NCBI RefSeq assembly: GCF_003666605.1
Contig: NZ_RCIV01000001.1
Coordinates: 372,001 to 436,000 of the forward strand
Length of the DNA stretch: 64,000 bases
Source: Propionibacterium australiense
GTDB taxonomy: Bacteria; Actinomycetota; Actinomycetes; Propionibacteriales; Propionibacteriaceae
Reading direction: 5' to 3'
This document shows positions 1 to 64,000 of the stretch, piece after piece. The position numbers and the translations under genes were made by a program. Position 1 is the first letter of the stretch; every line of letters starts with the position of its first letter. Below the pieces are notes generated by a model. It worked only from the letters and a program-made list of their open reading frames with translations. It was not told the DNA's origin and searched no databases.

Positions 1-1335
1 GGCGGGGCTGGCCATTGCGGCGATGAGGTAGCCCCAGGAGACGAAGGTGGCCGGCCGGCGGCGGGCCACCGTCAGGGCGGTGACGGCGAGCAGCACGACG
101 CCGATGGCCAGGAACACGGTGTGGCTGATGTCGATCGCGGTGCGGCTGGCCGGGTCGCCGCCGGCGAGGCGCAGACCGAGCCGGACCAGCTGACCGACGA
201 TCGTCGAGGGCGCCGGCGAGTTCGAGCTGCCGGGCACGCTCACCGCGTTGTACCAGCCGAAGTCGAGGCCCGTCCACAGGCTGATGCCTGCGAAGGTGCC
301 GATCGCCACGAGCATCGAGACGAGGACCCGGGAGACCGAGATGAGGCCCTCGCGCAGGCCCGGCCCCGACCAGCGGCGGGCCAGCATGGGCACGACGTAG
401 GCGGCGAGCAGGGCCGGCTGCTTGATGGAGGCGCCCACGCCGCAGGCCACCGCACCGAGCAGCCACCACCAGCCGCCGTCGGACCAGCTGCGGCGCCGGG
501 TCTGCGGGGTGCGGTTGGCGGGTGGGATGGTGGCGAGCCACAGGCCGAGGACGACCAGGCCCATCATGAGTGCGTCGTTGTGGCAGCCGCCCACGAAGTC
601 GATGATGAGCAGCGGGTTGAGGGTGCCGAACCAGGCGGTGAAGGCCGGGTCGATGTGCAGGCGCGTCGCGATGCGCGGCAGGCAGACCCCGATGAGGACG
701 ACGCCGACCAGCGCCGGGATGCGCTGGGCGACGGCGGACCAGTACGGGTCGAAACCGAAGACGTGGAGCAGCAGATGGGAGATCTGCATCGACAGCGGGC
801 CGTACGGGCTGGGGGTGTCGCGCCAGACCCAGGAGACCTGGTCGGCGAAGGCGCCCGGCAGCACCCCGGGGCCCGAGTAGTAGGGGTTGATGCCGTTGTG
901 CACGAGCCAGCCCTGCGCCGCGTAGGAGTAGGCGTCGTGGCTGAAGATGGGAGGGGCGAGCAGGAACGGGACCGACCAGATGGCCAGCACGGCCCAGTGC
1001 TTGACGTGCCGGTAGACCTGCGGTCCGCGGCTGCGCGAGCCGGCCTGGGAGGAGCGCAGTGGGCGCAGCGCGAACCAGGCGCTCATCACCAGCAGCAGGC
1101 CGGCCATCGTGACGACGGTGCCGGTGATCTTCGACAGCGAGCCCTCCAGCCGCAGGGAGGCGAGCATCCGCCACCACGGGGAGCTGCGCGGCAGATAGGC
1201 CGGGCTCAGTGCGCCGATGGCGATGAGCGCGGTGCCGTAGAAGCCCCGGCGGACGATGCCCACCCGGGCAGCGGCCAAGAGATCGGCACCGAGACGCCGC
1301 ATCGTGGCGAACGCACCCGGGGCCGCAGAAGACAT
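1..1335 (-). CDS. mptB: Alpha-1,6-mannosyltransferase, MptB family (3' end outside window)
   Basis: Integral membrane glycosyltransferase of the GT-C type, of the polyprenol-phosphomannose-dependent family that extends the alpha-1,6 mannan core of lipomannan/lipoglycan at the outer face of the membrane. The 445 visible codons are open with no stop, so the C-terminus is missing. Hydrophobic segments alternate with loops throughout. An early loop carries SHDAYSYAAQGWLVHNG and NPYYSGPG, which I recognise from MptB-type proteins, and GGCHNDALMMG lies in a later loop, as is typical of these enzymes. The ATG at 1335 has no Shine-Dalgarno; TACGCT lies six bases upstream, suggesting a leaderless message. 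It is divergent from korA. The family call is from remembered motifs; a related GT-C enzyme such as MptA cannot be fully excluded. Confidence 0.75.
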   Translation of the reverse strand, partial: MSSAAPGAFATMRRLGADLLAAARVGIVRRGFYGTALIAIGALSPAYLPRSSPWWRMLASLRLEGSLSKITGTVVTMAGLLLVMSAWFALRPLRSSQAGSRSRGPQVYRHVKHWAVLAIWSVPFLLAPPIFSHDAYSYAAQGWLVHNGINPYYSGPGVLPGAFADQVSWVWRDTPSPYGPLSMQISHLLLHVFGFDPYWSAVAQRIPALVGVVLIGVCLPRIATRLHIDPAFTAWFGTLNPLLIIDFVGGCHNDALMMGLVVLGLWLATIPPANRTPQTRRRSWSDGGWWWLLGAVACGVGASIKQPALLAAYVVPMLARRWSGPGLREGLISVSRVLVSMLVAIGTFAGISLWTGLDFGWYNAVSVPGSSNSPAPSTIVGQLVRLGLRLAGGDPASRTAIDISHTVFLAIGVVLLAVTALTVARRRPATFVSWGYLIAAMASPA

Positions 1336-1477
1336 GCTCACAGCGTAGCGTTCCGTGCTGTCCTGGCCTGGGAACAGCACATCGAGCACGGCTACCGTGG
1401 GTGGTGACGGCGGGGTCACCAGAGCGGGGAGGAGAGACCGTGGCCGCAGGTGACATGCCCGCCAGTGAGGATCGGAC

Positions 1478-3388
1478 GTGAGCGTCGACCAGACCAGCAC
1501 CCAGACCAAGCAGATCGATCGTGTCGTCATCCGGTTCGCGGGCGACTCCGGCACCGGCATGCAGCTGGCCGGCGGCCGTTTCGGTTCTGAGTCGGCGGGC
1601 TCCGGCAACGACATCACCACCTTCCCCAGCTATCCGGCCGAGATCAGGGCCCCCCAGGGCACGATCGCCGGGGTGAGCAGCTTCCAGGTCCAGTTCGCGA
1701 ACCACGAGGTCACCACCGTCGGCGAACGTCTCGACGTGCTCGTCGCCATGGGCCCGGCCTCCCTGAAGGCCCACGCCGGGGACGTGCGGCGCGGCGGCCT
1801 CATCATCGTCGACGACCACGGCTTCACCGCACGAGCCCTCACGAAGGCCGGCTACCGGACCAATCCCCTCGAGGACGGCTCGCTGGACGCGCACCAGCTC
1901 GTCCACCTGGACATGACCGCGCTGACCAGCACCGTCGTCCAGGCACTCGGCCTGGGCCGCCGGGAGGCCGAGCGATCCCGCAACATGTTCGCGCTGGGGC
2001 TCGTCAGCTGGCTGTACTCGCACCCGATCGAGGAGACCATCGACTGGATCACCCGGCGGTTCGCGTCCCAGCCGGCCATCCGGGACGCCAACATCGCCGC
2101 CCTCAAGGCGGGCGCGAACTACGGCGAGACGGCCGAGTTGTTCACCGTGCGCTACGAGGTGCGGCCGGCCCCGTTGCCGAAGGGCCGCTACCGGCAGATC
2201 ACGGGAAACACCGCCACCGCCTACGGTCTCATGGTCGGCGCCCACCGCGCCGGGCTGCAGCTGTTCGTCGGCTCGTACCCGATCACTCCCGCCTCGGACC
2301 TGCTGCACGAACTGAGCAGGCGGGCCTCCTACGGGGTCGTCACCTTCCAGGCCGAGGACGAGATCGCCGGTATCGGCGCGGCACTCGGCGCGAGCTTCGG
2401 CGGTTCGCTGGGCGTCACGACGACCTCGGGTCCCGGCTTCGCGTTGAAGCAGGAGATGATCAACCTGGCCGTGATGAGCGAGCTGCCGCTGGTCGTCATC
2501 GACGTGCAACGCGCCGGACCGTCGACGGGGATGCCGACCAAGCCCGAGCAGGGCGATCTGCTGCAGGCCATGTGGGGCCGCAACGGAGAGTCGCCACTGC
2601 CGGTCCTGGCCCCCACCTCACCGGCCGACTGCTTCGACGTCGCCGTGCAGGCCTGCCGGATGGCCATCGAGTACCGCACCCCTGTCGTCATGCTCACCGA
2701 CGCCTTCCTGGGCAACGGCGCCGAACCGTGGCGCCTGCCGGACCTGGCCACGATCGCCCCGATCAACCCGAACCTGGCCGCCGCACCCAACGGCATCGAC
2801 GAGAAGGGCAGGCCCGTCCATCTGCCGTACCGGAGGGACCCGCGGACGCTGGCCCGCGACTGGGCGGTGCCCGGCACGCCCGGCATGGAGCACCGCCTGG
2901 GCGGACTGGAGAAGTCGGTCGAGGCCGGAACCGTCACCTACTCCCCGCTCAACCACGAGGAGATGGTGCTGACCAGGTCCCGGCGCATCGCCGGCATCCC
3001 GGTGCCCGACGCCGAGGTGGACGACCCGAGCGGGCGGGCCGAGGTCCTCGTCGTCGGCTGGGGCTCGGCGTGCGGACCGGTCTCGGCGGCCGTGCAGCGC
3101 CTGCGTGAGGCCGGGACCCGCATCGCCCACGTGCAGCTGCGCGCCCTGAACCCGCTGCCGGCCAATCTCGGACCGGTGCTGCGCCGCTATGCCCGGGTCG
3201 TCGTCCCCGAGATGAATCTCGGCCAGTTCGCGACGGTCCTGCGCGCCCGGTACCTGGTCGACGTCCGGGGCTACAACCGGGTGCGCGGTTTCCCGCTCAA
3301 CGTGGACGAGCTGACCGCGCACCTGGCCGGTCAGATCGACGAACTGGCCGGCGGCGGGGCCGCGAGCGGCGAGGAGGGGATCCGATGA
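1478..3388 (+). CDS. korA: 2-oxoglutarate (2-oxoacid):ferredoxin oxidoreductase, alpha subunit (gamma-alpha fusion)
   Basis: Large subunit of the thiamine-diphosphate enzyme that oxidatively decarboxylates a 2-oxoacid, usually 2-oxoglutarate, to the acyl-CoA and reduces ferredoxin in the cytoplasm. The 636 residues hold an N-terminal gamma-type domain (about 15-200, starting FAGDSGTGMQLAGG) joined to the pyrimidine-binding alpha domain (about 230-600, with GSYPITPASDLLHELS and TTSGPGFALKQEM). This gamma-alpha order is the normal KorA form. GTG at 1478 is preceded by GTGAGG with good spacing. Its stop overlaps the korB start by four bases, so the two subunits are translationally coupled. Substrate (2-oxoglutarate versus another 2-oxoacid) is inferred from family size and two-gene organisation. 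Confidence 0.93.
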   Translation: MSVDQTSTQTKQIDRVVIRFAGDSGTGMQLAGGRFGSESAGSGNDITTFPSYPAEIRAPQGTIAGVSSFQVQFANHEVTTVGERLDVLVAMGPASLKAHAGDVRRGGLIIVDDHGFTARALTKAGYRTNPLEDGSLDAHQLVHLDMTALTSTVVQALGLGRREAERSRNMFALGLVSWLYSHPIEETIDWITRRFASQPAIRDANIAALKAGANYGETAELFTVRYEVRPAPLPKGRYRQITGNTATAYGLMVGAHRAGLQLFVGSYPITPASDLLHELSRRASYGVVTFQAEDEIAGIGAALGASFGGSLGVTTTSGPGFALKQEMINLAVMSELPLVVIDVQRAGPSTGMPTKPEQGDLLQAMWGRNGESPLPVLAPTSPADCFDVAVQACRMAIEYRTPVVMLTDAFLGNGAEPWRLPDLATIAPINPNLAAAPNGIDEKGRPVHLPYRRDPRTLARDWAVPGTPGMEHRLGGLEKSVEAGTVTYSPLNHEEMVLTRSRRIAGIPVPDAEVDDPSGRAEVLVVGWGSACGPVSAAVQRLREAGTRIAHVQLRALNPLPANLGPVLRRYARVVVPEMNLGQFATVLRARYLVDVRGYNRVRGFPLNVDELTAHLAGQIDELAGGGAASGEEGIR

Positions 3389-4488
3389 GCACCGGGGCAC
3401 AGGGACGCGCCGCCGACCGGGGGACGGACCGCACCGGCGGCGACGGGCTGGCGGGTGTCCCGCTGGCGACCGCCCCGACCACCCGCAAGGACTTCGTCTC
3501 CGACCAGGAGGTGCGCTGGTGCCCCGGGTGCGGCGACTACACGATCCTGTCGGCCCTGCAGTCCGTGCTCCCCCGGCTCGGGATCAGGCGCGAGAACACG
3601 GTCGTCATCTCGGGCATCGGATGCTCCAGCCGCCTGCCCTACTACGTGAACAGCTACGGCATGCACTCGGTTCACGGGCGCGCCCCGACCCTGGCGACGG
3701 GCCTGGCCATGACCCGCGAGGACCTGGCCGTCTTCGTGGTGACCGGTGACGGCGACGCCCTGTCGATCGGGGCGAACCATCTGGTGCACGCGCTGCGACG
3801 CAACGTCAACCTGACGATCCTGCTGTTCAACAACCGCATCTACGGCCTGACGAAGGGGCAGTACTCCCCCACCTCACCGGTCGGCGCCGTGACGAAGTCG
3901 AGTCCGTCCGGCACCTTCGACAATCCGCTCAACCCGATGAGCCTGGCCCTCGGGGCCGAGGCGACCTTCGTGGCGCGGGCCCTGGACGCCGACCGGGACG
4001 CCCTGGAGGAGACGATCGAGGCGGCGGCGAGGCACCGCGGAGCCTCCTTCGTGGAGATCTACCAGAATTGCGTGGTCTTCAACGACGGGGCCTATGAGGC
4101 CTTGCGCGGCCCCGACCGTACGGAGTCGATCATCAGGCTGCGGGCCGGCGAACCGATCGTCTTCGGTCACGACGGGCACCTGGGCGTGGTGGCCGGTCCG
4201 GACGGTGGTGTCCGCGTCGCCGAGGTCGCCGAGGTCGGGCTGGAGAACGTGCTCGTCCACGACCCGACGATCGACGACCCGAGCCGCGCCTTTGCGCTGA
4301 GCCGCCTCACCTCGACGGGCGCCATGGCACAGGCGCCGATGGGTGTCTTCCGTGACGTGGACCGCCCCGTCTACGACGACCTGGTGCGTGACCACGTCCG
4401 CCGGGCCCAGGAGACCCTGGGCCCGGACCTGGGTTCGGATGCGGCGCTGGCCGCCCTCATCGCAGGCACCGACACCTGGCAGACCTGA
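3385..4488 (+). CDS. korB: 2-oxoglutarate:ferredoxin oxidoreductase, beta subunit
   Basis: Beta subunit that binds the diphosphate of thiamine diphosphate and the Fe-S cluster of the KorAB enzyme. The 367-residue protein has the cluster-type WCPGCGDYTIL motif near residue 48, GIGCSSRLPYY, the sequence VHGRAPTLATGLA, and the metal/ThDP-binding GDGDALSIGANH followed by LLFNNRIYGLTKGQYSPTS. These are the standard landmarks of the family. ATG overlaps korA by ATGA. The first 30 residues are Gly/Thr/Arg-rich and poorly conserved in appearance, so an alternative downstream start is possible, but the overlap favours this one. Physiologically the pair supplies reduced ferredoxin at the 2-oxoglutarate step of the citric acid cycle. 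Confidence 0.94.
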   Translation: MSTGAQGRAADRGTDRTGGDGLAGVPLATAPTTRKDFVSDQEVRWCPGCGDYTILSALQSVLPRLGIRRENTVVISGIGCSSRLPYYVNSYGMHSVHGRAPTLATGLAMTREDLAVFVVTGDGDALSIGANHLVHALRRNVNLTILLFNNRIYGLTKGQYSPTSPVGAVTKSSPSGTFDNPLNPMSLALGAEATFVARALDADRDALEETIEAAARHRGASFVEIYQNCVVFNDGAYEALRGPDRTESIIRLRAGEPIVFGHDGHLGVVAGPDGGVRVAEVAEVGLENVLVHDPTIDDPSRAFALSRLTSTGAMAQAPMGVFRDVDRPVYDDLVRDHVRRAQETLGPDLGSDAALAALIAGTDTWQT

Positions 4489-4628
4489 GGCCCGGCGGCC
4501 CCGGCACCGCCGTCGGGGATGTCCGGCACGTCCGTCCGCGCAGCGCAACTGTGTTTCTGCCGGTGGGCAGGGTCACTGTCACGAGCCGAGCGGCGATCCG
4601 AGACCCCAGTAGGGTAACCTTGCCTCTC

Positions 4629-6584
4629 ATGACCGAACCGGCCTTTCATTTCGAGGACTTCGACCTCAACGTGCCAGCCACGCAGGACCTGTTCCGCCAC
4701 GTCAACGGGACATGGCTGCGGACCGCCGAGATCCCCGAGGACCGCGGCTCCTGGGGTGCCTTCGACAGGCTCCGCGAGAACTCCGAGCAGGCCGTCCGCG
4801 AGATCATCGAGGCCCAGTCGCCCGACGCCGATCCAGGCTCCGACGAGGCCAGGATCGCCGCTCTCTACGCGTCGTTCATGGACGAGGACGCCGTCGAGGC
4901 CGCCGGCACGGCTCCCCTGGCGCCGATCCTCGACCGCATCGACGCCATCGGCACCGTCGAGGACCTGGCCCGCTTCTGGGGATGGAGCGCCCGCCACGGC
5001 ATCGACGTGCCGCTCGACATGAGCAACGACTCCGACCCGGGCGACCCGGATCGCTATCTCATGTTCTTCGGCCAGTCCGGCATCGGCCTGCCCGACGAGG
5101 AGTACTACCGGCTCCCCGAGCACGCCGAGCTGCGCGAGGCGTACCGGGCGCACATCGCGAAGAGCCTCGACCTGGCCGGCCTGCCCGACCCCCAGGAGCA
5201 GGCCGAGGCGGCCTACGGGCTGGAACGCGACATCGCGGCCTGCCACTGGGACAAGGTCCGCACCCGCGACATGGTCGAGATGTACCACCTGCAGACCTGG
5301 GAGCAGTTCTGCGCCGAGAGCCCGGCCCTGTGCTGGGACGCCTTCCTCGACGGCGCCCGGCTGCCTGCCGAGACGGTCGCCGAGGTCGTCAACTGCCATC
5401 GCACCGTCCCGGCGGCCATCGCCGAGCTGGTCACCCCCGACCGGCTCGACGAGTGGCGCAGCTGGGCCCGCTGGCAGGCCGTCAACGCCCTCACCCCGTA
5501 CCTGACGCGCGAGCTGTCGACAGCCGGTTTCGAGTTCTACTCCAAGACCCTGCACGGCATCCCCACCCAGCGGCCGCGCTGGAAGCGGGGCGTCGCGCTG
5601 ACCGAGGGCGTCCTCGGCGAGGCCATCGGCCGGATCTACGTCGCGCGGTACTTCCCGCCCGAGACGAAGGCCGCCGCCGACCGGCTCGTCGCCAATCTTC
5701 TGCAGGCCTACCGGGGCTCGATCGGCGAGCTCGACTGGATGACCGACGCGACCCGCGCCGAGGCCCTCGCCAAGCTGGACAGCTTCCGCACCAAGATCGG
5801 CTACCCGTCGCGCTGGCGCGACTACTCGGCGCTCCAGATCCGCGCCGACGACCTGGTCGGCAACGTACTGCGCGCCGAGTCCTTCGAATTCGACCACACC
5901 ATCGAGCAGCTCTCCGGCCCGGTCGACCGGGAGGAGTGGTTCATGTACCCGCAGACGGTGAACGCCTACTACCATCCGCTGCGCAACGAGATCGTCTTCC
6001 CCGCGGCCATCCTGCAGCCCCCGTTCTTCAACCCCGCGGCCGATGACGCGGTGAACTACGGCGGGATCGGCGCGGTGATCGGCCACGAGATCGGTCACGG
6101 CTTCGACGACCAGGGCGCCACCTGCGACGGCGACGGCCGCCTGCGCAACTGGTGGACCGACGAGGACCGCGCCGCCTTCGAGGCCCGCACCGGCGCGCTC
6201 ATCGCACAGTACGACGGGCTGTCGCCCACCGGCATCGACGACGCCCACGTCAACGGCGAGCTGACGATCGGCGAGAACATCGGCGATCTCGGCGGCCTGT
6301 CCATCGCCTACCAGGCGTGGCGGATCGCCACCGGCGGCACCGAGCCCGAACCGATCGACGGCCTCACCGGCGCCCAGCGCCTCTTCTTCGGCTGGGCCCA
6401 GGTCTGGCAGGATCTTTCCCGCCCGGAGCAGCTCCGGCAGCGCCTGGCGAACGACCCGCACGCCCCCGACGAGATCCGCTGCAACCAGGTGGCGAGGAAC
6501 GTCGACGCCTTCCACGAGGCCTTCGGCACCGGGCCAGGCGACGGCATGTGGCTCGACCCCGCAGAGCGCGTGCGGATCTGGTGA
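4629..6584 (+). CDS. pepO: M13-family zinc endopeptidase (neprilysin/PepO type)
   Basis: Zinc metallopeptidase of the neprilysin/PepO family, which cleaves oligopeptides. The 651-residue protein is the expected length for bacterial PepO and has no signal peptide or N-terminal membrane anchor, so it should act in the cytoplasm. Zinc site: HEIGH at 486-490 with the third ligand E549 in GENIGDLGG. The substrate-binding NAYYHPLRNEIVFPA motif lies upstream, as in neprilysin. An in-frame start at 4551 exists, but the ATG at 4629 begins the conserved part (FEDFDLNVPATQDLFRHVNG). No Shine-Dalgarno is present; TAACCT lies eight bases before this ATG, so the transcript is probably leaderless. It stands alone downstream of korB. 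Confidence 0.93.
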   Translation: MTEPAFHFEDFDLNVPATQDLFRHVNGTWLRTAEIPEDRGSWGAFDRLRENSEQAVREIIEAQSPDADPGSDEARIAALYASFMDEDAVEAAGTAPLAPILDRIDAIGTVEDLARFWGWSARHGIDVPLDMSNDSDPGDPDRYLMFFGQSGIGLPDEEYYRLPEHAELREAYRAHIAKSLDLAGLPDPQEQAEAAYGLERDIAACHWDKVRTRDMVEMYHLQTWEQFCAESPALCWDAFLDGARLPAETVAEVVNCHRTVPAAIAELVTPDRLDEWRSWARWQAVNALTPYLTRELSTAGFEFYSKTLHGIPTQRPRWKRGVALTEGVLGEAIGRIYVARYFPPETKAAADRLVANLLQAYRGSIGELDWMTDATRAEALAKLDSFRTKIGYPSRWRDYSALQIRADDLVGNVLRAESFEFDHTIEQLSGPVDREEWFMYPQTVNAYYHPLRNEIVFPAAILQPPFFNPAADDAVNYGGIGAVIGHEIGHGFDDQGATCDGDGRLRNWWTDEDRAAFEARTGALIAQYDGLSPTGIDDAHVNGELTIGENIGDLGGLSIAYQAWRIATGGTEPEPIDGLTGAQRLFFGWAQVWQDLSRPEQLRQRLANDPHAPDEIRCNQVARNVDAFHEAFGTGPGDGMWLDPAERVRIW

Positions 6585-6658
6585 CGGCAGGCCCGATCCG
6601 TCCGCCACCCCGACCCGCGAGCGGATGGTCCGCGCCGATGACCGGTTCTGGACATCGC

Positions 6659-6687
6659 TGGATCGCGCCGCCATGTCATGTCATACT
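6659..6687 (+). promoter_or_regulatory. Promoter of first DUF805 gene
   Basis: TGGATC (6659-6664), a 17-base spacer and CATACT (6682-6687). The same CATACTG or GATACTG block precedes all three DUF805 genes here, followed by a 36-43 base leader ending in an AGGAG ribosome site. The conserved -10 block supports the call; the -35 is weak. Confidence 0.5.
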
Positions 6688-6723
6688 GCGGAGTCAGCCC
6701 CGAAAACGTTCAGGAGTATCCCC

Positions 6724-7554
6724 ATGACCTTCACCGAAGCGGTGAAAACCTGCTACACGAAGAAATACGCAGACTTCAACGGACGCGCCAGCCGCAGCGA
6801 GTTCTGGTGGTTCTTCCTCTTCTATGCCGCCGTCAATCTCGTGCTCTACGCGGTCTTCCTCATCATCGCTGCGGCCTCCGCAGCCAATGACCCCTACAGC
6901 GGTGCTCCTGCCATCGCCATCGTGATCCTCGTTCTCTTGATCGCCTTCGACCTGGCAAGCATCGTCCCGTACATCGCTGTGGCTGTCCGCAGGCTGCACG
7001 ACACCGGCAAGCCGGGCACCTACTTCCTGCTCGTCCTCGTCCCGTCGGTCGGCGGCATCATCGTGCTCGTCCTCTGCGCGCTGGAACCCAACCGCGGCCC
7101 CAACATGTACGGCCCCGACCCGCTCGACCCGACCAGTTCGTCCCAGGCCATGGCGGGCCTGTACGCCGCCCAGCCCTATGGCGGGGCGCAGCCGGCCCAG
7201 CCCTACGGCGCCACCGGCTACCCGGCCCAGCCCTACGATTCCGCCAACCCCTACGCCGCCCCGACGGTCAATCCCTACGCGGCCACCGGGGACCAGCAGC
7301 CCGGCTCGAATCAGCCGTACGGTCAGCCCTACGGCGCGGCACCGACCGGTCAGCCTGCCGCCTCGCCGTACGGCCAGCCCTCGGCGTCCCAGCCGTCGGC
7401 CGATGCCCCGTTCGCGGCACCGGCCAGCCCGGCCTCGGCAGCCGGCGGCCAGAGCAGCCAGCCGTCTGCGCCTCAGCCTCCGGCCCCCGGCGGTGACCAG
7501 CAGTCCTACGGCTTCGACTTCAACAAGCCCGAGGGATACGGCACCACCAACTGA
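6724..7554 (+). CDS. DUF805 membrane protein with Pro/Gln/Tyr-rich tail (copy 1)
   Basis: Small integral membrane protein of the DUF805 family; function unknown. Of 276 residues, about the first 130 form the DUF805 domain: the entry motif FNGRASRSEFWW, hydrophobic segments, VRRLHDTGKPG, and ALEPNRGPNMYGPDP at its end. The remaining about 145 residues are low complexity, with repeats of the type AQPYG, GYPAQPY and NPYAAP. AGGAG at 6711-6715 selects the ATG at 6724. The first 29 codons match copy 2 at 86 of 87 bases, pointing to recent duplication or gene conversion. The tail probably lies outside the membrane and may bind other proteins or itself; that is inference. Confidence 0.85.
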   Translation: MTFTEAVKTCYTKKYADFNGRASRSEFWWFFLFYAAVNLVLYAVFLIIAAASAANDPYSGAPAIAIVILVLLIAFDLASIVPYIAVAVRRLHDTGKPGTYFLLVLVPSVGGIIVLVLCALEPNRGPNMYGPDPLDPTSSSQAMAGLYAAQPYGGAQPAQPYGATGYPAQPYDSANPYAAPTVNPYAATGDQQPGSNQPYGQPYGAAPTGQPAASPYGQPSASQPSADAPFAAPASPASAAGGQSSQPSAPQPPAPGGDQQSYGFDFNKPEGYGTTN

Positions 7555-7608
7555 CACCGACCCACTGGCCCCCGGCCGGGCGAACCGGTCCCGCGTCAGG
7601 ACCCGACG

Positions 7609-7655
7609 ACAGGTGGTCCCGGCGCGCTTGTGCGCCGGGACCACCTGTGTTTGTA
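7609..7655 (+). terminator. Rho-independent terminator after DUF805 copy 1
   Basis: Perfect 17-bp stem: left arm 7609-7625 (begins ACAGGTGGTCCC), loop GCTTGT, right arm 7632-7648, then GTTTGT. The stem is unusually long and exact. Confidence 0.85.
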
Positions 7656-7803
7656 CCCCACCCGGGTGCACGACCCGCCCTGGTCGCGTCAACCCCGCGG
7701 CGCCCTATTGGCACACCCCCGCGAAACGCGACCCGGTGCCTCAAGGCTCCCACCGGGTGATCGGATTGGCGGGCGCCGGTGCGGGGCGGGTCTCGCCACG
7801 TCC

Positions 7804-7833
7804 TTGGGCCGTGTCGGCCCGCCGTGCCATACT
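7804..7833 (+). promoter_or_regulatory. Promoter of second DUF805 gene
   Basis: TTGGGC (7804-7809), 18-base spacer, CATACT (7828-7833). The downstream leader (GAGTCAGGCCCGAAGAC, then CAGGAGT) closely resembles that of copy 1, so the duplication included the promoter. Confidence 0.5.
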
Positions 7834-7869
7834 GCTGAGTCAGGCCCGAAGACACTCAGGAGTGCCCCG

Positions 7870-8655
7870 ATGACCTTCACCGAAGCGGTGAAAACCTGCT
7901 ACACGAAGAAATACGCGGACTTCAACGGACGCGCCAGCCGCAGCGAGTTCTGGTGGCTCCAGGCCTTCTTCCTCGGCGTCACCATCGCGGTCTACCTGCT
8001 CATCATGATCAGTGCCGTGATCGCCAGCGCGAACGCCCCGTACGAGGTCCCGATATTCGCCGTGATACTCGTGGGCCTCTATCTCGCCTTCTACCTGGTC
8101 AGTATCATCCCGCTCATCGCGGTGACGGTCCGCAGGCTGCACGACACCGGCAAGTCGGGAACCTACTACCTGGTCACCCTCATCCCCTGGGTCGGCAGCA
8201 TCATCCTGCTCGTCCTCTGCGCACTGGAGCCCGATCGCGGCCCGAACATGTACGGGCCCGACCCGCTCAACCCGAACGGCCAGGCCCTCGCTCTGACGAA
8301 CCCCTACGCCCAGCCCTACGGCGCCGGATATCCAGCCCAGCCCTACAACATTGGCTACCCGGCCCAGCCCTACGGCACCGGGTACCAGGCCCAGCCGGCC
8401 GGCAATCCCTACGCCGTCCCGACGGCCACCCCCTACGCAGCCACCCCAGGACAGCAGCCCGGCTCTGGCCAGACCTACGGCTGGCCCTACGACACTGCGA
8501 CACCGACCGGCTGGCCGGCCGCCGCACCGTACAGCCAGCCCTCGGCGCCCCAGTCCCCTGCCCAGGGCAACGACCAGCAGCCCTACGGCTCCGACTCCAG
8601 CCGGCACTACGGCTTCGACTTCGACAAGCCCGAGGGCTACGGCACAGGCAACTGA
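7870..8655 (+). CDS. DUF805 membrane protein with Pro/Gln/Tyr-rich tail (copy 2)
   Basis: Paralogue of the preceding DUF805 gene, 261 residues, function unknown. The first 29 residues are identical to copy 1 and the DNA there differs at one base; divergence begins in the first hydrophobic segment. The domain ends with ALEPDRGPNMYGPDP, and the tail again repeats AQPYG, GYPAQPY and NPYA units but in a different order and number, as expected of a slippage-prone low-complexity tail. CAGGAG precedes the ATG at 7870. It is transcribed from its own promoter, convergent with the flavoprotein operon that follows. Confidence 0.85.
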   Translation: MTFTEAVKTCYTKKYADFNGRASRSEFWWLQAFFLGVTIAVYLLIMISAVIASANAPYEVPIFAVILVGLYLAFYLVSIIPLIAVTVRRLHDTGKSGTYYLVTLIPWVGSIILLVLCALEPDRGPNMYGPDPLNPNGQALALTNPYAQPYGAGYPAQPYNIGYPAQPYGTGYQAQPAGNPYAVPTATPYAATPGQQPGSGQTYGWPYDTATPTGWPAAAPYSQPSAPQSPAQGNDQQPYGSDSSRHYGFDFDKPEGYGTGN

Positions 8656-8899
8656 TCTGCTGGCTCTTCTGGCGCAGGAGCGCCCTCCAACAGATCTCTT
8701 GTGTTGTGACAGCCAATGCCTGCTCGATGGCCTCCGCGGCTGCGATCGCCGGATGGGGCGAAAACCACCGTGCCCATCCGAGGCGGCCAATCCGCGAGCC
8801 ACGAGATCATCCAGGCCGCCAGACACCAGCATGGCATCGGCCGCCTCGGCCCGCTGAGCCGACCAGGGGCCCGGCTCTCTTCCGCACCTCCTGCGATGC

Positions 8900-8940
8900 G
8901 GCCAGGGCGGGGCCTGGGACGACTGGCCCCCGCCCTGGCC
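8900..8940. terminator. Hairpin terminator between convergent genes
   Basis: Left arm 8900-8914 and right arm 8925-8940 form a 15-bp GC stem with one extra C on the right. It lies 12 bases past the flavoprotein stop and also serves the convergent DUF805 copy 2. The 296-base gap (8656-8951) holds nothing else I can identify. Confidence 0.6.
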
Positions 8941-8951
8941 ACGGAGTTCCG

Positions 8952-10409
8952 CTAGATACTGGCCTTGATCAGCTCGGTAGCGCGGTTGGCCGCAACCCAC
9001 CCGGATGTGTACGCGAAGCCGCTGATGGTACCGGGAATATCCAGCGGGTAGCTGTCACCCCACAGGCCGCTGGCCTCGGCGCCCACGGCGAAGAGGCCCG
9101 GGATGGGCCGCTCGGTATCCCCCGAAATCACCTGCAGGTTCCCGTCCACGACGATGCCACCCAGCGAGATCAAGGTGCCGGCAATCATGGTGACCGCATA
9201 GAACGGGCCCTCGGTGACCGCGCGGAGGTATTTCGGTGTCTTGTAGTAGTCGTCATCGACGCCGGCTGCGCAGTGCGCGTTGTAGCGGGCCACGGTAGCA
9301 GCCAGTTCGTCGGCGTCCACACCGATCTGAGCGGCCAGTTCGGCCAGCGAGTCGGCCTTGAAGGCGGTATCGGTCTTGAGATCCTGCGCCAGTTCCTCGT
9401 CCAGCATCGCCAACGGCGCGTGGTAAGGAATGAAGGTACCCAAGCTGATGTCCGAGCCAGAGGTCTCCATGTAGCGCTTGGTGGCCTCGTCGAAGATGGT
9501 GTAGACGACCGCGCCGGGAGCCTGAGCGATCACGTTCGCGGCATCCGCGAAGTTCATGGCGACGCTCTCGTCGGTGAACCTCTTACCCAGCTTGTTGACC
9601 CATAGGTAGGGCTGCGAGCCCGCGCCACTGACATGCGAGGTGATGGTTTTGCCCTTTGCCACCGGCATCAGCGCCATGGCGCCGGTCATGCCTTCCTTGG
9701 CGCCGGCGGCCATCGCCATCCGGTACCCGTCACCGGTATTACCCGGAGTGCCCAGCTCGACGAGCATGCGCCCGTTCTCACCGAAACGGGAATGCCTGGC
9801 GATCATGTCGGGGTCGGACGAGTAGCCACCGCCGGCCAGGATCACGGCCTTGGCACCGATCCGCAGGTCATTGTCGTCGGAATCCTTGGCCTCAACGCCA
9901 ACAACCGCACCGTCCTCGACCATCAGGTTGACCGCTGACGTGGACAAGAAGATGTCCGCGCCGTTCTCCCGGGCCTGGGCCTCCATGAGCTGGATGATGC
10001 GAGCGCCCTCGCCCTCGGCCCAGTGCATGGTCTTCAACTCGTTTTCCTGCTCGTAGGCATAGATGGTCACGTCTTCCCAGACCGCACCCATGTCACGGAG
10101 CTTCTCGATGGTGGTGGCCGAATTCTTCACGAACATGCTGACGACATCGGCGTCGGCACGGAAGCTGCTGAGGCCGATGAAACGCTTGAAGCCCACCGAG
10201 CAGGGCACCTCGATACCGCGCTTCTCCTGCTCAGCCGATTCGAACGCGGCCGATCCCTCGACGAACTGGCCGTGCCCACCGACGGCGTCCAGTTTCTCCA
10301 GCACTGCGACGGTGTTGCCGTTCAAGGCCGCCTGGGCGGCTGCGGAAAGACCGGACGCGCCGGCCCCCACAACGACGATGTCGTATTCAACGTCATAGTT
10401 GTTGGGCAT
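8952..10409 (-). CDS. FAD-dependent reductase, fumarate reductase/succinate dehydrogenase flavoprotein-like
   Basis: Soluble FAD enzyme of the FAD_binding_2 group (fumarate reductase, urocanate reductase and ketosteroid dehydrogenase relatives). The 485-residue protein starts with a dinucleotide fold, DIVVVGAGASGLSAAAQAA (about 10-28), has the middle AVILAGGGYSSDPDMI segment, a capping domain, and a C-terminal FAD segment ending IPGTISGFAYTSG. There is no signal peptide, heme domain or FMN-binding domain, so electrons must come from or go to another protein; the two ETF genes directly upstream in the same operon are the obvious partners. AAGGGAG precedes the ATG at 10409. A longer in-frame start exists but lies inside the ETF alpha gene. 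Substrate unknown; most likely reduction of an activated C=C bond in an organic acid or similar (inference). Confidence 0.8.
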   Translation of the reverse strand: MPNNYDVEYDIVVVGAGASGLSAAAQAALNGNTVAVLEKLDAVGGHGQFVEGSAAFESAEQEKRGIEVPCSVGFKRFIGLSSFRADADVVSMFVKNSATTIEKLRDMGAVWEDVTIYAYEQENELKTMHWAEGEGARIIQLMEAQARENGADIFLSTSAVNLMVEDGAVVGVEAKDSDDNDLRIGAKAVILAGGGYSSDPDMIARHSRFGENGRMLVELGTPGNTGDGYRMAMAAGAKEGMTGAMALMPVAKGKTITSHVSGAGSQPYLWVNKLGKRFTDESVAMNFADAANVIAQAPGAVVYTIFDEATKRYMETSGSDISLGTFIPYHAPLAMLDEELAQDLKTDTAFKADSLAELAAQIGVDADELAATVARYNAHCAAGVDDDYYKTPKYLRAVTEGPFYAVTMIAGTLISLGGIVVDGNLQVISGDTERPIPGLFAVGAEASGLWGDSYPLDIPGTISGFAYTSGWVAANRATELIKASI

Positions 10410-10422
10410 GATTGTCTCCCTT

Positions 10423-11346
10423 CTAAGGGTGGGGTGGTGTTTCTTGACTGAACGCTGATTGCAGGGCGGGAACGACATCGTAAAGGTCGGCGACGATGCC
10501 GTAGCGGGCGCGCCGGAAGATCGGCGCCTTGGGGTCGTTGTTGACCGCGACGACGACACGGGCATCGCGGATGCCGTCCTGATGCTGCGGTTGGCCCGAT
10601 ATGCCGAGGGCCAGGTACAGCTCAGGCTTGATCCGCTGTCCGGAGCGACCGATGACATGCTCGGCGCCGAACCAGTGCAAATCCTCACTGACGGGCAGGG
10701 TGCAGGCGATCTCTGCGCCCAGGGTCGCGGCCAACTCCTCGACCAGCGGCAGATCGCCGCGCGAACGCACACCGCGCCCGATGCCGATCACGCGAGACGC
10801 CGAGGCGAGCCCGGCGGTCGGGGCGCTGCTGGATGAGATGAGCGTGAGGTCCCCATCGGTATCCCCTGCGGTCATCCGCTCCACCGGGGCCGGCTCGCAG
10901 GCCGGAAGGTTCTCGTCGCGGCCGGCGAAGATCGCCACCGCAGGCACGCCGACCCGAAGAGTCTCAGTAACACGTCCTTCCAGGGCGGGGCCGCTGATGA
11001 GGAGATCCTGGCCTTCCGCGCTGACCTCGTGCATGGCCGGCACCCAGGCGGCGTCGATCCGCACCGCCGCAGCCGCCGCCAGTACCCGGCTGGCCGGATG
11101 ATCGGCGATGAGCAGTAGCTCCGGAGCCGCGGACGCGACCAACTCCGCCACGGTGGTGGCGTGGGCCTCGGCCGGCACGTCGGCCCCGCAGTCGATCCAG
11201 ACAACCTTGTCAGCACCTGCCACGGCAAGCGTGTCGGCAAGCTCTCTGGGACCGACGGCCACGATGGTAACGCCGCCAAGCGCCCGGCTTGCAGCCACCA
11301 TGGTTGAGACGGGCCCCGCATTCGTCACGATGATCCACGTGTTCAT
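10423..11346 (-). CDS. Electron transfer flavoprotein alpha subunit, FixB-like
   Basis: 307-residue ETF alpha subunit, which with the beta subunit carries electrons on FAD between a dehydrogenase or reductase and the respiratory chain or another donor. The C-terminal FAD domain is clear: VIGIGRGVRSRGDLPLVEEL, then GQRIKPELYLALGISGQPQH, then ARVVVAVNNDPKAPIFRRA. The N-terminal half is a weaker nucleotide-binding-like domain. GGAGG six bases before ATG 11346 fixes the start. It lies 17 bases after the beta subunit and 13 bases before the flavoprotein, so the three form one operon. It is specific to this operon by context, not necessarily the housekeeping ETF of fatty-acid oxidation. Confidence 0.88.
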   Translation of the reverse strand: MNTWIIVTNAGPVSTMVAASRALGGVTIVAVGPRELADTLAVAGADKVVWIDCGADVPAEAHATTVAELVASAAPELLLIADHPASRVLAAAAAVRIDAAWVPAMHEVSAEGQDLLISGPALEGRVTETLRVGVPAVAIFAGRDENLPACEPAPVERMTAGDTDGDLTLISSSSAPTAGLASASRVIGIGRGVRSRGDLPLVEELAATLGAEIACTLPVSEDLHWFGAEHVIGRSGQRIKPELYLALGISGQPQHQDGIRDARVVVAVNNDPKAPIFRRARYGIVADLYDVVPALQSAFSQETPPHP

Positions 11347-11363
11347 GATGTCCTCCATGTGGG

Positions 11364-12095
11364 TCAGCAGACGCCGTCGGCGCGTAGCGCGGCGACGAGC
11401 TCGGATGCGGCGTTGTCGCCTTCGAACAGTTGGACCCGAGCAGAATCGGGAACCCGAGTGCCTCTGGAGACGACCCGGTCCGGGGCCGCCGCGTTGAGTT
11501 CGGCAATGGTCACCTTCACCTGCGGCGCCCTGCGCGCAGCGAGAATCTCCTTCATGCCAGGGGTTTTCTTCTCCTCGGCATGCGCGACACAGGCAAGCAC
11601 CACCGGCAGTGCGGTCTCGATGACATCGACGCCCGTGCCGGACTTCCGACCGACCCGGATCCGGTCCTCGCCGCACGGTTCCGCCGACTCCACCTGTGCG
11701 ATGCATGGCCAGCCGAGCGCCGCCGCAAGTGCCACCGGAAGCGCCCGGTTCCACGCAGAGTCCCCGATGGTCACCAGACCGATCGACGGCGTGCTCCGGA
11801 CGACCGCCGCGAGCATCGCCGCAGTGGCTGAGGTGTCCTGATCGGGTGTGGCATCGGTGACGATGATGGTCTCCTGCGCGCCCCGGGCCGCAGCCCAGGC
11901 CAGGTCACCGCCCGCGATCGTCACGCCGACGAGCCTGGCTCCGGTCGGCTGCGCCAGTATTTTCGCGATTTCGATCGCGGCCGGCTCATCATCACCGACC
12001 ACGGGCTGGGAGCGACCCCAGTCCACAGCACCGTCAGCACTCACTCGGGCGGTCTGCGGGTCCCGCGCCCATTTGAAAACGACTGCATAATCCAC
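11364..12095 (-). CDS. Electron transfer flavoprotein beta subunit, FixA-like
   Basis: 243-residue ETF beta subunit and first gene of the operon. It opens with the typical YAVVFKWARDP strand and turn, continues EPAAIEIAKILAQ, and has ARVVGVTIAGGD-like and GDSAWNRALPVALAAALGWP segments expected of the family. GTG at 12095 is preceded by GGAGGGG at suitable spacing. Canonical ETF beta proteins are slightly longer (about 250-260) and usually begin MKIVVCVKQVPD; this one is divergent, fitting a specialised FixA-like pair. Expression should be governed by the TetR protein encoded divergently, through the palindromes at 12142-12170. Confidence 0.82.
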   Translation of the reverse strand: MDYAVVFKWARDPQTARVSADGAVDWGRSQPVVGDDEPAAIEIAKILAQPTGARLVGVTIAGGDLAWAAARGAQETIIVTDATPDQDTSATAAMLAAVVRSTPSIGLVTIGDSAWNRALPVALAAALGWPCIAQVESAEPCGEDRIRVGRKSGTGVDVIETALPVVLACVAHAEEKKTPGMKEILAARRAPQVKVTIAELNAAAPDRVVSRGTRVPDSARVQLFEGDNAASELVAALRADGVC

Positions 12096-12141
12096 CTGAC
12101 ATCCCCTCCACTGTGAGTTTCTGTCAGCCCATGGGATCTAT

Positions 12142-12170
12142 CTGACACATGTCAGACTGACATCTGTCAG
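12142..12170. promoter_or_regulatory. Twin palindromic operators between TetR gene and ETF operon
   Basis: Two perfect inverted repeats, CTGACACATGTCAG (12142-12155) and CTGACATCTGTCAG (12157-12170), share the half-site CTGACA and lie 15 bases apart centre to centre. A further CTGTCAG half-site is at 12121-12127. The second palindrome ends six bases before the TATGAT -10 element (12177-12182) of the TetR gene. TetR-type autorepression plus repression of the ETF operon is the natural reading. Confidence 0.8.
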
Positions 12171-12188
12171 ATATCCTATGATGAACAG

Positions 12189-12836
12189 GTGTCAACCGCA
12201 ACCCCAGAGGACTACCAAACGGATCGCTCCGTCACGTACGCGGAATCAGCCCTGCGTGCAGCGGTGGTAGCCCTCGCAAAGGACAAGTCAGTGGCCCGGC
12301 TCACGGTGGCCGAGGTGTGCCGTAGGGCGGGCATCTCCAGGGATTCGTTCTACCGCTTCGCGGCCAGCCCCGCCGAGTTGCTGGCCGCCTACCTCTACGA
12401 GGACCACAACGTGTCGGAGGTGACACCGCGACACGCGGCCACCACCGAGGCCGCGCCTTCACTGACCGCCGCCATGCGTCTCGTCGTTGAGCACGTCCAG
12501 CGGAACCTGGCCATCTACACCAACGCATTGGACCCGCACTTCACGCCGCAGTTGCAGGATGCTCTGCTGCGGCGCTTCACCGAGGTCCTCCAGGCCCACG
12601 TCAACGAGTTCCCCGAGAAACTGCCGCGGATCGACGACGCCGAGCCGGGAGTCGCAGCCCGCGACGCCTTGATCGCCTACGTCGCCTTCGCCACCCTCGG
12701 CGCGATAGAATCCCTGGTTCGTTCCGGCGCGATCACCGATACCGAGCTCTCCGTGGCGATCCTGAACTCGGCCATCGCACCCAGCTGGCTGTCCCAACCA
12801 CGCGAGGACTCCACGAGAGTCCTGCCGAGCCCTTGA
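12189..12836 (+). CDS. TetR-family transcriptional regulator
   Basis: 215-residue TetR-type repressor. The N-terminal helix-turn-helix is visible at about residues 38-58 (VAEVCRRAGISRDSFYRF); the rest is the helical ligand-binding and dimer domain, which resembles no particular subfamily I can name. It is divergent from the ETF/flavoprotein operon, and twin palindromes fill the gap, so it probably controls that operon and itself in response to the operon's substrate. The GTG start has no Shine-Dalgarno; TATGAT ends six bases before it, so the transcript is probably leaderless. ATGs at 12178 and 12181 are out of frame. Confidence 0.88.
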   Translation: MSTATPEDYQTDRSVTYAESALRAAVVALAKDKSVARLTVAEVCRRAGISRDSFYRFAASPAELLAAYLYEDHNVSEVTPRHAATTEAAPSLTAAMRLVVEHVQRNLAIYTNALDPHFTPQLQDALLRRFTEVLQAHVNEFPEKLPRIDDAEPGVAARDALIAYVAFATLGAIESLVRSGAITDTELSVAILNSAIAPSWLSQPREDSTRVLPSP

Positions 12837-12863
12837 CGCCCCGCGGGTGTCCCGTGCGATACT
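12833..12863 (+). promoter_or_regulatory. Promoter of third DUF805 gene
   Basis: TTGACG (12833-12838, overlapping the TetR stop), 19-base spacer, GATACT (12858-12863) followed by GCC, matching the CATACTG block before the other two DUF805 copies. Confidence 0.45.
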
Positions 12864-12899
12864 GCCGACCGATTTGCCCCCCAACCACAGGAGTCCCCC

Positions 12900-13370
12900 A
12901 TGGGTTTCGGCCAGTCCATCAAGACCGTCTACTCGAAGTACGCCACCTTCAGCGGCCGCGCGAGCCGCGGCGAGTTCTGGTGGTTCCTTCTGTTCGACTT
13001 CCTCGTGAACCTCGTCCTCATGGCGCTCAACACGATCGCGCGCAACGCCGGCATCGTGAGCCCCGAGACGACCACCCCGGCGGTCCACCTCCTCGCCCTC
13101 TTCAACCTCGGCACGTTCATTCCGCTGCTGGCGCTCTACGCCCGGCGCCTGCATGACACCGGCCGCAGCGCGGCCTTCCTGCTCCTGTTCCTGATCGCCG
13201 GGCTCGGCGCGCTCATCCTGCTCGTCCTGTGCGCCTCCGCCGGCCAGCCCGGCCCCAACCAGTACGGCGACGACCCGGTGGACACGGGGCGCGGCGCCCA
13301 GTCCTTCGGTCACCCGGTCCAGCCCGCCCAGCAGGCCTCCTACGGCCGGCCCCCGTACGGCGGTCAGTGA
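12900..13370 (+). CDS. DUF805 membrane protein, short tail (copy 3)
   Basis: 156-residue DUF805 protein of unknown function. It has the same domain signature (FSGRASRGEFWWFLLFDF, YARRLHDTGRSAAF, GPNQYGDDP) and three or four hydrophobic segments, but only a short C-terminal tail with one QQASYGRPPYG stretch instead of the long repeat tail of copies 1 and 2. CAGGAG precedes the ATG. It is more diverged than the other pair, so it is an older paralogue, now separated from them by the ETF/TetR block. Confidence 0.85.
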   Translation: MGFGQSIKTVYSKYATFSGRASRGEFWWFLLFDFLVNLVLMALNTIARNAGIVSPETTTPAVHLLALFNLGTFIPLLALYARRLHDTGRSAAFLLLFLIAGLGALILLVLCASAGQPGPNQYGDDPVDTGRGAQSFGHPVQPAQQASYGRPPYGGQ

Positions 13371-13400
13371 GCACGGGCACTGCCCCGTGTGCAGGCATGA

Positions 13401-13437
13401 GCAGTGCCCCCGGCCATCTCCTGGCCGGGGGCACTGC
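13401..13437. terminator. Bidirectional terminator hairpin
   Basis: Perfect 16-bp stem, GCAGTGCCCCCGGCCA (13401-13416), TCTCC loop and the complementary arm (13422-13437), between the convergent DUF805 copy 3 and MHS transporter genes. Confidence 0.85.
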
Positions 13438-13460
13438 CCTGTGCGAGAGGAGGGAATGGC

Positions 13461-14855
13461 TCAGTTGACGGCGCCGCTGGTCGCTGCGACGGCGGCGTCG
13501 ACCTCCTCGGCGTGCCTCCGCACCGCCTCGCGACGCTCCCTGCCCCAGGTCTCACGGGTGGTGAGCGCGCAGACCAGGCCGATGACACCGTAGATGACGA
13601 TGAGCAGGGCCGGCCCCTTCCAGTCGAGGGCCTCGTACAGGGCGGTGCAGAAGAAGGGCGTGAAGCCCGACAGCACGGCGGAGAACTGGTAGGCCAGCGA
13701 GACGCCGGCGGAACGGCGCTCCGGCGGGTACAGCTCGGAGAACCAGGCTCCCTGGATGCCGGCCATGCCGTTCTGGCAGACGCAGTAGCTGATGATCATG
13801 CACACGAGCATGACGCCCGCGGAGTCCACGTGCAGCAGACGGAACAGCGGGAAGCCCCAGGCGATGACGACGACCGACAGGCCGATGTACAGGCCGCGGC
13901 GCCCGATCCTGTCGGACAGGGTGCCCCAGCCGATCGTGGCGAACAGGCCGATCGCGGCGGCGGTGAGCAGGGTCGGCAGGGTCCGGCCGGCGTTCTGCGG
14001 CGCGTGCATCCGCACGTAGGACAGCACGTAGGTGATCGCCACGGCGTAGGTCGCGGTCTCGGCGATGCGCAGGCCCATGGCCTTGAAGAAGTTCTGCCAG
14101 TCGTTGCGCAGCGAGGCGAGGATCGGGTTCTTCTCGATGTTGCCCTCCTCCTTGACCTCCTCGAACTCTGGGGATTCGGAGACGTGCGTCCGGATGATGA
14201 TGCCGACGGCGATGAGGACCGCGCTGAGCAGGAAGGGCACGCGCCAGGCCCAGGTGCCGGGCAAATGGGTCGAGAGCTGGAAGGCGATGGTCGACAGCAG
14301 CAGGCCGAGCGGGAACCCGGCCTGGGTGATGCCGGTGAGGAAGCCCTTGTGCAGCCAGGGGGCGTGCTCGTAGGTCATGAGGATGGCGCCGCCCCACTCG
14401 CCGCCGAAGGCCAGGCCCTGGATGATGCGGACGATGACCAGCAGGATCGGGGCCAGGATGCCCGCGGTGTCGTAGGTCGGCAGGCAGCCGATGGCGACCG
14501 TCGCGCCGCCCATGAGGAGCAGCGAGGCGATGAGGATCGGCTTGCGGCCGATCCGGTCGCCGAGGTGACCGGCGAGGATGCCGCCGATGGGCCGGACGGC
14601 GAAACCGATGCCGAGTGTGGCGAAGGAGGCCAGCAGGCCGAGAACCGGGCTGACGGCCGGGAAGAAGGCGTCGTTGAGGTAGAGCGAGGCGGCGGTGCCG
14701 AAACCGATGAAGTCATAGGTCTCGACCGTGGCGCCAACGCTGGAACCGATGGCGACCTTGAACTTCTCGGGTGTGCCGTGGACGGGCGTGCCGTGCTTGG
14801 CCATCTCGGCCAGCTCGGCCTGGAGCGCAGCGTTCGGCTCCGGTGAGGTAGTCAT
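13461..14855 (-). CDS. MFS transporter, metabolite:H+ symporter (MHS) family
   Basis: 464-residue inner-membrane secondary transporter with about 12 membrane segments. MHS-type features: an N-terminal cytoplasmic leader, GATVETYDFIGFGTAASLYL in helix 1, GHLGDRIGRKPILI in the loop between helices 2 and 3, and a matching DRIGRRGLYIG in the second half. Relatives carry small organic acids or sugars-derived acids with protons (shikimate, proline/betaine, citrate, alpha-ketoglutarate). TTGGAGC precedes ATG 14855; an upstream in-frame start would add an unlikely Arg/His-rich leader. It lies downstream of the transketolase/SDR genes on the same strand, separated by a hairpin, and probably imports the substrate of that pathway. 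Substrate unknown. Confidence 0.85.
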   Translation of the reverse strand: MTTSPEPNAALQAELAEMAKHGTPVHGTPEKFKVAIGSSVGATVETYDFIGFGTAASLYLNDAFFPAVSPVLGLLASFATLGIGFAVRPIGGILAGHLGDRIGRKPILIASLLLMGGATVAIGCLPTYDTAGILAPILLVIVRIIQGLAFGGEWGGAILMTYEHAPWLHKGFLTGITQAGFPLGLLLSTIAFQLSTHLPGTWAWRVPFLLSAVLIAVGIIIRTHVSESPEFEEVKEEGNIEKNPILASLRNDWQNFFKAMGLRIAETATYAVAITYVLSYVRMHAPQNAGRTLPTLLTAAAIGLFATIGWGTLSDRIGRRGLYIGLSVVVIAWGFPLFRLLHVDSAGVMLVCMIISYCVCQNGMAGIQGAWFSELYPPERRSAGVSLAYQFSAVLSGFTPFFCTALYEALDWKGPALLIVIYGVIGLVCALTTRETWGRERREAVRRHAEEVDAAVAATSGAVN

Positions 14856-15001
14856 GTTGCTCCAAAAGTCCTGGAAGACCGCGTGCGGGCCTTCGTGATG
14901 GGAAAGGTGGGGACGAGCGCTGTCCCTGACGATGGGCGGGCCGGCCTGCCGGCCGGCCACGAGCCACGGTTGGGCGGGCCGTCATGGCACCGCCGTGGCG
15001 G

Positions 15002-15038
15002 GTGCGGGGAGGGGACGTGTCCGGCCCGCTCCCCGCAC
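15002..15038 (-). terminator. Hairpin after transketolase operon
   Basis: GTGCGGGGAG (15002-15011) pairs with CTCCCCGCAC (15029-15038), 17-base loop, 23 bases past the transketolase stop. It may attenuate rather than fully block reading into the transporter gene. Confidence 0.5.
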
Positions 15039-15060
15039 GGGGTCCTTCAGGACCGGCGTC

Positions 15061-16044
15061 TCAGGCCAGCAGGCCCTTGGTCCGCTCCACGATCCTGGCC
15101 GTGCTCACGCCGTAGCGGTCGTACAGCGTGGGCAACGCACCGGCGTCGAGGAATTCGTCGGGCAGCGCCACCGGGTGGATCTGCCTGGTGACGCCCTTCT
15201 TCGCCATGGCCTCGGCCACGGCGCCGAAGAGACCGCCGATGACGGTGTGGTTCTCGGCCGTCAGGACAAGGCGGTCCTGAGCGATCTCGGCGAGGACGGT
15301 CTCCTCGTCGAACGGCTTGAGGGTCGGGCAGTGCAGCACGCTGACGTCGATGCCGTCATTGGCGAGCTCGGTGGCCGCGTCGAGCGCGCGCTCGGTCATG
15401 AGACCGGTCGACACGATGAGGACCTCCTTGCCGGGGCGGATGACCTTGGCCTTGCCCAGCTCGAAGGCGTAGTCGTACTCGTCGAGCACGACCGGGACCT
15501 TGCCGCGCAGGACACGCATGTAGGTCGGGCCGTCGTGAGCGAAGAGCTGCGGGGTGGCCTGGACGATGTCGATCGAGTCGCAGGGATCGACGATCGTCAT
15601 GTTCGGCATGCCGCGCAGGATCGCGATGTCTTCGGTGGCCTGGTGGGACGGGCCGTAGCCGGTGGTCAGGCCGGGCAGGGCGCACACCATGTTGACGTTC
15701 AGGTTGCGCTCGGCGATGTCGAGGCAGATGAAGTCGTAGGCGCGGCGGGTGGCGAACACCGAGTAGGTCGAGGCGAAGGGGATGAAGCCCTCCTGCGCAA
15801 GACCGGTGGCCGCGCCGACGAGGGCCATCTCGGCCATGCCGACCTGGTAGAAGCGGTCGGGCATCGCGTCGCGGAAGATGTGCAGGTCGGTGTACTTGGC
15901 CAGGTCGGCCGACAGGCCGAGGAGACGTTCGTCCTTCTCGGCGATCTCGAGCAGGGCATGGCCGAGCGGGGCGGCCATGGTGCGCTGGCCCTCGCGGGCG
16001 ATGTCGGCGCTCATCGCGCCGGAGACGAGTTTCTTGGGGCTCAT
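15061..16044 (-). CDS. Transketolase, C-terminal subunit (split enzyme)
   Basis: 327-residue protein corresponding to the pyrimidine and C-terminal domains of transketolase. It has RFYQVGMAEMALVGAATGLA with the catalytic-type glutamate that activates thiamine diphosphate, FASTYSVFATRRAYDFI, GPSHQATEDIAILR, and LTAENHTVIGGLFGAVAE in the C-terminal domain. It forms a complete enzyme only with the upstream subunit. ATG 16044 overlaps that gene's stop by ATGA, and AAGGAGG lies 10 bases upstream. Split transketolases of this type act on unusual sugar phosphates in catabolic operons (for example apulose-4-phosphate or sulfosugar routes); no kinase is visible here, so the substrate is open. Confidence 0.85.
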   Translation of the reverse strand: MSPKKLVSGAMSADIAREGQRTMAAPLGHALLEIAEKDERLLGLSADLAKYTDLHIFRDAMPDRFYQVGMAEMALVGAATGLAQEGFIPFASTYSVFATRRAYDFICLDIAERNLNVNMVCALPGLTTGYGPSHQATEDIAILRGMPNMTIVDPCDSIDIVQATPQLFAHDGPTYMRVLRGKVPVVLDEYDYAFELGKAKVIRPGKEVLIVSTGLMTERALDAATELANDGIDVSVLHCPTLKPFDEETVLAEIAQDRLVLTAENHTVIGGLFGAVAEAMAKKGVTRQIHPVALPDEFLDAGALPTLYDRYGVSTARIVERTKGLLA

Positions 16045-16904
16045 AGTCCGTATGCCTCCTTGAGATGCTGCTGTGCAACGGCCCACTCCTGCGGAGCGAC
16101 CCTCATGAAGTGGAGCTTCTCGCGGGTCTCGAGGAAGTCCACGCCCTTCGCGAGCTTGGTGTCGGCGATCAGGCAGCGCGGCTTGTCGTTGTCGACGCCG
16201 TAGCGCAGCTCCTCCAGGAGCTCGACGACCTTGGCGAGATCATTGCCGTCGCAGCGCCGGGTCTCCCAGCCGAAGGCCCGGAAGCGCTCGTCGATGGACT
16301 CGGTGGTCATGATCTCCTGGCTCTTGCCGTCCGCCTGCTGGTTGTTGAAGTCGACGATGGCGATCAGGTTGTCGAGCTTGAAGTGACTGGCGGTCTGCGC
16401 GGCCTCCCAGGTGGAGCCCTCGTCGAGTTCGCCGTCGGAGAGGACGTTGTAGCAGACGTTCTCGGTGTTGCCCTTGCGCTTCAGACCCAGGGCGATGCCG
16501 TTGGCGATCACCAGGCCATGACCGAGGGAGCCGCCGGAGATCTCGACACCGGGGGTGTACGAGGCCATGGCGGACATCGGCAGTCGGGAGTCGTCGGTGG
16601 CGTAGGTGTCCAGCTCGTCCTCGTCGATCATGCCGATCTCGACGAGTGCGGCGTAGATGGCCAGACCGTAGTGGCCCATCGAGACGAGCACGCGGTCACG
16701 GCCCTCCCACTCCGGGTTCTTCGGGTCGAGCCTTGCCTGGTCCACGTAGAGTGCGGCGAGCACGTCCGACAGCCCCAGGGCCTGGCCGATGTAGCCCTCG
16801 CCCTGCACAGCGGCCTCGCGCAGGGAGTTCCGGCGGATGCGGTAGGCCGCCATGCGGAGCGCCTCGAGACGCTCCGGCGTGATCGGTTCACGGTTCGTTG
16901 TCAT
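16041..16904 (-). CDS. Transketolase, N-terminal subunit (split enzyme)
   Basis: 287-residue protein matching the thiamine-diphosphate-binding half of transketolase. Landmarks: GYIGQALGLSDVLAALYVD, VLVSMGHYGLAIYAAL, ISGGSLGHGLVIANGIAL, and the ThDP/metal motif LSDGELDEGSTWEAAQTAS ending at DFNNQQADG. GAGGAG precedes ATG 16904; a GTG two codons upstream overlaps the ribosome site and is less likely. It is followed by its partner subunit with a four-base overlap and preceded 24 bases upstream by an SDR dehydrogenase, so the three are co-transcribed. Confidence 0.87.
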   Translation of the reverse strand: MTTNREPITPERLEALRMAAYRIRRNSLREAAVQGEGYIGQALGLSDVLAALYVDQARLDPKNPEWEGRDRVLVSMGHYGLAIYAALVEIGMIDEDELDTYATDDSRLPMSAMASYTPGVEISGGSLGHGLVIANGIALGLKRKGNTENVCYNVLSDGELDEGSTWEAAQTASHFKLDNLIAIVDFNNQQADGKSQEIMTTESIDERFRAFGWETRRCDGNDLAKVVELLEELRYGVDNDKPRCLIADTKLAKGVDFLETREKLHFMRVAPQEWAVAQQHLKEAYGL

Positions 16905-16928
16905 GTTCACTCCTCGTTCCGGCGCACG

Positions 16929-17702
16929 TCACGCGATGTAGGCGCCGCCGTTGATCGACTGGGTCGTGCCGGTGACATAGCTGGCGTCCTCGCTGGACAG
17001 CCAGACGTACATGTTGGCGATGTCGCGCCCCGTGCCCTGGCGCTTCATCGGGATGGTCGCGGTGAGCCTGTCCTCGTCCTCCTGGCTGTTGCCGGCACGG
17101 ATGTCGGTGGCGACGACGGCCGGGCAGATGGCGTTGACGGTGATGCCCTCGGGAGCCATCTCCCTGGCCAGCGAACGGGTCAGGCCGAGCACGCCGGCCT
17201 TGGCGGCCGAGTACGGCGTCTTGCTGAAGACGCCGCCGCCCTGCTGAGCGGAGACGGAACTCATGTTGACGATGCGCCCGTAGCCGCCCTCGATCATGGC
17301 CGGCAGGAACGCCTGGCAGGTGTTGAAGACGCCGGTCAGGTTGACCGCGATGACCTTGTCCCACAGCTCGGGGGTGACCTCGAGGAAGGGCACCGGCGAG
17401 GGGATGCCGGCCACGTTGGCCAGGGCGCCCACCGGGGGGAGGTCGGAGGCGGCGACCTGCTGGGCGATGTCGAAGACCTGCTCGCGGTTGGTGACATCGG
17501 CCGCGTAGGCGGCGACCCGCGCGCCGGTGTCCTTGGCGATGGCCTCGGCAGCGCTCCTGACGCCCTCCTCGTTCAGGTCGAGGACGACGACGGCCCAGCC
17601 CTCCTCGGCGAAACGCTGAGCGGTTGCGTACCCGATGCCATGGGGTGAAGCAGCGCCCGTCACTACTGCGGTCCTGGGGCCGACGCCCGTTCCGAGTCCC
17701 AT
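16929..17702 (-). CDS. Short-chain dehydrogenase/reductase (SDR)
   Basis: 257-residue classical SDR, cytoplasmic NAD(P)-dependent oxidoreductase. The cofactor motif is TGAASPHGIGYATA near the N-terminus, NVAG in mid-chain, and the catalytic Ser-Tyr-Lys set is in NMSSVSAQQGG and YSAAKAGVL. D at the end of the second strand (VVVLDLNEEG) favours NAD over NADP. The C-terminus GTTQSINGGAYIA is typical. GAGGAG precedes ATG 17702. As first gene of the SDR-transketolase set, it probably oxidises a polyol or sugar alcohol to the ketose that feeds the transketolase; that role is inferred from context. Confidence 0.88.
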   Translation of the reverse strand: MGLGTGVGPRTAVVTGAASPHGIGYATAQRFAEEGWAVVVLDLNEEGVRSAAEAIAKDTGARVAAYAADVTNREQVFDIAQQVAASDLPPVGALANVAGIPSPVPFLEVTPELWDKVIAVNLTGVFNTCQAFLPAMIEGGYGRIVNMSSVSAQQGGGVFSKTPYSAAKAGVLGLTRSLAREMAPEGITVNAICPAVVATDIRAGNSQEDEDRLTATIPMKRQGTGRDIANMYVWLSSEDASYVTGTTQSINGGAYIA

Positions 17703-17734
17703 TCTGGATCTCCTCACTTCATCGTGATGATTGA

Positions 17735-17762
17735 AGTCAACTGTTTACTGTTGACTGTTGAC
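17735..17762. promoter_or_regulatory. Candidate regulator site before SDR operon
   Basis: Inverted repeat AGTCAAC (17735-17741), 8 bases, GTTGACT (17750-17756), extended by another GTTGAC. On the minus strand this reads as three tandem 7-mers, GTCAACA GTCAACA GTAAACA. It lies 33-60 bases upstream of the SDR start, where a repressor would act; the adjacent GntR protein is the likely binder. Confidence 0.5.
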
Positions 17763-17907
17763 ACTGAGCATAGGCAGTCATCCGCGAGCACGTCAAGGGC
17801 TGGGATGTCAGCTCTTCCCGCCGATTCGGGCAACGAGCCACGGCACCGGGTACCTCGGGCTCACCGGCACCGGGCCGGGCAGTCGGCAACCGGGGCGGCA
17901 GGGAGGG

Positions 17908-18564
17908 CTACGAACCCATCTGGGAGACCCAGAAGGAGCCGGCGCGGCGCATGTGGTCGGCGAAGGCGGTGATGATCTCGAGCTCGTCAGCGGTGCGCAC
18001 GGCGTGGACGAGCGGTTCGTGGTGCGCGCGGGTGATGATGATCGGGATCACCGCGCTCTGGTGCATGGCTCCGGCGAAGATGACGACGCGCATCTGCTGC
18101 TGCAGCTCGAGCCACTTCGCGAGGAGGAGCTTGTTGCCCGACAACTCGCACAACCGCTGGTGGAAGGCCAGGTCCTGCTGGACCGCGTCGGACAGGTCCC
18201 CCAGCTTCTCCTGGGGCAGGGCCCTGGCCAGCTCGTCGCACAGGGCCTCGCGATCGGCGCTCCGGGCCAGGCGCACCGCGGCGCCGCTCTCGAGGAAGGA
18301 ACGGACCTCGTACAGCTCGGTGACCTCGGTCGGCGTGAAGGAACGGACGATGAGGCGGCCCCGCGAGGCCGACTCGGCGAGGCCGGCCTCCTCGAGCGCC
18401 CGCAGGGCCTCGCGCACGGTACCCCGGCTCACGGAGAACTGGGCGGCCAGATCGGTCTCGTTGAGATGTTCCCCGGACGCCAGCTGTCCCTCGAGAATCG
18501 CCTCGCGCAGCTGGTCGAGCACCTGCGTCCGCAGATTCACGCGTCGCACGGCACTGATGGTCAT
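17908..18564 (-). CDS. GntR-family transcriptional regulator (FadR/FCD type)
   Basis: 218-residue regulator. N-terminal winged helix (about residues 8-70) with LNETDLAAQFSVSRGTVREA; C-terminal all-helical ligand domain with FLESGAAVRLA, DLAFHQRLCELSGN and HEPLVHAVRTAD, typical of the FCD class, where the conserved Asp and His residues often bind metal and an organic-acid effector. GAAGGA precedes ATG 18564. It lies 205 bases upstream of the SDR gene on the same strand and most likely senses a pathway intermediate of that operon. Its own promoter holds a perfect palindrome, so it may autoregulate. Confidence 0.87.
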   Translation of the reverse strand: MTISAVRRVNLRTQVLDQLREAILEGQLASGEHLNETDLAAQFSVSRGTVREALRALEEAGLAESASRGRLIVRSFTPTEVTELYEVRSFLESGAAVRLARSADREALCDELARALPQEKLGDLSDAVQQDLAFHQRLCELSGNKLLLAKWLELQQQMRVVIFAGAMHQSAVIPIIITRAHHEPLVHAVRTADELEIITAFADHMRRAGSFWVSQMGS

Positions 18565-18635
18565 GAGGGCACATCCTTCGAGGTCGTGTCAGGGGTCCCG
18601 ATGAGCAGTCATCGGTACGCCTCAAGGTCAGGGGG

Positions 18636-18652
18636 ATCATACGTCATGACGT
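18636..18652 (-). promoter_or_regulatory. GntR gene promoter with palindrome
   Basis: On the minus strand TATGAT (18641-18636) is a good -10 element, and directly upstream lies the perfect 12-bp palindrome ACGTCATGACGT (18641-18652). Its core, GT-N4-AC, is reminiscent of FadR-type GntR operators. Confidence 0.45.
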
Positions 18653-18714
18653 GGGAGTTTTCCCGCATTTGGGTCACTCCCGCTGGCCGCCGGGTCGGGC
18701 CGGGCGCCAGGGCT

Positions 18715-19692
18715 TCAGGCCGAGCGTGTGATGACCTCGTCACACAGCCGGTCGAGAGCACGGCGCGTCGGCCCCTCCGGTACGGCGGCCAGCTCGGTGC
18801 GGGCAAGATCGGCCCGGCGGCGGATCTCGGCACGCGCCTCGTCGATGACATGGTTGGCGCGCAGGGCGGCCAGGGCACGGGCGAGATCGGCGTCATCGGT
18901 CGACGAGGAGCGGATGAGAGCCATGAGATCCTGGTCCGCCGGGTCGTCGCTGGCGGCGAGCAGGAGCGTGGGCAGTGTGAGGACGCCCTCGCGCAGATCG
19001 GTGCCGGGCGTCTTTCCGGTCTCGTCGCTGACGATGTCGATGAGGTCGTCCGACAGCTGGAAGACCAGGCCGATCTGCATGCCGTAGCGGCCGATCGCGT
19101 CGATGACCGGCCGGTCGGCGCCGGCGACCATGGCACCGAACAGCGCCGAGGTGCGGATCAGCGCACCGGTCTTGCCCTCGATGACGCGAAGATAGTGCTC
19201 CATGGGGTCGGCGCCGGGCTGCGGGCCCTTCATCTCGCCGATCTGGCCGGTGACGAGATCGGCGAAGGTGTCGGCCTGCAAGCGCACGTAGTCGTTGCCG
19301 AGATGAGTGACCTCACTCGAGGCACGGGCGAAGAGCCAGTCGCCGACCATGATGGCCGTGGAGTTGCCGAAGGCCGCGTTGGCGCTGGGCACCCCGCGGC
19401 GCAGATCGGCCTCGTCCATGACGTCGTCGTGATAGAGCGAGGCTACATGGGTCAGCTCGACGACGACGGCCGCACGTGTCACGTCCTCGGGGTCCGCGCG
19501 GGGTCCCAGGTGGCTGGTGAGGGCCACCAGCAGTGGACGGAAACGCTTGCCGCCGGCCGAGATCACATGCGCGGCTGCCTCTGCCAGGAAGGGATTGTCG
19601 GCCCCGAGAGCCACCTCATCGAGCCGTCGCTCGATGGCGGTGAGCTGGTCGTCGATGCTCTCGGCGAAGGCCTCGTCCTCAGCCTGGCTCAC
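18715..19692 (-). CDS. Long-chain polyprenyl diphosphate synthase (menaquinone side chain)
   Basis: 325-residue trans-prenyltransferase that lengthens allylic diphosphates with isopentenyl diphosphate to the polyprenyl tail, here most likely of menaquinone. First Asp-rich motif LYHDDVMDEADLRRG and second LSDDLIDIVSD are intact, as is the substrate-binding GGKRFRPLL. Small residues before the first Asp motif (HVASLYHDDVMDE) fit a long product, but chain length cannot be read from this. It starts 12 bases after the nuoN stop, so it is the last gene of the nuo operon, which implies joint regulation of quinone tail supply and complex I. Confidence 0.88.
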   Translation of the reverse strand: MSQAEDEAFAESIDDQLTAIERRLDEVALGADNPFLAEAAAHVISAGGKRFRPLLVALTSHLGPRADPEDVTRAAVVVELTHVASLYHDDVMDEADLRRGVPSANAAFGNSTAIMVGDWLFARASSEVTHLGNDYVRLQADTFADLVTGQIGEMKGPQPGADPMEHYLRVIEGKTGALIRTSALFGAMVAGADRPVIDAIGRYGMQIGLVFQLSDDLIDIVSDETGKTPGTDLREGVLTLPTLLLAASDDPADQDLMALIRSSSTDDADLARALAALRANHVIDEARAEIRRRADLARTELAAVPEGPTRRALDRLCDEVITRSA

Positions 19693-19704
19693 AGTCGTCT
19701 CCTA

Positions 19705-21258
19705 TCAGCGCAGGAACCCTGCCGCGCTCGTGAAAAGGTCGAGCACGGAACCAGGTGCAAGACCAAGGACAAGCGTACCGACGGCCCCAACAACGATCAC
19801 CACCCAGGTCGGGACCCCGGCCTTGACGACGTCGACGGAGGCGTCCGGTTTGTCGAAGTACATGATCTTGACCAACCGGAAGTAGAAGCCGGCGGTGACC
19901 AGGGACATGACGATCGCCACCACGACGAGCCAGGTGTAGCCGCCCTGCCAGCCGGCGACGAAGGCCACCAGCTTGCCGACGAATCCGCCGGTCAGCGGGA
20001 TCCCGGCCATCGACAGCAGGAAGAGCGTCATGATGGCGCCGAGCACCGGTTCGCGGCGGCCGAGACCGGCCCAGGCGTCGAAGCCGGTCGCCTCGCCGCC
20101 GCTGCGGCGGACCATCGTCAGGATCGCGAAGGCCCCCATCGTGGCAAGACCGTAGCCGGCCAGGTAGAACATGACCCCCGAGACCGAGCCGGTGAGCCCC
20201 TCCCCCAGCGCGTCTCCGGCCATCGCCCCGACGACGGCGACCAGGATGAACCCGGCATGGGCGATCGAGGAGTAGGCCAGCAGGCGCTTGACGTCATTCT
20301 GGGCCAGGCCGACGACCGCGCCGAAGAGCATCGTCAGGACGGCGATGACGGCGAGGACCAGCTGCCAGTCCCAGCGGGCGCCGCCGAGGGCGACGAACAG
20401 CAGCCGCAGCAGCCCGCCGAAGGCCGCCAGCTTGGTGCACACGGCCATGAAGGCGGTGACCGGGGTCGGGGCTCCGGTGTAGACGTCCGGCACCCATGCG
20501 TGGAAGGGCACGGCGCCGATCTTGAACAGGACACCGGCCGCGGTCAGGGCGAGACCGGCCATGAGCAGCGTCTGGGACTCGATGCCGAGCGTGATGCCTG
20601 CGTCGATGTCGGTGAACAGGAAGGAGCCGCTGAAGCCGTACAGCAGCGCCGCGCCGAACAGGAACAGCGCGCTGGACATGGCGCCCAGCAGGAAGTACTT
20701 CAGCGCGGCCTCCTGCGACAGGAGCCGACGGCGACGCGCCAGGGCACACATGACGTACAGCGGCAGCGAGAGGATCTCCAGGGCGACGAACATGGTCAGC
20801 AGGTCGTTGGCCGCCGGGAAGACGAGCATGCCGAACAGCGACAGCTCGAGCAGGATGAAGACCTCGGTGTTCTCCTGACGAGCGGCGATGGCCTCGTGCT
20901 CGGCCCGTGAGCCGGGCACGGTGTGGGCCTGGGCGGCGAAGGCGCTCGACCCGCCACAGACCCGACGTTCCCCGTACAGGAGACTCGCGCCGATCCCGAA
21001 GACCAGCAGCAGCGACCAGACGATCCGGGTCGGACCGTCGATGCTCAGGCCGCCCATGACGGCCACGCCCGGGGTGACCGACCAGCCCGCGCAGACCAGG
21101 GCGAGGGCGATGAGCTGGGCGATGAGGGCCAGGCCGAACTGGACGGTGAAGCGCCTGGCACGGGGCACGATGGCCTCGACGAGCACGGCGCACACGGCGC
21201 CACCCAGCAGGACGAGCAGCGGGGCGATGAGCCCGTACTCGATCGTGGGATTTGTCAT
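19705..21258 (-). CDS. nuoN: NADH-quinone oxidoreductase subunit N
   Basis: 517-residue antiporter-like membrane subunit of complex I, one of three homologous proton-translocating subunits. The proton-transfer core is recognisable: LFEL-type opening loops, KYFLLGAMSSALFLFGAALL, KIGAVPFHAWVPDVYTGAPT with the conserved Lys, and LAYSSIAHAGFILV. It is close to the 485-500 residue length of other NuoN proteins, with a longer loop around residues 80-125 (GGSSAFAAQAHTVPGSRAE region). Start ATG at 21258 follows nuoM by three bases. Confidence 0.96.
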   Translation of the reverse strand: MTNPTIEYGLIAPLLVLLGGAVCAVLVEAIVPRARRFTVQFGLALIAQLIALALVCAGWSVTPGVAVMGGLSIDGPTRIVWSLLLVFGIGASLLYGERRVCGGSSAFAAQAHTVPGSRAEHEAIAARQENTEVFILLELSLFGMLVFPAANDLLTMFVALEILSLPLYVMCALARRRRLLSQEAALKYFLLGAMSSALFLFGAALLYGFSGSFLFTDIDAGITLGIESQTLLMAGLALTAAGVLFKIGAVPFHAWVPDVYTGAPTPVTAFMAVCTKLAAFGGLLRLLFVALGGARWDWQLVLAVIAVLTMLFGAVVGLAQNDVKRLLAYSSIAHAGFILVAVVGAMAGDALGEGLTGSVSGVMFYLAGYGLATMGAFAILTMVRRSGGEATGFDAWAGLGRREPVLGAIMTLFLLSMAGIPLTGGFVGKLVAFVAGWQGGYTWLVVVAIVMSLVTAGFYFRLVKIMYFDKPDASVDVVKAGVPTWVVIVVGAVGTLVLGLAPGSVLDLFTSAAGFLR

Positions 21259-21261
21259 GAC

Positions 21262-22821
21262 TCACTTACCCCCGTTCGAGACGCTCGGCTCGGGATCGCT
21301 GGCCGAGACGTGAACCATTGCCTGCTGCGCGGTCGGGGCGACCATGTCGAGCGCCGGCCCCGGCACCAGGCCGAAGAACAGCATGAGGATGATGAGCGGT
21401 GCGATGACTGCTCGTTCACGGCCGCTGAGGTCGTGCGTCAGGTGCCTCTCGCTCGCCTCGCTCACCGGGCCGGTGAAGACCCGCTGATAGGCGAGCATGA
21501 TGTAGACCGCGGCGAGAACGGTGGCGACGACGGCCACCGCGACGAAGACCAGGTGCCTGCTCCAGGCGCCGGACATGATGAGGTACTCGCCCGCGAAGTT
21601 CGCCAGACCGGGCAGGCCGAGCGTGGCCAGGCCGGAGACCAGGAAGACCCCCGCCAGCACGGGAACGAGTTTCTGGGCCCCGCCGAAGTCGGTGACCAGG
21701 ACCGAGCCGCGGCGGTCGGCGAGGAAGCCGACGACCAGGAACATGGCGGCGGCGCTGAAACCGTGACCGAGCATGTAGAAGATCGAACCGGTCAGCGACG
21801 TCGTGGTGAACGCGAAGATGCCGAGCACCATGAACCCGAAGTGGCTCACCGAGGTGAAGGCCACCAGACGCAGCAGATTCCGGGAGCCGATCGCCATGAG
21901 CGCGCCGTAGAAGATCGAGATGACCGCCAGGGTCAGCACGAAGGGCGTCGCCCAGCCGCTGGCCTGCGGGAAGAAGGCCAGGCAGAAGCGGATCATGCCG
22001 AAGGTCCCGATCTTGTCGAGCGTTGCCACCAGCAGCGAGGAGGCCCCCGGGCGGGCCTGCTCGGCGGTGTCGGGCAGCCAGGTGTGCACCGGAACCATCG
22101 GGGCCTTGATCGCGAAGGCGATGAAGAAGGCGACGAACAACCAGCGCTCGGTGCCCGTTGCCATCGGCAGGCCGGTCAGGTCGGCGGTCAGCAGGCTCGG
22201 GGCGCCGTCGGAGGCCGAGATCACGTACATGCCGATGACGCCGAGCAGCAGGACCAGGCCGCCGAGCAGGCTGAACAGCAGGAACTTCAGCGCCGCAGCG
22301 GTGCGGCCCGTGCCGCCCCACCCGGCGATGAGGAAGTACATCGGGATGAGGGTGGCCTCGAAGAAGATGTAGAACAGCAGCAGATCGGAGGCCATGAAGA
22401 CGTAGAGGGTGAAGCCCTCCAGCAGCAGGGCCAGGGCCATGAAGGCCTCGGTGCTCCAGCGCGGGGGCAGCACCCCGTCCTTCTCGACCGGTCGGCCCTT
22501 CGCGCCGGCCATCCTCCTCGGGGCATCGCCCACGTGCCACTCGGCGAGCAGGACGACCGGCACGAGGACGACGGTGAGGCCGATGAGCAGTTTGGTCATG
22601 CCGTCGGCGTCCAGCGCGTACCAGGCGCCGATCGTGCCGATCCAGCTGTGCTGCTCGGCCAGGGCCGCGGAGTCCATGGGCAGGATGGCGATGCCGCAGG
22701 CGAGTTCGGCCAGGGCGAAGGCCATCGCGGCGGTCTTGCCGCCACGGCCGCGCAGAGCGAGGACGATGATCGAACCCGCGATCGGCAGCAGCCCCAACAG
22801 GGTGAGCCAGGGGAATGTCAT
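21262..22821 (-). CDS. nuoM: NADH-quinone oxidoreductase subunit M
   Basis: 519-residue antiporter-like proton-pumping subunit of complex I in the membrane arm. Seen: FYIFFEATLIPMYFLIAGWG with the conserved Glu, KFLLFSLLGGLVLLLGVIGMY, KAPMVPVHTWLPDTAEQARP, VAFTSVSHFGFMVLGI and LGHGFSAAAMFLVVGFL, all normal for NuoM. Length matches the family (about 500). It sits between nuoL and nuoN with 3-13 base gaps. Confidence 0.96.
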   Translation of the reverse strand: MTFPWLTLLGLLPIAGSIIVLALRGRGGKTAAMAFALAELACGIAILPMDSAALAEQHSWIGTIGAWYALDADGMTKLLIGLTVVLVPVVLLAEWHVGDAPRRMAGAKGRPVEKDGVLPPRWSTEAFMALALLLEGFTLYVFMASDLLLFYIFFEATLIPMYFLIAGWGGTGRTAAALKFLLFSLLGGLVLLLGVIGMYVISASDGAPSLLTADLTGLPMATGTERWLFVAFFIAFAIKAPMVPVHTWLPDTAEQARPGASSLLVATLDKIGTFGMIRFCLAFFPQASGWATPFVLTLAVISIFYGALMAIGSRNLLRLVAFTSVSHFGFMVLGIFAFTTTSLTGSIFYMLGHGFSAAAMFLVVGFLADRRGSVLVTDFGGAQKLVPVLAGVFLVSGLATLGLPGLANFAGEYLIMSGAWSRHLVFVAVAVVATVLAAVYIMLAYQRVFTGPVSEASERHLTHDLSGRERAVIAPLIILMLFFGLVPGPALDMVAPTAQQAMVHVSASDPEPSVSNGGK

Positions 22822-22834
22822 TTCTCTTCCTCCC

Positions 22835-24742
22835 TCAGGCCAGCCGGCCCAGGATCAGCACGGCACCGATGATGACCGAGCCGAAGGTCATCAGGGCGCC
22901 ATAGGTGCGGACATATCCGTTCTCCAGCAGCCGCAGCAGACCGGACGCGCCCTTGACGAGGGTGGCGCTGCCGTTGACGGCGCCGTCCACGACGTAACGG
23001 TCGGTCAGCTCCAGACCGTCGCACAGCCGCTGGCCGGGTCGCATGAACACGGCCTCGTTGAACGCATTGGCGTAGAGCTCGTTGCGGCCGGCGTTGACGA
23101 AGAAGTTGCGGCTGACCGGCATCTCCTGGGCGATCGGACGGCGGTAGATCAGGACGCCGAGCACGACACCGCAGACCACGGCGAGCAGGGTGACCCAGGC
23201 GATGACGCTCGTCTCGAAGACGTGGACGGGCTCCACCTCGGCGCCGATGGCATCGGACAGCCAGCCCTGGATCCAGCCGTTGAGCACGAGGCCGCCGATG
23301 ACCGAGCCGACGGCCAGGATGACCAGCGGGATGACCATGACCGGGCCGGGGCGGTGCGGGTGCACGCCGGGCAGGTGACGGGACGGGCCGAAGAAGGTCA
23401 TCACCACCAGGCGCGTCATGTAGAAGGCGGTGACGGCCGCGCCCGCAATGGCCAGCCAGCCGAAGACCGCTCCCCTGCCGAAGGCGGCGTTGATGATGTG
23501 GTCCTTCGAGTAGTAGCCGGCGAAGAAGGGGCAGCCGATGATGGCCAGGTAGCCCATCGCGAAGGTGCCGAAGACCCAGGGCATGCCCTTGGCCAGCGCC
23601 CCGAAGTGCCGCATGTCGGTGTCGTCGCCCATGCCGTGCATGACGGCGCCGGCACCGAGGAACATGTTCGCCTTGAACATGCCGTGGGTGAGCAGGTGGA
23701 AGATCGCGAAGGCCACGCCGGCCGGGCCGAGGCCCGCGGCCAGCATCATGTAGCCGATCTGGCTCATCGTGGAGCCGGCCAGCACCTTCTTGATGTCGTC
23801 CTTGGCGCAGCCGATCCAGGCGCCGGCGAAGATGGAGCACAGGCCGACGACGACGACGGCGAGCGCAGCCTCGTCGCTCAGCGTGAAGATCGCCTGGGAG
23901 CGGACGACCAGGTAGACGCCGGCGGTGACCATCGTCGCCGCGTGGATGAGGGCCGACACCGGAGTGGGGCCCTCCATGGCGTCGAGCAGCCAGACCTGCA
24001 GCGGCACCTGGGCGGACTTGCCGCAGGCCGCCAGCAGCAGGAGCAGACCGAGCGCGGTGGCCCAGCCGTGGGACATGCCCGGTGCGGCCGCGTTGACGTC
24101 GGCGAACGAGACGGAGCCGAACAGCGCGAACATCGCGAAGCTGGCGCACAGCAGGCCGAGGTCACCGACCTTGTTGGTGAGGAAGGCCTTCTTGGCAGCC
24201 AGGGCCGCCGAGGTGCGTTCCTGCCAGAAGCCGATGAGCAGATAGGAGGCCAGGCCGACGCCCTCCCAGCCGATGAACAGCATGATGTAGTTGTCGGCGA
24301 GCACCAGCGTGAGCATGGCGCCCAGGAAGATGTTGAGGAAGGCGAAGAAGCGACGCCGCTTCGGGTCCTCGGCCATGTAGCCGATCGAGTAGATGAAGAT
24401 GAGCGAGCCGACGCCGGTGACGAGCAGCGCGAAGAGGATCGACAGCGGGTCGACCAGCAGCCCGATCTCGATGCTGCGGCCACCCACCTCGGCCCAGGTG
24501 TAGACCGGCACCGAGACGGCGCGGTCGGCCGCCGGGGCACCGAGCAGCTGGACGAACTCGGTCAGGGCGATGACGAAGGCGGCGACCGGCGCCGCCGCAC
24601 CGAGCAGATGGCCCCAGGAGTCACCGGCCCGCCCGACGACGAGCAGGATGCCCGCCACGGCGAGTGGGATCGCGATGAGCAGCCAGGCGAGGCCGAGCGC
24701 ACCCGTGGCTGCCACCGGAGTGAGTGTTTCGAGAAGAGTCAC
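22835..24742 (-). CDS. nuoL: NADH-quinone oxidoreductase subunit L
   Basis: 635-residue distal membrane subunit of complex I, with the long C-terminal lateral helix expected of NuoL. Landmarks: DPLSILFALLVTGVGSLIFIYS, FLIGWEGVGLASYLLIGFW-type segment with the conserved Glu, KAFLTNKVGDLGLL, SAQVPLQVWLLDAMEGPTPV, LIHAATMVTAGVYLVVR, and HGMFKANMFLGAGAVMHGMG. GTG at 24742 starts 10 bases after nuoK. Expected length (about 610-640) and no odd features. Confidence 0.97.
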   Translation of the reverse strand: MTLLETLTPVAATGALGLAWLLIAIPLAVAGILLVVGRAGDSWGHLLGAAAPVAAFVIALTEFVQLLGAPAADRAVSVPVYTWAEVGGRSIEIGLLVDPLSILFALLVTGVGSLIFIYSIGYMAEDPKRRRFFAFLNIFLGAMLTLVLADNYIMLFIGWEGVGLASYLLIGFWQERTSAALAAKKAFLTNKVGDLGLLCASFAMFALFGSVSFADVNAAAPGMSHGWATALGLLLLLAACGKSAQVPLQVWLLDAMEGPTPVSALIHAATMVTAGVYLVVRSQAIFTLSDEAALAVVVVGLCSIFAGAWIGCAKDDIKKVLAGSTMSQIGYMMLAAGLGPAGVAFAIFHLLTHGMFKANMFLGAGAVMHGMGDDTDMRHFGALAKGMPWVFGTFAMGYLAIIGCPFFAGYYSKDHIINAAFGRGAVFGWLAIAGAAVTAFYMTRLVVMTFFGPSRHLPGVHPHRPGPVMVIPLVILAVGSVIGGLVLNGWIQGWLSDAIGAEVEPVHVFETSVIAWVTLLAVVCGVVLGVLIYRRPIAQEMPVSRNFFVNAGRNELYANAFNEAVFMRPGQRLCDGLELTDRYVVDGAVNGSATLVKGASGLLRLLENGYVRTYGALMTFGSVIIGAVLILGRLA

Positions 24743-24752
24743 CGCTGCCCCC

Positions 24753-25052
24753 TCAGTGCTTCAGCAGGTTCTCGTCGTCGACCGAGGCCGACTGGCGGGT
24801 ACGGAAGATGGTGATGATGATGGCGAGTCCGACGACCACCTCGGCGGCCGCGACGACCATGACGAAGAAGGCCGCGATCTGCCCGTCCAGACCACCGTGC
24901 ACGTGGGAGAAGGTCACCAGCGCGAGATTTGCCGCGTTGAGCATGAGTTCCACCGACATGAAGGCGATGAGCGCGTTGCGGCGGACCATGAAGCCGAGCA
25001 GCCCGATGCACAGCAGGACGGCTGACAGGATGATGTAGGCGTTCGGGTTCAT
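24753..25052 (-). CDS. nuoK: NADH-quinone oxidoreductase subunit K
   Basis: 99-residue three-helix membrane subunit of complex I. The conserved membrane glutamates of the proton path are present in [16 protein letters not shown] and [15 protein letters not shown] 25052 overlaps the nuoJ stop by one base (TGATG), which fixes the start; a GTG one codon upstream is not needed. Confidence 0.96.
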
Positions 25053-25969
25053 CACTCGTCCCCCTCGTTCTCCTCTGAGTCGGCGCCCTCCGGCGCCTCC
25101 GCCTCCGAGGCCGCGGCGAGCGCCACGGCCGGGCCGGGGCTGGGCAGCTCGTTCTCGCCGGGCAGCAGGCCGTGCTGCTCGTCCCGGACGGCTCGGATCG
25201 TCTCGTCGGCGACGATGTTCGGGGCGACGAGACGCCCCCGGTCGACGACCACGACACCGCGCGCCGCGAGCGTCGGGATGACCGAGCCCTCGGCGATCGA
25301 GCCGTCTGGAAGCAGGGCCGGGTGATCGGCCGAGTTGTGGCGGGCGTAGACGCCGGGGTTGGGAAGGGGCGCCGGGTCGACGCCCTGCTCCGCGTACTCG
25401 CGGATGCGCCGGGCGGCACGGGCCTTCTGACGTTCCTTCTTGCGGAGCCGCTCGCCGTGGGCCAGCACCATCGCGGCGAGGGCCGCCGTGATGAGCAGGG
25501 CCGCGGTCGCCTCGAAGGCGAAGACGTAACGGCCGAAGACCAGGTAGGCCAGCGAACGGACGTTGCCCGCCTCACCGACCGCCTCGTCAAGACCCGCCGG
25601 CTCGGTGATGACGCCGTGGCCGACGGCCAGGACGAGCAGCACGAGCAGGGCGGCTGCACCGACGGCTGCCGCGACGCGCTGGCCCTTGATCGTCTCGACC
25701 ATCGCGTCGACCGAGTCGACGCCGATGATCATCATCGTGAAGACGAAGAGCATCATCACCGCACCGGTGTAGACGATGATCTGGGCGACGAACAGGAAGG
25801 GTGCGTCGAGACTGGCGTACAGGCAGGCCAGGCAGATCATGACGGCGGCCAGGCACAGTGCCGAGTGCACCGGCTTGCGGCTGAGGACGAGCCCCAGCGC
25901 CGCCGCCACGGCCAGGACGGCGAACACCCAGAAGACGACGGCCTGGGCCGTGAGCAGTGGGATCATCAT
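25052..25969 (-). CDS. nuoJ: NADH-quinone oxidoreductase subunit J with long C-terminal extension
   Basis: 305-residue membrane subunit of complex I. The first about 175 residues are the NuoJ core: [38 protein letters not shown] with the pi-bulge helix, and [10 protein letters not shown]. The remaining about 130 residues are soluble, charged and Pro/Glu-rich ([19 protein letters not shown] onward, ending [15 protein letters not shown]). Enteric NuoJ is about 184 residues, so the tail is extra; actinobacterial NuoJ tails of this kind are known to vary. ATGA overlap with nuoI fixes the start. Confidence 0.94.
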
Positions 25970-26565
25970 GCGGCTCCCGTCTCGTGCTGAACGGTGGTCT
26001 GCTCGACGGGGCGGCTGGAGGCGCGTACGCCGACGGCGTCGGCCGCGCCGCGTTCGTCGAGCTGACCGGTGGGCGGCAGCCCACGGAAGTAGTCCTTCTC
26101 GTCCTCGCCGAGCCGGCGATCGTGCGGCGGGGCCTCCATGCCGGGCAGCAGCGGCGCCAGCAGGCGCTGCTTGTCGTAGATGAGGCTCTCGCGGGTGCGA
26201 TCGGCCAGCTTGAACTCATTGGTCATCGTCAGCGCGCGCGTCGGGCAGGCCTCGATGCACATGCCGCACAGGATGCAGCGCAGATAGTTGATCTGGTACA
26301 CCTTGCCGTAGCGCTCACCCGGGCTGAAGCGCTGCTCGTCGGTGTTCTCCCCCGCCTCGACGTAGATGGCGTCGGCCGGGCAGGCCCAGGCGCACAGCTC
26401 GCAGCCGACGCACTTCTCGAGCCCGTCGGGCCAGCGGTTCAGCTGGTGACGCCCGTGGAAGCGCGGGGCGACGACACGCTCGGCGCCCTTCTGCGGGTAC
26501 TTCTGCGTGAAGGACTTGCGGAACATCGTTCGGAAGGTGATTCCGAAACCGGACCAGGCTCCCAT
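25966..26565 (-). CDS. nuoI: NADH-quinone oxidoreductase subunit I (two 4Fe-4S)
   Basis: 199-residue peripheral-arm subunit carrying clusters N6a and N6b that pass electrons to N2. Both ligand sets are intact: [12 protein letters not shown] and [12 protein letters not shown], each CxxCxxCxxxCP. An N-terminal amphipathic stretch precedes [12 protein letters not shown]. The start at 26565 follows the nuoH stop by one base; the longer open frame upstream lies inside nuoH and is a shadow. The last about 50 residues form a variable tail. Confidence 0.96.
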
Positions 26566-26566
26566 G

Positions 26567-27919
26567 TCAGTTCTCCTCCCCCGCCGCAGGCCGCGAGCCG
26601 TCGTCGTCCGATCCGGCCGGGGTCCCGGGCGGATCCGACTCGGCGACGATGCCGGCGAACTGCCTGGCCTGGCGGCCCGGCATCGGTGGCACCGGGTAGC
26701 CGCCGGCGAAGGCGTCGAAGTGCGTCTCGGCGTCCTCGTCCGGTTCGGCCTCGGCCCTGGCGGGCCACAGGGTCCAGACGAGCAGGATGACGATGGCCAC
26801 CCCGATGACGATCGCGATGAGCGGTGAGCCGAACCAGCCGTTGACCACGCCACCGCGCAGGACGGAGAAGACCAGGATCCACACCAGCGAGATCGGGATG
26901 AGCCACTTCCAGCCGAGGTTCATGAACTGGTCGTAGCGGAACCGCGGCAGCGCCGCCCTGGCCCAGACGAAGAAGAAGATGACGAGCTGGGCCTTGAGGA
27001 AGAACCACAGCAGGCCCCACCAGCCGTGGTTGACGGCGTCGATCATCGAGAACGGCCATGGGGCCCCGTAGCCGCCGAGGAAGAGCGTGGTGCACACCCC
27101 GGAGACGGTGGCGACGTTGATGTACTCGGCCAGGAAGAACATGGCGTAGCGGAAACCCGAGTAGTCGGTGATGTGCCCGGAGACGATCTCCGACTCGCAC
27201 TCCGACAGGTCGAAGGGCAGGCGGTTCGTCTCACCGAAGATCGACACGATGTAGATGCAGAAGCTCGGCAGCAGGGGCAGCCAGTAGTGCGTCGGGAAGA
27301 AGGTCTGCAGCCCGAAGAGGTTCATGTTCTGCATCTGGGCCTCGACGATCTGGCTGGTGCTCATCGAGCCGGCGAACATGAAGACCGTCACGAGCGACAG
27401 GCCCATGCACACCTCGTAGCTGATGAGCTGGGCCGTGGCGCGCATCGAGCCGAGGAACGAGTACGTGCCGTTGGAGGCCCAGCCGGCCAGGACGACACCG
27501 TAGATGCCGACCGAGGCGATGGCCAGCACGAGCAGGACCGAGACCGGCAGGTCGGAGACCTGCAGGCGGGTCGTGTGGCCGAACATGCGCACCTCGCCGC
27601 CGAGCGGGATGACGGCCCACGAGCTGAAGGCCGCGATCGCGATGAGCATCGGGGCCAGCGCGAAGACGATCCGGTCGGTGCGCGCCGGGCGGAAGTCCTC
27701 CTTGAGGAGGAGTTTCACGCCATCGCCCATGGCCTGCGGCAGGCCGAGGGGACCGTTCATGATCGGGCCCTTGCGATTCTGCATGCGACCGAGGACACGT
27801 CGTTCGAACCACACGTTGAAGATGGTCCACAGCAGCAGGATGACGAAGACGCCGACGACCTTGATGAGGACCAACCACCAAGGGTCGGGGCCGAAGATGG
27901 CGCTCTCGAGCGGGTTCAC
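26567..27919 (-). CDS. nuoH: NADH-quinone oxidoreductase subunit H
   Basis: 450-residue membrane subunit of complex I that forms the quinone chamber with NuoB and NuoD. Seen: [51 protein letters not shown]-type loop (here [19 protein letters not shown]) with the conserved acidic residues, and [19 protein letters not shown]. The C-terminal about 65 residues are an Asp/Glu/Pro-rich soluble tail longer than in enteric NuoH (about 325 residues). GTG start overlaps the nuoG stop by GTGA. Confidence 0.96.
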
Positions 27920-30350
27920 GCCGCACCTCCCTGATCGGCGGTCTGCGAGGGCTGGGTGCTGCGCGCCGCCTCGACCCGGACTCGGTCTGCGGGCCGGGCG
28001 CCGAGCAGGGCACTCAGCGGTTCCACGGAGTTGAACGGTGCCCAGACGACGCCGGGCATCATGTCGGATTCGATGCGGACCGGTAGCTGCAGCGAACCGG
28101 CCGGCCCGCTGATGCGCACCGGGGTGCCGGCGTCGACGCCCAGGGCCTCGGCGTCGGCCGGGGACAGGGCGATGGACAGCGGTTCGGTGGCGGCGCGGGC
28201 GAAGTCGGCGCCGTCGAGGGCAGCCGAGTTGTCCATGAGCAGCCGCCAGCTCGCCAGGACCATGCCCTGGCCGTCGTCGTCCGGCCCGGCCGGGGCCGGA
28301 CGGGGCTCGAAGCCGGCTCGCGTGCCCGTCCAGTCGCCCAGCCCGGCGAGCTCGGCACCGGCCTGGGCGGGGCTGCGCACCCCCAGATCGGCGCCGAGGG
28401 CATCGGCCAGGGCGGCGAGGACCCGCACGTCGGTCATCGGCGCCTGATGCGCGGCGTTGATGAGCGCGACCGGGCGGGTCCGGTGCTCCCAGTTGACGAA
28501 CGTGCCGGCCTGCTCCTCCAGGAGGGCCACGGGCAGGACGACGTCCGCGTGCTCGGTGACGTCGCTGGGACGCTGCTCCAGGCTCAGGACGAAACCAGCC
28601 GATCCCAGGGCGTCCTCGAAGGCCTTCGGGTCGGCGAGGTCCTCTGCCTGGAGACCGCCGGTGACGAGGGCCTTCAGCTCGCCGGAGGCCACCGCCTCGA
28701 TGATGCGCCGGACGTCCCGGCCCGGCCCGGCGGGCAGGGACTCGACGCCCCAGGCAGCGGCCAGCTCGGCCCGGGCGGCCGGGTCGGCGCTCGTGCGCCC
28801 GCCCGGCAGCAGCCCCGGCAGGGCGCCCGCCTCGAGGGCGGCGAGCTCACCGGCGCGGCGCGGGATCCAGGCGAAGCGGGCGCCGTGAGCGGTGGCCTGG
28901 GCGACGACAGCGCTCAGCGCACCGGGGCTGGCCGCCGCACGCTCGCCGACGAGGATGATCGTGTTCTCGTCGAGGCCGCCGTCGGCGGCCAGCCGGGCGA
29001 GCCGGGCCGCCTCCTGGCCGGGGGCGGTGGGCAGCAGGCGGGCGCCCATCTTGCGCGAGCCGCGGGTGCTGAACGGGGCCAGCGCGACGACCTCGAGTCC
29101 CCGCTTGCGCCACGCCTTGCGCAGGCGCAGGAAGACGATCGGGGACTCGTCCTCGGGCTCGAAGGCCACCAGGACGACGCGCCGGGCGTTCTCCAGGTCG
29201 GCGTAGGTGACCGACTCGGCGAGCCGGCGGCCGGCGACGTGGGCGGCCAGGAAGCAGGCCTCCTCGTCGCTGGCGGGGCGCGAGCGGAAGTCGATGTCGT
29301 CGGTGCCGAGCACGGCACGGGCGAAACGGGACCAGGCGTAGGCGTTCTCGAGCGTCAGCCGCCCGCCGGGCAGCACACCGACCGCCTGGCCGGCTGCCGT
29401 CAGCCCGGTGACCGCGGCGTCGATGGCCTCGTGCCAGCCGGCCGGCACGAGACGTCCGTCCCGGCGCACGAGCGGGCTCGTCAGCCGGCGCCCGTCCTGG
29501 CCGGAGCGGTAGCCGAAGCGGCCCTTGTCGCAGTTCCACTCCTCGTTCACCGCCGGGTCGTCGCCGGCCAGGCGGCGGCGCACCGCGTAGTGCCGGTGGT
29601 CGACCCGCAGCTCGCAGCCGGCGGCGCAGTTCTCGCAGCTCGTCGTCGTGCTCACCAGATCGAAGGGGCGCGCCTGGAAGCGGTAGTCGGCACTGGTCAG
29701 GGCGCCGACCGGGCAGATCTGGACGATGTTGCCGGCGAAGTACGAGTTGTACGGCTGGTCCTCGTAGCTGCTGATCTGGCTCAACGCGCCGCGCTCGGCG
29801 AGGCTGATGAAGTCATCGCCGCTGATCTGGTTGCTGAACCGGGTGCAGCGCTGGCACAGCACGCACCGGTCCCGGTCGAGCAGCAGCTCGGCGCTGATGT
29901 GGATGGGCTTGGCGTAGGTGCGCTTGACGCCCTCGTAGCGCGACTCGCCCGGCCCGTGGCTCATCGTCTGGTTCTGCAGCGGGCACTCGCCGCCCTTGTC
30001 GCAGATCGGGCAGTCGAGCGGGTGGTTGATGAGGAGGAACTCGAGCATGCCCTCCTGGTGCTTGGCCACCTTGTCGTTGGACTCGGCGGTCTCGATCCTC
30101 ATGCCGGGCATCGCGGTGAGCGCGCAGGCCGGCTGCGGTTTCATCGGGCGCCCGTTCCCGGCGTCGGGAACCTCGACGAGGCAGGCCCGGCAGGCCGCGA
30201 CGGGGTCGAGCAGCGGATGATCGCAGAACCGCGGGATCTCCAGGCCGATCTTCTCGGCGGCCCTGATGACGAGCGTGCCCTTGGGCACCTCGACCTCGGT
30301 CCCGTCGATGGTGAAGGTGACCGTGTCCGGCTTCGCGGAGACGTCGGTGC

Positions 30351-30354
<4 letters not shown>
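27916..30354 (-). CDS. nuoG: NADH-quinone oxidoreductase subunit G
   Basis: 812-residue largest peripheral subunit. N-terminal 2Fe-2S cluster N1b in CDHPLLDPVAACRACLVEV, His/Cys cluster in CPICDKGGECPLQN, and 4Fe-4S ligands CVLCQRCTRF with CPVGALT. After these, CENCAAGC followed 27 residues later by another Cys (EEWNCDKG) supplies the extra N7 cluster ligand set found in Escherichia, Thermus and actinobacteria. The C-terminal half is a molybdopterin-oxidoreductase-like fold without cofactor ligands. Its reading frame overlaps nuoF and nuoH by four bases each. Confidence 0.96.
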
Positions 30355-31702
<1,348 letters not shown>

Positions 31703-31703
<1 letters not shown>

Positions 31704-32434
31704 CACGCCTCCTGCTCCTCGGGCGCCGGTTCGCCCGGCGCCGTCCAGCCGTGCTCCCGGGCGTACTTCAGACCACGCAGGCTGGGCTCGCCCGCGCTCG
31801 GCCCCTCATCGGCCCGGCCGTCGTCGAAGCCGGCGAGGACGCGTTCGGCCTCGCGCCAGCTCGTGATCGTCGCGCCCCGCGTGGAACGGACCTGCCTGCC
31901 CTCCGCCAGGTCATCGAGCAGCCGATCGGCCTTGTCGGGGGTCATGTTGTCCATGAACTCCCAGTTGACCATCATGACGGGCGCGAAATCGCAGGCGGCA
32001 TTGCACTCGAGCCGTTCGAGGCTGAACATGCCGTCCGGCGTCGTCTCCCCGTCGCTGATGCCGAGCTTCTTCTCGACGTGGTCGAGCAGGATGTCACCGC
32101 CGAGCACCGCGCACAGGGCTGTGGTGCACACGCCGATGTGCTGCTTGCCGGCCGGGCGGCGCTTGTACATGGTGTAGAAGGTGGCCACCCCGTTGACCTG
32201 GGCGGTGCTGATGCCCAGGACCTCGGCGCAGGCGCGCACCCCGGCGTCGGAGACGCGTCCGTCGACCGACTGCACCAGGTGCAGCATCGGCAGCAGCGCG
32301 GAGCGGGAGTCGGGGTAGCGTCCGGCCAGCTCGCGCATCTCGGCGAGAGTCGTCTCGTCGATGTTCGTGGGCTCCTCGTCGGCGTCGATGCGCACGGCAT
32401 CGTCGAAGTGGGACATGAACTCGTGATCACTCAT
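31703..32434 (-). CDS. nuoE: NADH-quinone oxidoreductase subunit E (2Fe-2S, extended)
   Basis: 243-residue thioredoxin-like subunit with cluster N1a. Ligands are in CTTALC and, 35 residues on, CNAAC, the expected pattern. The core ends near residue 165; a further about 75 residues (from VRSTRGATITSWREAERVL to the Glu/Pro-rich end) extend beyond enteric NuoE (166 residues), resembling the longer actinobacterial form. The 58-base gap to nuoD upstream is the widest inside the operon. Confidence 0.95.
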
Positions 32435-32492
32435 GCCACGTCACTGCCTCTCGTCATCGCGTCGGGTGTCCTGTGGTGGGTCTGCAGCCTGG

Positions 32493-33851
32493 TCATCGGT
32501 CGACACCGCCCATCACGGGGTCGAGTGAGGCGATGCCCATGATCGCGTCCGAGAGCATGCCGCCCTCGGACATGATCGGGACCGACTGCACGTGGTTGAA
32601 GCCGGGGTCGCGCAGGTGGGCGCGGTAGGGCCGGGTGCCCCCGTCCGAGACCAGGTGGAAGCCCAGCTCGCCGGCCGGCGCCTCGACCGGCACATAGGCC
32701 TGACCGGCCGGCACGTGGAAGCCCTGCGAGACGATCTTGAAGTGGTGGATGAGGCCCTCCATGGACTCGCCCATGATGTGCTTCACGTGCTCGTTGGAGT
32801 TGCCCTGGCCGTCGGAGGCCACGGTCAGCTCGGACGGCCAGCGCAGTTCGGCGTCCTCGATGCGGTAGGGCTCGCCCTTGGAGGCGGCCAGCTCGTCGCG
32901 CACCTGCTCCAGGATGCGGACCGACTGGTCCATCTCGTTCAGGCGGATCACCCAGCGCCCGTAGGCGTCCATGCTCGTGGCGGTGCACACCTCGAACTCG
33001 TAGTTCTCGTAGCCGCAGTACGGCTGGGTCTTGCGCAGGTCCCAGGGGTAGCCGGTGGCCCGCAGGACCGGGCCGGAGGCGTTGAGCATCATGCACTGGC
33101 TCAGGTCCATGTGGGCCACGTTCTGCATGCGGTTCATGAAGATCGGGTTCTGGAGGGTGAACTGGCCGATCTCCGGCAGATTCTTCTTCAGCTGGCGCAG
33201 CAGCTCGTCGAGCAGGTCGAGCCCGTCGTCGGGCAGGTCGTTCTGCACCCCGCCGGGGCGGATGTAGGCGTTGTTCATGCGCAGGCCGGTGACGGCCTCG
33301 GTGAAGTCCAGGACGCGTTCGCGTTCTCGCAGGCAAACCTCCTGCACGCTGGTGGCGCCCAGTTCGAGGCCGCCGGCGCCCACCCCGGTCAGGTGGGAGG
33401 CGATGCGGTTGGCCTCCATCATGAGGACGCGCAGCTGGCTGGCGCGGCGCGGCATGTCATCGGTGATGCCCAGCAGTCTCTCGACGGCCAGCGAGTAGGC
33501 GCCCTCGTTGAAGATGCCGGCCACGTAGTTGCACCTGGTGGCGAAGGCCGAGCCCTGCGTCCAGGAGCGGTACTCCATGTTCTTCTCGATACCGGTGTGC
33601 AGGAAGCCGATGCTCGGGCGGACGGACAGGACCGTCTCGCCGTCCAGTTCCATCACCAGTCGCATGACCCCATGGGTACTGGGGTGCTGGGGTCCGACGT
33701 TGACGACGATCGTCTCGTCATTGCTCTCGCGCTGGGCCTGGACGATCTGGTCCCAGTCGGCACCGTTGGACAGGTAGGCGGCGTCGACGCGCTCATCGCC
33801 GGGTTCGGCGAAGAGATCGCCGGAGCCGTTGCGGTTCTCGGTCTGGCTCAT
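32493..33851 (-). CDS. nuoD: NADH-quinone oxidoreductase subunit D
   Basis: 452-residue 49-kDa-type subunit that with NuoB forms the quinone-binding site. Seen: [22 protein letters not shown] with the quinone-contacting His, [39 protein letters not shown], and [15 protein letters not shown]. The C-terminus DPVMGGVDR replaces the more common DIVFGEVDR. ATG 33851 overlaps nuoC by ATGA; a longer frame upstream belongs to nuoC in another frame. Confidence 0.96.
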
Positions 33852-34600
33852 TGGTTGTAACTCCTGCGCTCGCTCGGGGGCGCCACGACGGCTCCCTTGA
33901 ACTCGACCGGGATGCCTCCCAGCGGATAGTCCTTGCGCTGGGGGTGGCCCACCCAGTCGTCGGGCATGAGGATCCGTGTCAGGCCCGGGTGCTGGTCGAA
34001 GACGACGCCGAACATGTCCCAGGTCTCCCGTTCGTGGTAGTTGGCGTGCGGGTAGACCGGCACGACCGAGGGCACGTGCGGGGCGGAGTCCGGCAACTCG
34101 ACCTCGAGGCGGATACGGCGGTTGTAGGTGTACGACAGCAGGTGGTAGACCACGTGCAGCTCGCGTCCGGCCTGCTCCGGGTAGTGCACGCCCGAGACCG
34201 ACGGGCACACCTCGAAGCGCAGGTCCTCGTCGTCGCGCAGCGCCCGGCAGAGCTCGACGAGCCTGCCCGGCAGCACGAAGAAGGTGATCTCCCCGCGGTG
34301 CACCATGACGTGGGTGGCGAACCCGGGGACGAGTTCGGCCATCCGGTCGGCGACCTGGTCGAACCAGCCCCCGAACGGCGGGGTCGTGATGCCGGCCAGG
34401 GCGGTGGTGCGCTCCAGGCCGTTGAACCCCGAGGTGTCACCGGATCCCGTGCCGGAGCCCCACATGCCGGTACGGCGGGCGACGATCTGATCGTGGACGG
34501 CCGGGTCGGAGCCCGGCGCGAACAGCTGTGCCAGGTACGGGAACTCGAGGGACTCCTCGCCGCGTTCGGGACGCATCGGGGTGGCGTCGTTCTCGCTCAT
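33848..34600 (-). CDS. nuoC: NADH-quinone oxidoreductase subunit C
   Basis: 250-residue 30-kDa-type subunit of the peripheral arm. The family signature [40 protein letters not shown], here split around residues 185-225, is present. The N-terminal about 45 residues are actinobacterial-type variable sequence. ATG 34600 overlaps the nuoB stop by ATGA, which fixes the start. Confidence 0.95.
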
Positions 34601-35154
34601 CGCATGAGCCCCTTCTGCTCGATGGTGGCCGGCGCCTCGAGCGCGGCCTTCTCCTTCTCGGCGATCTCCGCGACCCGGTCCGCGCCGATCTGGGCGTGCA
34701 TGACCTCCCGGGCGCGCAGCTTGAAGACCGCGTCGATGAGCATGTCGGGTCTGGGCGGACAGCCGGGGATGTACATGTCGACGGGCACGATGTGGTCGAC
34801 GCCCTGGACGACCGCGTAGTTGTTGAAGATGCCGCCGCTGGAGGCGCAGGCGCCCATGGCGATGCACCACTTCGGGCCCGGCATCTGGTCCCACAGCTGA
34901 CGCACGACCGGGGCCATCTTCTGGCTGACCCGGCCCGAGACGATCATCAGATCGGCCTGGCGCGGACTGGCGCGGAAGACCTCCTGGCCCCACCGGCCGG
35001 CGTCGGCGCGCGGGCCGCCGTAGCTGATCATCTCGATCGCGCAGCAGGCCAGGCCCATCGTCAGTGGCCAGAACGAGGTCTTGCGGGTCCATCCGGCGAT
35101 GGCCTCGAGCGTGGTCAGGAAGATGCCGGACGGAATCTTCTCCTCGATACCCAT
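34597..35154 (-). CDS. nuoB: NADH-quinone oxidoreductase subunit B (cluster N2)
   Basis: 185-residue subunit holding cluster N2, the last Fe-S centre before quinone. The unusual adjacent cysteines [11 protein letters not shown], then MGACASSGG and [10 protein letters not shown] give the four ligands. The preceding residues [12 protein letters not shown] and the following [18 protein letters not shown] are standard. It starts 18 bases after nuoA. Confidence 0.97.
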
Positions 35155-35172
35155 GTGTGATCACCTGACCTT

Positions 35173-35538
35173 TCAGTCCCAGTCGAGCCCGCCACGGCGC
35201 AGCACGTAGGCGTAGGCGGCGAAGATGATGACGATGAACAGGAGCATCTCGACGACACCGAACGCGCCGAGGCGGTCGAAGGCGACCGCCCACGGATAGA
35301 GGAAGACGATCTCGATGTCGAAGACGATGAAGAGCATCGCCGTGACGTAGTACTTGACCGCGAACCGGCCGCCGCCGGTGACTGTCTGCGGTGTGGGCTG
35401 GATGCCGCACTCGAAGGAGTCGTACTTGGTGCGGTTGTAACGGTGAGGGCCGACGAGCGGGGACAGCCAGATCGCCGCCACCCACACGAAGACGGCGGCC
35501 AGCGCGACCAGTCCGAGGATCGGGACGTATGCGCTCAT
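35173..35538 (-). CDS. nuoA: NADH-quinone oxidoreductase subunit A
   Basis: 121-residue three-helix membrane subunit, first of the nuo genes. Seen: [14 protein letters not shown] with the loop Cys that senses the enzyme's active/resting state in homologues, [18 protein letters not shown], and [18 protein letters not shown] precedes ATG 35538. The gap to the upstream menJ-like gene is 49 bases with no terminator, so nuoA is probably read through from it. Confidence 0.96.
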
Positions 35539-35587
35539 GTCCGTTCCTTCCTGCCTTCTCAGTTCCTGTTCGATCCGCTCCGCCGGT

Positions 35588-36913
35588 CTAGGCCGAGGGA
35601 GTGATCCTTGTCAGCGTGTTGATGATGTGGTCGAATGCGTCGCCGTCCTTCGCGTCGGTGAGGTTGGCGAGCAGCTTGTTGACGAAGCGCATGAGCGCCG
35701 GCCGCGGGAGGCCGTAGGTGGTGCACAGGTGCATGACCGTGGGATTGCCGATGAGCCGCGAGAAGATCATGCCCAGGCGGTAGTAGCCGCCGAAGCTCTT
35801 CTTGACGTGGTTCTCGTAGCCGAGCAGGGCGCGTTCGGCGGCGGCGCCGCCGATGCCGCGGGAGTGGGCCTCGCAGATCGCGCTGGCGGCCATCTCGGCG
35901 GCCTCGAGGCTGTAGTCGATGCCCTCGCCGTTGAACGGGTTGACCATGCCGCCGGCGTCACCGACGAGCAGCAGGCCGTTGGCGTAGAGGGGCTTGCGGT
36001 TGAGGGCCATGGGCAGGGCGGCACCGCGGATCTGGCCGGCCATGTGCTCCTCGTCGAAGCACCACTGCGGCGGGGTCGTGGCCAGCCAGGTGCGCATGAG
36101 CTGGCGGTAGTCGGTGCGGCCGAAGGCCGGTGAGGAGCTGAGCATGCCCAGGCCGACGTTGCAGCGCCCGTCCCCCATCGGGAAGACCCAGGCGTAGCCG
36201 GGCAGCTGGGTGGACCTGCCGGGCTCGCCGTCCCACAGCTCGAGCCAGCTCTCCATCCACGGGTCGTCGTGGCGGGGGCTCTCGAAGTAGGCGCGCACGG
36301 CCACCCCCATCGGGCGCTTCTCGTCGCGCTGGCGGCCCATGGCCACGGCCAGGCGGGTGGAGTTGCCGTCGGCGGCGACGACGACCGGGGCGCGGAAGGT
36401 GCGCCCGTCGCTGGTGCGCACACCGGTGATGCGGTCGCCGACCAGGAGGGGTTCGACGACATTGGCGCCGGTGACCAGGTGCACGCCGAGCTGTACGGCG
36501 CGGCCGGCGAGCAGGTCGTCGAGTCGCAGGCGCGGGCAGGTGGTGCCGTAGTCCGGGAAGTCCGCGAGTTCGGGCCACGGCAGCTCGAAGGGCTCGACGC
36601 GACCGCCGTAGACGCGCAGGCCCTTGTTGTGGAGGAAACCGGCTGATTCGCTGGTGTCGATGCCCAGACGGGTGAGCATGCGGACGGCCCGCGGGGTCAA
36701 GCCGTCGCCGCAGACCTTGTCACGGGGGAAGGCGGCCTTCTCGAGGAGGAGGACGTCCAGGCCGCGCTGGGCGCAGAAGGAGGCGGTGGCGGCGCCGCCG
36801 GGGCCGGAGCCGACGACGATGACATCGGCCTCGTTCTGGTCCACCGGTGCCGAGTTCGCAAGCAATTCGGAAGCCAGGACGTTGTTCACGCCCGGCACCG
36901 CACTGTGCGTCAT
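35588..36913 (-). CDS. menJ: Geranylgeranyl reductase family flavoprotein, probable menaquinone tail reductase (MenJ-like)
   Basis: 441-residue FAD enzyme of the geranylgeranyl reductase family, which saturates double bonds in prenyl chains. FAD fold DVIVVGSGPGGAATASFCAQ (about 30-50), LLLEKAAFPRDKVCGDGL with the family's KxCGDG motif, and GLLLVGDAGGMVNPFNGEGI. In mycobacteria the homologue MenJ reduces the beta-isoprene unit of menaquinone; partly saturated menaquinone is usual in this bacterial group. Being first in a run with nuoA-N and a polyprenyl synthase supports that role over archaeal-lipid or carotenoid functions. ATG 36913 is preferred; the longer open frame adds a non-homologous leader. 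Confidence 0.8.
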   Translation of the reverse strand: MTHSAVPGVNNVLASELLANSAPVDQNEADVIVVGSGPGGAATASFCAQRGLDVLLLEKAAFPRDKVCGDGLTPRAVRMLTRLGIDTSESAGFLHNKGLRVYGGRVEPFELPWPELADFPDYGTTCPRLRLDDLLAGRAVQLGVHLVTGANVVEPLLVGDRITGVRTSDGRTFRAPVVVAADGNSTRLAVAMGRQRDEKRPMGVAVRAYFESPRHDDPWMESWLELWDGEPGRSTQLPGYAWVFPMGDGRCNVGLGMLSSSPAFGRTDYRQLMRTWLATTPPQWCFDEEHMAGQIRGAALPMALNRKPLYANGLLLVGDAGGMVNPFNGEGIDYSLEAAEMAASAICEAHSRGIGGAAAERALLGYENHVKKSFGGYYRLGMIFSRLIGNPTVMHLCTTYGLPRPALMRFVNKLLANLTDAKDGDAFDHIINTLTRITPSA

Positions 36914-37094
36914 CGCCTCACCCAATCCACCATGGATCCGATTGTTCTGACATCCCTGACGCCGGACGCTCCCTGAGCCTGTCGTTGGGGACTCCCTGTC
37001 TCTCATAGAGTAGGCGTCCGCGCCGCCCGCGTCGACATCGGGGTCAGAAAACGGACCGGCGCTGACTCGAATTTCTTTCGGCTACTCTTCAGGC

Positions 37095-38333
37095 GTGATC
37101 GTTAACCCCGGTTCAACGCGAATGCGGGCGAGTACCGCCGCCATCGCCGACCCCGGCCCGCTGACCGACTTCCTGGACGGCTCGGGAGCGGCCTTCCTCA
37201 GAGGGCAGGACGGTTTCATCGCGCTCGGCCAGATGGCCCGCCTGGATGACGTCTCCATGGACGAGGCCGACGGGTGGTGGGAGGAGTTCTCCGCCCAGAT
37301 CGAGAACGAGACCGAGATGCCCGAGGCCTTCGGCACCGGCCCCATCGCCTACGGCTCCTTCACCTACGACCCGGCGCGTACCAGTCAGCGCTCCTGCTTC
37401 GTCGTCCCCGAGGTCATCGTCGGGCGTCGCGAGGGCCGCTGCTGGGTCACCCGGCTCGGTTACGACCGCGTCGACCCGGTCCTGCCCGAGCGACACGGCC
37501 CGGCGACCGCTCCCGGACGGGTCCGTTTCGAGACCAGCGAGGAGGCCAACCAGGAGTGGCTCGACCACTTCAACCGCGTCAAGGAGTACATCACGGCCGG
37601 CCGGGCGGACCGGGTCGTGCTGCTGCGTCAGCTCGACGCCCTCGCCGAGGGCGAACTCGACCCGCGCTGGGTGCTGCACCGCTGGCGGCTGGGCTACGGG
37701 GGCTCGTGGGCCTACCTGGTGAGCGGCCTCGTCGGTGCGACCCATGAGGTCATGGTGCGTCGGCGCGGCGGCCTGACCGTCTCGCGCATCCTCGCAGGTT
37801 CCGTGCAGGCCCTCGGCGGCATGGACGAGGCGACCCGGACCGCCCAGCTGCTGTCCAGCAGCGAGCGGCTGTCCCAGCACCATCACGCGGTCGCGGCGGC
37901 AGCGGAATCACTGAGCCCCTTCATGACCGGCATGCACGTGCCACGCCAGCCCTTCGCGCTCTCGCTCCCCGATGGTCTCAACCTGGCCACCGACATCTGC
38001 GGCGTGGCCTCGCCCGGCCACTCCTGCCTGGCGCTCGCCTCCGCGCTGCACCCGCTGGCCTCGGTCACCGGCTCGCCCCTCGCGGCGGCCCGGGAGATCA
38101 TCGACGAGACGAGCACGATCGACCGCGGCCGCTTCGGCGCCCCGGTCGGCTGGATCGACGCCCAGGGCGACGGCGAGTGGTTCGCCGCGCTGCGCGCCTG
38201 CCAGCTCGGGCAGCGGGGGGGTGCTCGGTTGTACGCCTCGGCGACGGTCTCGGCGGGTACGAGCGCCCACGACAAGCTCGTGTCCACCCAGGTCAAGCTC
38301 TCCCAGATGCGCCGGCTGCTGACCGAGCGCTGA
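37095..38333 (+). CDS. menF: Isochorismate synthase-like chorismate-binding protein with altered active site
   Basis: 412-residue protein of the chorismate-binding (MenF/EntC) family; isochorismate synthase would open menaquinone synthesis. Conserved parts: GATHEVMV with the general-acid Glu (E218), LHPLASVTGSPLAAA, RGRFGAPVGWID and GDGEWFAALRA. Three catalytic positions appear changed against the EntC/MenF pattern as I recall it: R173 for the base Lys of KVVLAR, Q261 for the first Mg-binding Glu of EHxxV, and S397 for the second Mg-binding Glu four residues before K401. LAGSVQALGG also replaces the usual AGTRPRG. Activity is therefore doubtful. GTG start without ribosome site; TACTCT six bases before it suggests a leaderless message. 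Divergent from menJ. Confidence 0.72.
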   Translation: MIVNPGSTRMRASTAAIADPGPLTDFLDGSGAAFLRGQDGFIALGQMARLDDVSMDEADGWWEEFSAQIENETEMPEAFGTGPIAYGSFTYDPARTSQRSCFVVPEVIVGRREGRCWVTRLGYDRVDPVLPERHGPATAPGRVRFETSEEANQEWLDHFNRVKEYITAGRADRVVLLRQLDALAEGELDPRWVLHRWRLGYGGSWAYLVSGLVGATHEVMVRRRGGLTVSRILAGSVQALGGMDEATRTAQLLSSSERLSQHHHAVAAAAESLSPFMTGMHVPRQPFALSLPDGLNLATDICGVASPGHSCLALASALHPLASVTGSPLAAAREIIDETSTIDRGRFGAPVGWIDAQGDGEWFAALRACQLGQRGGARLYASATVSAGTSAHDKLVSTQVKLSQMRRLLTER

Positions 38334-38341
38334 GAGCACCG

Positions 38342-38376
38342 GCCGGGCAGCGGGGCCGACGCCCCGGCTGCCCGGC
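38342..38376. terminator. Bidirectional terminator between menF-like and aldehyde dehydrogenase genes
   Basis: Left arm 38342-38356, CGAC loop, right arm 38361-38376; 15-bp GC stem with one unpaired C on the right. It serves both convergent genes. Confidence 0.75.
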
Positions 38377-38385
38377 GCGCGGGGC

Positions 38386-39876
38386 TCAGGCGCCGAACGG
38401 CAGACCGGCAGCGCCCGGGGCGAGATTGACGAGGATGTTCTTCGTCTGCTGGTAGGCGTCGAGGATCATCTTGTGGGTCTCGCGCCCGATGCCGCTCTCC
38501 TTGTAGCCGCCGAAGGGGGCGCCGGCCGGGAAGGCGTTGTACTGGTTGATCCAGACGCGCCCGGTGCGCACGCCGGTTGCCACGCGCAGGGCACGGCCGA
38601 GGTCGTTGCTGAACACGCCGCCGCCCAGGCCGTAGTCGGAGTCGTTCGCCATGGCGATGACCTCGTCCTCGTCCCTGAAGGGGATGACGACGCCGACGGG
38701 GCCGAAGATCTCCTCACGGGCCACCCGCATGTCGTTGCTGCCGAGAAGGAGCGTGGGCTGCATGAACGCGCCCCGGTCCAGGGGCTCCTGCGTGCAGCGC
38801 GACCCGCCGACGACGAGCTCGGCGCCCTCGGCCCTGCCGATCTCGACGTAGTCGAGGATCTTGGCCAGCTGCCGCTCGTTGATCTGCGAGCCCATCTGGG
38901 TCTGCGGATCGAGCGGGTCCCCCACCCTCACCTCGGCGAAGGCCGCTGTCACGGCGGTCATGAAGCGGTCCAGGCAGTTGTCCTGGACGAAGATGCGCGA
39001 ACCGGCCGAGCAGACCTGTCCCTGGTTGAACAGGATGCCCATCTGGACACCGTTGACGGCCACCTCGAGGTCGGCGTCGTCGAAGAAGATGTTGGCGCTC
39101 TTGCCGCCCAGCTCGAGGGTGGCCGGGATGATCTTCTCCGCGGCGGCCAGGCCGATCCCCCGCCCCACCTCGGTGGATCCGGTGAACGCGAGCTTGTCGA
39201 CATCGGCGGTCTTGAGGTACTCGCCGGAGCGGCCACCCGAGCCCGTGACGACGTTGAGCACACCGGCCGGCAGGATGCCGGCCTCGTCGACGAGACGCGC
39301 CAGATCGAGCACCGACAGCGAGGTGGCGCTGGAGGGCTTGAAGACGACGGTGTTGCCCGCGACGAGGGCCGGGGCGAGTTTCCAGGCGGCCATGAGGAAG
39401 GGGAAGTTCCATGGCACGATCTGGCCGATGACGCCCAGCGGCTCGCGCAGGATGATGCTGAGCGTGCTGGGGTCGATCATGGTGGCCGCTCCCTCGTCGG
39501 CCCGCATGCAGCCGGCGAAGTAGCGGAAGTGGTCGATCCCCAGGGGCAGGTCGGCGCCCCTGGTCTCACGGATCGGCTTGCCGTTGTCGAGTGACTCGAC
39601 GACGGCGAGGTGCTCCAGGTTGGCCTCGATGAGGTCGGCGATGTCCAGGAGCGCCCTGGCCCGGTCGGCGACCGGGGTGCGCGCCCAGCCCGGGAATGCC
39701 TTCCGCGCCGCCGCGGCGGCGGCGTCGACGTCCTGCCTGGTGGCGTCGGCGATGGTGGCCAGCCGCTCGGCGGTGGCGGGGTTGTGCGACTCGAGCTCGG
39801 CCCCGTCGGAGGCCGGACGCCAGCCGCCGTCGATGTACAGGCCGTAGCTGTCCTGGATGGTTGCCCTGTCGTTCAT
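38386..39876 (-). CDS. NAD-dependent aldehyde dehydrogenase
   Basis: 496-residue cytoplasmic aldehyde dehydrogenase that oxidises an aldehyde to its acid. Catalytic set: N157 in VPWNFPF, E255 in LELGGKSANIFF and C289 in NQGQVCSAGSR; cofactor motif FTGSTEVGRGIG. The sequence resembles acetaldehyde or phenylacetaldehyde-type ALDHs; substrate not assignable. AAGGAG precedes ATG 39876. The longer in-frame opening upstream is non-homologous. It is monocistronic between terminators. Confidence 0.92.
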   Translation of the reverse strand: MNDRATIQDSYGLYIDGGWRPASDGAELESHNPATAERLATIADATRQDVDAAAAAARKAFPGWARTPVADRARALLDIADLIEANLEHLAVVESLDNGKPIRETRGADLPLGIDHFRYFAGCMRADEGAATMIDPSTLSIILREPLGVIGQIVPWNFPFLMAAWKLAPALVAGNTVVFKPSSATSLSVLDLARLVDEAGILPAGVLNVVTGSGGRSGEYLKTADVDKLAFTGSTEVGRGIGLAAAEKIIPATLELGGKSANIFFDDADLEVAVNGVQMGILFNQGQVCSAGSRIFVQDNCLDRFMTAVTAAFAEVRVGDPLDPQTQMGSQINERQLAKILDYVEIGRAEGAELVVGGSRCTQEPLDRGAFMQPTLLLGSNDMRVAREEIFGPVGVVIPFRDEDEVIAMANDSDYGLGGGVFSNDLGRALRVATGVRTGRVWINQYNAFPAGAPFGGYKESGIGRETHKMILDAYQQTKNILVNLAPGAAGLPFGA

Positions 39877-40183
39877 CGGATTCTCCTTCTGGGATCGCGG
39901 CCGGCCCGGCGGCCTCGCAGAGCCCCGTGCCGCACGCGCCGGCCAGTGATCCCGAACGCGTTCACCATGCGCTGCTTCTCCCCGTGGTGAGCTCACCGGG
40001 GCGGAACCGTCGCGATTCGCGCAGTTCGTGGGGCTCCTGCGGTTCCTCCACCATAGGAAGCTGCGAAGGACCGCGTCACCGGCCTTTCGCCACCAGCTCA
40101 CGGGACCGGGCAGACGAGACGGCGGTGGCCCCGGGACACCTGTCCGGGGCCACCGCCGTGACCGGATTTCCTGGGCCGGGCGC
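39877..40183. other. Intergenic stretch upstream of aldehyde dehydrogenase
   Basis: 307 bases without a gene. It must hold the aldehyde dehydrogenase promoter (GAACGCGTTC at 39954-39963 is a perfect 10-bp palindrome that could be an operator) and contains the terminator at 40120-40158. Confidence 0.6.
40120..40158 (-). terminator. Terminator after ABC transporter operon
   Basis: Perfect 15-bp stem CGGCGGTGGCCCCGG (40120-40134), nine-base loop, complementary arm 40144-40158, 26 bases past the permease stop. Confidence 0.8.
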
Positions 40184-42004
40184 TCAGGCCCTGAGCCGCG
40201 GGCGGGACCGCCCGGCCGACTTCTCCAGCGGGGGGCGGGTGCGCCCGTTCGAGGTGGACCGCGAGATGACCTGCTTGGTGCGCGGTGTCCTGCCGCTGCG
40301 GGCGTCTGCGCGGGCCCTCTCCAGTTCCCGGCGGGACTCGGCCTGGGCCTCCAGCAGTTCCTCCTGGTTGAGGGTGGCCCCGGAGCGCAGGAGCACCCAG
40401 ACGATGATCGCGATGACCGCGGAGATGATCGGTGACCAGTTCATGACGAGGGGGAAGTTGACCAGCACCACCATGTCGATGCCGCGCACCATGTTGAACA
40501 TGAGGCTCGGCGGTACGGCGCCGGCGCCGGTGGCGACCATCGGGGCGCTGTAGTCGGCGGACTTGGCGCTCACCCAGCGCATGGCGCCCAGCACGGCCCC
40601 CGCCGCGGCGATGGCGCCGTACCAGATCGTCCTGCCCGGATCGGGCTGCGGACCGCCCAGGCCCAGGATGAAGGCCGGTGTCACGGCGAGGGTCCACAGG
40701 AGGGCCAGGACACCGGGCACCACCAGGACCGCGTCCCGCAGCTCCGCGTCGCTCATCGGGAACAGCCGGGCGAGACCCTTGGTGCGGCTGAGGACGCGCA
40801 TCGAGTCGAAGAACGGCACGATGACGACGAGCAGGACCAGTGAGGCCAGGAACGGGGCGAGCGTGACGACGCCCAGCGAGCTGAGCGCGTAGGGCACGAT
40901 CACGGCGATCGCCAGCCCGACGAGCGGGGTCGGGTTGCGGCGCAGGCGGTGGACGTCACGCCAGATGAGCGCGCGCGTCCCCTTGCCGCGTCCGCGGATG
41001 ACCGCGACGTGGCCCTTCAGCTGGTAGCGGCGTTCGATGAGGATGTCGCGCATGAGCGCGAAGTCGAGTGCGAAGGCGGCGCCCTGCATGCCCGAGACGA
41101 GTTCACCGCCGCTGACCAGGCGGGCACGCCCGATGTTGCTCAGGCGGCGCCTGGCGACGACCGCGGCGAGGACGCCCAGCACCAGGGCGGCGACGGCGAT
41201 GGCCCAGGCGATGCGGGTCGACAGCAGCGTGCTGATGCCGACGGCGAACCAGCCGCTGGCCGTGGCGATCACGGTGACCAGGACCGCGACGGCGAACGCC
41301 CCGACGAGCAGCTGGGCGAGGCGGACCAGCCGGTCCTTCTCCGCGCCCTGCTGGGCTGCCGCGAAGGCCATCCAGCCGGTGGTCGTCAGCCCGGTGGCGG
41401 CGGTCCAGGCGACGACCGAGGCGCCTCCCAGGCCGGTGAGAGCGGTGACGAGCGCGCCGAGTGCGGCGGCGGCCAGGCCGGCGCCGAGGACCATCATCCA
41501 CATGCGGCGGGCGAGGATCGCCGAGCGCCGCAGCGGCGCGTCGAGCAGCCAGAAGCCCTCCGCGGCCGACGCGATGACCGGGCCGAAGACCCGGCTGGCG
41601 GCCAGGACGGCGACCCAGCAGGCGGCGAGAACGAGCCAGCCGATGAGTTCACGGGCCGTGCTGCAGCCCTCGGTGGTGCAGCCGGCCGCCTGGTTCTGGG
41701 CGCTTCGGATGGCGCTGACGATCATCGCGGCGATGATGACGATGCTGAAGACCGCGACGTAACCGTCGGTGAGCATGGACAGGATCGACCGGGTCGCCCT
41801 GCCCTTGCGCCAGTCCTTGACCAGCAGCATGAGCTGGCGCTCGACGACCTCGCCCTGCTCGTACCCGCCGACGTCGGCGAACGGGTAGTCGGGGTCGAAC
41901 CCGGTCACCGGTTCGATCGTCTCGGGCGCCGGCACGGCCGCCTGCTGCACCTGCTGGGCGGCGGACTGCTTGGTCCTGCGCCGCTTGTTCCTCGACCTGC
42001 TCAT
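40184..42004 (-). CDS. ABC transporter membrane protein, probable DUF6297-type permease
   Basis: 606-residue membrane protein with a cytoplasmic, Lys/Arg-rich N-terminus ([17 protein letters not shown]), about ten or more hydrophobic segments in two clusters (about 80-280 and 345-550) and a basic Arg-rich C-terminus. The central soluble stretch contains HVAVIRGRGKGTRALIWRDV. It overlaps the upstream ATPase gene by ATGA and so is its membrane partner. It resembles actinobacterial permeases grouped as DUF6297; this name is from memory. Likely an exporter, substrate unknown. Confidence 0.7.
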   Translation of the reverse strand: MSRSRNKRRRTKQSAAQQVQQAAVPAPETIEPVTGFDPDYPFADVGGYEQGEVVERQLMLLVKDWRKGRATRSILSMLTDGYVAVFSIVIIAAMIVSAIRSAQNQAAGCTTEGCSTARELIGWLVLAACWVAVLAASRVFGPVIASAAEGFWLLDAPLRRSAILARRMWMMVLGAGLAAAALGALVTALTGLGGASVVAWTAATGLTTTGWMAFAAAQQGAEKDRLVRLAQLLVGAFAVAVLVTVIATASGWFAVGISTLLSTRIAWAIAVAALVLGVLAAVVARRRLSNIGRARLVSGGELVSGMQGAAFALDFALMRDILIERRYQLKGHVAVIRGRGKGTRALIWRDVHRLRRNPTPLVGLAIAVIVPYALSSLGVVTLAPFLASLVLLVVIVPFFDSMRVLSRTKGLARLFPMSDAELRDAVLVVPGVLALLWTLAVTPAFILGLGGPQPDPGRTIWYGAIAAAGAVLGAMRWVSAKSADYSAPMVATGAGAVPPSLMFNMVRGIDMVVLVNFPLVMNWSPIISAVIAIIVWVLLRSGATLNQEELLEAQAESRRELERARADARSGRTPRTKQVISRSTSNGRTRPPLEKSAGRSRPRLRA

Positions 42005-42684
42005 ACGAGCTGCTCCGGCTCGGCCAGGGACTGGCTGGTGGTCTCGGTGGCGCCGACGCGGACGACGCGGGCACCGACGGCCTCAACGAGCGAGGGCTCA
42101 TGACTGGCCATGATGATGGCCAGTCCGTTGCGGTCCTTCTCGTGGCGCAGGCGATTGCCCAGCCAGTCGATGCCCTCGACGTCGAGACGCTGCTCGGGCT
42201 CGTCGAGTACGAGAAGTTTCTTGGGCCGCACGAAGGCGGTGGCCAGGGCGAGCCGGCGGCGCTGACCGCTGGACAGGGTGCCGGGCAGCTGACCCGACTG
42301 CGGGACGAGCTGGACCTCCTCGAGGATCGCGTCGACGAGCTCGTCGGGGTCCTCCAGGCCGTGGGCGCGGGCGAGCAGGTCGAGGTGCTCGACGACGGAC
42401 AGGTCGGGGAAGAAGTCGAGGTCGTCGATGACGGTGGCGACATTGCGCCGGAACCTCGGATCGGTGTCCTTGGCCTTCTCACCGAGCACCTCGATGGTCC
42501 CGTCGGTGGGTCTGTCGGATCCGACGATGCATCGCAGGATCGTCGACTTGCCCGAGCCGTTGCGGCCGGTCAGCGCGACCGCCTCCCCCTCGTGGACGTC
42601 GAGGCTGAAGCGGGAGACGATCGTGTTGTCGCCGTACTTCTTCGCCAGATTGCTGATTCTCAGAACCGTGGAGCGCCGTGCCAT
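42001..42684 (-). CDS. ABC transporter ATP-binding protein
   Basis: 227-residue ATPase for the membrane protein downstream. Walker [13 protein letters not shown], signature [15 protein letters not shown] (LSSGQ variant of LSGGQ), Walker [13 protein letters not shown], and switch His in MASHEP. Two starts are possible, 42684 and 42693; CACAAT seven bases before 42684 and lack of a ribosome site favour a leaderless message from 42684. Gene order ATPase then permease with overlap is typical of small ABC-2-like exporters. Confidence 0.88.
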
Positions 42685-42796
42685 GGGGTCCATTGTGCTG
42701 CATGCCCAAACCCCGGTGCGCCACGCGAACAGCCCGCGGATGGCGGCCGGCGGGCGCACACGGTCCCCGTCACCGGGGCCTGTCACAATGATGAGC

Positions 42797-43492
42797 GTGG
42801 CAAGCAGAGCGAATCTTGACAGGGACCGCGACGAGGTCGCCGGCATGTTCGACGAGACCGCACCCCGGTACGACCTCATGAACGACGTGATGAGCCTGGG
42901 ACGTGACCGCGCCTGGCGCCGCGAGGTCGTCCGGGCCCTGGCGGTCAGCCCCGGCGAGCGCGTGCTCGATCTGGCCGCCGGCACCGGTACCTCGTCCGTG
43001 CCGTTCGCCCGGGCCGGCGCGGCGGTCTACCCCACCGACCTGTCGATGGGCATGCTGCGCACCGGCAAGCAGCGCCAGCCCCATCTCGAGTTCGTCTGCG
43101 GGGACGCCACCCACCTGCCCTACGGCGACCGGGTCTTCGACGCCACGACGATCAGCTTCGGCCTGCGAAACGTCGAGGACACCCTCGGCGCCCTGCGCGA
43201 GCTGCGCCGCGTCACCCGCGACGGCGGACGCCTCGTCATCTGCGAGTTCAGCCGGCCCACCTGGGCCCCCTTCCGCTGGGTCTACCAGAGCATCTACCTG
43301 ACCCGCGTCATGCCGCTCATGAGCCGGGTGAGCGCCAACCCGGTGTCCTACGACTACCTCGCCGACACCATCCTCGCCTGGCACGACCAGCCTCACCTGG
43401 CCGAACTCATGGCGAAGGCCGGCTGGGGGCGGATCGCCTGGCGGAATCTGACCGGCGGCATCGTCGCCCTGCACCGCGGGCAGGCGATCTGA
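42797..43492 (+). CDS. menG: Demethylmenaquinone methyltransferase
   Basis: 231-residue SAM-dependent methyltransferase (UbiE/MenG family) that makes menaquinone from demethylmenaquinone, the last ring step. Seen: [23 protein letters not shown] motif [49 protein letters not shown] and [19 protein letters not shown] seven bases before GTG 42797 suggests a leaderless start there; ATGs at 42788 and 42791 in the same frame are alternatives adding three residues at most. It is followed three bases on by the nuclease gene. Confidence 0.92.
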
Positions 43493-43495
43493 CCG

Positions 43496-45364
43496 ATGGG
43501 CAGATCGGCCAGGCGCCGCGCCCGGGCACGCCGCTCACAGGCCTCCGGGCGGCCCGGGAGCGCCCGGGCCGTCGTTGCCACCCCCGAGCCCACCGGCCTG
43601 GTCCTGCTCGACGCCGACTCAGCGGTCAGCTGCCCGGTCAGGACGCACAACCGTTTCGACCCGACGGTCCCCGACCCGCCCCCGGACGCGGCCGGGGCGG
43701 CCGGACGGCCCCCCGGCGAACCGCCGGCGGACCGCAGGGCCACCGCGGCATTTCGCAGGCGTGTCCTCGACACGCTGGCCGGCATGCCCCGGGCCGTCGA
43801 CCTGCGCGGCCTCGGACCGGACCGGGCGGGTCGTCTCGAGGCGACCGCGAGGGCGGTGGCCGCCGGACGGCGCATCATCATCTGCCCGGCCCTGCCCCAC
43901 GACGTGGCCGGCGGACGAACCGGCGAGCCCGATGCGATCATCCTCGGCGAACCGGCCCCGGACGGCGGCCACGGATACGACCCCGTCCTCGTCGTCCGTC
44001 ACCGGGTGCTCGAGCAGGTCTCCCCCGTCAGGCGCCAGCGCGCAAGCTCACTGGCCCACAACCTGCGTCTGGTCCGCCTGCGCGGCTCGGTCGTGCGCCC
44101 GGGGCGCGTCCACGACCTGCTGCGGCTGGCGCACTACCGGCGCATCCTCCAGGCCGCGGGCTGGGCCAGCGGCGAGTCCGCGCACGGGGGCCTCATCGGC
44201 ACCGACCACGTCCGCTACGACCAGGGGATCGCCACGGTGCGCCCCGCCTCGCCCCGCCACATGCCCCCACCGTCCCATCTGGTGCTGGTCTGGGCCGACC
44301 TCGCGGCGAGACGACTGCGCACCGAGTCCCGCACGGCGCTGCGCGGCTGGCGCACCCACTCCGCCCTTGCCCGATACGACCACGAGTTCGGGTTCCGGCT
44401 CAAGATAGCCGCCGAGGCGGCCGGGCGGACCCCCGCGACGACGAGGGCACCGCGGGTGTGGCCCGTCGTCACCGCGGAGTGCGAGAGCTGCTGCTGGTGG
44501 CTGCACTGCCGCCGGCAGCTGGACGACGACGACCTGAGCCTGCGCATCGACAAGGCCCGCCTGAACCCCCAGGAGGTCAGCCTGCTGCGCTCCATGGGCG
44601 TCTGGACGATCCGCGACCTGGCCGGTCGTGACGTCGACGAGCTGATCGAGACGCTGCGCTCACGGCTACGCCGTCCCGACGAGGCGGCCGGACGCGTGCG
44701 GCTGGCCGCCCGGCGGGCGCGCATGCTCAGCTCCGGCCGTTCGGTGGAACGCACCACCCGGGGCCCGCTCCGGCTTCCCCCGGAGGGCTATGCGATCGAC
44801 CTCGACATCGAGACGAGCGCCAACGACACGGTGTACCTGTGGGGTTTCCTGGTCGACGACCCGCAGGCGGGGACCGGGCCCCGCTACGTCCCGTTCGCCC
44901 GGTTCACCGATCTCGACCGCGACGGCGAGCAGGAACTGGCGCACGAGGCGCTGACCTGGCTCGGCGAGCAGCTCACCGCCCACCCCGAGGCCAGGGTCTA
45001 CCACTACTCCGACTACGAGGTCGTCCACATCAGGCGCATCGCCCAGGCGAGCGGCGATCCCGTCATCGCCGAGTTCGCCCACGGCGACTGCGCGTCGCGT
45101 TTCTTCGATCTCTTCGCCCTCGTGCGGGCCAATTTCTTCGGCGTGCACGGCCTCGGCCTCAAACGCATCGCCCACGACGGCGCCGGGTTCAGCTGGCGGG
45201 ACGAGGAGGCGGGCGGACTCAACTCGCAGACCTGGTTCGACGAGGCCGTCCACGCCGCCGGGGCGGAGCAGCGGCGGGAGGAGGCCCAGCGCGTGCTGGA
45301 CTACAACGAGGACGACGTGCGCGCCACCCATGCCCTGCGGGCGTGGCTGCGCACCCTCACCTGA
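43496..45364 (+). CDS. TM0106-family RecB-like nuclease with C-terminal RNase H-like domain and Fe-S cysteines
   Basis: 622-residue predicted nuclease. The N-terminal part resembles RecB/Cas4-type nucleases: C46 near the start and C329, C332 and C338 (in CESCCWWLHC) form the split four-cysteine pattern that binds 4Fe-4S in Cas4 and AddB. A helix-hairpin-like stretch (NPQEVSLLRSMGVWTIRDLA) follows. The C-terminal third is a DEDD/RNase H-like exonuclease: IDLDIET (D435, D437, E439), YHYSDYE, and LDYNEDDVRATHAL. The family is widespread in actinobacteria and its biological role is unsettled; DNA repair is likely. It is co-transcribed with menG, three bases apart, with no evident functional link. 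Confidence 0.82.
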   Translation: MGRSARRRARARRSQASGRPGSARAVVATPEPTGLVLLDADSAVSCPVRTHNRFDPTVPDPPPDAAGAAGRPPGEPPADRRATAAFRRRVLDTLAGMPRAVDLRGLGPDRAGRLEATARAVAAGRRIIICPALPHDVAGGRTGEPDAIILGEPAPDGGHGYDPVLVVRHRVLEQVSPVRRQRASSLAHNLRLVRLRGSVVRPGRVHDLLRLAHYRRILQAAGWASGESAHGGLIGTDHVRYDQGIATVRPASPRHMPPPSHLVLVWADLAARRLRTESRTALRGWRTHSALARYDHEFGFRLKIAAEAAGRTPATTRAPRVWPVVTAECESCCWWLHCRRQLDDDDLSLRIDKARLNPQEVSLLRSMGVWTIRDLAGRDVDELIETLRSRLRRPDEAAGRVRLAARRARMLSSGRSVERTTRGPLRLPPEGYAIDLDIETSANDTVYLWGFLVDDPQAGTGPRYVPFARFTDLDRDGEQELAHEALTWLGEQLTAHPEARVYHYSDYEVVHIRRIAQASGDPVIAEFAHGDCASRFFDLFALVRANFFGVHGLGLKRIAHDGAGFSWRDEEAGGLNSQTWFDEAVHAAGAEQRREEAQRVLDYNEDDVRATHALRAWLRTLT

Positions 45365-45386
45365 GCCGAACGCCGGACAGGGCTGC

Positions 45387-46274
45387 TCAGCCGAGGGCCA
45401 GTGCCACCGCGACGCCCGCGAGCAGGCCGGCCGCGAAGACGAGTTCACCCATGCTCGTCAGGCGCAGGGTGGCGACCAGGCGCATGCCCCGGGCCCCGCC
45501 CAGGATGATGTGGGCGGCCGGTGCGAGCAGCGTGACGCCGAGCAGGCACAGCAGCGCCCACCACGTGCTCAACGCGGCGACGAGAACGCCGCAGAGGGTC
45601 ACGGCGACGACGAGGGCGGCGTAGAGCAGCCGGGTGGCGCGCTCGCCCAGGCGCGTCTCGAGGGTGCGTTTGCCCGCAGCGGTGTCCGAGGCGATGTCCC
45701 GCAGGTTGTTCGTCACGAGCACGCCGTCGGCGATGAGCCCCATGGCGACGGCCGTGACCCAGCCGGCTGAGCCGACCCGCCCGTCGAGCAGGTAGACGGT
45801 GCCCGCCGTGGCGACCAGGCCGAAGAAGACGAAGACGAAGACCTCACCCAGGCCCAGGTAGCCGTAGGGATGGCTGCCACCGGTGTAGAACCAGGCGGCC
45901 AGCACGCAGGCGACCCCGACCGCCAGCAGCCACCAGTGCCCGGTGAGGGCGACGGCCGCCAGGCCCGCCACTCCGGCCACACCGAAGCAGCCGAAGGCGG
46001 CGTTGCGCACCGTCACCGGCTCCGCGGCACCCGAACCGACGAGGCGCTGCGGCCCGACGCGGTGATCGTCGGTGCCACGGATGCCGTCGGAGTAGTCGTT
46101 GGCGAAGTTGACGCCGATGACCAGGCCGAGCGCGACGACCAGGCACAGGGCGGCGACGGCGGGGGGCGCGCTGCCCTGCCACCAGCCGATCGCGGTTCCC
46201 GCCAGGACCGGGGAGACCGCGGTGGGCAGGGTGCGCATGCGCGCCCCTTCGATCCATTCAGCAGCGCTGGCCAT
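45387..46274 (-). CDS. menA: 1,4-dihydroxy-2-naphthoate polyprenyltransferase
   Basis: 295-residue membrane prenyltransferase (UbiA superfamily) that joins the polyprenyl tail to 1,4-dihydroxy-2-naphthoate, giving demethylmenaquinone. First Asp-rich motif NFANDYSDGIRGTDD, second motif NNLRDIASDTAAGKRTLETRLG, and several membrane segments. GGGGAG precedes ATG 46274. It faces menG tail to tail across the nuclease gene, so the ring-methylation and prenylation genes are neighbours but on opposite strands. Confidence 0.93.
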   Translation of the reverse strand: MASAAEWIEGARMRTLPTAVSPVLAGTAIGWWQGSAPPAVAALCLVVALGLVIGVNFANDYSDGIRGTDDHRVGPQRLVGSGAAEPVTVRNAAFGCFGVAGVAGLAAVALTGHWWLLAVGVACVLAAWFYTGGSHPYGYLGLGEVFVFVFFGLVATAGTVYLLDGRVGSAGWVTAVAMGLIADGVLVTNNLRDIASDTAAGKRTLETRLGERATRLLYAALVVAVTLCGVLVAALSTWWALLCLLGVTLLAPAAHIILGGARGMRLVATLRLTSMGELVFAAGLLAGVAVALALG

Positions 46275-46414
46275 GGCTCCCCTCGTGTCGGTGCTGGTTC
46301 GGTGACCGCAGATCGTCTGCGGCATCCACTGCCCGATCCTGCCACGCCGGCCCCGGACGCTCGTCGGGGCATCAGCCTCTGCCCGGTTCCCGGCGTCCCG
46401 CCTAGACTTGTGTC

Positions 46415-46657
46415 ATGGCACGCCTCCTTCCAGTGCTGGTTCTACTGGCGCTGACCATCTACGCGATCGTCGACCTGGCCCAGAGCCACGACGAGAACGT
46501 GCCGTTCATGCCCAAGTGGCTGTGGCTCTTCGTCGTGATCTTCATCCCAGCGGTCGGCCCGGTGCTGTGGATCGTCGCCAGCTACAACGCACGCCACGCA
46601 CCGCCCAGGTCCGACATTCCGCCGGACGACAACGAGGACTGGTTGCGCCGCCACTGA
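46415..46657 (+). CDS. Small PLDc_N-type membrane protein
   Basis: 80-residue protein with two membrane segments (about 3-20 and 35-55). LLALTIYAIVDLAQS and the Trp-Leu-Trp-containing PKWLWLFVVIFIPAVGPVLW stretch match the PLDc_N (phospholipase D-nuclease N-terminal) domain, often found as a free-standing protein in actinobacteria; function unknown. TAGACT six bases before the ATG and no ribosome site suggest a leaderless message. Divergent from menA. Confidence 0.8.
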   Translation: MARLLPVLVLLALTIYAIVDLAQSHDENVPFMPKWLWLFVVIFIPAVGPVLWIVASYNARHAPPRSDIPPDDNEDWLRRH

Positions 46658-46795
46658 CGGGCGACCGGCCGTCTGACGACCGGAGGAATCACCGGCTCAG
46701 CCGGCGCAAGGAGCGGACGGCATGACACGGGAGCCCCATGTGGCATAGCGTGGTCAGGGTCAGTGTCACAGGCCGCCGCATCGGAAAGGAAACTC

Positions 46796-47146
46796 ATGAC
46801 GGACGACACCTACGACGATCTGTACAACTCGGACGTCGTCGACCGCGATGGGAAGAGGATCGGCGGCGTCGGCCAGGTCTACCTGGACGACAGAACCGGG
46901 CGCCCCACCTGGGTGACGGTCAAGACGGGCCTGTTCGGCACCAAGGAGAACTTCGTGCCGCTGTTCAGGGCCGAGATCGATGACGGCCAGATCCAGGTGC
47001 CCTACACGGAGACCACCGTCAAGGACGCCCCGACGGTCGACCCCGACCGCCACCTCGACTCGGACGAGGAGGCCGACCTGTACAAGTACTACGGCATCAC
47101 CGCCCATCGCCCGGGCAAGAACGGCGGAGACGACGACCGCCTCTGA
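46796..47146 (+). CDS. PRC-barrel domain protein (first)
   Basis: 116-residue protein with a PRC-barrel fold: LYNSDVVDRDGKRIGGVGQVYLD, then GRPTWVTVKTGLFGTKENFVPLF and a C-terminal acidic, Lys/Gly-rich tail. PRC domains occur in RNA-processing and photosynthetic proteins; free-standing actinobacterial forms are often stress related. AAAGGAAA precedes ATG 46796. A second, diverged copy lies at 50369-50731. Confidence 0.85.
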   Translation: MTDDTYDDLYNSDVVDRDGKRIGGVGQVYLDDRTGRPTWVTVKTGLFGTKENFVPLFRAEIDDGQIQVPYTETTVKDAPTVDPDRHLDSDEEADLYKYYGITAHRPGKNGGDDDRL

Positions 47147-47154
47147 ACGCGCGC

Positions 47155-47182
47155 CGGTGCGGGTCCGCCCCGGCCCGCACCG
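47155..47182. terminator. Hairpin terminator after first PRC-barrel gene
   Basis: CGGTGCGGG (47155-47163) pairs with CCCGCACCG (47174-47182), nine base pairs, between convergent genes. Confidence 0.6.
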
Positions 47183-47207
47183 ATGCCCCACCGGTGCGGC
47201 AGGCGGT

Positions 47208-47684
47208 TCACTTCCCGGGTTCGGCGCCGAAGTCGACGATCTCGTCCCCGGACATGCTGCCGTCGGGCCACACGGCCCGGACGATGCCGGCCGCGGCCAG
47301 GGCCTTGCGGCAGCCGGGGCATGGCTCGTCGGTGACGTAGATCGTCGAGCCCTTGGTGTCGCGCGTGCTGAACAGCAGCGCATTGACCTCGGCGTGGATG
47401 GCGATGCAGAATCCGGGCGTGCCGGGACGGTCGTAGTCGCCCAGCCCGGGCACCTCGCCGTAGCCCAGGCGCCCGCGCGGGCACGCGCCCTCGAGACAGT
47501 CCGGGCGGCCAGGGGCCGCGCCGTTGTAGCCGGTGGCGATGATCCTGTGGTCAGGCCCCACGAGGACCGCGCCGACCCGGCGCCGCGTGCACTTGGCGCG
47601 CGCCGAGACGGCCTGCGCGATGCCCAGGAAGTACTCGTCCCAGCCGGGAACGGAGATGCTCTGTCCTGGTTGCGTGATGGCCAT
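47208..47684 (-). CDS. Cytidine/deoxycytidylate deaminase family protein (dCMP deaminase-like)
   Basis: 158-residue zinc deaminase, related to dCMP deaminase/ComEB. Zinc site HAEVNALLFS with catalytic Glu and PCPGCRKALAAAG; an extra CLEGACPRGRLGYG insertion before it is typical of dCMP deaminases, whose first zinc ligands include Cys. It probably makes dUMP from dCMP for thymidylate synthesis. TACCCT seven bases before ATG 47684 and no ribosome site suggest a leaderless transcript. Confidence 0.8.
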   Translation of the reverse strand: MAITQPGQSISVPGWDEYFLGIAQAVSARAKCTRRRVGAVLVGPDHRIIATGYNGAAPGRPDCLEGACPRGRLGYGEVPGLGDYDRPGTPGFCIAIHAEVNALLFSTRDTKGSTIYVTDEPCPGCRKALAAAGIVRAVWPDGSMSGDEIVDFGAEPGK

Positions 47685-47766
47685 GCCCACCAGGGTACGG
47701 CCCCCCGACGGAGCGCGGCCGGCCCCGGCCCTGACTGCGGACACGATCCGCCCGATCGGGCCGCCC

Positions 47767-48681
47767 TCAGATCTCGATGTCCTCGTACGACCTGGCGTCG
47801 TGCAGCGGTTCCACGTGCACGGTGACGCGCAGGTCCGGCTCGACGCCCCGCAGCTCGTCGACGATGTCCTCTGCCAGGTCATGGCTGGTCTTGACGCTCC
47901 ACTCGTCGGGCACGAGCAGGTGGAACTCCATGAAGCGGCGGTTCCCGCTCTCCCTGGTGCGCACGGCGTGGAAACTGATCTGCGAGGTGCAGCGGGCCTC
48001 CAGCACCGCCTCGAGGCGTTCCTCGAGCTCGGGTGGCAGGGCGATGTCCATGAGTCCGTCCACCGAGCTCTTGACCAGTCCGACGCCGATCCGCAGGATG
48101 TTCACGCCGGCGATGACAGCGACGATCGGGTCGAGGCGCGCCCAGCCGGTCAGCGCGACGAGGCCGACACCCACGAGCACCGCCACCGACGTGATGACAT
48201 CGGTCATGAGGTGCCGTCCGTCGGCGGAGAGGGTGGCCGAACGGAGCCGGTCGCCACGTCGGATGAGCAGCAGGCCGACGGCGCCGTTGATCACCGCGCT
48301 GACAGCACAGATGGCGAGGCCGGCGCCGAGCTGCTCGGGCATCTGGGGATGGATCAGCCGCTCGATCGCCTTCCACATGATGGCGATGGCCGCGATGAGC
48401 ACCATGACGCCCTCGACGGCGGCCGAGAAGTACTCGGCCTTGGAATGACCGAAGGGATGGTTCGCGTCCGGCGGGCGGACGGAGATCTTCAGCATGGCCA
48501 GGGCCATGACGGCGGCAATGAGATTGACGAACGACTCGAGGGCGTCGGACAGCAGGGAGACCGAGCCGGTCATGGCAGCCGCCATGCTCTTGAGGACGAT
48601 GGTCGCCAGGGCGGCCCCGATGGAGAGCCACGCATACCGACTCAGATCGGCCGGCGGGCTGTAGCGTGGCGCATTCGTCAT
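47767..48681 (-). CDS. Cation diffusion facilitator (CDF) metal efflux transporter
   Basis: 304-residue membrane exporter with about six membrane segments and a C-terminal cytoplasmic domain (LEAVLEARCTSQISFHAVRTR to VHVEPLHDARSYEDIEI). Helix 2 site SLLSDALESFVNL, then PPDANHPFGHSKAEYFSA, and helix 5 SADGRHLMTDVITS with His and Asp metal ligands. Helix 2 has Ser-Asp where zinc transporters usually have His-Asp or Asp-Asp, so the metal may be iron, manganese or zinc. CATACT six bases before ATG 48681 suggests a leaderless message. Confidence 0.88.
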   Translation of the reverse strand: MTNAPRYSPPADLSRYAWLSIGAALATIVLKSMAAAMTGSVSLLSDALESFVNLIAAVMALAMLKISVRPPDANHPFGHSKAEYFSAAVEGVMVLIAAIAIMWKAIERLIHPQMPEQLGAGLAICAVSAVINGAVGLLLIRRGDRLRSATLSADGRHLMTDVITSVAVLVGVGLVALTGWARLDPIVAVIAGVNILRIGVGLVKSSVDGLMDIALPPELEERLEAVLEARCTSQISFHAVRTRESGNRRFMEFHLLVPDEWSVKTSHDLAEDIVDELRGVEPDLRVTVHVEPLHDARSYEDIEI

Positions 48682-48852
48682 GGCTCAAGTATGACCGGTA
48701 ATTCTGCCCGCCGCACCCAAGCGAGTCCTTACTCACTAGGCATTTTGCTTCGTCACGAGGGGTTATGCGGAAGTCTGTGAGCAGCTGTGCGCGCCCGGGC
48801 CCGCAGCTGCGGCAGAGCCGTGCGCCGCCGCGCGCCGGTTAGGCTGGTCGCC

Positions 48853-50376
48853 ATGCCACGTCCACCATGGTTCGGCCTGCTGCCCTTCCTCGGCCCCGAG
48901 TACGCCGCCGAGGAGCCCCCCGAGGTCCAGGGCCTGGTCATCGCCGGCGGTGGCGCGAGGGCCAGTTTCCAGATCGGCGCACTGCGCTATCTGTACGAGC
49001 ACGAGCACATCGCGCCATCGGTGATCACCGCCACCTCGGCAGGTTCGGTCCTGGGCGCCCTACTGGCCCAGTTCGAGGACCCGGCCGAGCAGGAGGCGGC
49101 GCTGCGCCGAATCGAGGAGCTGTGGCTGTCGATGCAGACCGACGCGGACATGTTCACCGAGCGGGCCTGGTTCTCGCGCCTGCTCACCCACCAGGAGCTC
49201 CTCACGAGCCTGCGCGAGCTGGAGGCGAACAGGGCGGGCAGGGGGCACCGGCCCCGAGTCCGGCGCTGGGCGGCATGGCGCGGCGGCGGGGACGGCCCCC
49301 AGGCCGACGAGGAGCGGGCCGCGGCGGCCGAGCAGCTGGCCGAACTCGCCCCCCAGGAGCGCACCCTGGCGCTCGCCATGGCCGAGGAACCCGGCGAGCC
49401 GGTGGAGTTCAACGCCAATCTCGTCTACCAGCTCCTGTCCGAGCTGCCCCGGATCGGCCGGATCGGCTCCGACCTGACGGCGGCTCTCCGGGGGCTGGAG
49501 AGCAACCGCTCGCTCTACCGGCCGGGCCCGCTGCTGGAGCGTCTGCTGAGCCGCGACTTCTTCCGCTCCGAGCTGGTGGCCTCCTCGGGCATCACCTTCC
49601 GCTGCGCCATCGTCGGACTGTGCAGCGGCGAGCTGCGCTACATGCGCGAGGACGGCCGGATCGTCGACCGCGACGACGAGCCCCTGGACGGTCCCGGTTT
49701 CGACGTGACGATGGGCACGCTGGCCTCCTGCTCGATCCCCGGCATCTTCAAGCCGGTCGAGATGAATGGGGAGTGGTACGTCGACGGCGGCGTCCGCGAG
49801 AACGTCCCCGTGGAGGCCGCGGTCAAGAACCTGGGTGTCACCAGGCCGTTCGTCATCGTCTCGGCTCCTGCGGGCGCGGCCCCGAGCCCGCGGGCGGGCG
49901 AGGGCGACATCCTGTCGATCCTGTTCCGCGTCGAGTCGATCCGCGCCGACGAGTCCGAGCGCGACGAGGTCGCCTACGCCCGCGCGGCCGGCGCCACCGT
50001 CATCGAACCCGAGATCCTCGTCCACGACGCCATGACGATCGATCCCGGGCTGCTGGCCATCAACCGCGACTACGGCTGGATCCGCGCCGCCGAGGCCGTC
50101 CGGGAGGCGCCCTGCCAGTCGCAGGCCGCCCACCGCGAGATCATCCGCATCCGGCTGAGGGCGTGGCGGCTGGAGAAGGCGGCCCTGGAGCAGGACCCGC
50201 ACGCCCTCGACACGGACCCCGGCTCCGTGCTCGCCCTGCCGGGCGAACTGGCCGAGACGAAGAAGGAGCTGCGCGCCATGATCGAACGCACCGACCGGAG
50301 CTTCCTGCCCGACGGCGGCGAGCACTGGTGGACGCGTTTCGAGGGTCATCCGAGGGCCGGGGCCGCGCATGTCTGA
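48853..50376 (+). CDS. Patatin-like phospholipase
   Basis: 507-residue lipid acyl hydrolase with the patatin Ser-Asp dyad: oxyanion motif GGGARASFQIGALR, nucleophile elbow TSAGS (GxSxG-like TxSxG), and DGGVRENVPV. A charged helical insert at about residues 95-215 (Arg/Ala/Glu-rich) separates the two halves, as in larger actinobacterial members. TAGGCT seven bases before ATG 48853 suggests a leaderless message. Its last eight bases overlap the PRC-barrel gene that follows, so the two are translationally coupled. Confidence 0.87.
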   Translation: MPRPPWFGLLPFLGPEYAAEEPPEVQGLVIAGGGARASFQIGALRYLYEHEHIAPSVITATSAGSVLGALLAQFEDPAEQEAALRRIEELWLSMQTDADMFTERAWFSRLLTHQELLTSLRELEANRAGRGHRPRVRRWAAWRGGGDGPQADEERAAAAEQLAELAPQERTLALAMAEEPGEPVEFNANLVYQLLSELPRIGRIGSDLTAALRGLESNRSLYRPGPLLERLLSRDFFRSELVASSGITFRCAIVGLCSGELRYMREDGRIVDRDDEPLDGPGFDVTMGTLASCSIPGIFKPVEMNGEWYVDGGVRENVPVEAAVKNLGVTRPFVIVSAPAGAAPSPRAGEGDILSILFRVESIRADESERDEVAYARAAGATVIEPEILVHDAMTIDPGLLAINRDYGWIRAAEAVREAPCQSQAAHREIIRIRLRAWRLEKAALEQDPHALDTDPGSVLALPGELAETKKELRAMIERTDRSFLPDGGEHWWTRFEGHPRAGAAHV

Positions 50377-50731
50377 GTACGACGACCGCGCCCCGCTGGA
50401 CGAGGAGACCGCCCCCGAGAACGCCCTCATCGGGGCGCGGGTGATGGACGAGTCCGGTGCCCTCATCGGCCGCGCCCTGGGCTTCGTGCGCGACGAGGGC
50501 ACCGGCACGCTGTCCTTCGTCAGCGTGCGCGACGGCGCCCTGGGCAGCCGGCGCCACCTCATCCCGCTGGCGGCCGCCGAGATCGGTTACGAACGCATCG
50601 ACGTGCCCTACCGCCGGACCCAGGTGATGGCCTCACCGGTCTTCGAGGCCGGCCACCTGATCCTCGACGAGGACGAGACCGCGGTCTGCGTCCACTACGG
50701 CCTCACGAGCCCCACGCCCTGGCTGGAATGA
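50369..50731 (+). CDS. PRC-barrel domain protein (second)
   Basis: 120-residue PRC-barrel protein: LIGARVMDESGALIGRALGFV, RHLIPLAAAEIG and VPYRRTQVMASPVF match the corresponding turns of the first PRC protein, including the VPY-T-V core, but the rest has diverged. The start overlaps the patatin stop by eight bases. Function unknown; linkage to a phospholipase is constant with envelope or stress roles only by inference. Confidence 0.82.
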   Translation: MSEYDDRAPLDEETAPENALIGARVMDESGALIGRALGFVRDEGTGTLSFVSVRDGALGSRRHLIPLAAAEIGYERIDVPYRRTQVMASPVFEAGHLILDEDETAVCVHYGLTSPTPWLE

Positions 50732-50748
50732 GACGCGGGTTCCTCAAG

Positions 50749-50777
50749 GGCCGGGCTGAAAGGCTTGCGGCCCGGCC
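50749..50777. terminator. Weak hairpin between PRC-barrel and Asp-run genes
   Basis: GGCCGGGC (50749-50756) pairs with GCCCGGCC (50770-50777), 13-base loop, between convergent genes; short stem, moderate confidence. Confidence 0.4.
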
Positions 50778-50854
50778 GGCCAGAAGAGCCGACGGCTTTC
50801 CACCACCGTGGTCACCGTGCCGATGGGACCATGCCACGACACGGATCCGGACCA

Positions 50855-51898
50855 TCACTGGCAACGCCAATCCCAGTAGCCCCCTCGGACCCAGTAGCCT
50901 CGCCACCAGTCGTAGTAATCGTAGGGAACCCAGATCCAACCGCAGTAGTCCCCGTTGCGCGACCGACTGCGATTGGAATTGCTCCGGCTGTTCTCACTCG
51001 GGCCGTCGTCATCGTCGTCGTCATCATCATCGTCGTCGTCATCGTCATCGTGATGGGGCGCCGGAAGACTGGGGCCGGTATTCGTTCCGGCGCTGTTCCC
51101 GACGCCCTCGGCCTGCCTGCTGGAGGAATCCTCTTCGGCGGAGGAGTCCTCCTTCTGCTCGGCAGCGGCCTGCTCGGCGGCCTTCTCGGCGGCGATGCCG
51201 GCCGCCTCGGCCGTGTCCTTCTTGGTGGTGGACAGCTCGAGTTTCACGGCACCCATCGCCCGCGTGGACTCGTCGATCGGATCGGGGTCGTTGTCGGTGA
51301 TGCCCTGGTCGCGGATCCCGGGCGCGGCATCGCACAGCGCGGTGGCCTCCTCGATCTTGGTCTTGAGGTCCTCGCGCACCCCGTCGTCGGGCAGCTGGCT
51401 GGCCGAGTCGTCGTACACGGTCCAGGCCGCCTTGATCTCGGATCGCAGTTCGTCGGCCGCCTTCGCGTTCTGGTACGAGGAGATCGACACCGACAGGCGA
51501 AGACTGTCCGTGGCGAGGGCGTCCTTCCTTGCGGTGAAATCCGACGTGGCGCCGCGCAGGGCGTCCAGCTGGTCCCGGCTGGTGCAGGTCAGGTCCATGC
51601 GCACCTGCCGGTCCGCACCGGAGACCCCGGCGATGAGTCCGTCGGCGCCCTCGCTGTCCTTGTAGCCGGGCGTGTTGTCGGCCTTCTCGAGGATCGACTT
51701 GGTCGCGGCGACCGTGGCCACGTAGTCGTCGATGGCCTGGTCTGCGGCGCTGATGGCGGCGGCGCAGTCGTTCGTCAGGTTGGTGTTGTACTGGTGGACT
51801 CCGAGGGCGGTACCCGAACCGGCCAGCAGGAGTGCGCAGACGATTGCGCCGACGACGGCACGCCTGGGATGCCTCGCCTTTCCTGCCCTGCCTGTCAT
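50855..51898 (-). CDS. Membrane-anchored coiled-coil protein with Asp run and aromatic C-terminus
   Basis: 347-residue protein of no family I recognise. A basic N-terminus and one membrane segment (about 14-35, VVGAIVCALLLAGSGTALGV) act as anchor or signal; the rest would be extracellular. Residues about 40-235 are helical and Ala/Asp/Glu/Lys-rich; two Cys pairs are present. An Ala/Glu/Gln stretch is followed by HH and 15 consecutive Asp, a Ser/Arg/Asn-rich hinge, and an end packed with Trp and Tyr (YDYYDWWRGYWVRGGYWDW). The acidic run could bind cations; the aromatic end could bind polysaccharide or membrane. Start at 51898 chosen over an in-frame start 21 codons upstream because it precedes the membrane segment directly. 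Confidence 0.75.
   Translation of the reverse strand: MTGRAGKARHPRRAVVGAIVCALLLAGSGTALGVHQYNTNLTNDCAAAISAADQAIDDYVATVAATKSILEKADNTPGYKDSEGADGLIAGVSGADRQVRMDLTCTSRDQLDALRGATSDFTARKDALATDSLRLSVSISSYQNAKAADELRSEIKAAWTVYDDSASQLPDDGVREDLKTKIEEATALCDAAPGIRDQGITDNDPDPIDESTRAMGAVKLELSTTKKDTAEAAGIAAEKAAEQAAAEQKEDSSAEEDSSSRQAEGVGNSAGTNTGPSLPAPHHDDDDDDDDDDDDDDDGPSENSRSNSNRSRSRNGDYCGWIWVPYDYYDWWRGYWVRGGYWDWRCQ
51005..51049. repeat. Trinucleotide repeat encoding 15 Asp
   Basis: Mixed GTC/ATC triplets on the plus strand, read as GAT/GAC on the minus strand. Length change by slippage would add or remove Asp without frameshift. Confidence 0.9.
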
Positions 51899-52466
51899 AT
51901 GGCTCTTTCGTTCGCTCGCACGAGTCAGCGGCAACCGGCGGACGGCCATTGACCGTTCCACCGTTCAGCGCCCGACTTCGTCCGAGCATGTGCCGGGGTG
52001 TACATCAACCGTGTGGCGTCCAGGTTCAGAGCTCATTCAGGGGAGAACCTCAGCAGCCGCACAGCCCTCACGGAAAACCTGAGTCACGAATTCCCAGGGT
52101 TCCAGGTGATGGCGATGACGCCAGAACCCATGGGGGATCTCGTGCCCAGACCTCCCAGTGACTGCCGTCGCGAAGGACGAGAAAACCGCTGGCCACTCGC
52201 CCGGAACAGACCGCAGTCGCCTCAGTCTATCGCGCAGAACACCGCCACGGCCAAGCCCATGGCACATATTCTGCAATGTGGACACTTTCCTGCGTCTCGC
52301 CAGCGCCAGCACGGCCCGTTCCACGTCGAGAATCGCCCTGACCCGTGGCGGATCGCGCGGTCCGCCCCGGGGAGCCGAGGGCATCCGGACGCCCCGACCC
52401 GCAGCCCTTCCGGCGGAGCCGCCGTCGACGGGCGGGCGACCGACCACGAACGATGCGCGGGACCAG
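51899..52466. other. Long non-coding stretch between Asp-run gene and tRNA-Lys
   Basis: 568 bases. Open frames here have poor codon-position bias and no recognisable product. It should hold the promoter of the Asp-run gene; I see no further site I can name. Confidence 0.5.
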
Positions 52467-52539
52467 TGCCCCCACGGGGGCTCGAACCCCGGACCCAAGG
52501 ATTAAAAGTCCCTTGCTCTGCCAGCTGAGCTATGGAGGC
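52467..52539 (-). tRNA. tRNA-Lys (anticodon TTT)
   Basis: 73-nt cloverleaf: acceptor GCCTCCA / TGGGGGC with one G-T pair, D-arm AGCTCAGCTGGCAGAGC, anticodon loop ACTTTTAA, T-arm GGGTTCGAGCCCC (stem-loop core), discriminator A; CCA not encoded. A -10-like TAGTAT (minus strand, 52552-52547) lies seven bases upstream. Confidence 0.97.
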
Positions 52540-52670
52540 AGGACTCATACTAGCCGCTCGCCCCACCGGCGGCACCGCGAACGGCGGGCGTCGGGTGCCA
52601 TCGCCGGCACGCCCGGCCCGGGACGGCGAAGACTCAACCTCAACCTCGGCTTGAGACCGGGGGACGACAT

Positions 52671-52716
52671 CCTTCAGCCGGCTTTCAGCATCCTTTCAGA
52701 CGCCCGCCGCCATAAC
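52671..52716 (+). promoter_or_regulatory. Promoter of NlpC/P60 gene with three 11-bp-spaced activator repeats
   Basis: CCTTCAG (52671), CTTTCAG (52682) and CTTTCAG (52693) are spaced exactly 11 bases. CATAAC (52711-52716) follows where a -10 would lie, with the third repeat in place of a -35. This layout is typical of OmpR/PhoB-type response regulators that bind as tandem dimers. Confidence 0.6.
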
Positions 52717-52755
52717 CCCGGAGATGAAAGAAAGTACCTAGTCAAAACCTTATTC

Positions 52756-52991
52756 AGGAGGAACGGTCCAGCGTGCTGCGGGGCGCCGGCCCACGGCCTG
52801 CGAGGACGTGTCCGAACCCTCAACCGACCCTTCAGGTGTCTTGTGGGGCATTCGGACATCTGCCTAAGTTCCTTCCAGCCCTGGGGCCCCGGCGTGACGG
52901 CCACGAGTCGTCGGGGAAGACGCCCAGCCTCAGGGCACACGACCTCACACACACGCGGCTCGTCCAAGGCCGCGGGAAGGACCAGCAGTGA
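52756..52991 (+). other. Structured 5' leader with possible 72-codon leader frame
   Basis: A strong AGGAGG (52756-52761) precedes GTG 52773, which opens a 72-codon frame ending in TGA that overlaps the next gene's GTG by GTGA. Codon positions show little bias, so it may not be a true gene. Within it, TGTCCGAA (52809-52816) pairs with TTCGGACA (52851-52858), a possible regulatory hairpin. Upstream (52540-52670) I see only the tRNA-Lys promoter. Confidence 0.35.
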
Positions 52992-54484
52992 ACAACCCCT
53001 TCGCGAAAACGGCTCGTGTCGCCGTCACATCGTCGCTGGTGGCTGCCAGTCTGGCCACCGCGGGACTCGTTCTGAGCCCGCTGGCACAGGCCGACTACTC
53101 GGATCTGTCCGCGACGACCGACGTGAACGTGCGCACCTCGCCCGACACGAACGGCGAGATCGTCGCCGTGCTCTCGGCCGGCGACACCGTCACCCAGCGC
53201 GGCGTCGAGCAGGACGGCTGGCTGCCGATCATCTACAACGGCACGAATGCATGGGTGCAGGCCCAGTACGTGTCCAGCACCACCGTCATCACGACGGACA
53301 CCACGGTGGGCAGCGCCACCACGACGGCCGACGCCTACGTCCGTTCCGACGCGGATCCGACCAGCTGGATCATGGGCACCCTGTCCGAGGGCACCACGGT
53401 CTCGATCACCGGTGACCCGGTCGGCGAGTGGACGCCCGTCAACTACTACGGACGCGCGGGCTGGATCGCCACGAGCCTGCTCGCCGATGCCGGTGACGGC
53501 TCGGCCGGCACCATCACCAGCGCCATCTCGCAGGACTACCTGTGGGTCCGCACCGGCACGAGCACCGCCTTCACCTCGATCGGCATGCTCTACCCGGGCG
53601 ACGAGGTCACCGTCACCGGCACTCCGTTCGCCGGCTGGGTGCCCGTGGACTTCAACGGTCAGGACGCCTGGGTGGCCGCGAACTACTCGCGCTACGTCAC
53701 CGATCCAACGACCATCGCGCTCGTCGCGAGCACCACCTCGACCGAGGACGCGGAGGCACCCGCCGAGGAGCCGGCGGCACCGGCTGAGGAGGAGGCCGCT
53801 CCCGCCCAGGAGGTGGCTCCCGCCGAGGAACCGCCCGTCGAGCAGGCCCCCGCGCAGGAGAGCACCCCGGCCACGACCACCAAGTGGGCCGCCGATGACG
53901 TCAACGTCCGCACCGGACCCGGCCTCGACTACTCGGTCGTCGACGTCCTCGACCAGGGCGACACCATCGAGGCCACCGGCGTCACCAACGGCGACTGGAC
54001 CGAGATCATCTACGGCGGGGTCTCCCGATGGGTCAACAGCGCCTACGTCTCCGACACCGAGGTGGCGCCCTACGACGAGACCGAGAACGCGGCGCCCACC
54101 CAGCCCGAGGCGGTCAGCCACAGCAGCGCCGATGCCGTCCAGACCGCGATCGACTTCGCCTACTCCAAGCTGGGCGGGCCCTACGTGTGGGGCGGCACCG
54201 GCCCGGTCGGCTACGACTGCTCCGGCCTGATGCAGGCCGCCTACGCGGCCGCCGGCATCTCGATCCCGCGCGTCACCTGGGATCAGGTGAACGCCGGTAC
54301 GCCGGTCTACTCGACCGATGACCTGCGGCCCGGCGACCTGGTGTTCTACTACGACAACGGTCACGTCGGCATGTACATCGGTGACGGCCTGGTGCTGAAC
54401 GCCCAGAACGAGAGCACCGGCATCGTCATCTCCGGGCTGTACGACATGGCCCCGATCTCGGCGATGGTGCGCATCGTCGGCTGA
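52988..54484 (+). CDS. Secreted SH3b/NlpC-P60 peptidoglycan endopeptidase
   Basis: 498-residue exported cell-wall hydrolase. Signal peptide at 1-35 (basic start, hydrophobic core, cleavage near AQA-DYS). Then three SH3b repeats (about 40-97, 108-165, 177-235), a Pro/Ala/Glu linker (about 248-295), a fourth SH3b (about 302-355) and the C-terminal NlpC/P60 domain (about 380-498) with C411 in GYDCSGLMQ and H459 in NGHVGMYIG. It should cut peptide stems (typically D-Glu to diaminopimelate) during growth or separation. GTG at 52988 is preceded by GAAGGA. Four wall-binding repeats are more than in most P60 proteins. The tandem repeats at its promoter suggest two-component control. Confidence 0.92.
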   Translation: MNNPFAKTARVAVTSSLVAASLATAGLVLSPLAQADYSDLSATTDVNVRTSPDTNGEIVAVLSAGDTVTQRGVEQDGWLPIIYNGTNAWVQAQYVSSTTVITTDTTVGSATTTADAYVRSDADPTSWIMGTLSEGTTVSITGDPVGEWTPVNYYGRAGWIATSLLADAGDGSAGTITSAISQDYLWVRTGTSTAFTSIGMLYPGDEVTVTGTPFAGWVPVDFNGQDAWVAANYSRYVTDPTTIALVASTTSTEDAEAPAEEPAAPAEEEAAPAQEVAPAEEPPVEQAPAQESTPATTTKWAADDVNVRTGPGLDYSVVDVLDQGDTIEATGVTNGDWTEIIYGGVSRWVNSAYVSDTEVAPYDETENAAPTQPEAVSHSSADAVQTAIDFAYSKLGGPYVWGGTGPVGYDCSGLMQAAYAAAGISIPRVTWDQVNAGTPVYSTDDLRPGDLVFYYDNGHVGMYIGDGLVLNAQNESTGIVISGLYDMAPISAMVRIVG

Positions 54485-54521
54485 GGCGGGCTCGGCCGCC
54501 GAGGCCGGCAGTGACGCGGTG

Positions 54522-54567
54522 AGCGGCTCGAGCCGCCCGGTATTTCTCTCCGGGCGGCCGAGCCGCT
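54522..54567. terminator. Terminator after NlpC/P60 gene
   Basis: 18-bp stem, left arm 54522-54540 with one bulged A, loop TATTTCTCT, right arm 54550-54567. Confidence 0.75.
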
Positions 54568-54583
54568 ACCATGTTCGTCGCGA

Positions 54584-54656
54584 GTCCCCATCGTCTAGCG
54601 GCCTAGGACCCCACCCTTTCAAGGTGGTAACACGGATTCGAATTCCGTTGGGGATA
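54584..54656 (+). tRNA. tRNA-Glu (anticodon TTC)
   Basis: 73-nt cloverleaf: acceptor GTCCCCA / TGGGGAT (one G-T pair), anticodon arm CCACCCTTTCAAGGTGG, T-arm ACGGATTCGAATTCCGT, discriminator A; CCA not encoded. Confidence 0.97.
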
Positions 54657-54661
54657 CCCGC

Positions 54662-54691
54662 ATCGGGCGGCACCACACGGTGCCGCCCGAT
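54662..54691 (+). terminator. Terminator after tRNA-Glu
   Basis: Perfect 13-bp stem ATCGGGCGGCACC (54662-54674), ACAC loop, complement 54679-54691, then TCGTTCG. Confidence 0.8.
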
Positions 54692-54838
54692 TCGTTCGCC
54701 GGGACGTGGCCACGCACGCGGGACTGAAGGTCTTCCGCCGCACGAGGCCGTGTGCCACGATTCAACTGCGGCGCAGATCCATGGCGGATCCTGCCCCCGC
54801 GCACACGACACCGGCAGCCACACCAGGGGAGCGTTCTC

Positions 54839-55990
54839 ATGACCTACCGCATGATCTTTAACCAGACGGGCCACTTCGGCCGGGGAGCCATAGCCAACAT
54901 CCCCACCGAGATCAGCGCTCGTGGCCTGAGCAAGGCCTTCATCGTCACCGACCCGGTCCTCACCGAGAACGGGACCGCCACCCGCATCACCGACCTGCTC
55001 GACGGCGCCGGCATCGCCTGGGAGGTCTTCTCCGACGTCGTGCCGAACCCGCCGGTGGAGAAGGTCCAGGCCGGCCTGGCGGCCTTCCGCGACTCGGGCG
55101 CCGACATCCTCATCGGCCTGGGCGGAGGCAGCCCGCAGGACACCTGCAAGGCGATCTCGGTGATCGCCACCAACCCGGAGTTCGCCGACGTGCTGAGCCT
55201 GGAGGGCCTCTCCCCCACGAAGAACCCGGGCACGCCGATCATCGGGGTGCCCACCACGGCGGGCACGGCCTCGGAGACGACCATCAACTACGTCATCACC
55301 GACACCGCCAAGCAGCGCAAATTCGTGTGCGTGGACCCGCACGACATCCCGGTGATCGCCGTCGTCGACCCCGACCTCATGGACGGCATGCCGCGGAGCC
55401 TGAAGGTCGCCACCGGGCTGGACGCGCTCACCCACGCCATCGAGGGCTACATCACCCCGGGCGCCTGGGCACTGTCCGACGCCCTGTGCCTGCGCTCCAT
55501 CCAGATGATCGCCAAGAACCTGCGCAAGGCCGCCGAGGGCGACACCGACGCGGTGGAGCAGATGGGCCTGGCCGCCTACATCAACGGCATGGCCTACTCC
55601 AATGTCGGCCTGGGGCTCGTGCACGGCATGGCGCACCCGCTGGGCGGACGCTACAACGCCCCGCACGGGGTCGCCAACGGCATCCTGCTCGCCCCCGTCA
55701 TGGCGTTCAACGCCGAGTACACCGGCGAGAAGTACCGCGACATCGCCGAGGCCTTCGGCGTGGCGGACGCCCAGACGATGCCGCTGGAGCAGGCGCGCGC
55801 CGCGGCCGTCGAGGCCGTCGCCCAGCTGACCCGCGATCTGGGCAACCCGACCCGCATCAGCGAGGTGGGCGTGGACGAGTCAGGCATCGCGGCCCTGACC
55901 GAGGACGCGTTCGCGGACGTGTGCACGCCCGGCAACCCGCGTCCGGCAACCCGCGAGGACATCGAGGCGTTGTACCGCTCGCTGCTGTGA
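54839..55990 (+). CDS. fucO: Iron-dependent alcohol dehydrogenase, lactaldehyde reductase (FucO) type
   Basis: 383-residue group III alcohol dehydrogenase, the length of FucO, which interconverts lactaldehyde and 1,2-propanediol with NAD(H). Metal ligands D195 and H199 (TGLDALTHAIEG), H262 (GLVHGMAHPLGG) and H276 (NAPHGVAN); cofactor motif GLGGGSPQDTCK. Sequence around the His ligands closely resembles enteric FucO. GGGGAGC precedes ATG 54839. It stands alone between terminators, with no fucose or rhamnose genes in view, so the physiological alcohol is uncertain. Confidence 0.88.
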   Translation: MTYRMIFNQTGHFGRGAIANIPTEISARGLSKAFIVTDPVLTENGTATRITDLLDGAGIAWEVFSDVVPNPPVEKVQAGLAAFRDSGADILIGLGGGSPQDTCKAISVIATNPEFADVLSLEGLSPTKNPGTPIIGVPTTAGTASETTINYVITDTAKQRKFVCVDPHDIPVIAVVDPDLMDGMPRSLKVATGLDALTHAIEGYITPGAWALSDALCLRSIQMIAKNLRKAAEGDTDAVEQMGLAAYINGMAYSNVGLGLVHGMAHPLGGRYNAPHGVANGILLAPVMAFNAEYTGEKYRDIAEAFGVADAQTMPLEQARAAAVEAVAQLTRDLGNPTRISEVGVDESGIAALTEDAFADVCTPGNPRPATREDIEALYRSLL

Positions 55991-56008
55991 GCCCGCCCGG
56001 GCAGTCCT

Positions 56009-56062
56009 GAGCACCTCCGCGGGTCCCGGCCGCCTTGCCGGCGATACCGGGACCCGCGGTGC
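56009..56062. terminator. Bidirectional terminator between fucO and ECF genes
   Basis: Left arm 56009-56028 with a three-base bulge, right arm 56046-56062; 17 pairs in a GC-rich stem between convergent genes. Confidence 0.7.
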
Positions 56063-56127
56063 TCCCATGGCGGTCGTGAACCCGCCACGCGTCGCCCGAG
56101 GGGTCATGTCCGCGGGAAACCTTCCTG

Positions 56128-58344
56128 CTACAGCAGTATCCACACGGCAATCGTCGCCGCCCAGATGAGAAGAATGATCGCGGTGTCGCGGCCCCGCCAG
56201 GGATCGGTGATCAGCTCGGTGCGGTGATCGAAGGCGCCGAAGGCCCGGGAGTCCATCGACAGCGCGACCCGCTCCCCGTGTTGCACGGCGATGATGAGCA
56301 GCGGGACGATCGAACTCGCCCACCGGACGACCGGCCCGAGCGGTCCCCAGCGGCGGCCGACCCCGCGCAGCGCCCGAGCAGTCCGCAGCAGCCGGAAGTC
56401 GATCCGGAACCTGGCCAGGAAGGCCAGGGCGGCGGTCCCGGCCGAGGCCAGACGGTACGGAAGGTGCAGGCGAGTGGTCGCCGCCCGCAGGATTGCCTCG
56501 GGATCAGTGGCGATGCCCGAGACCAGGACGAGGGCCAGCAGAGCCCCGATCGTCGTCCCGGCCTGGCCGGGGCCACCGATGCTGCGTATCCCGGTGAAGA
56601 GATCGGGGTTGATGGCCGTGGACACCGCCCAGGTCATGGCCGCGGCGACCAGCCAGACGGCGGCGATGGAGCCCACGATGCGCCGCCACCGGGTGCGTGA
56701 GGCGGCCATCACCAGCGAGGCGAGGATCATGATGACGAGGTTCGCCGTCACATCGCGGTGAGCGACGACGAAGATCGCCGGCAGCAGGATCGCCGCGACC
56801 ATGGCGAACGGATTGAGCGAGCCGAGCAGCGATGCGTTGGGTTGCGGCGGTGGCGCCGGCGGCCTGTCCCGCTCCACCCCCAGCGGCAGGGCGATGATGT
56901 GCGTGGCGTGCTCGACCGCCAGTTCGAGGTCGTGCGTGGCCATGAGCACGCTCGCCCCGTCGGCACGCAGCGCATGAATGAAGTCCATGAGCTCGCAGGT
57001 GTTGGCCCAGTCCTGACCGTAGGTCGGCTCGTCCAGCGCGATCAGTCTCTTCCCCGCACTCACCATCGTCGCCACCGAGAGGCGACGCGACTGCCCGCCG
57101 GAGAGGGTGAGCGGGTGCTGGTCCTTGCACTCGGTCAGGTGGAACTGATCCAGCAGCCGGTCGACCTGCGCCGCGCCGAGACCGTCGAAGGCCAGTTCGG
57201 CCCCGACACTCGATGTGACGAACTGGTGCTCCGGGTTCTGGAAGACATAGCCCACACGGGGGTCCCCGGCCTTCACCGGGGTGCCGTCGATCGTCGCCGT
57301 GCCACCGGAAGCCCTGACGACACCGGCCAGGGCGCCGAGCAACGACGTCTTGCCCGCCCCGTTCTCGCCGATCAACGCGACCAGCTCTCCCCCGCCGAGC
57401 CGGGCAGAGACGGCCGGGGAGCGTCCGGGAACACCGAAACCGGTCAGCTCGCAGCCGGCGGGGTGTTCCGGCGAGGCGGTGTCGAGCCGGTCGATCTCCT
57501 GCCACCGCCCGTCGGCCCTGGCCAGATATCGCACCACGTCGTGTCGGCACAGCTCCCCCAGGCCCGGTGGGGCGGCGGCCGGCACCGGCCGCAGTGCCCT
57601 GGGCAGCCAGATCCCGGCGGCGTCGAGCTCTGCCCGATGGGCGCGGTAGACCTCGTCGGGGCTGCCGGCGGCGATCGTGCGCCCGGCACCGTCCAGGGCG
57701 ATGATCTGGTCGACCATCGGCAGAATGAGATCGAGATCGTGGTCGATGACCAGGACGCCCATTCCCTGTTCGATGAGCGGCGGCAGCAGCCGGTAGAAGT
57801 CCTCGCGTCCCTCGGGGTCGATGGTCGAGGTCGGCTCGTCGAGTACGAGCAGGTCCGGTTTCATGGCCAGCGCCACCGCCAGGGCGAGCCGCTGGCGCTG
57901 CCCGCCCGAGAGCACCCAGGGGTCGTCCCACGGCCGGTCGCCCAGGCCGACCAGGCCCAGCGCCTCCGTGGCTCGTGCCTCGATCTCATCCGGTGGCAGA
58001 CACAGGTTCTGCAGGGGAAAGCAGACCTCGTCGTGGAGACTGCGGGCGACGACTGCCGCGTCGGGGTTCTGTCCGACGAAGCCGATACGAGTGGCGATCT
58101 GCACGACCTCGGCGTCGGCCATCTCGGTGCCGTCGAGGACGACACTGCCCCGGTAGTCGGCCGGGATGCAGTGGGGGACGAGCCCGCAGGCCGTCCGCAC
58201 GAGCGAGCTCTTGCCGCACCCGGACGGACCGATGACGGCGGTGACCCGGCCCGCGTACTGGTCGAGGCCGGCTGCGTCGAGCACCCAGCGCTCGGTCCCG
58301 GGATAGCGGACGCCGAGCCCCCGAATGGCCAGCAGGGCGCTCAT
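56128..58344 (-). CDS. ECF transporter energising module: two ATPases and T subunit in one polypeptide
   Basis: 738-residue fusion. Domain 1 (about 1-240) is an ABC ATPase with GPSGCGKSSLVR, LSGGQRQRLALAVALA and LLVLDEPTSTID. Domain 2 (about 285-480) is a second ATPase with GENGAGKTSLLGALAG, LSGGQSRRLSVATM and LIALDEPTYGQD. Domain 3 (about 490-738) is the membrane T subunit, with the coupling-helix signatures ARALRG and SMDSRAFGA. Fused double ATPases (YkoD type) are common; carrying the T subunit on the same chain is less so. The start ATG 58344 overlaps the S-component stop by ATGA. Iron regulation is inferred from the upstream DtxR-type box. Confidence 0.9.
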   Translation of the reverse strand: MSALLAIRGLGVRYPGTERWVLDAAGLDQYAGRVTAVIGPSGCGKSSLVRTACGLVPHCIPADYRGSVVLDGTEMADAEVVQIATRIGFVGQNPDAAVVARSLHDEVCFPLQNLCLPPDEIEARATEALGLVGLGDRPWDDPWVLSGGQRQRLALAVALAMKPDLLVLDEPTSTIDPEGREDFYRLLPPLIEQGMGVLVIDHDLDLILPMVDQIIALDGAGRTIAAGSPDEVYRAHRAELDAAGIWLPRALRPVPAAAPPGLGELCRHDVVRYLARADGRWQEIDRLDTASPEHPAGCELTGFGVPGRSPAVSARLGGGELVALIGENGAGKTSLLGALAGVVRASGGTATIDGTPVKAGDPRVGYVFQNPEHQFVTSSVGAELAFDGLGAAQVDRLLDQFHLTECKDQHPLTLSGGQSRRLSVATMVSAGKRLIALDEPTYGQDWANTCELMDFIHALRADGASVLMATHDLELAVEHATHIIALPLGVERDRPPAPPPQPNASLLGSLNPFAMVAAILLPAIFVVAHRDVTANLVIMILASLVMAASRTRWRRIVGSIAAVWLVAAAMTWAVSTAINPDLFTGIRSIGGPGQAGTTIGALLALVLVSGIATDPEAILRAATTRLHLPYRLASAGTAALAFLARFRIDFRLLRTARALRGVGRRWGPLGPVVRWASSIVPLLIIAVQHGERVALSMDSRAFGAFDHRTELITDPWRGRDTAIILLIWAATIAVWILL

Positions 58345-58943
58345 CGGCGTCGAGTGGCGCCGACCCCGGCCCTGGCGAGCAGGGAACCGATGAGCAGGCA
58401 GGCCGCCACACCGGCCAGGGACGAGACGATCGAGACGGCCACGATCCCCGCAGACAGCCCGCCGCCGACGGCGAACTGCGCTATGCGCAGGTAGAGCAGG
58501 CCGTTGATGCAGCCGAAGACGCATCCGGAGATGGCGAACGACCACCACTTCCACACGCGGTAGAGCAGGATCGCCAGCGGAAGTTCGACGAAGAGCGCCC
58601 CCAGGACGTTACCGATGATCGTCGTCGGCCCCGAGGGGGTGGTGAAGGCCGCGATGATGCCCATGATGAGTCCGGCGATGAGGGCGGCTCCCGGCTTGCG
58701 GACGACGACGGCCGGCAGCAGATAGGGGATGAGCCAGGCACCCATGAACGCGCAGGCGACGAACAGCCCCTTGGGCGTGAGGAAGACCGTGGCACTCACA
58801 TAGGTGAGCGCCACCACGATGATCGAACCCACCACGGCCAGTGCCGCCGTGATCATGAGATTGCGCGTACCCAGGACGCTGTTGGCCAGCCCCTTGCGCG
58901 CCGATTGGTGAATGGTGTCCTGAGCGGCGACGTCGTCACTCAC
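58341..58943 (-). CDS. ECF transporter substrate-specific (S) component
   Basis: 200-residue membrane protein with about six hydrophobic segments, the right size and position for an ECF S subunit that captures substrate outside the cell. Segments include LMITAALAVVGSIIVVALTY, WLIPYLLPAVVVRKPGAALI and TIIGNVLGALFVELPLAILL, which resemble the YkoE/MptD-like group; substrate of that group is often a thiamine precursor, but family resemblance is weak. GTG 58943 follows GAGGAGG. A near-perfect DtxR/IdeR box in the promoter points to iron-linked cargo such as heme, siderophore or corrinoid. Confidence 0.78.
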   Translation of the reverse strand: MSDDVAAQDTIHQSARKGLANSVLGTRNLMITAALAVVGSIIVVALTYVSATVFLTPKGLFVACAFMGAWLIPYLLPAVVVRKPGAALIAGLIMGIIAAFTTPSGPTTIIGNVLGALFVELPLAILLYRVWKWWSFAISGCVFGCINGLLYLRIAQFAVGGGLSAGIVAVSIVSSLAGVAACLLIGSLLARAGVGATRRR

Positions 58944-58955
58944 TGCGACCTCCTC

Positions 58956-58984
58956 ATCATATGGTAAGCCTTACCTTATTTTAA
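58956..58984 (-). promoter_or_regulatory. ECF operon promoter with DtxR/IdeR-type iron box
   Basis: Minus strand: -35 TTAAAA (58984-58979), 17-base spacer, -10 TATGAT (58961-58956). The 19-bp TATGGTAAGCCTTACCTTA (plus, 58960-58978) matches the DtxR/IdeR consensus TWAGGTWAGSCTWACCTWA at 18 of 19 positions and fills the whole spacer. Binding there would block polymerase when iron is plentiful. Confidence 0.85.
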
Positions 58985-59091
58985 GCATGTCCTGTGGACC
59001 GCCCCGCCCGCGAGGCCCCCAGGAAGAGTTCTTGAGAATAAGAATCATATTTAGCATTGACCCCAGGAGCCCACAACCCAGACGAGCCGTT

Positions 59092-59120
59092 TTGGCTTTT
59101 GCGGGCAGGCACGCTATTGT
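59092..59120 (+). promoter_or_regulatory. Promoter of tRNA-Asp/tRNA-Phe
   Basis: TTGGCT (59092-59097), 17-base spacer, TATTGT (59115-59120), 38 bases before the first tRNA. Confidence 0.6.
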
Positions 59121-59158
59121 TGTGGAGCCCGCTCAGGCGGGGCGCACAAGTGAATCAA

Positions 59159-59232
59159 GGCCCTGTAGCGCAGTTGGTTAGCGCGCCGCCCTGTCACGGC
59201 GGAGGTCGTGGGTTCAAGTCCCATCAGGGTCG
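59159..59232 (+). tRNA. tRNA-Asp (anticodon GTC)
   Basis: 74-nt cloverleaf: acceptor GGCCCTG / CAGGGTC (one G-T pair), anticodon loop CTGTCAC, T-arm GTGGGTTCAAGTCCCAT, discriminator G, as expected for tRNA-Asp; CCA not encoded. Confidence 0.97.
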
Positions 59233-59245
59233 CTCATCTGATCGA

Positions 59246-59319
59246 GGCCAGGTAGCTCAGTTGGTAGTAGCGTACGCCTGAAAAGTGTAAGGTCGGCGGT
59301 TCGACCCCGCCCCTGGCCA
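59246..59319 (+). tRNA. tRNA-Phe (anticodon GAA)
   Basis: 74-nt cloverleaf: acceptor GGCCAGG / CCTGGCC, anticodon arm TACGC-CTGAAAA-GTGTA with one G-T pair, T-arm GGCGGTTCGACCCCGCC. The D-arm reads GCTC-AGTTGGTAG-TAGC, leaving a C-T mismatch at the inner D-stem pair. Transcribed with tRNA-Asp, 13 bases apart. Confidence 0.95.
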
Positions 59320-59341
59320 CCCCGAGGCGAGCCGCAGCCGA

Positions 59342-60640
59342 TCAGCCGCGGTTTTCTGTGCAACCGGTGTTCTCGGCCGGCTCGTCCCCCGCCTGACTCG
59401 TCCGGGGCCGCCTGAACCACGAGCCATGACGGCCCTTCCGCTGGGGCCACCATCCCCTCTGGTCGTCCTGCGCCGCCGTGCCGTCCCCGCCGTCAGGCTC
59501 GTCCGGGGCACCCCCGTCCGACCCGGGCACGGCACTGCGCGGTTTCCGCTCGCCGCCGGGCCGCTGGCCTCCGTGCTCCCCCCTGCTCTCCGACACCCCG
59601 GCGTCGGGGTCCTGCTGGACGGTTCCGGCCCCATCGTGGCGCAGGGTCTCGTGGTACTGCCCGATGAGGCCGGCCGGCAGCACGTAGGCACCGAGCCAGC
59701 GGGACATCTCCTCGAAGATCTGCCTTCGCACGGGTTCACGCGAGAGGACGAGGTCATGGACGCCTCCCGTGACACGGCGAATCGTCACCAGCGGCCCCAG
59801 GTCCGGTGCGGCGGAGCAGATGCGTTCGACGTCGAGCACGAGATCGGCCTCGTGCATGCCCTCGTTCCAGGTGCGCGAGAAGTCGCTCCTGGCGCTCGTC
59901 ATGACGAGTACCGGGGTGTCGATGTGCAGGCCGGCGGCGACGCGGGCCTGGCCGGCCAGCACGGCCCTGCCCCAGCCCCAGCGGTGGACGAAGGCCGGAT
60001 TGGACTTCAGGTCGAGCTCCCAGTCCCATTCGCCGTCCTCGTCGGCGCGCAGGGATCGGCGGTAGAAACCCGTGTCGACACCGGTTGCGAGCTCGGCGAG
60101 CGGACTCACGACCGAGATGGCGGCAGCGACCGGCGAGAGCATCCGCCACAGGGCCGGCGAGCCCTGCATGTCGAGCCATGGGGAGTTCAGGACGAGTCCC
60201 GCGAGCAGGCCGGGGCGACGGGACGCCCACAGGGCCCCGGTCAGCCCGCCCGTGGAGTGGCCCATGAAGGTGATGGGCGCACCGGGATGGTCCTCGTGGA
60301 TGAACGCAACAGCCCGGTCGAGCTCGGACTCGTAGTGCGCCAGGTCGGTGACGTAGCCCGCGTACAGGCCCGGGACCAGGTTCCGCCCGTAGCGCCGCAG
60401 CTCGACGGCGTAGAAGTCGAAACCCTGCGCGTCGAACCAGTCGGCGAGATGCGTCTGGAAGAAGTAGTCGTTCCAGCCGTGCAGGTACAGGACCGCCCGA
60501 GCATGACGGGGCTCATTCCTGCGGACGAGGGTGGCCGTGAGTATCACCTCGGGTTCTCCCTCGGCGCGTCGTGCGCCGGGAATGGACCAGCTGCGCGCTT
60601 CGTAGCCCGCCAGCAGCGGGTCGGGGACCCATCCACTCAT
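59342..60640 (-). CDS. Alpha/beta hydrolase, monoacylglycerol-lipase-like, with disordered C-terminal tail
   Basis: 432-residue serine hydrolase. AVLYLHGWNDYFFQTHLAD gives the oxyanion region, GHSTGG the nucleophile Ser, SARSDFS the acid and GGVHDLVLS the His. The first about 330 residues are a complete lipase-fold domain, close to lysophospholipase/monoglyceride lipases. The last about 95 residues (from GQYHETLRHDG) are Gly/Asp/Glu/Arg-rich low complexity with no predicted fold and may be disordered; the tail runs up against the tRNA-Phe gene. It follows the DUF3073 gene by 16 bases and may share its transcript. Confidence 0.85.
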   Translation of the reverse strand: MSGWVPDPLLAGYEARSWSIPGARRAEGEPEVILTATLVRRNEPRHARAVLYLHGWNDYFFQTHLADWFDAQGFDFYAVELRRYGRNLVPGLYAGYVTDLAHYESELDRAVAFIHEDHPGAPITFMGHSTGGLTGALWASRRPGLLAGLVLNSPWLDMQGSPALWRMLSPVAAAISVVSPLAELATGVDTGFYRRSLRADEDGEWDWELDLKSNPAFVHRWGWGRAVLAGQARVAAGLHIDTPVLVMTSARSDFSRTWNEGMHEADLVLDVERICSAAPDLGPLVTIRRVTGGVHDLVLSREPVRRQIFEEMSRWLGAYVLPAGLIGQYHETLRHDGAGTVQQDPDAGVSESRGEHGGQRPGGERKPRSAVPGSDGGAPDEPDGGDGTAAQDDQRGWWPQRKGRHGSWFRRPRTSQAGDEPAENTGCTENRG

Positions 60641-60656
60641 CGGGGCTCAGGCAGCC

Positions 60657-60857
60657 CTAGTCGGACTCGATGTCCTGTTCGTACTTCGCCGCGAGATCGG
60701 CGTAGTTGTCGGGAATCCTGTCGTGACTGGGCTCATCGTCGTGATGCTGCTTGCTCCGGAGCTCCCGCTCCAAGGAAGCGAAGTCTGTCTCGACCGAACG
60801 GTACTTCAGGTCCCTGGCCACCTTGGTCTGCTTCGCCTTTTGCCGGCCGCGCCCCAT
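60657..60857 (-). CDS. DUF3073 small conserved protein
   Basis: 66-residue charged protein of the actinobacterial DUF3073 family: GRGRQKAKQTKVARDLKYRS at the N-terminus and IPDNYADLAAKYEQD near the C-terminus. Function unknown; the basic start suggests nucleic-acid contact (inference). It commonly lies beside purM. GAGGAGG precedes the ATG. Confidence 0.9.
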   Translation of the reverse strand: MGRGRQKAKQTKVARDLKYRSVETDFASLERELRSKQHHDDEPSHDRIPDNYADLAAKYEQDIESD

Positions 60858-61009
60858 GTGGGTCGACCTCCTCGCTTGGTCCCTCGCGGCTGTGCCGCGG
60901 CATGATGAACAACTCTCGTGGGCCCTAGGCTACCCAATAGTTCGAGTCGTCACCAATTGGTCCTGCCCGATCCTGACAAGCAGTTCGGACCCTCGGCGGC
61001 GACATCGGC

Positions 61010-62068
61010 TCAGCTGCCCGGGTGCTCGCCGGTCAGCTCGACGCTCGCCGCCTGCTCGCAGGACTCGGCCCGGCCGCAGACCCAGCTCTCCAGGCCGAAC
61101 CCGTCCAGCACGCGCTGGGCCTCGTCCACCTGGTCGGCGGGCAGCAGGGCCACCATGCCGACACCCATGTTGAGGGTCTCCTCGATGTCGCCCTGGCTGA
61201 TCCCGCCGGTGGACTGGACGAGTTCGAAGACGGGCCCCGGGGTCCAGGTGGCCCGGTCGATGGTGACGCGCACGCCGTCCGGCACGACGCGGACGAGGTT
61301 GTTGGCCAGGCCGCCGCCGGTGATGTGGCTCATCGCGTGCACGGTGACGGCCTTGAGGAGCTCCATGATCTCGCCCGCGTAGACGTGCGTGGGTTCGAGG
61401 AGCTCCAGGCCCAGGCTGCGGCCGAACTCGGGGATCTCCCGGTCCAGCGGCAGCGCGGCGTCCTCGAGCAGGACGCGGCGCACCAGCGAGTAGCCGTTGG
61501 AGTGCAGCCCTGAGCTGGCCATGGCCAGGGCGACGTCGCCGTCGCGGACCAGCTCGGGGCCGAGCAGCTCGTCGGCCTCGACGACACCGGTCGTGGCGCC
61601 GGCCATGTCGTACTCGTCGGCGCCCATGAGACCCGGGTGCTCGGCGGTCTCGCCGCCGAGCAGCGCGCAGCCGGCCGCGACACAGGCGTCGGCGATCCCC
61701 CCGACGATGGCGGCGATGCGTTCGGGCACGACATGGCCGCAGGCGATGTAGTCGGTGAGGAACAGGGGTTCGGCTCCGCAGACGACGAGGTCGTCGACGA
61801 GCATGCCCACCAGGTCCCAGCCGATGGTGTCGTGGATGTCGAGGGCCTGGGCGAGCGCGACCTTGGTGCCCACGCCGTCGGTGCTCGTGGCGAGCAGCGG
61901 ACGGCGGTAGGAGGCCAGGGCGGAGGCGTCGAACAGGCCCGCGAAACCACCGATGCCGCCGAGGACCTCGGGGCGTCTGGTGCGTGCCACGTGAGCCTTC
62001 ATGAGCTCGACTGCGGCGTCCCCGGCATGGATGTCGACGCCCGCACGGGCGTAGGCGGACTGGGTCAT
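61010..62068 (-). CDS. purM: Phosphoribosylformylglycinamidine cyclo-ligase
   Basis: 352-residue AIR synthetase of de novo purine synthesis; uses ATP to close the imidazole ring of aminoimidazole ribotide. Seen: GGIGGFAGLFDAS, ATSTDGVGTKVALA, GWDLVGMLVDDLVVCGAEPL, GGETAEHPGLM, SSGLHSNGYSLVR and ITGGGLANNLVRVVP, all normal. The ATG overlaps the purF stop by ATGA, so the two purine genes are coupled. Length is standard. Confidence 0.97.
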   Translation of the reverse strand: MTQSAYARAGVDIHAGDAAVELMKAHVARTRRPEVLGGIGGFAGLFDASALASYRRPLLATSTDGVGTKVALAQALDIHDTIGWDLVGMLVDDLVVCGAEPLFLTDYIACGHVVPERIAAIVGGIADACVAAGCALLGGETAEHPGLMGADEYDMAGATTGVVEADELLGPELVRDGDVALAMASSGLHSNGYSLVRRVLLEDAALPLDREIPEFGRSLGLELLEPTHVYAGEIMELLKAVTVHAMSHITGGGLANNLVRVVPDGVRVTIDRATWTPGPVFELVQSTGGISQGDIEETLNMGVGMVALLPADQVDEAQRVLDGFGLESWVCGRAESCEQAASVELTGEHPGS

Positions 62069-63594
62069 GACTCATCTTCTCCACGGTCGAATTCGGCGTT
62101 GCTGTAGCTGGAGCAGGACGCGGGGGCCTCCTCGGCGTCGAGCCCCATCTCGGTGGCCGCCCCGTGGGGCACCGGGATCGGGTACTCGCCGTCGAAGCAG
62201 GCCCGGCACAGGTTCTCCTTGGGCACGTGGGTGGCCCGGATCAGTCCGGCGAGGCTCACATAGCCCAGGGAATCGGCCCCGAGGGACCGGCAGATCTCGT
62301 CGACCGACAGGCCCGGGGCGATGAGCTGGGCGCGCGTGGCGAAGTCGAGGCCGTAGAAGCAGGGCCATTCCAGTGGCGGCGAGGCGATCCGCACGTGCAC
62401 CTGCGCGGCACCGGCCTCCCGCAACATGCGCACGAGCTGGCGCTGGGTGTTGCCGCGCACGATCGAGTCGTCGACGACGACGAGCCGACGCCCTTCGATG
62501 ACATCGCGCAGGGGGTTCAGCTTGAGCCGGATGCCCATCTTGCGCAGGGACTGGGTGGGCTGGATGAAGGTGCGTCCGACGTAGGAGTTCTTCACCAGGC
62601 CGTTGCCGAAGGGTATGCCCGATGCGGCGGAGAAGCCGATGGCCCCGGGAATGCCCGACTCGGGGACGGGAATGACCAGGTCGGCGTCGGCCGGTTCCTC
62701 CTCGGCGAGGATCTTGCCGATCTTGACCCGCACGTTGTGGATGCGCCGGCCCGAGACGATCGTGTCGGGCCGGGCCACGTAGACGTACTCGAACAGGCAG
62801 CCCTTGGGGCGGGCCGGCGCGAAGCGCGTCGAGTGCAGACCTGACTCGTCGATGCGGAGCATCTCGCCGGGCTCCACCTCGCGGACGAAGGTGCCGCCGA
62901 CGATGTCGATCGCGGCGGTCTCGGAGGCGACGACCCAGCCGCTCTCCAGACGGCCGAGCACCAGCGGGCGGACGCCCTGCGGGTCGCGCGCGGCGAAGAG
63001 GGTGTTCTCGTTGATGAACACCAGGCTGAAGGCGCCGACCAGGCGCGGCAGCAGGCTCGTGGCGACGTCCTGCAGCGGCTCGTCGTCCAGGGCCATCAGC
63101 GCGCTGACCAGGTGTGTGTCGTTGCTGGAGTCCATCTCGGACTTGTGCGGGACCCCGCCCGCGCCGGACCGCCCGAGACGTTTGGCCAGCAGGTCCTCCA
63201 GCTCGTCGGTGTTGGTGAGATTGCCGTTGTGTGCCAGCGCGAGCGAGCCGCGCGGTGTCGAGGCGAAGGTGGGCTGGGCGTTCCCCCAGACACTCGAACC
63301 GGTGGTCGAGTAGCGGGTGTGACCGACCGCCATGTGCCCGGTCAGGGATTTCAGGGTGGCCTCGTCGAAGACGTTGCTGACCAGGCCCATGTCCTTGAAG
63401 ACCATGATCTGGGAGCCGTCCGAGACCGCGATGCCCGCCGACTCCTGACCGCGGTGCTGCAGCGCGAACAGGCCGTAGTAGGTGAGCCTGGCGGCGTCCT
63501 CGCCCGGCGCGAAGACACCGAAGACCCCGCACTCCTCCTGCGGCCTGTCATCGTCGTGTCGTGTCGTCACTGGGTCATCCGGGCGAAGAACCAC
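62065..63594 (-). CDS. purF: Amidophosphoribosyltransferase
   Basis: 509-residue first enzyme of de novo purine synthesis, making phosphoribosylamine from PRPP and glutamine. C22 in EECGVFGVFA is the glutaminase nucleophile, exposed after removal of the 21-residue propeptide as in the Bacillus-type enzyme. GHTRYSTTGSS and LALAHNGNLTN follow; the PRPP loop is VVVDDSIVRGNT; CRACFDGEYPIP supplies Fe-S-type cysteines near the end. GTG 63594 gives the propeptide; TAGGCT lies four bases before it. Confidence 0.95.
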   Translation of the reverse strand: MVLRPDDPVTTRHDDDRPQEECGVFGVFAPGEDAARLTYYGLFALQHRGQESAGIAVSDGSQIMVFKDMGLVSNVFDEATLKSLTGHMAVGHTRYSTTGSSVWGNAQPTFASTPRGSLALAHNGNLTNTDELEDLLAKRLGRSGAGGVPHKSEMDSSNDTHLVSALMALDDEPLQDVATSLLPRLVGAFSLVFINENTLFAARDPQGVRPLVLGRLESGWVVASETAAIDIVGGTFVREVEPGEMLRIDESGLHSTRFAPARPKGCLFEYVYVARPDTIVSGRRIHNVRVKIGKILAEEEPADADLVIPVPESGIPGAIGFSAASGIPFGNGLVKNSYVGRTFIQPTQSLRKMGIRLKLNPLRDVIEGRRLVVVDDSIVRGNTQRQLVRMLREAGAAQVHVRIASPPLEWPCFYGLDFATRAQLIAPGLSVDEICRSLGADSLGYVSLAGLIRATHVPKENLCRACFDGEYPIPVPHGAATEMGLDAEEAPASCSSYSNAEFDRGEDES

Positions 63595-63666
63595 GCGCTC
63601 AGCCTATCGTGGCGGCCCGGGACCGGCGCAGGAGGCCACGAGCGGGACGGGGCCGGGTGAGGGGGT

Positions 63667-64000
63667 TCACCGCAGGTAGACGACGGCGTTGTTGCCTCCG
63701 GTGCAGGTGGTGACCGAACCGGTCGCCACCACGCACGACATCGAGTAGGTCTTGTTCGTCACCGGGCTGGTCGCCGTGACCTGGACGGTGCCTTCGGCGG
63801 CGGAGGACGCCTTGAAGGCGGTCTCCACGTTGAGGGCGAACTGGCAGGAGGTCGACGAGTTGACCGCCACCGAGTCGCTGCACTGAGTGGCGCCGGCGGG
63901 GAAGGCGACCGGGGTGGGCGTCGGAGTGGGCGTGGGCGTGGGGCTCGGAGCGGCCGAGGAGGCCGCGGGGGCGTTCGCCGGCGCCGTCGCCTCGGGAGCC
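63667..64000 (-). CDS. C-terminal part of a secreted or anchored protein with TP repeat linker (5' end outside window)
   Basis: 111 visible codons, open to the window edge. A Pro/Ala/Ser linker with a (Thr-Pro)n run leads to an about 75-residue domain with three or four cysteines: ATQCSDSVAVNSSTSCQFA, VTATSPVTNKTYSMSC and CTGGNNAVVYLR. I recognise this small disulfide-type domain from the C-termini of several actinobacterial proteins, often extracellular, where its role is unknown. The upstream part, probably a membrane segment or kinase, cannot be seen. Confidence 0.7.
   Translation of the reverse strand, partial: APEATAPANAPAASSAAPSPTPTPTPTPTPVAFPAGATQCSDSVAVNSSTSCQFALNVETAFKASSAAEGTVQVTATSPVTNKTYSMSCVVATGSVTTCTGGNNAVVYLR

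Follow-up and report, generated by a model that had tools for sequence, protein, structure and literature searches.

The gene at 37095..38333 (+) of the window, the whole stretch of 64,000 nucleotides of Propionibacterium australiense DNA analysed here, is probably a conserved pseudoenzyme. It encodes a homologue of isochorismate synthase that would derive from the original MenF of the family Propionibacteriaceae, displaced by another enzyme, MenF2, and kept for a non-catalytic role. The product is a homologue of an active enzyme in which catalytic residues are missing, and its pattern of codon substitution points to purifying selection.

Fold and Catalytic Site

The open reading frame starts with GTG and encodes 412 aa. 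In a profile search the product was identified as Chorismate_bind (PF00425, E 5e-36), and the presence of the chorismate-binding fold is supported by this match, by the AF2 model (pLDDT 91.4), and by structural matches of that model to DhbC, MenF, and EntC, which extend over nearly the full length with Z scores of 42–44 (44.2 for DhbC). As modelled, the fold is intact. Against the NCBIfam isochorismate synthase profile TIGR00543, the protein scores 132 bits vs. a cut-off of 224.75; the canonical MenF2 also falls below this cut-off, with 195 bits.

The catalytic site is heavily altered (all codon positions below are on the + strand). The initial annotation had placed an arginine at the position of the general-base lysine, and glutamine and serine at those of the two Mg-ligand glutamates. 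HMMER alignments to solved structures and a multiple alignment bear this out: R173 (37611..37613) corresponds to EntC K147, Q261 (37875..37877) to EntC E241 and MbtI E297, and S397 (38283..38285) to EntC E376 and MbtI E434. In the metal site of MbtI, Glu297 and Glu434 act directly, and Glu294 and Glu431 via water (PMC8008425). All four of these acids are exchanged in the window protein (D/E258 to R, E261 to Q, E394 to K, and E397 to S), the second-shell positions of MbtI Glu294 and E431 being taken by R258 (37866..37868) and K394 (38274..38276). Similarly, S382-A383-T384 (38238..38246) replaces the G-x-G of the metal/carboxylate site, so that the active-site glycines 382 and 384 have become S and T, while N296 stands in the histidine position of HLATD and E257 in the lysine position of KD. 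The general acid E218 (37746..37748), which is the glutamate of GASPE, and the PVGW region are retained, as had also been annotated. The structure alignment, run as a check on the residue mapping, found the earlier mapping to be exact to the residue and the loss to be wider than first stated. A shift of the alignment is excluded, given that all intact-type relatives inspected have K, E, and E at the positions of the base and the two Mg ligands.

Sequencing error can also be excluded as the source of these substitutions, because they recur in three other Propionibacterium species. The copy of P. acidifaciens, the nearest relative of this genome, carries the same substitutions as the window protein; Q261, R258, K394, and S397 are common to the copies of P. 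cyclohexanicum and of P. freudenreichii (the species to which we take genome G003 to belong). Both Mg-ligand glutamates are thus lost throughout the genus, Q261 and S397 being invariant in all four copies, and the base position is R, R, or G in the other three. The carboxylate-binding R367 and K401 (MbtI Arg405 and Lys438) are found in 4/4 copies, and the general acid in three, with D in P. cyclohexanicum. From these alignments, we infer that the window protein is inactive as an isochorismate synthase. In Propionibacterium, the basic metal cage (R258 and K394) together with the kept R367 and K401 would suit a metal-free, anion-binding pocket.

A Second, Canonical MenF in the Same Genome

Four PF00425 genes are present in the genome: TrpE (contig C12), an EntC-like gene (C63), MenF (C10), and the window gene. 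The MenF on C10, which is MenF2, has all catalytic residues in the multiple alignment, adjoins menD, menE, and menB, and is 34% identical to the window protein; the window gene is therefore not required for isochorismate supply. The initial annotation had left three options for this gene: that its product works by a changed mechanism, that it has a different role, or that the genome contains another MenF. The last has proved correct and, with the canonical MenF confirmed, another role becomes the best reading of the window gene.

Two other candidates were rejected. A futalosine route does not explain the loss: PF02621 gave one 42-bit match (C12, L174 1378–2421) without an NCBIfam match, and menD, menE, and menB are present. 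The EntC-like gene of C63 has canonical residues, but its neighbors fit a siderophore-like cluster better than a replacement for MenF. It lies at a contig end (L175 2717–12491) with a thiazolinyl-imine-reductase-like gene (Irp3 type), and the same stretch contains genes for a dTDP-sugar epimerase/reductase, a glycosyltransferase, an acetyltransferase-like protein, and an ABC-2 transporter. This is possibly a glycosylated siderophore-like cluster.

The Ancestral Locus

The divergent neighbor of the window gene encodes a geranylgeranyl-reductase-family protein (GGR, MenJ-like, identified by profile matches; 35588..37006, -), and this gene pair is conserved across the family. On the other side lie the demethylmenaquinone methyltransferase UbiE/MenG (42803..43492, +), which matches NF001241 above its cut-off over residues 126–352 of ORF 42428–43492, and the 1,4-dihydroxy-2-naphthoate polyprenyltransferase MenA (45387..46325, -), above the cut-offs of NF004751 and TIGR00751. 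The initial annotation had also noted menaquinone genes next to the window gene. Synteny holds at this locus: GGR and nuo genes flank it on one side and, in most of the genomes examined, the opposite flank has ABC, ubiE, and nuclease genes. The menD gene is found inside this cluster in the intact genomes of genera g17, g27, and g21; in the MenF2 genomes examined it is at a different locus, adjoining MenF2 in all but P. freudenreichii, in which the two are about 3.5 kb apart. No new pathway genes were found adjoining the locus of the degenerate copies in the neighborhoods of the genomes examined.

Some further genes of the window can be described. An aldehyde dehydrogenase gene (38386–40101) lies between the pseudoenzyme gene and a membrane-protein/ABC pair; this insertion is also present in P. 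acidifaciens and absent in P. cyclohexanicum and P. freudenreichii, which makes it a local one. The pair itself (40184–42984), a multi-spanning membrane protein and an ABC ATPase next to ubiE, is kept in most of the family genomes examined.

Distribution and Origins in Propionibacteriaceae

The search set comprised 198 Propionibacteriaceae genomes, with genera labeled g1 (Propionibacterium), g4 (possibly Acidipropionibacterium), g14 (possibly Cutibacterium), and so on. The MenF2 clade is found in exactly 18 of them: four of g1, five of g4, and nine of g14. All 18 also contain the old gene, at the ancestral nuo/GGR locus in those examined, and in all 18 its catalytic lysine is replaced (by R, G, or Q), while K, E, E, and E are retained in all intact-type relatives inspected (several dozen). 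In the g4 and g14 copies, the general acid has become K or T, several pocket motifs are rewritten, and the new motifs TSKL, FVTGL, and WVTD-RGG are constrained. No gene of the MenF2 clade was found in the single-copy intact genomes of g17, g13, and g27.

MenF2 forms one clade (support 100/99) and the MenD of the same genomes forms its own (99/99); these separate clades suggest that a menD–menF cassette displaced the original pair. A family search found no ancestral-type MenF in most g12 and g7 genomes. In two of these (L076 and L077), where the ancestral type was likewise not found, a MenF2-like gene lies close to menD, an arrangement that resembles a completed replacement.

The catalytic site was most likely lost twice, since the flanking genes group each degenerate lineage with different intact genera: Propionibacterium with the intact g17, g13, and g27 (support 100/100), and g4 plus g14 with the intact g21 (97/98). 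The homologue's own gene tree agrees with two origins. A single origin of the degenerate copies is disfavored by the flanking genes, though it is not rejected by the gene tree (AU p 0.11).

Selection, Rates, and Promoter

Under a codon model, chosen because pairwise dS was saturated for most pairs in YN00, dN/dS was 0.088 for the old copy vs. 0.091 for the working MenF2 in g14, and 0.107 vs. 0.157 in g4. In Propionibacterium, it was 0.179 vs. 0.149, from three sequences with saturated dS. Pairwise YN00 values within g14 ranged from 0.056 to 0.114. The reading frame is open in 17 of the 18 degenerate copies. The only broken one belongs to the P. freudenreichii-like genome (L079, about 13072), where a stretch of six G around codon 45 carries a frameshift that interrupts the gene. 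This frameshift is either an artifact of sequencing or an indication that loss of the gene is tolerated in that species.

A TANNNT element just before the start codon is a mark of leaderless actinobacterial promoters. The -10-type element TACTCT (37083..37088, +), 6 nt before the GTG of the window gene, is a predicted promoter of this kind, and a TANNNT is located 6–7 nt 5' of the start codon in 17/17 degenerate copies with a readable start, as well as in intact copies. On the evidence of the sequences, the degenerate copies are shown to be under purifying selection rather than decaying.

Per-half identities and stem lengths indicate that the N-terminal half (codons 1–145; 37095..37529, +) diverges at the rate of intact relatives; in the degenerate copies, its identity to relatives equals that among intact copies. 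The chorismate-binding half (codons 150–412; 37542..38330, +) was accelerated on the stem and later constrained. Relative to the intact tips, change in this half vs. the N-terminal half was 3.6-fold and 5.4-fold on the two stems, with separate bootstrap intervals. The old pocket positions are better conserved than the rest of this half in both degenerate groups (p 7e-5 and 7e-4), with residues that differ between the groups; this conservation may partly reflect the buried core.

The Probable Retained Role and Its Alternatives

We propose the following course of events. The old MenF would have been inherited vertically and still occupies its original position, with the nuo/GGR genes on one side and ubiE on the other. 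MenF2, acquired together with its own menD, would have taken over isochorismate synthesis; the old menD is no longer in the ancestral cluster. The old MenF would then have lost its base and metal site and yet have stayed, its former active site becoming, in Propionibacterium, a metal-free, positively charged pocket. The retained function is most likely non-catalytic and tied mainly to the N-terminal half. Candidate roles are interaction with some other menaquinone- or respiratory-cluster protein and the sensing of a pathway carboxylate. More broadly, and as something close to but short of an even bet, the MenF of these actinobacteria may have a hidden non-catalytic function in its N-terminal half, which kept the old protein, independently in two lineages, after a menD–menF cassette had spread horizontally and taken over catalysis.

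The main rival to a non-catalytic role is different chemistry: a repurposed enzyme that catalyzes another reaction on a chorismate-like compound without Mg2+ or a lysine base, using E218, R367, and K401 plus R173, R258, and K394. This we regard as unlikely. The predicted fold is complete, E218 is kept in three of the four Propionibacterium copies (D in P. cyclohexanicum), and each group conserves its own new residues at the former pocket positions. However, in g4 and g14 the general acid has also been exchanged (K or T) and most pocket residues are unlike those of Propionibacterium, so that one shared new reaction is unlikely, and the locus has no new adjoining pathway genes.

It is less probable still that the gene is a decaying relic: a former MenF, redundant beside MenF2, that is drifting toward loss. 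Such decay would agree with the redundancy itself, with the frameshift in P. freudenreichii, and with the failure to find the old MenF in most g12 and g7 genomes, two of which were examined and have a MenF2-like gene by menD. It accords poorly with 17 open frames out of 18, with dN/dS as low as in a working MenF, with the conserved (predicted) leaderless promoter, with the constrained new motifs TSKL, FVTGL, and WVTD-RGG of g4 and g14, and with an N-terminal half that evolves at a normal rate. Least credible is the option of the initial annotation that the protein is still an isochorismate synthase, with a changed mechanism. Despite the retention of E218, R367, K401, and the PVGW region, the general base is exchanged, as are the two direct Mg ligands, the two second-shell acids, and the two metal-site glycines, and all genomes that have a copy of this kind also encode a canonical MenF. 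In addition, mutation of chorismate-contacting residues in Arabidopsis ICS1 abolished or nearly abolished activity (PMC11444293), which also speaks against a changed mechanism.

Significance and Comparison With Known Systems

A literature search turned up no description of an inactive isochorismate synthase, and nothing on the window protein. A homology search would label this gene as isochorismate synthase in cheese bacteria and, presumably, in skin bacteria. The menaquinone and DHNA pathways of these organisms are of practical interest, and models or engineering that use this gene would target the wrong one. If MenF does have an old moonlighting role, this would add an unrecognized layer to menaquinone synthesis.

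The window protein resembles MenF, EntC, and DhbC (PF00425) in its fold, in E218, R367, and K401, and in its place at the ancestral actinobacterial menF locus. Unlike them, it has no base, no Mg-ligand glutamate pair, no second-shell acids, and no G-x-G, and the pathway is supplied by another, canonical MenF. Closer to it is the single-copy intact MenF of g17, g13, and g27 (e.g., L037, L008, and L010), which has 43–51% identity, the orthologous locus with the GGR neighbor where the region is covered, the same N-terminal half, and the same predicted leaderless promoter, but which keeps K, E, E, and E.

The AdoMetDC prozyme (PMC5201418) and a dead deoxyhypusine synthase paralogue (PMC3663545) are examples of paralogues that have no catalytic activity and regulate enzymes. 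As in those systems, a presumably dead copy has been kept here under selection beside an active relative; unlike in those systems, the active relative is distant (34% identity) and is no recent duplicate.
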